In this document: one piece after another, positions 1-34,798 of the stretch
Numbering within the stretch: position 1 is the first letter of the stretch
How the letters are laid out: the number at the start of each line of letters is the position of its first letter
NCBI GenBank assembly: GCA_005239945.1
Contig: SBAY01000346.1
Coordinates: 1-34,798, forward strand
DNA length: 34,798 bases
From: Nitrospira sp.
GTDB taxonomy: Bacteria > UBA9089 > CG2-30-40-21 > SBAY01
Direction of reading: 5' to 3'
Position numbers and translations under genes: made by a program
Notes under the pieces: model-generated
What the model saw: only the letters and a program-made list of their open reading frames with translations
The model's database searches: none
What the model was told of the DNA's origin: nothing

Positions 1-130
1 ATGGAGGTATGTGTCAATAATATCTATATTATATAGTATGTGTCATATGGCACAACATAAAGGGTAAAATCCGGTCTGGTTCAAATAGTAAAGTGTTACA
101 CAAATTTTACACGCACCCCAAGAAAAGATA

Positions 131-172
131 TCATTTAAGAATTAAAAGTGGACACTTTTAATTCTTAAATGA
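131..172. repeat. Perfect 20-bp inverted repeat with 2-nt centre
   Basis: tcatttaagaattaaaagtg (131-150) / ga / cacttttaattcttaaatga (153-172) are exact reverse complements; pairing continues for 3 bp past one mismatch (127-129 with 174-176). Confidence 0.9.
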
Positions 173-190
173 CATCTTATAAAATTTTAG

Positions 191-219
191 TTGCAAATTT
201 TTGATATTTATGGTATATT
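191..219 (+). promoter_or_regulatory. Sigma70-like promoter for tRNA-Glu
   Basis: TTGCAA (191-196), 17-bp spacer ending TGG, TATATT (214-219); tRNA starts 15 nt downstream. Confidence 0.6.
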
Positions 220-233
220 ATTATTTATGGTAA

Positions 234-309
234 GTCCCCATCGACTAGTGGCCCAGGTCATCACCCTTTCACGGTGACGGCGGGGGTTCGAATCCCCCTG
301 GGGACGCCA
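234..309 (+). tRNA. tRNA-Glu, anticodon UUC, CCA encoded
   Basis: GTCCCCA (234-240) pairs with TGGGGAC (299-305); anticodon loop CCTTTCACGG with TTC; T-arm GGGGGTTCGAATCCCCC; discriminator G plus CCA (307-309). Confidence 0.97.
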
Positions 310-344
310 AATTTTATCTTCGGTCAGAAGTAAACTATAAAAAG

Positions 345-743
345 GTGATCGAGATAGGAATGACACAAGTAACGGTAGCAGTATGTAATCCGGGGAATCA
401 GGAGAAACGATGGAAAGGTTTATTTTTTGTAGATACAGGTGCGATTGATTGTCTGGTTCCCGGCAATCGGCTGAGGGAAGTTGGAATTAAGCCTGTAGGA
501 AAGCGAACTTATGAATTAGCTGATGGGACAGATGCAGTAAGGGATATTGGTGTGGCACAGGTAGAATTTATGAGTGAGTTTGTGGGTGCGACAGTAATCT
601 CTGGAAAAGATAATGTAGAACCAATTTTAGGCGTAACGGCATTAGAATCCGTTGAAATTGAGATTGACCCGCAAAATCAACGATTAAAACCACTACCCAC
701 TGTTCGGTTAAAAATAGTGAGGAGGTTGAAAATAGATGATTAG
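345..743 (+). CDS. Clan AA (retropepsin-like) aspartic protease family protein
   Basis: FVDTGAIDCLVP catalytic-type motif and C-terminal ILGVTALE; 132 aa. Confidence 0.7.
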   Translation: MIEIGMTQVTVAVCNPGNQEKRWKGLFFVDTGAIDCLVPGNRLREVGIKPVGKRTYELADGTDAVRDIGVAQVEFMSEFVGATVISGKDNVEPILGVTALESVEIEIDPQNQRLKPLPTVRLKIVRRLKIDD

Positions 744-2301
744 GGTCAAACGAGCACTAATAAGTGTTTCAGACAAACAAGGATTACTTACTCTGGCTAA
801 TTATTTAAACCAGACAGGGGTAGAGATTATTTCTACCGGTGGGACGGCTAATGCCTTGAAGGAAGCTGGGATAACGGTTATTCCTGTAGCGGAGGTAACT
901 AATTTCCCGGAGATGCTGGATGGCAGGGTAAAAACACTTCATCCTAATATTCAGGCCGGGATTTTAGCTCAACGAACCCCAGAACATCTTAAACAACTTG
1001 AAGAACAGAAGATTAAACCGATTGACCTCGTCATTATTAATCTTTATCCTTTCGCCAGGACCATTGCTAAGCCTGATGTGACGCTTGAAGAGGCCATTGA
1101 AAATATTGATATAGGTGGCCCGACCATGATTCGTGCCGCGGCTAAAAATTATAAATATGTCGGGGTGGTAGTCTCACCGGCAAGATATGAAGAATTGCTG
1201 CTGGAACTCAAGAAAAATGACGGCTGTTTATCCTTAGAATTAAGTTATAAATTAGCCTGTGAGGCATTTGCCCATACGGCTCAATATGATTCTATCATCC
1301 ATCAATATTTAGAAAAAGACCCTTTGCCTATCCATTTGAATTTAAGTTATGAGAAAGTATCCCCATTACGATACGGAGAGAATTCTCACCAACAGGCAGG
1401 CTTTTATAAAAACACTCAAATTACTGTCCCTGGGATTGGTAATGCTAAACAATTACACGGTAAGGAACTTTCTTACAATAATATCTTAGACCTTGATTCA
1501 GCCCTGGCTCTGGTAAGTGAGTTTGAGGAAGATTTTGCCTGTGCCATCATTAAACATAACAATCCTTGTGGGGTAGCGGTTGATGGAAATCAATTGACGG
1601 CCTATAAACTTGCTTATGAAACAGACCCTATCTCTGCCTTTGGCGGGATAATCGGTTTTAATCGGCAGGTAGAAAAATCTACAGCAGAAGAAATCATCAA
1701 GACATTTATTGAGGCTATTATTGCCCCTGGATTTAGTCAGGAGGCACTTGAAGTCCTTAAAACAAAGAAGGACCTGAGACTTCTGGAGGTATCTTCCTGG
1801 CAAAATCATTCATCACCTGGCAGGCTGGAAGCCTGTCCTACCTTACTTGCCCTAAGAACTGTAGGAGGTGGTGGATTACTTGTTCAAACTCATGATTTAA
1901 AAAAAATCAGTGCCCAAGACCTGAAGATAGTTACCAAAAGACAACCTTCTCCACAGGAGATAAAGGCCATGCTTTTTGGGTGGAAGGTAGTAAAACATGT
2001 CAGATCCAATGCTATCGTTCTGGTAAAAGAAAACAGAACTATGGGTATTGGTGCTGGGCAAACCTCACGGGTGGACTCGGTTAAGATTGCTATTAATAAA
2101 GCCGGCTCGAATGCCTTTGGGACAGTTATGGTCAGTGATGCATTTTTCCCATTTAGAGATGGAATTGACCTGGCGGATAAAGCCGGAGTCAGGGCGATAA
2201 TTCAACCCGGCGGCTCTATTAAAGATGAAGAAATAATCCAGGCCGCTGATGAATACGCGATGACGATGGCTTTTACAGGTATCAGGCATTTCAAACATTA
2301 A
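736..2301 (+). CDS. purH: Bifunctional IMP cyclohydrolase / AICAR formyltransferase
   Basis: 521 aa; RALISVSDKQGL, STGGTANAL, DGRVKTLHPNI, KHNNPCGVAV, SDAFFPFRDGID, GGSIKDEEIIQAADE. Confidence 0.97.
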   Translation: MIRVKRALISVSDKQGLLTLANYLNQTGVEIISTGGTANALKEAGITVIPVAEVTNFPEMLDGRVKTLHPNIQAGILAQRTPEHLKQLEEQKIKPIDLVIINLYPFARTIAKPDVTLEEAIENIDIGGPTMIRAAAKNYKYVGVVVSPARYEELLLELKKNDGCLSLELSYKLACEAFAHTAQYDSIIHQYLEKDPLPIHLNLSYEKVSPLRYGENSHQQAGFYKNTQITVPGIGNAKQLHGKELSYNNILDLDSALALVSEFEEDFACAIIKHNNPCGVAVDGNQLTAYKLAYETDPISAFGGIIGFNRQVEKSTAEEIIKTFIEAIIAPGFSQEALEVLKTKKDLRLLEVSSWQNHSSPGRLEACPTLLALRTVGGGGLLVQTHDLKKISAQDLKIVTKRQPSPQEIKAMLFGWKVVKHVRSNAIVLVKENRTMGIGAGQTSRVDSVKIAINKAGSNAFGTVMVSDAFFPFRDGIDLADKAGVRAIIQPGGSIKDEEIIQAADEYAMTMAFTGIRHFKH

Positions 2302-2312
2302 AAATAAAAAGG

Positions 2313-2420
2313 ATTGGAGAGTGGATAAGGAGAAACAGGGAAGGAGAGAGAATAAAAATCTTCGTTTCTCTGTTTCTCCCCTTCCCTTCTTCCCCTCTTC
2401 CCCCTTTCTCCTTATTCTCT
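2313..2420. repeat. Purine-rich / pyrimidine-rich imperfect inverted repeat between purH and lysS
   Basis: ggataaggagaaacagggaaggagagag is followed by a long pyrimidine run ending tttctccttattctc; outer arms ggataaggagaaa / tttctccttattc match with one mismatch. Confidence 0.6.
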
Positions 2421-2442
2421 GCCATAAAAGGAAATTTAAAAA

Positions 2443-3846
2443 ATGGAAGAAATTAATGAATTACTTGAAATCAGACGACAAAAAATAGATTTTTGGAAAA
2501 ATAAAGGGATATTGCCTTTTGGACAAAGATATGAGGTAACTCACACAAGTCAACAAATTATTGAGGAATTTAAAGAGGGTAGCGAGGAAAAGGTAAGTTG
2601 TGCCGGCAGATTAATGGCTATACGCGAGCACGGAAAATCAATTTTTGCCCACCTCAAGGATGCTCAAGGTAAGATTCAAATCTATGCCAAGAAGGATATC
2701 CTGGGGAATGAGGGTTTTAGCCTGTTTAAAGAACTCGATATGGGCGATTTTATTGGCGTCCAGGGAAAGGTATTTAAAACCTATACAGGTGAAATAACGG
2801 TTTTGGTTGAAGAATTTACCTTTTTAGCTAAATCATTAAGACCATTGCCCAAGGAATGGTATGGACTAAGGGATATTGAATCACGGTATCGACAAAGATA
2901 TGTGGATTTGTTGGTCAATGAGGAAGTAAAGGATTTATTCATCAACCGTAGTAAAATTATTAAGGGACTAAAGGAATTTCTTGACAGGCAGAATTTTTTA
3001 GAGGTAGAAACCCCCATGATGCAAGCCATACCGGGTGGTGCTATTGCCAAACCCTTTGTTACCCATCATAATACCCTGGGGATTGACCTTTACCTGCGTA
3101 TTGCCCCGGAACTTTATCTTAAAAGGCTTGTTGTTGGTGGATTAGAACGTGTCTATGAACTAAACCGCAATTTTAGAAATGAGGGTATCTCCACCCGCCA
3201 CAATCCCGAATTTACAATGTTAGAGGTGTATCAAGCCTATGCAGATTATACGGATATGATGAGGCTGACCGAAGAACTTCTGGCATCTGTTGTGCAAAAG
3301 CTATTTGGCAGTCTGAAGATAACCTATCGGGATAACGAAATAGATTTCACGCCTCCCTGGCAGCGAATTACGGTTTATGAGGCAATTTCAAAATATACCG
3401 GTGTTGAAGTAACTCAATTGGAGGATATGCGGAAAATACTCGATGTTCAAGAAAAATCATTAACCGAGATATTGAATCATATTTTAGATAATAAGGTTGA
3501 GCCAAATTTAATCCAGCCAACCTTTCTCATGGATTATCCAACCGTTCTTTCTCCTTTAGCCAGGCAAAAACAAAACAACCCGGAATTGGTCGAACGATTC
3601 GAGTTTTTCATCGGTGGACAGGAACTGGGTAATGCCTACTCCGAGCTAAATGACCCTATTGAACAAAAAAAACGATTTTACGAACAAAATCCGGATAAGA
3701 TAGATGAGGATTATATTGAGGCATTAGAATATGGCTTACCGCCTTGTGGTGGCTTGGGAATAGGAATAGATAGATTAGTTATGGTCCTGACTAACACAAC
3801 CTCTATTCGGGAAGTAATGTTATTTCCTCAATTAAGACCAAAATGA
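2443..3846 (+). CDS. lysS: Lysyl-tRNA synthetase, class II
   Basis: 467 aa; [89 protein letters not shown]. Confidence 0.97.
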
Positions 3847-3864
3847 AAACAGGAGGATATAATT

Positions 3865-4173
3865 ATGAGCATGGTTAAAGAAGAGGCGAAAACATTAATT
3901 GATAAATTACCTGACCAGATAACATGGGATGATATTATGTACGAATTTTATGTGAAGAAGAAAATAGAAATTGGTTTGAAGGCGGCTGAAGAGGGACATG
4001 TTGTTCCGCATGAAGAAGTTAAAAAGAGGTTTTTACACGCAGTTCTGGTTGACCTTAAACAATGGGGCGAAGACTGGGAAGATTTTTATGATATATTGGT
4101 TTCTGAATCACGAAAAGGTGAATCAACTATATCATGGAATGAGTTAAAAGCCGAGAAAAATAATATGAGGTAA
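3865..4173 (+). CDS. Putative antitoxin of a RelE-type module, with a C-terminal extension
   Basis: IDKLPDQITWDDIMYEFYVKKKIEIGLKAAEEGHVVPHEEVKKRF resembles small addiction-module antitoxins; 3 nt upstream of the toxin ORF. Confidence 0.6.
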   Translation: MSMVKEEAKTLIDKLPDQITWDDIMYEFYVKKKIEIGLKAAEEGHVVPHEEVKKRFLHAVLVDLKQWGEDWEDFYDILVSESRKGESTISWNELKAEKNNMR

Positions 4174-4176
4174 TAG

Positions 4177-4437
4177 ATGGTTGAATATGAAGTACGATTT
4201 GTTAACTCTGCGGCTAACGAATTTCGTTCTTTACCAATCTATATTAAATCTCAGATTGAGATGATAGTTGAGGAGTTAAAGAAAAATCCTCGTCCTTTTG
4301 GTGTCCATAAATTAAAAGGACATGAACGACTTTATAGGATACGAATTAAAGAATACCGTTTGGTATATGAAATTGATGATAAGACAAAACTGATTCGGGT
4401 AACAAGAGTCCGACATCGTCGTGAAGTGTATCGATAG
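4177..4437 (+). CDS. RelE/ParE family toxin
   Basis: 86 aa; RPFGVHKLKGHERLYRIRIKEYRLVYEIDD...RVRHRREVYR is typical of the RelE fold family. Confidence 0.85.
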   Translation: MVEYEVRFVNSAANEFRSLPIYIKSQIEMIVEELKKNPRPFGVHKLKGHERLYRIRIKEYRLVYEIDDKTKLIRVTRVRHRREVYR

Positions 4438-4458
4438 ATTTATAATTTTACCGCAAGG

Positions 4459-5703
4459 ATGGTTATAATGCCCTACGAATTCTTTATCGGACTTAGATAT
4501 TTATTAGCCAGGAAAAGAGAGAGATTTATACCAATCATTACCCTATTTTCAATTGCCGGGGTAGCTGTTGGTGTGGCTACGCTGATTACTACCTTATCGG
4601 TCATGGGAGGATTTGAACGAGACCTCAAGGAAAAGATACTTGGCATGAATGCCCACCTCATCGTTACAGAGGGAATGGTTGGTGAATTAAAAAATTACCC
4701 GGCGGTTATCGAGAAAATCAAGAAAGCAGATAACCGAATAGTTGGTATTGCACCACTTATTACCACACAAGCCATAATAAGCTCACCTTATCAAAATGCA
4801 GGGATAATGTTGAAAGGGATTGATTCTAAACTTGAAGGCAGTGTTTCAAAATTACCTGAATATATCAAAGAAGGCTCGCTGGAACTTTCCCAAAACGATA
4901 TTTTGTTGGGTAAAGAGCTGGCTAAAAGATTAGGGGTAATCCGTGGGGAGGAGGTAAGTTTGTTCACCACTCAAGGGAAAAGCCTCAACGAAGCAAGCTT
5001 CAACGAGGCAAGCCTCATCCCAAATCAACAAATACTCAAGGTTAAAGGTATTTTTGAATCCGGGATGTATGAATATGATGCCAATTTTGCCTGTGTCTCA
5101 CTTTCTAAAGCCCAGGGTTTACTCGGATTGGACAACCAGGCGGTTACCTCTATTGCCCTGAAAATAAACGATATTTACCAGACACCCCAAATAGCCCAGA
5201 AACTCAAATCTTCATTAGGATTTCCATATTGGGTTAGAACCTGGGAAGAGATGAACAAGAATCTCTTTTGCGCCTTAAAATTAGAAAAGACGGTGATGTT
5301 TATTATCCTTTGTCTGATTATCTTAGTGGCTGGATTCAATATTGCTGGAAGCCTGATTATGCGGGTTATGGAAAAGACAAAGGAAATTGGCATACTTAGA
5401 ACGATGGGGGCAGGTTCAGGGAGTATTCTTTCCATATTTTTGTTGGAAGGGGCAATTATCGGCCTGGTCGGGACATTTATCGGCTTTTTAGGCGGGATAA
5501 CGCTATGTAACTTACTGGCGGAGTATCAATTTATCAAACTACCAGGCGATATTTACTACCTCAGCTCCATTCCGGTAAATATAAGATGGAGTGATGTGGG
5601 TATCATAAGTTTAGCGGCGATTATTTTAAGCTTGGTAGCGGCTATTTATCCCGCAAGATATGCCGCTTCATTAAAACCAATTGAGGCATTGAGGTATGAG
5701 TAG
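4459..5703 (+). CDS. Lipoprotein-releasing ABC transporter permease (LolC/LolE family)
   Basis: 414 aa; FFIGLRYLLARKRERFIPIITLFSIAGVAVGVATLI, IFESGMYEYD, C-terminal FtsX-like core ending YPARYAASLKPIEALRYE. Confidence 0.92.
   Translation: MVIMPYEFFIGLRYLLARKRERFIPIITLFSIAGVAVGVATLITTLSVMGGFERDLKEKILGMNAHLIVTEGMVGELKNYPAVIEKIKKADNRIVGIAPLITTQAIISSPYQNAGIMLKGIDSKLEGSVSKLPEYIKEGSLELSQNDILLGKELAKRLGVIRGEEVSLFTTQGKSLNEASFNEASLIPNQQILKVKGIFESGMYEYDANFACVSLSKAQGLLGLDNQAVTSIALKINDIYQTPQIAQKLKSSLGFPYWVRTWEEMNKNLFCALKLEKTVMFIILCLIILVAGFNIAGSLIMRVMEKTKEIGILRTMGAGSGSILSIFLLEGAIIGLVGTFIGFLGGITLCNLLAEYQFIKLPGDIYYLSSIPVNIRWSDVGIISLAAIILSLVAAIYPARYAASLKPIEALRYE
4981..5018 (+). repeat. 15-bp tandem repeat (2.5 units) inside the LolC/E gene
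   Basis: agcctcaacgaagca / agcttcaacgaggca / agcctcat, 13/15 identical between units; encodes SLNEA SFNEA SLI. Confidence 0.8.
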
Positions 5704-5713
5704 GGGAATATGG

Positions 5714-5809
5714 AATTTTCGATTTTCGATTTTCGATTTTCGATTGAGAAATCTTATATCCTCAATCCTTAATCTTCAATCCAAAATCGAAAATCGAAAA
5801 TCGAAAATT
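5714..5809. repeat. Heptamer-repeat foldback element between the Lol permease and LolD
   Basis: 27-bp perfect inverted arms 5714-5740 / 5783-5809. Left arm is (ATTTTCG)x4; the other strand reads ATTTTCG x3, ATTTTGG, ATTGAAG, ATTAAGG, ATTGAGG, ATATAAG, ATTTCTC. Confidence 0.95.
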
Positions 5810-5828
5810 AAAGAGAGAGGGAGAAGAA

Positions 5829-6515
5829 ATGCTATTACAGGCTATTGATATTTACAAATCGTATCCGAGTGGGAAAATGAGGATTGACATCCTTAAGGGA
5901 CTTAATTTAGAGGTACATCAGGGAGAGATTTTGGTTATAGTTGGCGCCTCTGGTGTAGGAAAGAGTACCTTGCTCAATCTGTTAGGCACATTAGATAAGG
6001 CCGATAGCGGTGAAATTCGATTTGAGTCAAGAAATCTATCCCAGTTAAATGGTAAGAGGTTGACAAAATTCAGGAATGAGACGCTTGGATTTATATTCCA
6101 GTTTCATCATTTATTACCTGAATTTAGTGCTTTAGAGAATGTCCTCCTGCCGGCTTTGATTGGTCGAAGAAAGGGTAGGGAGGTTATAAAATCTGCGGAG
6201 TTACTTTTAGAAGAGGTCGGATTAACTCAAAGAAAGCATCACAAACCCGGGCAATTATCTTGTGGTGAGGCACAGCGGGTAGCCATAGTCAGGGCCTTGA
6301 TAAATAACCCGGTTTTGATTTTAGCTGATGAGCCAACCGGTAATTTAGACGGTCAAACCGCCAGGGAGGTTTTTAGCCTGCTCCAAAAACTGACTAAAGA
6401 AAGAAACCAGACACTCGTTATGGTTACCCACAATGAGGAATTAGCCAAAAGAGGGGATAGAATACTCAGGTTAGCAGATGGGAAGGCGAGAAAAACGGCC
6501 TCTAATTCAAAATGA
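5829..6515 (+). CDS. lolD: LolD-like lipoprotein-releasing ABC transporter ATP-binding protein
   Basis: Walker A GASGVGKST, signature LSCGEAQRV, Walker B VLILADEPTGNLD, H-loop VTHNEE; follows the Lol permease. Confidence 0.9.
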   Translation: MLLQAIDIYKSYPSGKMRIDILKGLNLEVHQGEILVIVGASGVGKSTLLNLLGTLDKADSGEIRFESRNLSQLNGKRLTKFRNETLGFIFQFHHLLPEFSALENVLLPALIGRRKGREVIKSAELLLEEVGLTQRKHHKPGQLSCGEAQRVAIVRALINNPVLILADEPTGNLDGQTAREVFSLLQKLTKERNQTLVMVTHNEELAKRGDRILRLADGKARKTASNSK

Positions 6516-6570
6516 ATTAATTTTTGAGGGGAAAATCTTTTGAAAAAAGTTTTGGGGAAAAGAGGAACTT

Positions 6571-6609
6571 AGTGGAGAGAGAGACCCTTTAAGGGTTTCT
6601 CTCTCCACT
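6571..6609. terminator. Strong hairpin between convergent genes
   Basis: agtggagagagagaccctt (6571-6589) pairs with aagggtttctctctccact (6591-6609) with one G.T; lies between convergent lolD and the PilX-like ORF. A-run follows on +, no U-tract, so it may not be a classical intrinsic terminator. Confidence 0.5.
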
Positions 6610-6648
6610 AAAAAAATGAATTCCTCACAAAATATAAGGAATTTCTCC

Positions 6649-8466
6649 TTATTTATACCTTTCCCAGGCAAGAATCTGCATTCTTCCTGTACCTCTACCA
6701 CCCTGTCCCCCAGCAAAGACATTATTAAAATAATTGCGGTTCCCATTTATGTTTTCATAACCAAGAATTAAATCAGAGCCATCATCATAATAAGTCCCCC
6801 CACTGTGAGACCCAGCAGGAGGAAACAAATAATCAAGCATTGTCCGTCCTAATCTTCCCTGATTTCCTATCCGAAACTCTTCCTTAGCCATAATTGCTCC
6901 CTTTAAGATAAAATCCTTATATTTCATTATGGAACCCTTAGAATATATAAACCCTCTCCATATCATCCCATTCTCCCTAAAAGGTCCACCGCCACTCACT
7001 TCCAGTGGAGTTGGTGCCATAAGAATATCATATTCAGAAAATAGGTCCAGGGTCCCTAAATCACCTCTATTAAAACCTATTAGTGGTTCAAGATAGTCAA
7101 CGGTTTTACCTTCCAAGGTTAAATCAGTATAAGGTCGATATACACTAGTTTTATTTAAATATGGCCACGAATTTCCACTATCATCCAGACTTAGTATCCC
7201 ACCGTAAATAGCTATACCGATATTCTCATTTCTTTGATTATTCTCATCGGTATAACCCATTACTGGAGGAGGATTATTAAAATCAACTTCCATATCAACC
7301 GTATTAACCCACCTTCCTCGGGTAACAATTATTCCTCTTGTATTTGGTGTTATTCGTATACTCCCATCTGTTCGCAGTGAACCATCCTCTAGATAGAAAA
7401 CTGTTTGCCCATCACCATTTACATCATAAAAGACAGGGACATTTGGCTGATTAGGAGGTTGGGTAGGATTGGTTCCTTTAAAAACAACCATAGCGGTAGG
7501 ATGAACACCAATATTATATAGCCTATGGTTGTTTCCATCTGTTCTCGTCGTAATATGCCTGCCAGAAATTATTATTCCATTTCTATCTCTTATCACTCCA
7601 CCACTTGCCGTATAATCTGCAATAGTGCGAAAATAATCTAAATTTGCATCTGGGGTTGGTTGTGAAGGGACATTGGTTTGTGTTGTAATGTTATCATTAG
7701 TATTATCTGCATTTTGGAGTGCTGGCGGTATCGTAGGGCCAGATGTTCTATAATCAAAATCACCTCGATATCCATCCTTCCGTGCCCAAGGAGTATATTG
7801 ATGCTGTAGAAGGGGGGTATCTACCGTATCTTCTGCGCTTTGCTCTGAATATACAGTACTATTTCCGTTGGCATCTGGATAAAGATAGGCAAGGGAATTA
7901 GTAGGTGTTAGCAGTCTATTGGCATGGATGGAGTCTGGTGGAAATCCTAATTGCTGGACCCCTAATCTAACCAATACCCTTACCTGCTCTACTTTTTTCA
8001 GACTTGACATTAGTCCTGATGGTGATGGAGTTCGCATTACTCCTGCCGCATAGATTGCCCATTCATCAAAATCCGGGGTTGTAAGATCGTCTTCATGGAC
8101 CATCTTAATCCCATAAAGATATGAACCTTCCCCCCCTGATATGAGAGATACACCATAGGATTTATATACTGTAGGATCTTTTTCCCTAATTAAGCTATCA
8201 TAATCAGTGCCAAACAAACTCTCTCCATCTTGAGGTAACCAATTTGGGTCATTGTCAAGTTGTTGTTGTATTCGCCAAATAGTTCGTTCTGCTCCTGCAT
8301 TAGATACATTCAAACTTATTACCCCTATCTTATCTGTCATAGATTTACTCATCTCAGTCTGAGTAGAAACGAAAAAAGCCATAGCGAGTAAAAATAAAAC
8401 AATCATTACCATAGGGGCAATAATCATAGCTATTCCTTTTTCTTGATTTGAAATTTTTCTTATCAT
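6649..8466 (-). CDS. PilX-like minor pilin / type IV pilus assembly protein
   Basis: 605 aa; N-terminal QEKGIAMIIAPMVMIVLFLLAMAFFVSTQTEMSKS prepilin-like hydrophobic helix; SD aaaggagg upstream. Confidence 0.6.
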   Translation of the reverse strand: MIRKISNQEKGIAMIIAPMVMIVLFLLAMAFFVSTQTEMSKSMTDKIGVISLNVSNAGAERTIWRIQQQLDNDPNWLPQDGESLFGTDYDSLIREKDPTVYKSYGVSLISGGEGSYLYGIKMVHEDDLTTPDFDEWAIYAAGVMRTPSPSGLMSSLKKVEQVRVLVRLGVQQLGFPPDSIHANRLLTPTNSLAYLYPDANGNSTVYSEQSAEDTVDTPLLQHQYTPWARKDGYRGDFDYRTSGPTIPPALQNADNTNDNITTQTNVPSQPTPDANLDYFRTIADYTASGGVIRDRNGIIISGRHITTRTDGNNHRLYNIGVHPTAMVVFKGTNPTQPPNQPNVPVFYDVNGDGQTVFYLEDGSLRTDGSIRITPNTRGIIVTRGRWVNTVDMEVDFNNPPPVMGYTDENNQRNENIGIAIYGGILSLDDSGNSWPYLNKTSVYRPYTDLTLEGKTVDYLEPLIGFNRGDLGTLDLFSEYDILMAPTPLEVSGGGPFRENGMIWRGFIYSKGSIMKYKDFILKGAIMAKEEFRIGNQGRLGRTMLDYLFPPAGSHSGGTYYDDGSDLILGYENINGNRNYFNNVFAGGQGGRGTGRMQILAWERYK

Positions 8467-8499
8467 TTTTCACATCCTCCTTTAATTTTTAATATAAGC

Positions 8500-8713
8500 C
8501 TTCTGCAAAATTCATAACTTATTGATATTTCAGTAAATCATGAAATTGTTTTTCTTGACTTTTCCTCCATACTCTGACTTTATTCCTTTATACACATTCT
8601 TTTAGCCACAAAGACACAAAGACACTAAATTTCACTAAAATTTCCTTTTGTGGAATTTTGTGTCTTAGAGACTTTGTGGCATATCTTTCCTCACATTTCT
8701 CATTTTGCAGAAG
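8500..8713. repeat. Nested inverted repeats containing a CACAAAGA octamer repeat
   Basis: Outer arms cttctgcaaaat (8500-8511) / attttgcagaag (8702-8713); inner arms gccacaaag (8605-8613) / ctttgtggc (8672-8680); CACAAAGA repeated twice with 8-bp period in the inner left arm. Confidence 0.7.
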
Positions 8714-8772
8714 TCTATTTTAATATAGGACTTATAGTCCTTATCCTTATGGTGAGATTTTTAACAAACCGA

Positions 8773-10110
8773 TTACTTTTTGTTAATTATTTCCTTAATT
8801 GATTTAGCCTCTGGGAAATCTGGTTGTAATTTAAGCACCTGATTAAATTTTGCTACGGCCTTTTTATTTTCCCCCTTTTTATGATAAGCCATACCTAAGT
8901 GATAGAGAATCATTGGATTATCAGAGATTAAATTATACGCCTTTTCTAAATTCAAAACTGCCGGATTATACTGTTTCATCTGATAATATATCCAGCCAAG
9001 GGTATCAAGTATTGCCGCAGAATTTGGAGATAATTCATTAGCCTTTTGTGCTAATTGAAGGGCTCTTTTTAGATTAATTTTTTGGTCTGCATATAAATAA
9101 GCTAAATTATTATATACAGCAACAAATTTTGGATATAGAGAAATCAGTTTTTCATATTCTTTTATAGCATTTTTATATTCCTTTATAGCTTCATAAGTAA
9201 TTCCTAACTGGAATTGAACATTTGGTTGCTCTGGATTTATTTCTAATGCCTTTTTATAGAATTCAATGGTCTGGTCATATTTCTTTTGAGTAAAATAATA
9301 ATCTCCAAGATGAACATATCCTAAAAAATATTTTGGTTCAATTTCTATTGCTTTTTTAATTTGAGCTAAACCTTTATCAAATTGTCTTGAGGATATATAA
9401 GCAATTCCTAAAAAGTCATAAACTCGTGGGTCATTTGGGATAATCTTACTGAGTTTATGGTAAGTATCAATTGCTTCATCATAAAAACCACTTTCTAAAT
9501 ATATTTGTCCAAGATTTATATAAACAATCGGGGCATTAGGGACAATCTTTAAGGCAGATTTAAATATTTTAATTGCTTCCCCTCTTCTATTGGTTTTATG
9601 ATAAAAACCTCCTAAATTCATATGGGCTATTATAGAATTTGGATTTCGTTTGAGTGCTTCTTTTAATGATTCTTCAGCCTTATCTATTTTGTTTTGTAAA
9701 AGATATATAGTTCCCAACAAATTATATGTTTTTTCATAATCAGGGTTAATCTTTAATGCCTGTTCACATTTCTTTTGAGCCTCATCAATCTCTTTGTTAT
9801 GAATCAGGATTTCTGATAAGGTTAATAATGTCTCTAAATGATTAGAGTCAAGTTCTAATACCTTTTTAAATTCTATTGTTGCTTTGTCAAGCAAATTGTT
9901 AGAAAAATACGCCATTCCTAATTCATAATGTGCTTCTATTGATTTAGGTTCTTTTTTTACCTTTTCTTCTAACTGGCTAATTTTTATTTTTTGTTGTTCA
10001 CTCTTCTCTTTTATATCTCTGCTGGAGGATACATTTGTAGTAACACTATCACTGTATTGAGGAGTTTGGCTTATTAATAAGAGAAGAATTAACCCAATCT
10101 TAACAAACAT
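8773..10110 (-). CDS. TPR-repeat protein, probably exported
   Basis: Many TPR units (e.g. AHYELGMAYFSNNLLDKATIEFKKVLELDSNHLE). The ORF opens at 10149, but SD aaggag plus MFVKIGLILLLLISQTPQ supports a start at 10110. Confidence 0.85.
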   Translation of the reverse strand: MFVKIGLILLLLISQTPQYSDSVTTNVSSSRDIKEKSEQQKIKISQLEEKVKKEPKSIEAHYELGMAYFSNNLLDKATIEFKKVLELDSNHLETLLTLSEILIHNKEIDEAQKKCEQALKINPDYEKTYNLLGTIYLLQNKIDKAEESLKEALKRNPNSIIAHMNLGGFYHKTNRRGEAIKIFKSALKIVPNAPIVYINLGQIYLESGFYDEAIDTYHKLSKIIPNDPRVYDFLGIAYISSRQFDKGLAQIKKAIEIEPKYFLGYVHLGDYYFTQKKYDQTIEFYKKALEINPEQPNVQFQLGITYEAIKEYKNAIKEYEKLISLYPKFVAVYNNLAYLYADQKINLKRALQLAQKANELSPNSAAILDTLGWIYYQMKQYNPAVLNLEKAYNLISDNPMILYHLGMAYHKKGENKKAVAKFNQVLKLQPDFPEAKSIKEIINKK

Positions 10111-10131
10111 TTTCACACGCTCCTTAAAAAT

Positions 10132-10170
10132 GAAGAATAGACCACCCATTTCTGGAATGGTCTATTCTTC
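10132..10170 (-). terminator. Intrinsic terminator-like hairpin downstream of the PEP-CTERM gene
   Basis: gaagaatagacca (10132-10144) / tggtctattcttc (10158-10170) perfect 13-bp stem, followed on the - strand by ATTTTTAAGG. Confidence 0.65.
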
Positions 10171-10224
10171 GTGTTTTTCTCTCTTCAATCTAAAAGATTT
10201 AAGAGTTTCTACCTTATTTTTGTC

Positions 10225-11169
10225 TTATCTTTTTTTCATCCGTCTGGATAAACCAAACAATCCCGTTCCAATTCCAAGTAGTAACATTGTCGCCGGTTCT
10301 GGAGTTACCTCACTTCTTGAATCTGTTCGATAGGCGTAGGGTAAAGGACCTAATGACGTATAAGGTTTCATCTGACTATAGTTCCACTGTCTTGCGAATG
10401 AAGGATTCTGACAGAAAGGACCTGAGGTAAAAGGAATATCTGGAGGTGGAGGCGGCGTTAATTCACCAGTCATAATTTTAGCCACTACATCTGCCTTGTT
10501 TCCCGCATAGTAATCATCACCTACTGAAGAGACGCCCCTATTACCTAATGGTAATGCCCCTGTTACACCACATGGAGCCTCTATAGAAAGGAACATTGTC
10601 TCTGGATTGGGCCATGGAGCTATAGCTGCCCAGCTTGAGGTAGTATCCTTTACGCAGTACCATGGAGTAGTTGCTGCATTTTCTACCGAACCTTTTACCA
10701 CACCACCATTATACATATCACTTGCACCTAGCAGTATAAAATGTCTCACATCCGAAAGGATTTGATTTACATCCTCACATTGATACAACATGTTGACTCG
10801 TTGATCAAAATATGGTTTCCCTGGCATAATTTTAGTCTCGATGGTAATAGTTATTTGCTGACGTCCAGTATGACCCATCCACCAACGGTCAATTACTGTC
10901 TTCAAGTATGCATCTGCAGGGTTATATACTGTGTTCCATGAGAGATAGTTAAAGTTAACAGATGTGAATGAATAAACTGAACCTTCAATCCTTGCAAAAT
11001 TTGTATATTCATTCAGCAAGTTAGCTCCTCCAGTATTCATATTACTAACCACACCATATTCATTGACCTCAATTGACACCAAACCATTTGTTAGTGAATA
11101 TGCACCTACTGTTTGTGTAAAAAACAGAAATGCCATTCCTATTACGCTTAGAATAATAATTTTCTTCAT
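10225..11169 (-). CDS. PEP-CTERM sorting domain-containing protein
   Basis: Signal peptide MKKIIILSVIGMAFLFFTQTVGA; C-terminus TPEPATMLLLGIGTGLFGLSRRMKKR (PEP motif, TM helix, basic tail). Confidence 0.9.
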   Translation of the reverse strand: MKKIIILSVIGMAFLFFTQTVGAYSLTNGLVSIEVNEYGVVSNMNTGGANLLNEYTNFARIEGSVYSFTSVNFNYLSWNTVYNPADAYLKTVIDRWWMGHTGRQQITITIETKIMPGKPYFDQRVNMLYQCEDVNQILSDVRHFILLGASDMYNGGVVKGSVENAATTPWYCVKDTTSSWAAIAPWPNPETMFLSIEAPCGVTGALPLGNRGVSSVGDDYYAGNKADVVAKIMTGELTPPPPPDIPFTSGPFCQNPSFARQWNYSQMKPYTSLGPLPYAYRTDSRSEVTPEPATMLLLGIGTGLFGLSRRMKKR

Positions 11170-11276
11170 TTTTATTTTTCACCTCCTGATTTATATGTTA
11201 GTATTTATTTATCGTTAACACCTACTTTTCTCATAGGTGAGAATTTTATTAAATTTATTTATTAGTATAATATATT

Positions 11277-11305
11277 AATATAACATATTTATCGACATTT
11301 GTCAA
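11277..11305 (-). promoter_or_regulatory. Sigma70-like promoter for the PEP-CTERM gene
   Basis: - strand TTGACA (rc 11300-11305), 17-bp spacer, TATATT (rc 11277-11282). Confidence 0.65.
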
Positions 11306-11455
11306 TAGAAAATTTAATTTTCCTTATAATAATTTTTACCTTGTCTATCCACCTACCTTAAATGAAACTTCTCAACAGACTGTCCAACAATAAGTTACAT
11401 TATATTTTTCCATTCTACTGGCTAACAGCTAAAAACTTCCTTCAGACTTAAGTAT

Positions 11456-12112
11456 TTACAAAGGCAATTCTAATCTCATCACTTCATAGCATTCTGCAAA
11501 GGCACATTGTCCTTTTTCACTAAGCATTTCAAAACCTCGAAGTCTGGCTCTGGCCTCAACCGCTCCTAACCAAAAATCACCACCATATTTTTTGTATTGA
11601 GATTCATGAGATTTAAGGGCATTCATTTTAACATTATTAAATTCACTGATATCAACATAAACTTGGGCTCTAAACCCATGATAAGACCTCCCTGAAGGCA
11701 TCATCGGTTCATACATTAATATTGTATTGAAATATCTTGCCGCTGATATAGTGGCTAATGCCGTCGTTCGATGAGCCTGATGTGTATCATGAGGCCAGTG
11801 AGTTAATATTATATCTGGTTGAAATTCATTGAAAATTTTATCTAACGCTTCAACACTCTCAGAATTATATGGTACATCCTTTGTGGGAAAATTCAAGGTT
11901 ATCAATTTAGCTCCTAATATTTCTGCGGCCTTTTGACCCTCTCGAGATGCCTCCTCAAATGTCCGTAATACCTTACCTGTATAATTCGTATATTCAGAGG
12001 TAGTCATTACAACCATCAGGACTTCATGTCCACTCTTTACTGCCTTAGCAATAGTTCCTCCACAACTTATCTCGATATCATCTGAATGAGCTCCAATTGC
12101 TATTATCTTCAT
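11456..12112 (-). CDS. PIG-L family deacetylase
   Basis: MKIIAIGAHSDDIEISCGGTIAKA (AHxDD motif), HWPHDTHQAHRTT; internal Met chosen over the ORF start at 12154. Confidence 0.9.
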   Translation of the reverse strand: MKIIAIGAHSDDIEISCGGTIAKAVKSGHEVLMVVMTTSEYTNYTGKVLRTFEEASREGQKAAEILGAKLITLNFPTKDVPYNSESVEALDKIFNEFQPDIILTHWPHDTHQAHRTTALATISAARYFNTILMYEPMMPSGRSYHGFRAQVYVDISEFNNVKMNALKSHESQYKKYGGDFWLGAVEARARLRGFEMLSEKGQCAFAECYEVMRLELPL

Positions 12113-12197
12113 CTTTATGTTTATTTTCCTTTCTTGTAATCGTTTATTTTTCAACCGTCAGTTGAAGAATAAAGTAAAAGCTGATGTCAGTTACTTC

Positions 12198-14228
12198 TTA
12201 CCTTGATTTTATGGTTTTTGCTAACGGCTGATAGCTGACAGCTGAACGCTGACATACACCTTTACCTTTGCCTTGCCAAATATACCCCTTAATTTCCTCT
12301 TTTCTTTTTCCATTTCCATTTCCATTTGAATTGTCTAATAATAATTTCGAGAAGTAAAATTCTCTAAGTAATATCCTCCATGTCATTTTAATAATTAATC
12401 CTACATCAAGCCAAAAGGAATATTTTTCAACATATTCTATATCTAAATTTGCCCTTTGAATTTGACCTTCTTCCTTAGAAAGGTCAAGTCCTCTACCATT
12501 ACCATTATCATCGGAGAATCCATACACTATTTCCGGCAGGCAAAAGAGTCCTGGTTTGACATGAATTCTTTTACCTTGCAGACAACCATGTTGAGTAACA
12601 AAAAATGGCCGTTCAGGTCTTGGACTAACTATACTCATATCACCTTTAAGAACACTAACTAATTGTGGTAATTCATCTAAGGCAGTCTTACGCAGTATTT
12701 TTCCGATGAAGGTTACTCTTTCATCACCTTTTGAAGTTAATGTAGGCTTTATAATTATCTCTCCATTTTCATCTGAATAGTTTCTAACTTCTGCACCATT
12801 TTTCATGGTTCTAAATTTATAAAATGTAAAAAATTCTCCATCTTGTCCTACCCTTATTTGTTTAAAAATCACTGGGTCTTTAAAAGCACTTAATTTGATT
12901 GAAAGAGCAATAATTGCCATTAAAGGAGCAAAAACAATCAAACCTATTATTGATACAACAATATCCACAATCCTTTTTCCTTTAGTTCTATAAAATGTAT
13001 CTTGGGGTATTCTTATTTTCTCAATTGGCTCCTTTATCTTTTTCTCTAAGATATCTTCATTCAAACTATCAACTATTTCTTCCCAATTATAATTTCTCTC
13101 TATCATTATCCGTGCATTTGAAGCAATCTTATCCCTTAATGCCTTATTTTTCAATAGTTTTATTACATTTAAAGCAAACTCCCTGGGGGTATCTCCTCTA
13201 AGTACTTCCGTATTATCTTTTGCCTTTATCCCTTCAATAGCTTTCTTAGTAGAAACTACTGAAACACCCATTGCCATTGCCTCTAATATTTTATTTTGGA
13301 CACCTTGAGCAATTCTTAAAGGGACTACACAAACAGTTGCCTCTTCAAAATAAGGTCGGACATCATCCACCTTCCCGGTGACAATTACATTTTTATCTTT
13401 TTTGGCTAATTCTTTAATAGACTTATGTGGATTTCGGCCAACTACATAGAATTGGACATCTTTAATTTCTTTTTTGATTAAAGGAAATATTTCTTCATGA
13501 AAATACTTTACCCCATCAATATTTGCATAATAATCCATTACCCCAGTAAAAATTAAGGTATTATCTGTATTTTTTGGAGATTTACACTTAAAAAATTGAT
13601 AATCTACTCCATTAGGAAGGACATCAATTTTAATACTATCTCCTGTAATTGATTCTAATAGTTCTTTTTCTTGCGAAGATATAACTAAAGTATGATTAAA
13701 TTTTTTAGTTATCATAAGTTCATATTTACGCAATCGCATCCCTTCTATTTTATAGATAAAGGAAAATGGAAATTTAGTTGCCCTGGCATATTTTAACCAT
13801 TTGGCTGAGTCAACATCACACAAATCAAGGATTTTAGGGATATGACCATTTTGACGGACAACATATTGTGCCATTGGCGAAGAATAGACATAAATCAAAT
13901 CAAATTTTTCATTATTTAATCTATCCTTTATTATATTCTTTAATCTTTTAGAATAAAAATAAGGCAAGGATAAAGGGGTGGATGAAAATAATAAGGTCAT
14001 CATACAGGCTAATTTTGCCTTTAGGGGATATTGAAAACTCGTGATAACTTCACATTTAGCCTCTTGTTTTAAAATCTTAGCAGATTTTAATTCTTGCTGC
14101 GAATTGGCTAAACAGATAACGGTGATTTTATGTTTTTTAGCCAGATATTTTATGACATTAAAAGGTCGTAATCTTGCCCCATCATTTGGTGGATAAGGTA
14201 ATCGATGCGTTAAAAATAAAATATTCAT
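12198..14228 (-). CDS. Fusion of a group 1 glycosyltransferase (PEP-CTERM/EpsH1-associated type) and a bacterial sugar transferase (phosphoglycosyl transferase)
   Basis: N-terminus MNILFLTHRLPYPPNDGARLRPFNVIKYLAKKH and GVMDYYANIDGVKYF; C-terminus KGKRIVDIVVSIIGLIVFAPLMAIIAL...VIFKQIRVGQDGEFFTFYKFRTM, DELPQLVSVLKGDMSIVSPRPERP. Confidence 0.88.
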   Translation of the reverse strand: MNILFLTHRLPYPPNDGARLRPFNVIKYLAKKHKITVICLANSQQELKSAKILKQEAKCEVITSFQYPLKAKLACMMTLLFSSTPLSLPYFYSKRLKNIIKDRLNNEKFDLIYVYSSPMAQYVVRQNGHIPKILDLCDVDSAKWLKYARATKFPFSFIYKIEGMRLRKYELMITKKFNHTLVISSQEKELLESITGDSIKIDVLPNGVDYQFFKCKSPKNTDNTLIFTGVMDYYANIDGVKYFHEEIFPLIKKEIKDVQFYVVGRNPHKSIKELAKKDKNVIVTGKVDDVRPYFEEATVCVVPLRIAQGVQNKILEAMAMGVSVVSTKKAIEGIKAKDNTEVLRGDTPREFALNVIKLLKNKALRDKIASNARIMIERNYNWEEIVDSLNEDILEKKIKEPIEKIRIPQDTFYRTKGKRIVDIVVSIIGLIVFAPLMAIIALSIKLSAFKDPVIFKQIRVGQDGEFFTFYKFRTMKNGAEVRNYSDENGEIIIKPTLTSKGDERVTFIGKILRKTALDELPQLVSVLKGDMSIVSPRPERPFFVTQHGCLQGKRIHVKPGLFCLPEIVYGFSDDNGNGRGLDLSKEEGQIQRANLDIEYVEKYSFWLDVGLIIKMTWRILLREFYFSKLLLDNSNGNGNGKRKEEIKGYIWQGKGKGVCQRSAVSYQPLAKTIKSR
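12220..12254. repeat. Five tandem heptamers at the 3' end of the fusion gene
   Basis: GCTAACG GCTGATA GCTGACA GCTGAAC GCTGACA on the + strand. Confidence 0.9.
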
Positions 14229-14449
14229 TTTCGCTTCTGCCTTTTTTAAAATTTTTGTAAGAGTTCACCCTTTTCAAAGGATTTGGTATTTGAATTTCTG
14301 GATGTTTAATTTTTCAACCTCAATTTCGCTAAACACTGTTGAAATTTTATTTCCTTGAGGCTTACCTCATTGAGAGAAATCCGCCCCCTTACTCACCTTT
14401 TACCAAGGTTCTTCCCTCTCTTTCTTTAGTAGTGAACTTATACAAATTT

Positions 14450-15496
14450 TCATGGGAGATGTTTGACAATCTCCGGTCCTATTATCTTTGTTATTCCCAG
14501 CGGAACCTTTTTTATTAATCTTTTTGCCCATCGATATTCCCAGCTTAAAATTCCTGGATCGGGCATTTTATCAATTTCATTTAAATAATATTGATAGTGT
14601 AATGGTTTTGGTTCAAATCCAAAATTTTCTTTAAACTCAAAAGAGCCTGTGCCTTTTTTAGATTTACCAAAATCAAAAAATTTATATCCATTTTCAATAC
14701 CATATTCCATTAACTTCCAATACATCAGGTTATTCGGCGAATATTCAAGGGACTTACTCAGGCAACCCCCATAATACGGGATAATCATATCTTTAAATAA
14801 GAAGGTCAGGACACTGGCTACAACCTCTTCTTTATGCCTGATGAATACCATAACTATTCGTTTATCAAATTCTTCTTTAAGTGTTTTAAAATATTTAAAA
14901 GGTAAAATAAATGAACCTAAATTTCTTAAGCTATGGGCAAAGATAGGATAAAAATCCTCTAATCTATCTATTCCCTCAAAACTAATTTCTACCTCTAAAT
15001 CCGATTTTATTCCCTTTCGAACGGCACCTCTTGCTTTTCTTTTCAGCCCATTCCATAAGGTTTCTACTTTATCCGGTAACTCTATGATAAATGTGTAGTG
15101 AATAGGATTTTCTATCAACCCAAAATTATTTTCATAAAGATTTCTTAATTCAAGATAATCAACATTTTTTTCTTTAGCTAATTTTTTTGCCTCTTCAAAG
15201 AGAAACAGCGAGGTTTCTTCATCATCTGCACAAATTCCGCCATAAACCGCAAAAGGGATAGAAATTAATGCCTTACCCAAAAACCTACTTTTAGTCAGAA
15301 ATAAAGGTAATATCCCCTTTACTCGTCCATCTTCTTCAGCCATCAAATAAAATGGTTCATATCCCAATACCTTTTCCAGTAAATTTTTCCATCCAAGTTG
15401 ATGAAAAAAGGTTGCTGTCCTGGATTTTTCTATATATTCATCCCATTTCTTATTACTTGAGGAATCATTTTTCGATACTAATTGAATATACATCAC
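14450..15496 (-). CDS. FemAB-like peptidyl/aminoacyl transferase, XrtA/PEP-CTERM-associated type
   Basis: WDEYIEKSRTATFFHQLGWKNLLEKVLGYEPFYLMAEEDGRVKGILPLF, VDYLELRN, YYGGCLSKSLEYSPNNLMYWKLMEYGIENGYKFFDFGKSKKGTGSFEFKENFG. Confidence 0.82.
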   Translation of the reverse strand: MMYIQLVSKNDSSSNKKWDEYIEKSRTATFFHQLGWKNLLEKVLGYEPFYLMAEEDGRVKGILPLFLTKSRFLGKALISIPFAVYGGICADDEETSLFLFEEAKKLAKEKNVDYLELRNLYENNFGLIENPIHYTFIIELPDKVETLWNGLKRKARGAVRKGIKSDLEVEISFEGIDRLEDFYPIFAHSLRNLGSFILPFKYFKTLKEEFDKRIVMVFIRHKEEVVASVLTFLFKDMIIPYYGGCLSKSLEYSPNNLMYWKLMEYGIENGYKFFDFGKSKKGTGSFEFKENFGFEPKPLHYQYYLNEIDKMPDPGILSWEYRWAKRLIKKVPLGITKIIGPEIVKHLP

Positions 15497-15497
15497 T

Positions 15498-15584
15498 TCA
15501 TTTTTTTAATAATTTCAAATAAAAAATCCCAGGCATAAAGGCATACAACTTAAATTGTTCAGGCTTTATCTTTTCTAAAAACAA
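15498..15584 (-). CDS. Candidate small ORF (28 aa) directly upstream of the FemAB-like gene
   Basis: TTG start after AGGAGAAGG; reads MFLEKIKPEQFKLYAFMPGIFYLKLLKK*; TGA lies 1 nt before the GTG and 4 nt before the ATG of FemAB. Not in the supplied ORF track. Confidence 0.35.
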   Translation of the reverse strand: MFLEKIKPEQFKLYAFMPGIFYLKLLKK

Positions 15585-15690
15585 GCCTACCTTCTCCTGA
15601 GATTTATTAATAAACTTGAATATATTACTTATTCAAGGAGTTTTTAGAAATAAAAATTAATAACTATAAATAAATTCTCTATTATAAATT

Positions 15691-15719
15691 ATTATACCAC
15701 ATAATTTCTATTTTGTCAA
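15691..15719 (-). promoter_or_regulatory. Consensus sigma70 promoter for the FemAB-like gene
   Basis: - strand TTGACA (rc 15714-15719), 17-bp spacer ending TGG, TATAAT (rc 15691-15696). Confidence 0.75.
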
Positions 15720-15756
15720 GTGCAAAATCAAAAGATTTTCAACTTTTTGAAAAATT

Positions 15757-18700
15757 TTATTTAACTATCCCTAATTTACCTTTTTTTATATCTCCTCTAT
15801 CATTAGTAATTATATAGATGTAAATACCAGAAGCTACTTTTTCATCTTTAACATCCCAATATTTATCTTCCCCTGATAGAGATTTTTCTTCCCAGACTAA
15901 TTCCCCGGCAATATTAAATACCTTAATTCTTGAGTTAGTAGTTAAACCTATAAAACTTACCTTCTCTTTAGCTGGATTAGGATATGCAATAGTCATTTCA
16001 TTAAATGATTTTCCATTTACCATAATGTTACTCTCTCCATAAATTAGATTAAATACATCTCCCTCTCTATTTACAAATTTTGTATCTCTAACATCAAAAG
16101 TTATCTTTGTATCCCCTGATTTCTTAGCAACAAAGGGGATTAATGCTAGCTCTCCAGAACCAGAAATAGAATTGATAATAGTAGGGTCCAGTCCAAAACA
16201 AAATCTTATTTCACCCTTAATATTATCACCATCCTGATTAATTATAAAAATATCATTTAGAGGTGGGAAGTTACCTGCGCTAATTTGAATTCCTGGAGTA
16301 TTGGGTTTACAATCAACTAATTCAAGTTTCTGCGGGTCAAACTTAATATAACATTGTCCTCCTATAAAATTGTTTCCAGATAATTTAACTTGCAAAATAA
16401 AGTTTTCCCCAACTTCAACAATTTTTACAGAAGGTAAAATACTTAATTCTATAGGCAAGATAAGTTTTTGAGTAGATTTAGATAAAGCCCTTGATTTAGA
16501 AGCAACTTTACCAAAATTTACATAAAAAATAGGATAATCCAATATGTCTATTATACTATCTCCTGTCCAATCAGCTCTTGGATCCCAATTATTATCTCCC
16601 CAGGTAGAGCCAAAGGCTAAGTAGTAAATTGGGTAATCAAGAATATCTACAACTCCATCAGAATTTGCATCGCCATTAAGTAATGTCCTGGTTGCTAATC
16701 TTATAATCATATTAGATGTAACTACAACATTTGTCCAGGTAGCAGATGATGCCCCTGGGATTTTAGCGGTAAGTGTATAAGTTTGTGGGGAAAGATTTTT
16801 AATGATAAAATAACCGATATCGTCAGTAAAGACTTTCTGATTTGATTCAACTACTGTTATTTCAATATCTCTATGAGTATTTATATTATTTATCCTATGA
16901 GGAATATCTAATAAAGCATAGCCTTCTATATCTCCTAATGGTAAAATTGTAATAGTTCCATTAGAGATAACAAAAGGAATATCGCCATAAGTACTTACCA
17001 TCTTAGTTTGGTAAAGTGTTTCAAGAGAAAAATAAATAGTAGAGGTACCTACATCTTTTGCTAAAAAAGTAATATAGGCGATATCTCCACTACCAGAAAG
17101 AGGTTCATTTTGCGGAGGAATAACAAATATATATTCTATTGTTCCCACAAGATTATTTACATCATTTTTTATTATTGATACATTTTCTGGTAAAAATGGT
17201 CCTTTACTTATTTGTATTCCCGTATTTCCTGAATTACTATCTTGAACTTCTAAATATTGCCTATCAAATTTAAGATAGATTTGTGCTCCAATTAAGGCTT
17301 TAATTCCAATAATTTTTATTGCTAAGGTAAAAGTAGCATTTTTAATTTCCTGAGTTATTTCAGGGTCAATCATTAAATTTGTTTGATTAGCAACAGCTGT
17401 AAATTCTATTGGGGATCCGGATAGAGTCTCATTTACTGCAGTTACTCTATATGTTCCCGGGATATCACCCAGGGTAAGGTAAGTTAATGCATTCCCTTGA
17501 GTATCCGTAATTGATGAAGTTACAGATAAGGTTTGTCCATTAGCATTAACTGGAGTTGCCTTAATCTTAAATTCAACATTTACATTGGAGATAGGATTAT
17601 TATACTCATCCGTTACTATAACTACTAATGGTAAAGCCAGGGTAGTATTTATAACTCCTGATTGGTTATCTCCACTAAATAAAGTAATAGTAGAAGGAGT
17701 TCCTGGTGTTACAATTATCTCAGCAGAAGCATTAATTAAGCCATAACTTGCTATTATTGAACCAGAGCCAGGAGTAGTATCAGCAGTAAATATAGTTGCT
17801 GTAGCAGTAGTAATAGATAAAGTTCCTATTTCTCCAATAATTTGCCAGGTAAAGACTAAATTTGGAATTTGGTTATTATACTGGTCATAACCAATGGCTG
17901 TAAATTCACAGGAAGTATTTGCTTTCAGGTGAATATTATCAGGATTTACAACTATCTTTGTTAATGTTGATTGAGTGCCCGCTTGCAATTGGTACTCGGT
18001 CCATAAATATACCTGATTTGTCCTTCCAGTCCATCCATGAATCTTAGTTTCTGAATTTGGGTATTTTCGTGGATGATAGTTTATTTTAGACCTTTGCGTT
18101 GAATTTAACAGGGTACCTCCTGGCTCCTGCCAATAGAATGTGCCATCTCTAAATAGCTGTCGTGCCAGGTTTAAATACTCATCATCATTTGTTAAAAGAT
18201 AACAATAAGCAAAGAGGTTCGTGAAGAAAAAATCATAAATTACTTCTCCATTGGTATTATTGCTTCCTTCTATCCATGTCATTGGTGTTTGAAACGGCAT
18301 ATATTGAATTTCTACAGAATATCCTCCAGAAAGACCGTATCCCTTTAACCAATTTGCCATTCTTAAGAGCAGCTCTTTCAACTCTTCATCTTTAGTCAGG
18401 TAATGTAATTCAATTAAAGGGTCTATAACATAACTATAAAGATTCATATATTGAGTAGTGGTGTCAGGTTCACTATATCCCCAATACCCTCTTTTTCCTC
18501 TTTTAACTTCCATCCAGAGCAGACTATTTTTAGCAATAGATTTAGCTAAATTTAAATAATCATTATTACCAGTTACCCGATATAAATTTATTAAGTTTAA
18601 TATACTCCAGCCTTGATTTCTAATTTCGTAGTGCTCAACATTTGTCTGTTCAACCTGATATATTTTCCTCCAGTAATTAATAACTGCTTGCCCATTCTTT

Positions 18701-20637
18701 AAAGCCGCCTCCAATGCCCTTTTATCCCCTGTGAGAAGATAGTCCAGAATTAATCCGTTATTCCATGTGTGTGTTGGCTTTGGAGTATATTCTCGGTATG
18801 GATACTCCCTTAAGTCACCATGCTCACCTTTTTCATATCGCTGCCAGTATCCAAACCAGAGACTATTAGACTCGTTACCTATGGATTGATATTGGTCAAT
18901 ATCATATCTATGTCTGCACATTTCAAGTCCAAGATCAAAAAATCCATAATCTTGTGTTCTTATAAAATGTAATAACATAGAATATGGCCAATCATAATGT
19001 AGTGAGCACCATCCATCATACCAGGGTAAGTCTCCAAAACTAAACCATCCATACCAATCAATATTATAATTTACATAGGTTGTGCTCCGATTTTCTCTTT
19101 GTGTATATATTGTCAACGGAGGAATATCATCTTGCCATTCTGAATCTTCAAGATGTATCTTACAGCGTTGTAATTGTTCAAATCGGGCTAATGCTTCATT
19201 TATCTCTGGAGTATCATGGGTTAATCCTGCTGGTGCAATCATCCCTAATGCCTCTGAATCTACATACCAATTAGAAGGGGCAAGTCCAAATAAAGGGGTA
19301 TTGAATGCCTTAATTAAATTTTGCGTCTTGACTAAGTCTTTACTACCTGAATAAAAACGATAGAAGATTTCATAAGTTTTGTATCTTCCTCCTTCAAATT
19401 GATAATTGCCGGCTTGTTGCCCGGTAGAATTATGAGGCCAATAATCCTCTTTAGGCCATAACCCTAATGAAAGTTTGTTATTACTAAAAGAAATTGACTT
19501 GTCATAGTTTTGCCAGAAGTTTTTAATACATACTGTTACTCCAAAATTGCCATCATTTATATCTACCCACCCAGTTGTTCTACTTCCATTTCCTACTTGA
19601 ATATCATTCTTTTTAATAGTGTAGAAAAAGTTTTTAGATTCATCTTTTTCGTCTATTATTTGATGCCCTTGATATAAATAAAAAATCTCATTATTATTGT
19701 AAGTCTCCGTATAATTATCCGTAGATATATCTTTATTTGCACCTGTTTTAAGATTTAAATTCATAGATAGTTCGTCAAAGTATAACCATTCTTCTTTAAG
19801 AGATTCAGCATGGTCTTTATATAACCCATTATTTTCTAATGTGTAAAAAACCTTTAGATAGTCTTTTCCAGCATAGGCATGGATTCTAATTGTATAGGCA
19901 ATATATTCTGGCAATATAGTCTCATCATATTTTTTATATCCACCTTTTATTTTAATTACTACCCTGGTTGGTCCTTCCTCTTCTATCTCCACTTCTTTTG
20001 GGGCTATGAGGCTGGAAGAAAAAGTGCCGGGATAATTCCCATATAATCCATCTATTGGACCGCCAATAAGGCAGTCTGAAATAATAATGTTATTGTCTAA
20101 CCTATCAGGTTCAACTATCTTTTCTGAATCCTCAAAAGATTTGTTATTGTTCTTATCAATCCATACCCCATCAAATAAATTAAAATGCTCTTTGCTGATT
20201 ATAAATTTCATTGGACCGGTAATCACCGTAGTATTTGTAGCAAATTCTGTTACTTTTAACTCAGAATCAGGAGTATTCCCAGCACCATCGGTAAGGTAAT
20301 AGATCTTTTGTTCCTCCTGGGTTACATCTGCCTGGAAATCCACTAATAGCCATTTAACACTTCCATCATCCCAATTGGCTAATGATTTAAATTGAGCCAG
20401 AGCCGTTCCTCCAGATAAAGAAACTGCCTGATCTGAAGAAAGTATCCCTTTAGGAAAAGGAATACCACAGGTTACTGGTTCATTTATTCGTGGTACCCCT
20501 ACCCGTTCTTTAACAATAAGAGGGATATTAAACGCCTCTAAGGAATTGTTAGAAAAAGATAAAATAAGGGTCAATATAGTTAGTAACTTTAACCACTTAT
20601 ACATTTTCTCTCCCCTACCTTTTAAATATGTAATCAT
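15757..20637 (-). CDS. Large secreted protein: PcRGLX/YetA-like lyase region, Ig-like domains, cohesin, carboxypeptidase-regulatory-like, dockerin, cohesin, C-terminal sorting-like domain
   Basis: Signal peptide MYKWLKLLTILTLILSFSNNSLEA; VGVPRINEPVTCGIPFPKGIL and WDDGSVKWLLVDFQADV; dockerin LLNGDANSDGVVDILDYPIYYLAFGSTWGDNNWDPRADWTGDSIIDILDYPIFYVNFGKV; two cohesin-like segments; tail YPNPAKEKVSFIGL...GIYIYII...GKLGIVK. Confidence 0.8.
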   Translation of the reverse strand: MITYLKGRGEKMYKWLKLLTILTLILSFSNNSLEAFNIPLIVKERVGVPRINEPVTCGIPFPKGILSSDQAVSLSGGTALAQFKSLANWDDGSVKWLLVDFQADVTQEEQKIYYLTDGAGNTPDSELKVTEFATNTTVITGPMKFIISKEHFNLFDGVWIDKNNNKSFEDSEKIVEPDRLDNNIIISDCLIGGPIDGLYGNYPGTFSSSLIAPKEVEIEEEGPTRVVIKIKGGYKKYDETILPEYIAYTIRIHAYAGKDYLKVFYTLENNGLYKDHAESLKEEWLYFDELSMNLNLKTGANKDISTDNYTETYNNNEIFYLYQGHQIIDEKDESKNFFYTIKKNDIQVGNGSRTTGWVDINDGNFGVTVCIKNFWQNYDKSISFSNNKLSLGLWPKEDYWPHNSTGQQAGNYQFEGGRYKTYEIFYRFYSGSKDLVKTQNLIKAFNTPLFGLAPSNWYVDSEALGMIAPAGLTHDTPEINEALARFEQLQRCKIHLEDSEWQDDIPPLTIYTQRENRSTTYVNYNIDWYGWFSFGDLPWYDGWCSLHYDWPYSMLLHFIRTQDYGFFDLGLEMCRHRYDIDQYQSIGNESNSLWFGYWQRYEKGEHGDLREYPYREYTPKPTHTWNNGLILDYLLTGDKRALEAALKNGQAVINYWRKIYQVEQTNVEHYEIRNQGWSILNLINLYRVTGNNDYLNLAKSIAKNSLLWMEVKRGKRGYWGYSEPDTTTQYMNLYSYVIDPLIELHYLTKDEELKELLLRMANWLKGYGLSGGYSVEIQYMPFQTPMTWIEGSNNTNGEVIYDFFFTNLFAYCYLLTNDDEYLNLARQLFRDGTFYWQEPGGTLLNSTQRSKINYHPRKYPNSETKIHGWTGRTNQVYLWTEYQLQAGTQSTLTKIVVNPDNIHLKANTSCEFTAIGYDQYNNQIPNLVFTWQIIGEIGTLSITTATATIFTADTTPGSGSIIASYGLINASAEIIVTPGTPSTITLFSGDNQSGVINTTLALPLVVIVTDEYNNPISNVNVEFKIKATPVNANGQTLSVTSSITDTQGNALTYLTLGDIPGTYRVTAVNETLSGSPIEFTAVANQTNLMIDPEITQEIKNATFTLAIKIIGIKALIGAQIYLKFDRQYLEVQDSNSGNTGIQISKGPFLPENVSIIKNDVNNLVGTIEYIFVIPPQNEPLSGSGDIAYITFLAKDVGTSTIYFSLETLYQTKMVSTYGDIPFVISNGTITILPLGDIEGYALLDIPHRINNINTHRDIEITVVESNQKVFTDDIGYFIIKNLSPQTYTLTAKIPGASSATWTNVVVTSNMIIRLATRTLLNGDANSDGVVDILDYPIYYLAFGSTWGDNNWDPRADWTGDSIIDILDYPIFYVNFGKVASKSRALSKSTQKLILPIELSILPSVKIVEVGENFILQVKLSGNNFIGGQCYIKFDPQKLELVDCKPNTPGIQISAGNFPPLNDIFIINQDGDNIKGEIRFCFGLDPTIINSISGSGELALIPFVAKKSGDTKITFDVRDTKFVNREGDVFNLIYGESNIMVNGKSFNEMTIAYPNPAKEKVSFIGLTTNSRIKVFNIAGELVWEEKSLSGEDKYWDVKDEKVASGIYIYIITNDRGDIKKGKLGIVK

Positions 20638-20670
20638 TCAGCCAACTGCAAATTTTTCATGGTAAGTAAT

Positions 20671-20790
20671 TGCAAAGTGTAAAATGGATAATAAGAAATT
20701 AAAAATTAACATATTTTGCCTAGTTTAGCACTCTTTTAAAGTTTTTTTATTTTACATTTCTCATTAGACAATATCCATTTTACAGTTTCT
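20671..20790. repeat. Heptamer-repeat foldback element upstream of the large lyase gene
   Basis: 13-bp perfect arms tgtaaaatggata (20678-20690) / tatccattttaca (20772-20784). Left arm GTAAAAT GGATAAT AAGAAAT TAAAAAT; right arm reverse complement GTAAAAT GGATATT GTCTAAT GAGAAAT GTAAAAT. Confidence 0.8.
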
Positions 20791-21041
20791 TATCCTTTAT
20801 CTAAAGAACAACCTGAATGGTTACTTAAATATGTCACAAAACCATTTTCTCTGATTTTTAGGGATATGATCAATTAGTTGTAGTCTATCACTGGGTAAAA
20901 AAACACATATATATATATCTTCAAATAAAGCAAAGGTCTTCACTCTTTTGTCTTTTTATCAAAAGGTTACTTTCTAAGGCAGGATATATCTAAAAAACTT
21001 AAAATCTAAAGATTATAAGTTTGAAATTTCTTTATAACTAT

Positions 21042-21070
21042 ATTATACCACAAAAATATTGATTTGTCAA
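21042..21070 (-). promoter_or_regulatory. Consensus sigma70 promoter upstream of the large lyase gene
   Basis: - strand TTGACA (rc 21065-21070), 17-bp spacer ending TGG, TATAAT (rc 21042-21047). Confidence 0.75.
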
Positions 21071-21188
21071 GGGGGGGAACAAATTTTTTTTGAAAATTTG
21101 TCATAAAAAGAAGAAAATAGGTAAAAAATAGGTTTTGAAGAACCAAAATTTACAGTGATAGATGTTATAAATGATGAAGGTTTTTGAA

Positions 21189-21425
21189 TTAGTTTTCTCT
21201 TTTTATCCTCCAACTCCAGATTATTATAGAAGCAGATAACCACCATAATAATGCCAGAGTAATAACCGTCAATTTATCCCCTGCATTTAAAAAAGGTAAA
21301 TTTATTTTTATTAAAAACCATATTATATTAATGATGGGGAATAAAACTCCTATCATTATTGCTGGCACCAAAATCACTTTAGGCACCATCCATTTAATTT
21401 TAAATAAGTTATACTGTTTTTTCAT
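21189..21425 (-). CDS. Small hypothetical membrane protein (about 2 TM)
   Basis: 78 aa, two hydrophobic stretches; 11 nt downstream of the PSD-like gene, same strand. Confidence 0.6.
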   Translation of the reverse strand: MKKQYNLFKIKWMVPKVILVPAIMIGVLFPIINIIWFLIKINLPFLNAGDKLTVITLALLWWLSASIIIWSWRIKREN

Positions 21426-21436
21426 CTTTTTATTAT

Positions 21437-22120
21437 TTAATATTTAGCCACAATAGTTTCACCTGCTATGACCTCATCAAGTGGACAAACCAATACATTG
21501 ACCTTAACTGGTAATTCTAATACAATCGTACTTCCTGCAAGTACCCTTCCAAGTCTCTGTCCCATAGAAACAATATCACCCTCCTTTACAAAAACTTCAA
21601 TCCTACCTGCAAAGAAACTTGTTATTTGTCTTATTGCGACATTTCCTATCTCTGTCTCTAAGACTGTTATTTTTTGATAAGGAAGCATTTTCTTTGACCA
21701 ATATTTATTCACTTCAGCCTCCCCTTTTAGCTTTTTCCCTCCTCCTGTAATACTTATAACCTTTCCAGAAATAGGAATACGCTGAACATGAACATCCGTA
21801 TATCTCATTTCTATAATTATATGATAAGTATCTTTAATTTTTTTAATCCCTTTAACTACACCATCAGCAGGTGAAATGATTATATTAGGGTGGTTAGGGA
21901 TATTTCGCTTTGGGTCACGATTAAACCAGGCAAGAAAACGCTCATTAACTTTTTCATCTCCCTTAATTTCTATAATAGGTTTTGGGAAAAACCTGGTTAA
22001 TATAGGAGGGTAATTTGGAAAATAAACTATAACATAGATAGTAGGAATAGTAATACAAATAAAAAGTGTTAGTTTCAAAAATAGTTCTGCTTTGTTTTTT
22101 AACATTTTGTTCATCTCCAA
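21437..22120 (-). CDS. Phosphatidylserine decarboxylase-related protein
   Basis: N-terminal TM; ISPADGVVKGIKKI, DVHVQRIPISGKV, and VLAGSTIVLELP at the position of the self-cleaving GS motif. Confidence 0.78.
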   Translation of the reverse strand: MEMNKMLKNKAELFLKLTLFICITIPTIYVIVYFPNYPPILTRFFPKPIIEIKGDEKVNERFLAWFNRDPKRNIPNHPNIIISPADGVVKGIKKIKDTYHIIIEMRYTDVHVQRIPISGKVISITGGGKKLKGEAEVNKYWSKKMLPYQKITVLETEIGNVAIRQITSFFAGRIEVFVKEGDIVSMGQRLGRVLAGSTIVLELPVKVNVLVCPLDEVIAGETIVAKY

Positions 22121-22129
22121 TAATAATTA

Positions 22130-22158
22130 ATAATACACAATAATTATTATTTTGTCAA
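22130..22158 (-). promoter_or_regulatory. Sigma70-like promoter for the PSD-like gene
   Basis: - strand TTGACA (rc 22153-22158), 17-bp spacer, TATTAT (rc 22130-22135). Confidence 0.6.
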
Positions 22159-23195
22159 TTAAAAAAATAAAACCTGTTAATTCCTTGAATAACTTTTCTA
22201 AAAACAGGAATTATATTCCCTACATAAGGAAAAAAATCATTAGAACTATCAATATCTTTATGATAACCTCTTTTTACATAGTCTTCAAAGGTTAAAGTCT
22301 CAAATCTATCCGAGTTTGCATTTAAATAAGAACATAGCCTTTTAAATCGTTTTATTGTTATTATATCAGGCTTCATTTTAGAATATAAAACATCTGTCTT
22401 TTTTATAAAACTAAACGAATGCATAATTAATACAATCTCTTTTAAACCCCTTTGACATGCATCTTCTAATACCCTTTTTATTTCTTCAAAACATACCGCA
22501 TTAATATCTAACGGTTTATATTTAATAGAATTTAATAATTTAAATTCTATTAAATTAGTCACCGGAAATTCTATGATTGAATTTATCTTTTTAGCACAGT
22601 TAAATTTATCTTTAGTGATTATGAAACAATATTTATTTAAGTAAAAATAATTATAATTACTATCAATTAAAAAATCAAGTGTTTTTAAGGCATTAATTGT
22701 ATCAAGATTGGCTCTAAAGCCACCAGCTCTAAAGGCAATGGGAAATTCACCTAACCATTTATACAACAATTCTTTTCCTTCTTTAATTAATTCAATCTGT
22801 TCTTTTAAAGAATAGCTGGCTAATGAATCCGAAAGTACATTTTTAGGTATTATATCTTTAGAGTTTTTAGGTATATCCTTAAGCATTTTAAAACAAGGAT
22901 GGATGTGTAGTTGAACATCATGGCCACCATTTTTAATATAATCACACGTATTTTTTAGATTATCTTCTCCAAAATAATAATTAGACATTACTTCAACAAA
23001 AAATATTCCTTTCAGATTATTTGTCTTAAGTTCATTACAGATAAAAGGAATACCATATTCTTTTTCATTAATTTTTCCATAGATTCTTTTTTCAGGACCT
23101 ACCGGATTGAAGATTGGTGCCTGAAGGGTTCCAATGTTTCCCATACTGCATTCGGTATCTATGGTAATAAACACCTTTGTTCTTGTATTTCCCAT
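22155..23195 (-). CDS. Polysaccharide deacetylase-like (WalW-type) protein
   Basis: VFITIDTECSMGN; IKNGGHDVQLHIHPCF; FRAGGFRANLDTINALK. Confidence 0.75.
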   Translation of the reverse strand: MGNTRTKVFITIDTECSMGNIGTLQAPIFNPVGPEKRIYGKINEKEYGIPFICNELKTNNLKGIFFVEVMSNYYFGEDNLKNTCDYIKNGGHDVQLHIHPCFKMLKDIPKNSKDIIPKNVLSDSLASYSLKEQIELIKEGKELLYKWLGEFPIAFRAGGFRANLDTINALKTLDFLIDSNYNYFYLNKYCFIITKDKFNCAKKINSIIEFPVTNLIEFKLLNSIKYKPLDINAVCFEEIKRVLEDACQRGLKEIVLIMHSFSFIKKTDVLYSKMKPDIITIKRFKRLCSYLNANSDRFETLTFEDYVKRGYHKDIDSSNDFFPYVGNIIPVFRKVIQGINRFYFFN

Positions 23196-23198
23196 AAT

Positions 23199-24494
23199 TT
23201 AATTCCTTATCTTACGATAAAATTCAGAAAAGAGATAATAAGGTTTAGTAAGTATAATTAAAATATCCATTATTCCAGGTAGAGGGTCATCTATCGATTG
23301 AATATCATGTTTGATTTTTGGATAAAAAGTCCCAATAAATTCACATATTGCTTTAATTTTTTCTTTAATGCCTTTTCTATTAGAAAATAAAGAGGCTAAA
23401 ATCCACTGCAATTCAGCACCTAATAAACAACATTTAACTCCAATTTTATATTCGTTAATGAATATTTTTCCCCCTTTTCCAAAGGCTTGATAAGTTAAAT
23501 ATGGAAAATCTACACCTGCTTTGATAGCTAAAGGTAAAGCACCCCAGAATCTCCCATTAATTTCCATCAACTTAATCATACCTGTTTTATATTCCTGGCG
23601 CATCTCAACTTCACAAGGACCTTCCCAACCTATTTCTTCAAGTAATCGTAGAGTATATTCTTTAACCTTTGAATTTATCTCAACACTTTCCCGATAAACA
23701 CTTGCTCCACCAATAGGTGGATAAGCATGGATGACTTTATATTGAAATATTGCCAAAATCTCCTCCCTAAATCTAAAAACACAAATGGTTAATCCTTCTC
23801 CAGCACAAAATTCTTGAACCATTACAGGATAACCTTTTAAATCTTGCAAAGTCTTTATCAAAGATTCATATGAATAAATATATTTTATTTTAAAATCTCT
23901 CTTGATGTCTATTTTTTGTGTATAAACTCTATGAATGGGTTTAATTACTATAGGGAATGTATCAAATTCTTTTTTTAAATATTCTATATCAGGTAAGTCT
24001 TCATCAAGATAAATTGTTTTAGGAATAGGAATTCCCAGTTTTTGAGCTGTCTCCAAGGTTTTTTTCTTATCAAAAACCTTATCAAGTAATGAATAAGTTG
24101 GAATTAATAGTTTGGCATATTTTTCAATTTTATCCCTATGTTCATTCAGTAATAATAAAAGAGGTTCACTTATCGCTAGAATATAATTAATATTATTTTC
24201 CTGAATTATCTCTATCACCCTTTGAATATACTCTAATTCGTTTTCATTCCATTTGAAATTTGGCAATATAAATCCTTTTTTTAGATATTTAGAGAAAAAT
24301 CCAATACTGGTTCTACTTGAACCTATTCCATAGACATTTATTCCTCTTTTACCTAAAGAGCGAACAAGACTAAGTCCTATTCCTGTATTAATCGAAATAA
24401 TTAATATATTATCCGACGATTTATTAAATTTTACATGTCCATAATTATCATGGGATTCCTTTTCTATTTGGATTCTATTATTTTTATTTCTCAT
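23199..24494 (-). CDS. ATP-grasp domain-containing protein
   Basis: FDTFPIVIKPIHRV, GYPVMVQEFCAGEGLTICVF, GPCEVEMRQEYKTGMIKLMEINGRFWGALPLAIKAG. Confidence 0.85.
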   Translation of the reverse strand: MRNKNNRIQIEKESHDNYGHVKFNKSSDNILIISINTGIGLSLVRSLGKRGINVYGIGSSRTSIGFFSKYLKKGFILPNFKWNENELEYIQRVIEIIQENNINYILAISEPLLLLLNEHRDKIEKYAKLLIPTYSLLDKVFDKKKTLETAQKLGIPIPKTIYLDEDLPDIEYLKKEFDTFPIVIKPIHRVYTQKIDIKRDFKIKYIYSYESLIKTLQDLKGYPVMVQEFCAGEGLTICVFRFREEILAIFQYKVIHAYPPIGGASVYRESVEINSKVKEYTLRLLEEIGWEGPCEVEMRQEYKTGMIKLMEINGRFWGALPLAIKAGVDFPYLTYQAFGKGGKIFINEYKIGVKCCLLGAELQWILASLFSNRKGIKEKIKAICEFIGTFYPKIKHDIQSIDDPLPGIMDILIILTKPYYLFSEFYRKIRN

Positions 24495-24516
24495 ATTCTT
24501 CCCTTATCTTTTTCGT

Positions 24517-24669
24517 AAGGTTTCAGTAATCAGGTGTCAGGCATCAGCCTCCAAATACTCAACCTTGGAGAGAGTTCGAACGCTTACGGCAGAAAAGCAA
24601 GAGAAGTAAATTCATTCCCTACAACCTTGATTTCCCTGGTCCTACCTGATACCAGATTACTGAAACCTT
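24517..24669. repeat. Foldback element with heptamer-repeat arms
   Basis: 25-bp arms 24517-24541 / 24645-24669 with 23/25 match; left arm continues as TCAGTAA TCAGGTG TCAGGCA TCAGCCT. Confidence 0.93.
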
Positions 24670-24693
24670 ACCTTGACTTTTGATTAATAGGTA

Positions 24694-25896
24694 CTATATT
24701 ACTTCCTTATATAATTTTTCATACGAATTTATCATCTTAGAAAAAGAAAATTCTGTCTTTATTCTTTTTTGTCCGGCAATGCCCATTTCTTTAGCTATTT
24801 CTGGATTTTTAATAAGTTTCATAATTGCCATAGCCAAAGTAGAACAATTTTCTGGTGGAACTAAAATACCAGTTACTCCATCTAACACTATTTCAGGATT
24901 ACCTCCAACATTAGTTGCTACTATAGGTAATCCGCAAGCCATTGATTCTAAAATACTGACAGATAGCCCTTCGCTAAAAGAAGGAAGCACAAAAATATCC
25001 ATTATTTTCAAAAAAGGTAAAACATTATCTACTCTACCTAAAAGTATTACCTTCCCCTCTAAATCTAATTCTTTTATTATAGATTCTAATTTATTTTTTA
25101 ATGGGCCATCCCCTACCAAAACAAACCTTATATCTGGATATTCATTAATAATCTCCCTGGCCGCATAGATGAGATTAGGATAATTCTTGATTGGGTCTAA
25201 TCTTCCAACACTACCTATAACAATAGTATCTTCTTTAAATCCTATTCCCTTTTTATTTTTATTTTTGTCTATGGGGAACTCAAATTCTTCAAGAGAAACC
25301 CCGGGATGAATACAAATAATCTTATCTGGGGATATCTTCGAAGTCTTAATTAGAGAATCTTTTAATTCCTCAGAGACTGTAACTAAATGATTAACCAAAC
25401 TTGAGATTAATCTACGACCTAAAATTTTTCTCCTCTTGAGATTATTTATTTCCCCAATATCTCTACCAACTTCTGTATGGATAATTAGAGGTATCCCCGC
25501 AAGTTTTGCGGCAACAATTCCATCAAATCCACTCCAGCCATAGGTATGGACCACATCAACTCTTTCTTTTTTAAAAAGTTTATATAGCTTTAGAGGAAGG
25601 AGATAATCCCCTTTCCCACGATAACACTCAAATATCTTTATATCTTTTCTTTTAATCCTTGTAGCTAATATCCCTGATTTTTCGATACAACAAATTGAGG
25701 AAATAAAAATATCCTGGTTGATTTCATTTATTAAATTTATAAGGATATTTTCAGCACCACCTATCCCAAGGCTATAAATGACATGCATTATATGAATTTT
25801 ATTCATTTTAACCTTATACCCCCGTGCCTTGTCAACATTATTTTTGTGAGTTGAAGTTTTTCGGAATTTACCCTTTAGAGTTTCATTCGTTGCCAT
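24694..25896 (-). CDS. Glycosyltransferase family 4
   Basis: IMHVIYSLGIGGAENILINLINEI, VGSVGRLDPIKNYPNLIYAA, PSFSEGLSVSILESMACGLPIVATNVGGNPEIV. Confidence 0.92.
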   Translation of the reverse strand: MATNETLKGKFRKTSTHKNNVDKARGYKVKMNKIHIMHVIYSLGIGGAENILINLINEINQDIFISSICCIEKSGILATRIKRKDIKIFECYRGKGDYLLPLKLYKLFKKERVDVVHTYGWSGFDGIVAAKLAGIPLIIHTEVGRDIGEINNLKRRKILGRRLISSLVNHLVTVSEELKDSLIKTSKISPDKIICIHPGVSLEEFEFPIDKNKNKKGIGFKEDTIVIGSVGRLDPIKNYPNLIYAAREIINEYPDIRFVLVGDGPLKNKLESIIKELDLEGKVILLGRVDNVLPFLKIMDIFVLPSFSEGLSVSILESMACGLPIVATNVGGNPEIVLDGVTGILVPPENCSTLAMAIMKLIKNPEIAKEMGIAGQKRIKTEFSFSKMINSYEKLYKEVI

Positions 25897-27436
25897 GAAA
25901 GACTAAAGCCTGACCTCCTGCCTTCAAACTTGATAAGGTAATAGATAGTTCTTCTATAAGTTTTGAATATCTCCTGAAAAGCCAAAATTCTATAGGAAAT
26001 TCATAAAAATTTAATTTAAACCTAATAGTTACTATTATCCTTAATATATATTTAATAAAATCTTTAAAACATTTTATTTTCATTCCTGATTTTCTTAATC
26101 TATAAGTCAAGATAAAATCAATTAAGTCTGCGAATTTTATTAATTTAATGGGAACTTCAACAAAGGATTTATGTCTTGATATATTTGCCCATTCCTCAAA
26201 ACTGTTAGGTTCTTGATATCCTGCCTTTTTACTTAAAAAATATAAGTTATTACCTGGATATGGGGTATAAAAGCCTTGAGAAAAACTACAATTTTTATTC
26301 TTTTTATCTATTGTCCTCATTAATCTTACATTATTTAGTATATCTTCATATATTCCTTTTATAGACATATTTTTGTTTTTAAAAGGGGTTCCAATTATAA
26401 AGGAAAATTGAATCCAAATATCATATTTTGCACATTGTTCAGATACAGCTACAATTTCTTCAAATGTAGTATTTTTATTCATTAATCTTAGGGTTTCATT
26501 ATCTCCTGATTCTGCTCCAATATAAACATGTTTAATCCCTGCCTTCTTTAATAAGATTAACTCATCATCTTTAAATCTTAATAATTGTTTTACAGTTGTA
26601 TCAATCATTCCAAAATTTAAAGAAATACCTTCTTCTAATAATCTTTCACATAATAGCAAAATCCTTTTTTTATCAACAAATACATTATCATCCCGAAATA
26701 AGATAGAATCTATATTATAGGTTTTTATTAAAAACTTAAAATCATTTATTATTTTATCTACCGAATTTCCGTACCATCTACGGCGATATATAACAGGTGT
26801 GCTACAAAATTGGCAATTATTTGGACAACCAATACTTGATATATAATCAATAGACCTTTGGCCAAATTCTGAAAATTGCAAATATTCAGTTCCCGAATAA
26901 ATAAATCGTTCTACATTAATTAAATGATATGGAAGGGAAGGAAGAAGTTTAATATCACATAATTGGCGATTGGGATTATGATATTTTTTGCCTTCTTTTT
27001 TATAACTTAATCCAGGAATGTCACTAACATCTTTATTTTCTACTAAAGCCCAAACCAATTCCTTGAATGTTATCTCTCCTTGACCTCTGACGATATAATC
27101 TACAAGTTCATGCTCAAGAGTCTGGTCCGTCATTATTGTTGGGTGCCAACCACCCCAAATCAAAGGTAAATCTGGGAAATTCTTTCGGACAGATTTAGCT
27201 ACTCGAAGAGATTCTAAAATATTTCTTCCGGTTAAACAGGTAAATCCTACACAAATCGCATCGCTACATTTAATTAATAGTTTTTCAGTAACATCCTCCT
27301 GTGGGGTAGAAACAAATATATCAATATCAAAATCCTGATGTAGAAATCTTGAGATAGATAATAAAGCAAATGGTAAAATCAATTGAGGATGTCGTTCAAA
27401 TTTAGGATTAAAAAGGATTATTCTTCTTTTTATCAT
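25883..27436 (-). CDS. B12-binding domain radical SAM protein
   Basis: N-terminal cobalamin-binding-like region; ISSIGCPNNCQFCSTP (CxxxCxxC); IKHVYIGAESGDNETLRLMNK. Confidence 0.9.
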   Translation of the reverse strand: MIKRRIILFNPKFERHPQLILPFALLSISRFLHQDFDIDIFVSTPQEDVTEKLLIKCSDAICVGFTCLTGRNILESLRVAKSVRKNFPDLPLIWGGWHPTIMTDQTLEHELVDYIVRGQGEITFKELVWALVENKDVSDIPGLSYKKEGKKYHNPNRQLCDIKLLPSLPYHLINVERFIYSGTEYLQFSEFGQRSIDYISSIGCPNNCQFCSTPVIYRRRWYGNSVDKIINDFKFLIKTYNIDSILFRDDNVFVDKKRILLLCERLLEEGISLNFGMIDTTVKQLLRFKDDELILLKKAGIKHVYIGAESGDNETLRLMNKNTTFEEIVAVSEQCAKYDIWIQFSFIIGTPFKNKNMSIKGIYEDILNNVRLMRTIDKKNKNCSFSQGFYTPYPGNNLYFLSKKAGYQEPNSFEEWANISRHKSFVEVPIKLIKFADLIDFILTYRLRKSGMKIKCFKDFIKYILRIIVTIRFKLNFYEFPIEFWLFRRYSKLIEELSITLSSLKAGGQALVFHGNE

Positions 27437-27452
27437 AGGATATATCTTCTCC

Positions 27453-28820
27453 TTATATTTTTATAATATTTTTTAGCATTACAGTTAATCCTATTAAGTA
27501 ATATAAAACTTCCATACCTTCTACACTAATAAACATAGCACATATTAAATATCCATAAAAGGCACATTCTAACATATGGGTATGGTGGATAACCCAAAGA
27601 TTTTTATTGGAAATTTTAGTTTTTTTTCTTAAATCATGTAAATCCAACAATGAAATTCCTATTAATAAAAAAAAGAAAATTAACGCAGGGATGCCATTTT
27701 CTGCCGTCATTTCTATAAAGGCATTATGGGCTACTCGTCCAACATCTACTTGAGGATTATAAAGATCTGAAAGTAGTCCAAAATTATCTGGACCAACTCC
27801 TGTCAGTGGATAATCACGAATCATTCCAAATCCTGCCTGCCATGCTTCTATCCTTTCCATAGCAGACCCATCCTCTTTATAAGTAGAAATAGTACTCATT
27901 CTTAACCTATATTCCTCGGGAAGAATAAACGGCAGAAAAGGTATCAGGAAAAGACCGCACCCTAAGACTAATAATTTCATTTTATTATTTGCCTTCAGGA
28001 ACATAATTATCAAAACTCCAATCATTCCTAAAAAAGCTCCTCTTGAATAGGTACATATAATAGTCATAATTGTTGCTGGGAAAAATGTTAATATACATAA
28101 TTTTCTCCTGAGATTTAATTTATTTTCCGTTAAGAAAGGATAAAAAACAAAAGGAAGACCTATAACCATAATCATGCCAAAAAAGATGTTATCAGTTGCA
28201 AATTTACCCCCTATTCCACAAAGATATTTAGCTCCTGAAATATATGCCTTTGTTCCATACAATCCTAAAAAAGCAAATATAGCCGTAAAAAGCCAGACAG
28301 CACCTAAATATTGATTTTTCGACCTAATAAGGATAATACTAATAAAGTAGAAGATAAATGCCTTAGAATATGAATTCCATAGTCGGTAGAGAGCAACCTC
28401 TCGATTATAAGCAAAGATAGTTGAAAAAATCAAAATAGTCCAAAGTGCGATAATAATGGAATGTTGTTTAGTCCAAATAAAATTTAATTTAGTTTTTGCT
28501 ATGTAAAGAACTCCAACAATACCAGTAAATAAAATATTTATTAATGCCATTCTTGGATAATTACTCCAAACTAAAGTTTGCGGAGCTACAAGTTCAATTA
28601 GATAATACCCATATATACCAAAGAATGGATAAATAAACACAAAGACTAAATATATGGTAAGGAATGTAATAAGCAAGGCGTTACGTGGTGGGAAAAATAG
28701 AGTTAATAACCCTAACAATAAAGCGATAATAAAAAAGAATATTATGTTAGTAATTGGTAAACCTAAAGTCCTGCCCCAATTTTCTAAAACAATCATTTTT
28801 CCCTTAAATTCCCTAATCAT
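27453..28820 (-). CDS. O-antigen ligase/polymerase family membrane protein
   Basis: Polytopic; CTYSRGAFLGMIGVLIIMFL, ERIEAWQAGFGMIRDYPLTGVGPDNFG, AHNAFIEMTAENGIPALIFF. Confidence 0.9.
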   Translation of the reverse strand: MIREFKGKMIVLENWGRTLGLPITNIIFFFIIALLLGLLTLFFPPRNALLITFLTIYLVFVFIYPFFGIYGYYLIELVAPQTLVWSNYPRMALINILFTGIVGVLYIAKTKLNFIWTKQHSIIIALWTILIFSTIFAYNREVALYRLWNSYSKAFIFYFISIILIRSKNQYLGAVWLFTAIFAFLGLYGTKAYISGAKYLCGIGGKFATDNIFFGMIMVIGLPFVFYPFLTENKLNLRRKLCILTFFPATIMTIICTYSRGAFLGMIGVLIIMFLKANNKMKLLVLGCGLFLIPFLPFILPEEYRLRMSTISTYKEDGSAMERIEAWQAGFGMIRDYPLTGVGPDNFGLLSDLYNPQVDVGRVAHNAFIEMTAENGIPALIFFFLLIGISLLDLHDLRKKTKISNKNLWVIHHTHMLECAFYGYLICAMFISVEGMEVLYYLIGLTVMLKNIIKI

Positions 28821-30285
28821 GTTTTGTTCCTTTTATATTATATTTATTCAGGATTTCCTTTAATTTATTCTTTTCTTCATCAGTATAAAAATTCAAATAG
28901 TATAAGACAATAAAAAAGCTTAATAAAAGTAGTCCTTTTAATGAAATAGAAATCAATAAAGAATGAGAATAAACTAAAAAAGAGAGTAGATATATTCCTC
29001 CTCCAACTAAAAACATTTTTAAAATTCTAGAAAATTCATATGGAATATAATATAATCTATTCGAAATAAAAAGGGTAATAAAAGTCATCAGGGAAAATGA
29101 GGCTATTTTAACATATCCTGCCCCCATCATCGCATACCTTGGTATAAGCAACCAACTTAGCAGTAAATTAGCCCCTGCGGTAATCCAACTAATAATTGGT
29201 AACCATTTAGTCTTTTTCTCAAGACGAATCCCTGTATCTAAACAATAGTTAAGACCCAAAAAGATATAACTGAATATAATCAAGGGAACTATTTTATATG
29301 CCTCAAAAAACTCTGGTGTAGTAATAATTTTTAGTACATCTTTGATAAGAACAGAAATAGAAAGTCCTAGAAATATCATCACAAATGCAAAATAAGTCAA
29401 TATTTTAGCATAAATCTGTTTAGCATTTTTTCTCTTAGATATATCAAATATAGCAGCAGACCAGATCAATAAAAATGGTTCTAATATTAAAACACTCACC
29501 ACCATCCCAAATTTGTATCCTAAGGCATAAAGACCTACAATATGCAAGGTAGAGAACCGCTTTAAAAAAAATCTATCTATAAAATGTAAGATATACATAG
29601 CAAAATTTGCTGGTATTAAAGGCATACTATAGGCCAACATCTCCTTTAATTTTTTAATTTCAAACTTGATTTTTATCCCTTTTAAAGTAAGCGGGATTAA
29701 AATTACAGCACTTATAGTATGAACCACTACCTTACTGTATAAAATACCTACTATCCCTATCTTTAATAAGACCACAAAATATATATTTAAACTAACTCCT
29801 AATAGCAATTCTAATATAGAAATAATTGTGAAAAATGTAGATTTCTCCTTTACTCTAATAAATGCAAAGGGGATATCTGAAATACCTCTCATAAACAAGG
29901 CACAAAACAATATCATAAAAAGGGAAGAATATATTTTTGTACCACAAACAAATTCGGATAAATCTTCTTTAAAATTGAGTAATATTATCAGGCAAATTAA
30001 ACTACATGTACAGGAGGAAATAATAGCCGTACTAATTACAGCATCCTTATCTTTTGGATTATCATAATAATGATAAAATCTAAATATTGCCCAAGAAAGT
30101 CCCAATGCCATAACTTCCATAACCACAAAGCCTGCCAACTCCATTAATTCTAATACTCCATAATCAGTAGGGGTTAAGTATCGTGTATAAACAGGTATCA
30201 TTAAAAACCCAATAACCTTACGCAAGACACTTCCACTACCATATACAAGAGAATGCTTAAGTAATCTTTTTATTTCTTGAAACAT
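28813..30285 (-). CDS. Polysaccharide flippase (Wzx/oligosaccharide exporter family)
   Basis: 490 aa polytopic; HSLVYGSGSVLRKVIGFLMIPVYTRYLTPTDYGVLELM. Confidence 0.9.
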   Translation of the reverse strand: MFQEIKRLLKHSLVYGSGSVLRKVIGFLMIPVYTRYLTPTDYGVLELMELAGFVVMEVMALGLSWAIFRFYHYYDNPKDKDAVISTAIISSCTCSLICLIILLNFKEDLSEFVCGTKIYSSLFMILFCALFMRGISDIPFAFIRVKEKSTFFTIISILELLLGVSLNIYFVVLLKIGIVGILYSKVVVHTISAVILIPLTLKGIKIKFEIKKLKEMLAYSMPLIPANFAMYILHFIDRFFLKRFSTLHIVGLYALGYKFGMVVSVLILEPFLLIWSAAIFDISKRKNAKQIYAKILTYFAFVMIFLGLSISVLIKDVLKIITTPEFFEAYKIVPLIIFSYIFLGLNYCLDTGIRLEKKTKWLPIISWITAGANLLLSWLLIPRYAMMGAGYVKIASFSLMTFITLFISNRLYYIPYEFSRILKMFLVGGGIYLLSFLVYSHSLLISISLKGLLLLSFFIVLYYLNFYTDEEKNKLKEILNKYNIKGTKHD

Positions 30286-30306
30286 AAATTAGCCTTACTT
30301 CTAAAT

Positions 30307-31041
30307 TTATTCCTCTTCCTTATCCCAGTATTCCTCTTTTAAAATAGCCTTTTCTAAATCATCCATCGCTCCAATATCAACCCAATCTTCTTTTATATGG
30401 TAGGCAGAAACTTTTTTATTCACTTCAATTAATTTATTAATAAGATGTGGAATTCCATAAAAGGTATTATTGGGAATAAATTCTATAATCTCAGGATTTA
30501 ATACATAGATTCCTGATGAGATAAAATAATTATGAGTCGGTTTTTCTTCTATATTAGAGATTAATCCATTTTCCATAGTATTAATAACCCCATAAGGCAC
30601 TTGTACGTTATAAGAAACTACCCCTACCGTCATTTCAACCTTTTTAATGAAGTGATAGTCCATTATCGTTTTAAAATTCAACTTAGTTAGAATATCCCCA
30701 TTTATGACTAAAAATGGATTTTTATCTACATCAGAAATTAATTTTAGAGATCCTGCTGTCCCTAATTCCTGTGGTTCTTTAATATAAGAAATATTAACCC
30801 CAAAATTTGACCCATTCCTAAAATAAGCCTGAATTAATTCTGCTTTATATCCTACAGTTAAAATAATATCGTTAAATCCTGCTTTATGAAGTTGTCCAAT
30901 AATGATCTCAAGAATAGGCTTTTTACCAACAGGCAATAAAGGTTTAGGGATAGAGTAAGTTAAGGGTCGTAACCGTTTCCCTAAACCACCAGCCATAATA
31001 ACTGCTTTCATATATTTTACCTCACTCATATAATATAGCAC
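30307..31041 (-). CDS. Sugar nucleotidyltransferase
   Basis: MKAVIMAGGLGKRLRPLTYSIPKPLLPVGKKPILE, KEPQELGTAGSL, NGDILTKLNF; MKAV start likely about 10 codons inside the ORF. Confidence 0.92.
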   Translation of the reverse strand: MLYYMSEVKYMKAVIMAGGLGKRLRPLTYSIPKPLLPVGKKPILEIIIGQLHKAGFNDIILTVGYKAELIQAYFRNGSNFGVNISYIKEPQELGTAGSLKLISDVDKNPFLVINGDILTKLNFKTIMDYHFIKKVEMTVGVVSYNVQVPYGVINTMENGLISNIEEKPTHNYFISSGIYVLNPEIIEFIPNNTFYGIPHLINKLIEVNKKVSAYHIKEDWVDIGAMDDLEKAILKEEYWDKEEE

Positions 31042-31110
31042 TTATTAATCGAAACTTGACATAAAGCAGATAAATTTAACTATCAACGGTCGATTCAGCG
31101 AATAATTTTT

Positions 31111-31212
31111 ACCACAAAGGCACGAAGATACAAAGGTTCACTAAAATATACATCTAATTATCCGTTTAAGGGGTTAAAAATTCTCTTTGTGCGTCTTAGT
31201 ACCTTTGGGTCA
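31111..31212. repeat. Imperfect inverted repeat of the CACAAAGG octamer type
   Basis: accacaaaggcacgaagatacaaaggttcactaaaat ... ctctttgtgcgtcttagtacctttgggt; shares the 11-mer ttcactaaaat with the 8.6-kb copy. Confidence 0.65.
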
Positions 31213-31290
31213 GATTCTTTAAGTTTTTTCATGCCTGCCTGAACGATTACCTTTTTTCAATAGTAAAGATTTGCCTAATAACTGCTATAT

Positions 31291-31368
31291 GTAGCGAGTA
31301 GAGGGTAAAGAGAAAAAAATAGGCAGCTAGTGATATTCTCTTTCCTCTCTACCCCCTCTACTCACTAC
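31291..31368. repeat. Heptamer-repeat foldback element
   Basis: gtagcgagtagaggg (31291-31305) / ccctctactcactac (31354-31368), one mismatch; units GTAGCGA GTAGAGG GTAAAGA GAAAAAA and, on the other strand, GTAGTGA GTAGAGG GGGTAGA GAGGAAA. Confidence 0.85.
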
Positions 31369-31382
31369 TCTTTTTTAACCTC

Positions 31383-32372
31383 CTATATGTTATAAATAAA
31401 CGGCTTATAAAGCGAGATGAACTCGGAAATCCATTCAATGGTTTGTTTTAAACCTTCTTCTAAACTAACTTTAGGTTCCCAATTAAGTAAATTTTTGGCT
31501 TTAGAGTTATCTGCCCATAATCTTTCAACCTCACTATCTACGGGTCTGATTCTCGTGGCATCAAATGAAAATTTAACCTTTCTCCCAATTAATGAAATTA
31601 TCTTCTCCGCTAATTCTCCCATACTAATCTCAAAATTAGAACCAATGTTGATGATTTCAAATACCGACCTGGGTGATTCAGCAATTTTTATAAATCCTTC
31701 AATGGTATCTTTTACAAATGTAATATCTCTGGTTGGATGGGTAGCGCCAATAAAGACTGTGTCTTGAGTTAATGCTTGCGTAATAATAGTTGGGATAACT
31801 GCTCTTGCTGATTGCCTTGGGCCATAGGTATTAAATGGTCTAATAATAGTTATGGGCAGTCCATAGGAACGATAGAAACTCTCAGCAATCATATCTGCCC
31901 CTATTTTACTTGCTGAATATGGAGATTGACCTTGAAGAGGATGTTTTTCATCAATTGGAACATATTGAGCTGTCCCATATACCTCACTTGTGGATGTGTG
32001 AATAATCTTTTCTATTCCCTTTTCTTTAGCGGCATTGAGAACATTTAAGGTTCCAAAAATATTGGTTTCTATTACTTCATTAGGATGGATATAAGAATAA
32101 GGGATGGCAATTAGGGCCCCTAAGTGAAAAACAATTTCTATTTTTTCCATAGCCTTATTTATGGCGTCACTATCCCTTAAATCTCCCTGAATTATTTCTA
32201 TTTTTTCTTTAATCTGTGGGGGAATAATCTCTATAAGTCCATAATTTCCCCTTGAATTATATCTCACAAAAACTCTTACATCAGCCTCCAATTCTACCAG
32301 TCTTTCCGTTAAATGACTTCCAATAAATCCACCCGCCCCTGTTATTAATACCTTTTTACCCTTCCAGTCCAT
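31383..32372 (-). CDS. NAD-dependent 4,6-dehydratase, LegB-like
   Basis: MDWKGKKVLITGAGGFIGSHL, IHTSTSEVYGTAQYVPIDEKHPLQGQSPYSASKIGADMIAESFY, FNTYGPRQSARAVIPTII. Confidence 0.85.
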   Translation of the reverse strand: MDWKGKKVLITGAGGFIGSHLTERLVELEADVRVFVRYNSRGNYGLIEIIPPQIKEKIEIIQGDLRDSDAINKAMEKIEIVFHLGALIAIPYSYIHPNEVIETNIFGTLNVLNAAKEKGIEKIIHTSTSEVYGTAQYVPIDEKHPLQGQSPYSASKIGADMIAESFYRSYGLPITIIRPFNTYGPRQSARAVIPTIITQALTQDTVFIGATHPTRDITFVKDTIEGFIKIAESPRSVFEIINIGSNFEISMGELAEKIISLIGRKVKFSFDATRIRPVDSEVERLWADNSKAKNLLNWEPKVSLEEGLKQTIEWISEFISLYKPFIYNI

Positions 32373-33331
32373 AAGTTTACTCCTCCTTTAATTTTTTTTC
32401 TCCAAAAATCTAATAAATCTTTTAAAGTTCTGTTTAATGGTATTTCAGGAGACCAGCCTGTTTGATTTTTAAATTTAGAATAATCTCCAATCTGAACAGG
32501 AATATCTGCCGGTCTCATTCTATTTGGGTCCTGTTCAATTTCTATTTTTATTTGTGAAAAACTTAAAAGAATGTCTAATATTTCTTTTGTTGAGTAATCT
32601 TTTCCCGAGCAAATATTATATACCTCACCAAATATCCCTTTTTCTACTGCTAACCAATATCCTCTAACTATATCCCGAACATCTGTAAAATCCCGTTTAG
32701 CTTCTAAATTACCTACCTTGATGATTGATTCTTGAAGTCCTTTCTCAATCATCGCAATTTGCCTGGCAAAGTTAGAACAGACAAAATCTTCTCGTTCTCC
32801 TGGCCCTGTAATATTAAAAGCCCTTGTCCGAATTATCTTCAAATTATAATTATTGAAATACTGATAACCTACCATGTCTTGAAGGATTTTACTTATTCCA
32901 TAAGGACTTATTGGTCTAAAAAGACATTTTTCATTTATCGGATTTTCTTCTTTGGGTACCAATCCATATTCAGCACTTGAACCAGGGACAAGGATGATAG
33001 GGTTAATTTCTACAGCTCTAATTGCTTCAAGAAGATTTATAGTTCCTCCAAAATTTGTCATATAAAACTCCATTGTCTTCTCTCTTGAAACAGGGTCAAA
33101 GGTTTTTGCTGACAGGTGAAAAATTATATCTGGTTTAATATTACGAATCAAGGTATATATTTCCTCTTCATTACAAATGTCACATAGAATAACATTAATT
33201 GAATTCAAAACAGAAGAGGTTATCGACTTATTTATATCAATTCCAATAACTTCTCCCATATTTTTGCTCACTAAAAATTTAGCTAACTGCCTACCACAAA
33301 AACCATTTATTCCGGTTATCAATATTTTCAT
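32345..33331 (-). CDS. NAD-dependent epimerase/dehydratase (GDP-mannose 4,6-dehydratase / reductase-like SDR)
   Basis: MKILITGINGFCGRQLAKFL, PYGISKILQDMVGYQYFNNYNLKIIRTRAFNITGPGE, DVRDIVRGYWLAVEKG. Confidence 0.88.
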   Translation of the reverse strand: MKILITGINGFCGRQLAKFLVSKNMGEVIGIDINKSITSSVLNSINVILCDICNEEEIYTLIRNIKPDIIFHLSAKTFDPVSREKTMEFYMTNFGGTINLLEAIRAVEINPIILVPGSSAEYGLVPKEENPINEKCLFRPISPYGISKILQDMVGYQYFNNYNLKIIRTRAFNITGPGEREDFVCSNFARQIAMIEKGLQESIIKVGNLEAKRDFTDVRDIVRGYWLAVEKGIFGEVYNICSGKDYSTKEILDILLSFSQIKIEIEQDPNRMRPADIPVQIGDYSKFKNQTGWSPEIPLNRTLKDLLDFWRKKIKGGVNLWTGRVKRY

Positions 33332-33337
33332 TAATTC

Positions 33338-34714
33338 TTATTCCTTATTTGGGTTTAAATATTTAGAGGCAACCTCTGAGAGAATATATCGATGTTTACC
33401 AGATTTATCAGGGGGAATATTATCTACGAAGTCAACACTTATATTCGTATTTTCTCCCATCATTTCTTTATATTTTGTTTTAATATAATCTACATTTTGG
33501 GGCTCAAATTTATCGGTTTTAACTATTTTAACCAAAATTTCATCAACAGACTTCTGAATAACTTTAAATTTATTAACTCCATTTAAATCCCTGAGCACAT
33601 AGGCAAAAAATCCTCCATAAATACCTTTCCCTTCTTTGGTAACGATATAATCATGGACCCTGCCTTCAACTATCTTCATTAGGGGCAGCCCTCGTCCACA
33701 ACTACATTTTTCTTTATATGGTTGTCCTATATCTCCTGTTTTGTATCTAATAAATGGCATTCCATAATTAGTTAAATCAGTAACTATTATTTCACCAGAT
33801 TCTTCTACATAACCTGCTGCTTCCTGAGGTAGAAATTCAACAATTAAATGGTCTTGATTAATATGGATATTCCCTTGTGGGCACTCATGAGCAACAAACC
33901 CGGCATCGCGACCTCCATAACCATTAGCTACCTTAGTTTTAAAAGTAGATTGAATTAAATCTCGTTGAAAATCATATAAAACCTCCCCAGTAGTAAAAAT
34001 TGCCTTGATTTTTATATTTTTTAGATCAATTCGGTTTTCATTTATAAATTGACAAAGAAAATATATAGCAGATGGATAACCAAATATAGAGGCAGGATGA
34101 TAATTGATTATTATTCGGGCATATTTAGCTAATGATTCCTCTGTCAAATTAAATGCAGAAAGGAGTTGACTGTTGACTAATTTATCTCTAATTTCTCGTA
34201 GTCCATTTTGAACAGATAATTCAATAGGTGAACCCCATAGAACTATCTCTCTTTCTCCTATTTCCACATTCCACCATCTTCTACTTCTAAATCTAGCGGC
34301 TATATCATAGGATACTCTATTTTTATCCACCAAAAATATTAATGGTTCACCGGTAGAACCACCTGTTGTCATTCGTTTTAATTTACCCTTATAATTTTTT
34401 GCGGTCAAATCATTGAAATTAGCCTTGATATTTTCCTTTGTTAAAAATGGAATTTTATTAAGATTTGCCAGACCTTTAATATCATCAGGAGTCATATTCA
34501 ATTCATTAAATACCCTTCTATAATAAGGTACATTTTCATAAGCGTGGGAAAGCAGGTTTTTTAACTTTAGCCATTGAAGATGTTGAATCTCATCTGGCGA
34601 GTACCATTGTGTTTTTTCTAACTCCTTCAGACATTTAAAAGTTTGTCGTCCGAATATAAATTCATTTAAAGGATAGATTAGATGTTTTACTATTATTGGG
34701 TGTCGAGTAGACAT
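33338..34714 (-). CDS. CapK/phenylacetate-CoA ligase-like adenylate-forming protein
   Basis: KRMTTGGSTGEPLIFLVDK, GYPSAIYFL, NGYGGRDAGFVAHECPQGNIHIN; ORF opens at 34723 (TTG) but ATG at 34714 with AAGGAGG 9 nt upstream is preferred. Confidence 0.88.
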   Translation of the reverse strand: MSTRHPIIVKHLIYPLNEFIFGRQTFKCLKELEKTQWYSPDEIQHLQWLKLKNLLSHAYENVPYYRRVFNELNMTPDDIKGLANLNKIPFLTKENIKANFNDLTAKNYKGKLKRMTTGGSTGEPLIFLVDKNRVSYDIAARFRSRRWWNVEIGEREIVLWGSPIELSVQNGLREIRDKLVNSQLLSAFNLTEESLAKYARIIINYHPASIFGYPSAIYFLCQFINENRIDLKNIKIKAIFTTGEVLYDFQRDLIQSTFKTKVANGYGGRDAGFVAHECPQGNIHINQDHLIVEFLPQEAAGYVEESGEIIVTDLTNYGMPFIRYKTGDIGQPYKEKCSCGRGLPLMKIVEGRVHDYIVTKEGKGIYGGFFAYVLRDLNGVNKFKVIQKSVDEILVKIVKTDKFEPQNVDYIKTKYKEMMGENTNISVDFVDNIPPDKSGKHRYILSEVASKYLNPNKE

Positions 34715-34753
34715 ATTCAACAACCTCCTTTTAATTGCTTAATGCCCCTCACA

Positions 34754-34786
34754 GAACCGTGCTTGAGGTTTTCCCTCACACGGCTC
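34754..34786 (-). ncRNA. Group II intron domain V
   Basis: - strand GAGCCGTGTGAGGGAAAACCTCAAGCACGGTTC: AGC triad, outer GAGCCGTG/CACGGTTC helix, 2-nt AG bulge, inner TGAGG/CCTCA helix, GAAAA loop. Confidence 0.85.
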
Positions 34787-34798
34787 TTCGGTAATACA

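Follow-up and report, generated by a model that had tools for sequence, protein, structure and literature searches.

The window analyzed here is the whole 34,798-nucleotide stretch of DNA, and it contains an uninterrupted minus-strand open reading frame (ORF) for a predicted secreted protein. The ATG of M12 follows a ribosome site (AGGGGAG), placing the probable translation start at position 20604. The domain order given in the first-pass annotation (PcRGLX-like, Ig, cohesin, X, dockerin, cohesin, tail) was recovered with Pfam and with window-free profiles (i.e., built from other family proteins with the window protein left out, which avoids circularity), and its coordinates were off by no more than about 15 bases. 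The features are, from upstream to downstream:

21042–21070, minus strand: candidate sigma70-type promoter, perfect TTGACA-17-TATAAT with TG (consensus match only)
15757–20637, minus strand: whole ORF, 1626 aa
20604, minus strand: likely start M12
20530–20604, minus strand: signal peptide MYKWLKLLTILTLILSFSNNSLEA (from sequence; inferred cleavage site)
20326–20493, minus strand: PcRGLX N-terminal RIFT barrel (PF19501; Pfam 1.2e-7; profile A7 against PDB 5xq3, 1.3e-12)
19831–19998, minus strand: PcRGLX central beta-sandwich, core match (PF21345; Pfam 1e-9; present in 4/4 homologues)
18517–18765, minus strand: alpha-toroid, GH127/six-hairpin-like (PF07944; Pfam 4.2e-7, over cut-off; weak PDB six-hairpin/GH76 matches)
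17410–17658, minus strand: Big_1 bacterial Ig-like domain (Pfam 2.5e-9, over cut-off)
16939–17388, minus strand: cohesin A (Pfam; window-free profile 9e-21; AF2 pLDDT ~90; Foldseek matches to type II cohesins)
16681–16935, minus strand: X module, CarboxypepD_reg-like, ~80 aa (Pfam ~2e-6, below cut-off; aligns with X-dockerins 4wi0_B and 2b59_B)
16504–16689, minus strand: dockerin with two F-hand repeats, DILDYPIYY / DILDYPIFY (Pfam 0.058; window-free profile 1.8e-15; 2y3n_B 2.5e-16)
16459–16503, minus strand: dockerin–cohesin B linker, 15 residues (from sequence)
16012–16458, minus strand: cohesin B (Pfam; window-free profile 2e-22; AF2 of dockerin–cohesin B, pLDDT 91.6, pTM 0.85)
15760–15993, minus strand: T9SS-like sorting tail, Por_Secre_tail, YPNP...GKLGIVK (Pfam 3.2e-8, over cut-off)

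The promoter-like element at 21070–21042 (minus strand), with its extended −10, lies just upstream of the gene, and another perfect TTGACA-17-TATAAT with extended −10 lies just downstream (15719–15691, minus strand). Elsewhere in the window, an apparent fusion ORF (12198–14228, minus strand) joins a glycosyltransferase to a bacterial sugar transferase of the exopolysaccharide-priming type, and an exopolysaccharide-like gene cluster extends from this ORF to the end of the window.

The first two domains of the protein head match PcRGLX, both over the Pfam cut-off (PcRGLX_1st and PcRGLX_2nd), as had been anticipated, and over ~210 aa of 5xq3 with a profile that includes three phylum homologues. 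The earlier lyase label fits these two domains but not the alpha-toroid, which in Pfam, PDB, and homologue comparisons resembles GH127/six-hairpin glycosidases rather than the third domain of PcRGLX. We call the head PcRGLX-like and predict that it is polysaccharide-active, with lyase chemistry as a putative assignment; in the cell, it would act on polysaccharide. A second Ig-like stretch lies ahead of the Big_1 domain.

Both cohesins scored over the Pfam cut-off (PF00963, 3e-8), bearing out their original assignment, and both copies combine the cohesin profile with the nine-strand sandwich fold (Pfam, window-free profiles, AF2 with Foldseek). The CarboxypepD_reg match of the X module fell below the cut-off (28.5 vs 32.3 bits), as did Dockerin_1 (14 vs 22.9 bits). 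The proposed dockerin (PF00404) thus failed in Pfam but was recovered by its window-free profile (54 bits) and by single-sequence phmmer, which found solved X-dockerins and dockerins (4wi0_B, 5.7e-4; 2y3n_B, 6.1e-4). Against 300 shuffled copies, the window-free profiles of the dockerin and both cohesins reached at most ~5 bits. A chance match, suggested by Pfam alone, is ruled out by the window-free dockerin profile and the solved dockerins. The F-hand loops DANSDGVVDILD and DWTGDSIIDILD are both of the DxNxDGxxDxxD type, and these two calcium loops, together with the profile, identify a predicted type II-like X-dockerin (PF00404). The cohesin profile (2e-8) and the dockerin profile (2.5e-16) each match their counterpart in a single crystal complex, 2y3n.

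The Por_Secre_tail lies at the very C-terminus of the protein and is the best of 33 T9SS-like tails in the genome. Three PorU-type C25 peptidase genes are present in the same genome; SprA_N was not found there, and gave weak matches on ~2000-aa ORFs in six relatives. Judged from sequence, use of a T9SS-like export pathway is plausible. Another protein in the window (10225–11169, minus strand) ends in a PEP-CTERM-type motif VTPEPATMLLLGIGTGLFGLSRRMKKR, a second type of sorting tail beside the T9SS-like one.

The C-terminal 540 residues of the window protein form a cassette, Coh-(X)-Doc-Coh-tail, that occurs on seven proteins of this 2.94 Mb metagenome-assembled genome (MAG; fragmented, 386 contigs), which encodes 12 Pfam cohesins. 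In addition to the window protein (contig C345), the genome search for dockerin proteins proposed at the outset yielded six further carriers (C242, C108, C22, C324, C346, C364). Their heads differ, with NosD-type beta-helices on C242, C108, C346, and C364, and the C324 cassette has no X module. Contigs C346 and C364 both break off at the dockerin–cohesin B junction, immediately past the dockerin and with the same peptide, KLIFTPEVIDTYV (loci L020 and L017), as expected for assembly breaks in a shared repeat; this is a sign that near-identical cassette copies collapse the assembly here. Every two-repeat dockerin in the genome shares its chain with a cohesin. Among the dockerin-type proteins, just one lacks a cohesin: a CBM60 protein (C111; locus L103, 569–3331, plus strand) with about four tandem dockerin-like repeats, possibly a multivalent client of cohesin A. 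Proteins with comparable tandem repeats occur in L097 and L106. Three proteins (C316, C20 [PEGA], and C78 [subtilase]) have a cohesin and no dockerin.

The phylum of this genome is uncultured, and its relatives include Ca. Desantisbacteria. Cohesins and dockerins are both present in 15/19 phylum genomes and both absent in 4/19 (Fisher test: 2.6e-4, kinship among the 19 genomes being ignored). The arrangement Coh-(X)-Doc-Coh was found in 49 of 68 dockerin ORFs; these were chosen by likeness to the dockerins of this family, so the fraction does not describe dockerins at large. The other 19 comprise six Coh-Doc, five Doc-Coh, five dockerin-only, and three tandem-dockerin layouts, and several incomplete layouts are truncated by contig ends. 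Spacing between cohesin A and the dockerin falls into three main classes (~0, 80, and 272 aa), and that between the dockerin and cohesin B is mostly 10–42 aa. Most carriers are non-catalytic, repeat-rich, adhesin-like proteins (beta-helix, FG-GAP, fn3, PKD, propellers). In a tree of 92 cohesins, the A and B copies form separate, mirrored groups (12 changes vs 31 when shuffled), indicating that cassettes were largely inherited as units, and the two window cohesins sit unplaced on long branches. Family f3 contains many Pfam-recognised dockerins on chains without a Pfam cohesin. A further cassette (L061, G001:C333; contig positions 20623–21699) has two in-frame stops upstream of X-Doc-CohB and is either a decayed copy or a sequencing error.

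Among 386 genomes searched, matches covering most of the cassette came solely from this phylum. Outside it, same-chain layouts were sporadic (L136 in G219, L137 in G076, L139 in G057), dockerins and cohesins on Pleurocapsa and Chloroflexi contigs (L027, L028) mostly occupy adjoining separate genes, and a viral-contig scan with the dockerin alignment returned stray dockerins only. Recurrence rules out an oddity of the window. We regard the cassette as a C-terminal module that is spread across the phylum on proteins otherwise unrelated to each other.

Positions 10 and 11 of each dockerin repeat are established specificity determinants (PMC8063739), and the dual-binding mode rests on repeat symmetry (PMC8063739, PMC5429695). 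Across 53 phylum dockerins, paired repeats within a dockerin match each other at positions 10, 11, 13, 14, 17, and 18 far more often than repeats taken from different dockerins (shuffled null), cohesin-contact positions being 10, 11, 14, 17, and 18. At positions 2, 4, 7, 15, and 19, which vary but do not contact cohesin, these dockerins showed no such excess. Simple shared descent should increase agreement at every variable position, so the observed pattern suggests that both faces have been selected for cohesin binding. Reducing the set to 25, 15, or 11 representatives preserves the core of this symmetry, although position 18 drops out of the smallest set. The dockerins of the phylum look functional, with two near-equivalent cohesin-binding faces.

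The recognition residues of the window dockerin are symmetric (ILPYL / ILPYV), and the seven dockerins of its genome carry mostly different sets. Throughout the phylum, the identity of recognition residues averages 0.24 between chains of the same genome, whereas best matches across genomes average 0.70. Enzyme dockerins that serve one scaffoldin are expected to share recognition residues, and the observed pattern is more in keeping with a private partner for each than with a common scaffoldin. In partial Mantel tests of dockerin recognition residues against cohesin A or cohesin B, there was no preference for cohesin B, and non-contact positions behaved alike.

An AF2 model of CohA-X-Doc-CohB from six sequences gave a good cohesin A (pLDDT ~90) and left the dockerin unresolved (pLDDT ~30, pTM 0.47); its Foldseek matches were type II cohesins and the CipA Coh9-X-Doc chain 4fl4_I. 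Modeled with 23 sequences as a single chain with the natural linker, Doc-linker-CohB reached pLDDT 91.6 and pTM 0.85, and Foldseek again returned cohesins, including 2y3n_A. A freely placed dockerin would limit pTM to ~0.65 (computed), so the model fixes the dockerin on cohesin B and implies a contact between the two. The canonical dockerin-binding face of cohesins is 8-3-6-5.

The layout is real and recurrent, and it probably functions as a docking module. The best explanation, which we consider probable although far from settled, is that the cassette is a self-complementary, calcium-dependent docking module on surface proteins that acts in cis or between sister chains. The protein would be exported and then anchored via its T9SS-like tail. 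Its dockerin, predicted to be genuine and calcium-dependent, would pair with a cohesin from the same type of cassette, cohesin B being best supported by the model. On the cell surface, the dockerin would grip cohesin B of the same or a neighbouring sister chain and cohesin A would remain free to serve as another socket. Each surface protein would thus bring its own plug and sockets and need no separate scaffoldin. Docking would take place in the cell, and binding would link chains of one kind into surface assemblies. The first-pass annotation had preferred such a self-complementary chain to separate scaffoldins and enzymes, a view strengthened by the confinement of two-repeat dockerins to cohesin chains, the two-face dockerin signature, and the confident Doc-CohB model. 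Its further suggestion of a chain-like scaffold fared less well: given the 15-residue linker and a model built from a single chain, a clasp within one molecule accounts for the same data. Against self-docking stand the dockerin left unresolved in the six-sequence model, the Mantel test without a cohesin B preference, and the cohesin-less f3 dockerin proteins. A bolder version, which we think rather doubtful, is that the surface in this phylum is built from dozens of unrelated proteins sharing one exported connector, whose two-faced dockerin bridges cohesins of the same and neighbouring chains while each protein polymerises with its own kind via private residues, i.e., a scaffoldin-free relative of the cellulosome principle.

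Taken alone, the clasp amounts to our best explanation restricted to cis docking: the dockerin would fold onto its own cohesin B, providing a rigid calcium-stabilised stalk or protecting the tail region without chain-to-chain assembly. We judge this possible, if on the unlikely side. It agrees with a confident model that is a single chain with its natural linker, with the short, conserved linker, and with recognition residues private to each cassette; however, characterised cohesin–dockerin pairs work between chains, near-identical dockerin faces would be superfluous in a fixed clasp, and with one dockerin per two cohesins, cohesin A would have no role. A stalk without any binding, in which cohesin folds are beta-sandwich spacers and the dockerin a calcium-binding hinge, as in many modular adhesins, suits the repeat-rich, adhesin-like nature of most carriers and the existence of cohesin-less tandem dockerin repeats (C111). 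Repeat symmetry specific to cohesin-contact positions, the strict co-occurrence of cohesins and dockerins across genomes, and the Doc-CohB pTM of 0.85 make this stalk improbable. Even less credible, and in our view very unlikely, is an ordinary cellulosome part, with the lyase-like protein docking to a separate scaffoldin and its cohesins holding more enzymes. Enzyme, cohesins, and dockerin do share one chain in ScaA and ScaO/ScaP, and three dockerin-less cohesin proteins exist in the genome (C316, C20, C78), but neither a multi-cohesin scaffoldin nor a dockerin-bearing enzyme without cohesins was found in this fragmented MAG of 386 contigs, leading us to reject a classical cellulosome; moreover, carriers are mostly non-enzymes and dockerin recognition residues are not common to different chains.

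Cohesin–dockerin pairs rank with the strongest protein contacts found in nature and are the standard tool for designed assemblies, and what they do away from cellulosomes is still being worked out. A phylum with plug and sockets on the same chain, in fixed order, with chain-specific recognition residues and a secretion tail, offers a clean system for studying non-cellulosomal cohesins, and its cassettes are a source of new, possibly orthogonal pairs that are already fused in a working geometry.

Compared to known systems, cohesin and dockerin on one chain are less exceptional than first implied, since CipA, ScaA, ScaO/ScaP, and ANME proteins have both. The C-terminus of C. thermocellum CipA (Coh9-X-Doc II; 3kcp, 4fl4) shares the cohesin-X-dockerin order of the window protein as well as sequence and fold matches. 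In contrast, nine type I cohesins are present in CipA, whose dockerin binds cohesins carried by other proteins with an anchoring role; CipA has no T9SS-like tail or enzyme head, and no cohesin follows its dockerin. A. cellulolyticus ScaA (GH9, cohesins, X-dockerin) and ScaO/ScaP (peptidase, one cohesin, dockerin) likewise bear a catalytic module on the same chain as cohesin and dockerin, but they belong to a cellulosome with many dockerin enzymes, their dockerin is not sandwiched by cohesins, and their anchoring differs. The closest solved dockerin is that of Cel48 bound to the B. cellulosolvens ScaA cohesin (2y3n), which has the same dual-face symmetry, although its partners are on separate chains. 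Outside cellulolytic bacteria, ANME archaeal proteins combine one dockerin with up to five cohesins (PMC9012536); unlike here, the dockerin clients lie on chains of their own, for example transporter binding proteins (PMC9012536). Cloacimonadota Ca. Stygibacter (PMC8542988) also represents an uncultured Gram-negative phylum with cohesins, dockerins, and T9SS-type anchoring, whereas its system is cellulosome-like, with a CTD-anchored scaffoldin separate from dockerin enzymes (PMC8542988). The loci in other phyla (L136, Coh-Doc-Coh; L137, Doc-Coh-tail; L139, Coh3-Doc-tail) resemble the cassette in having these modules on one chain, but they are sporadic, weakly similar, and, as far as tested, form no recurring set. 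Thus, cohesin and dockerin on one chain were already known, and what is new is the fixed Coh-Doc-Coh sandwich, its tail, and its spread.
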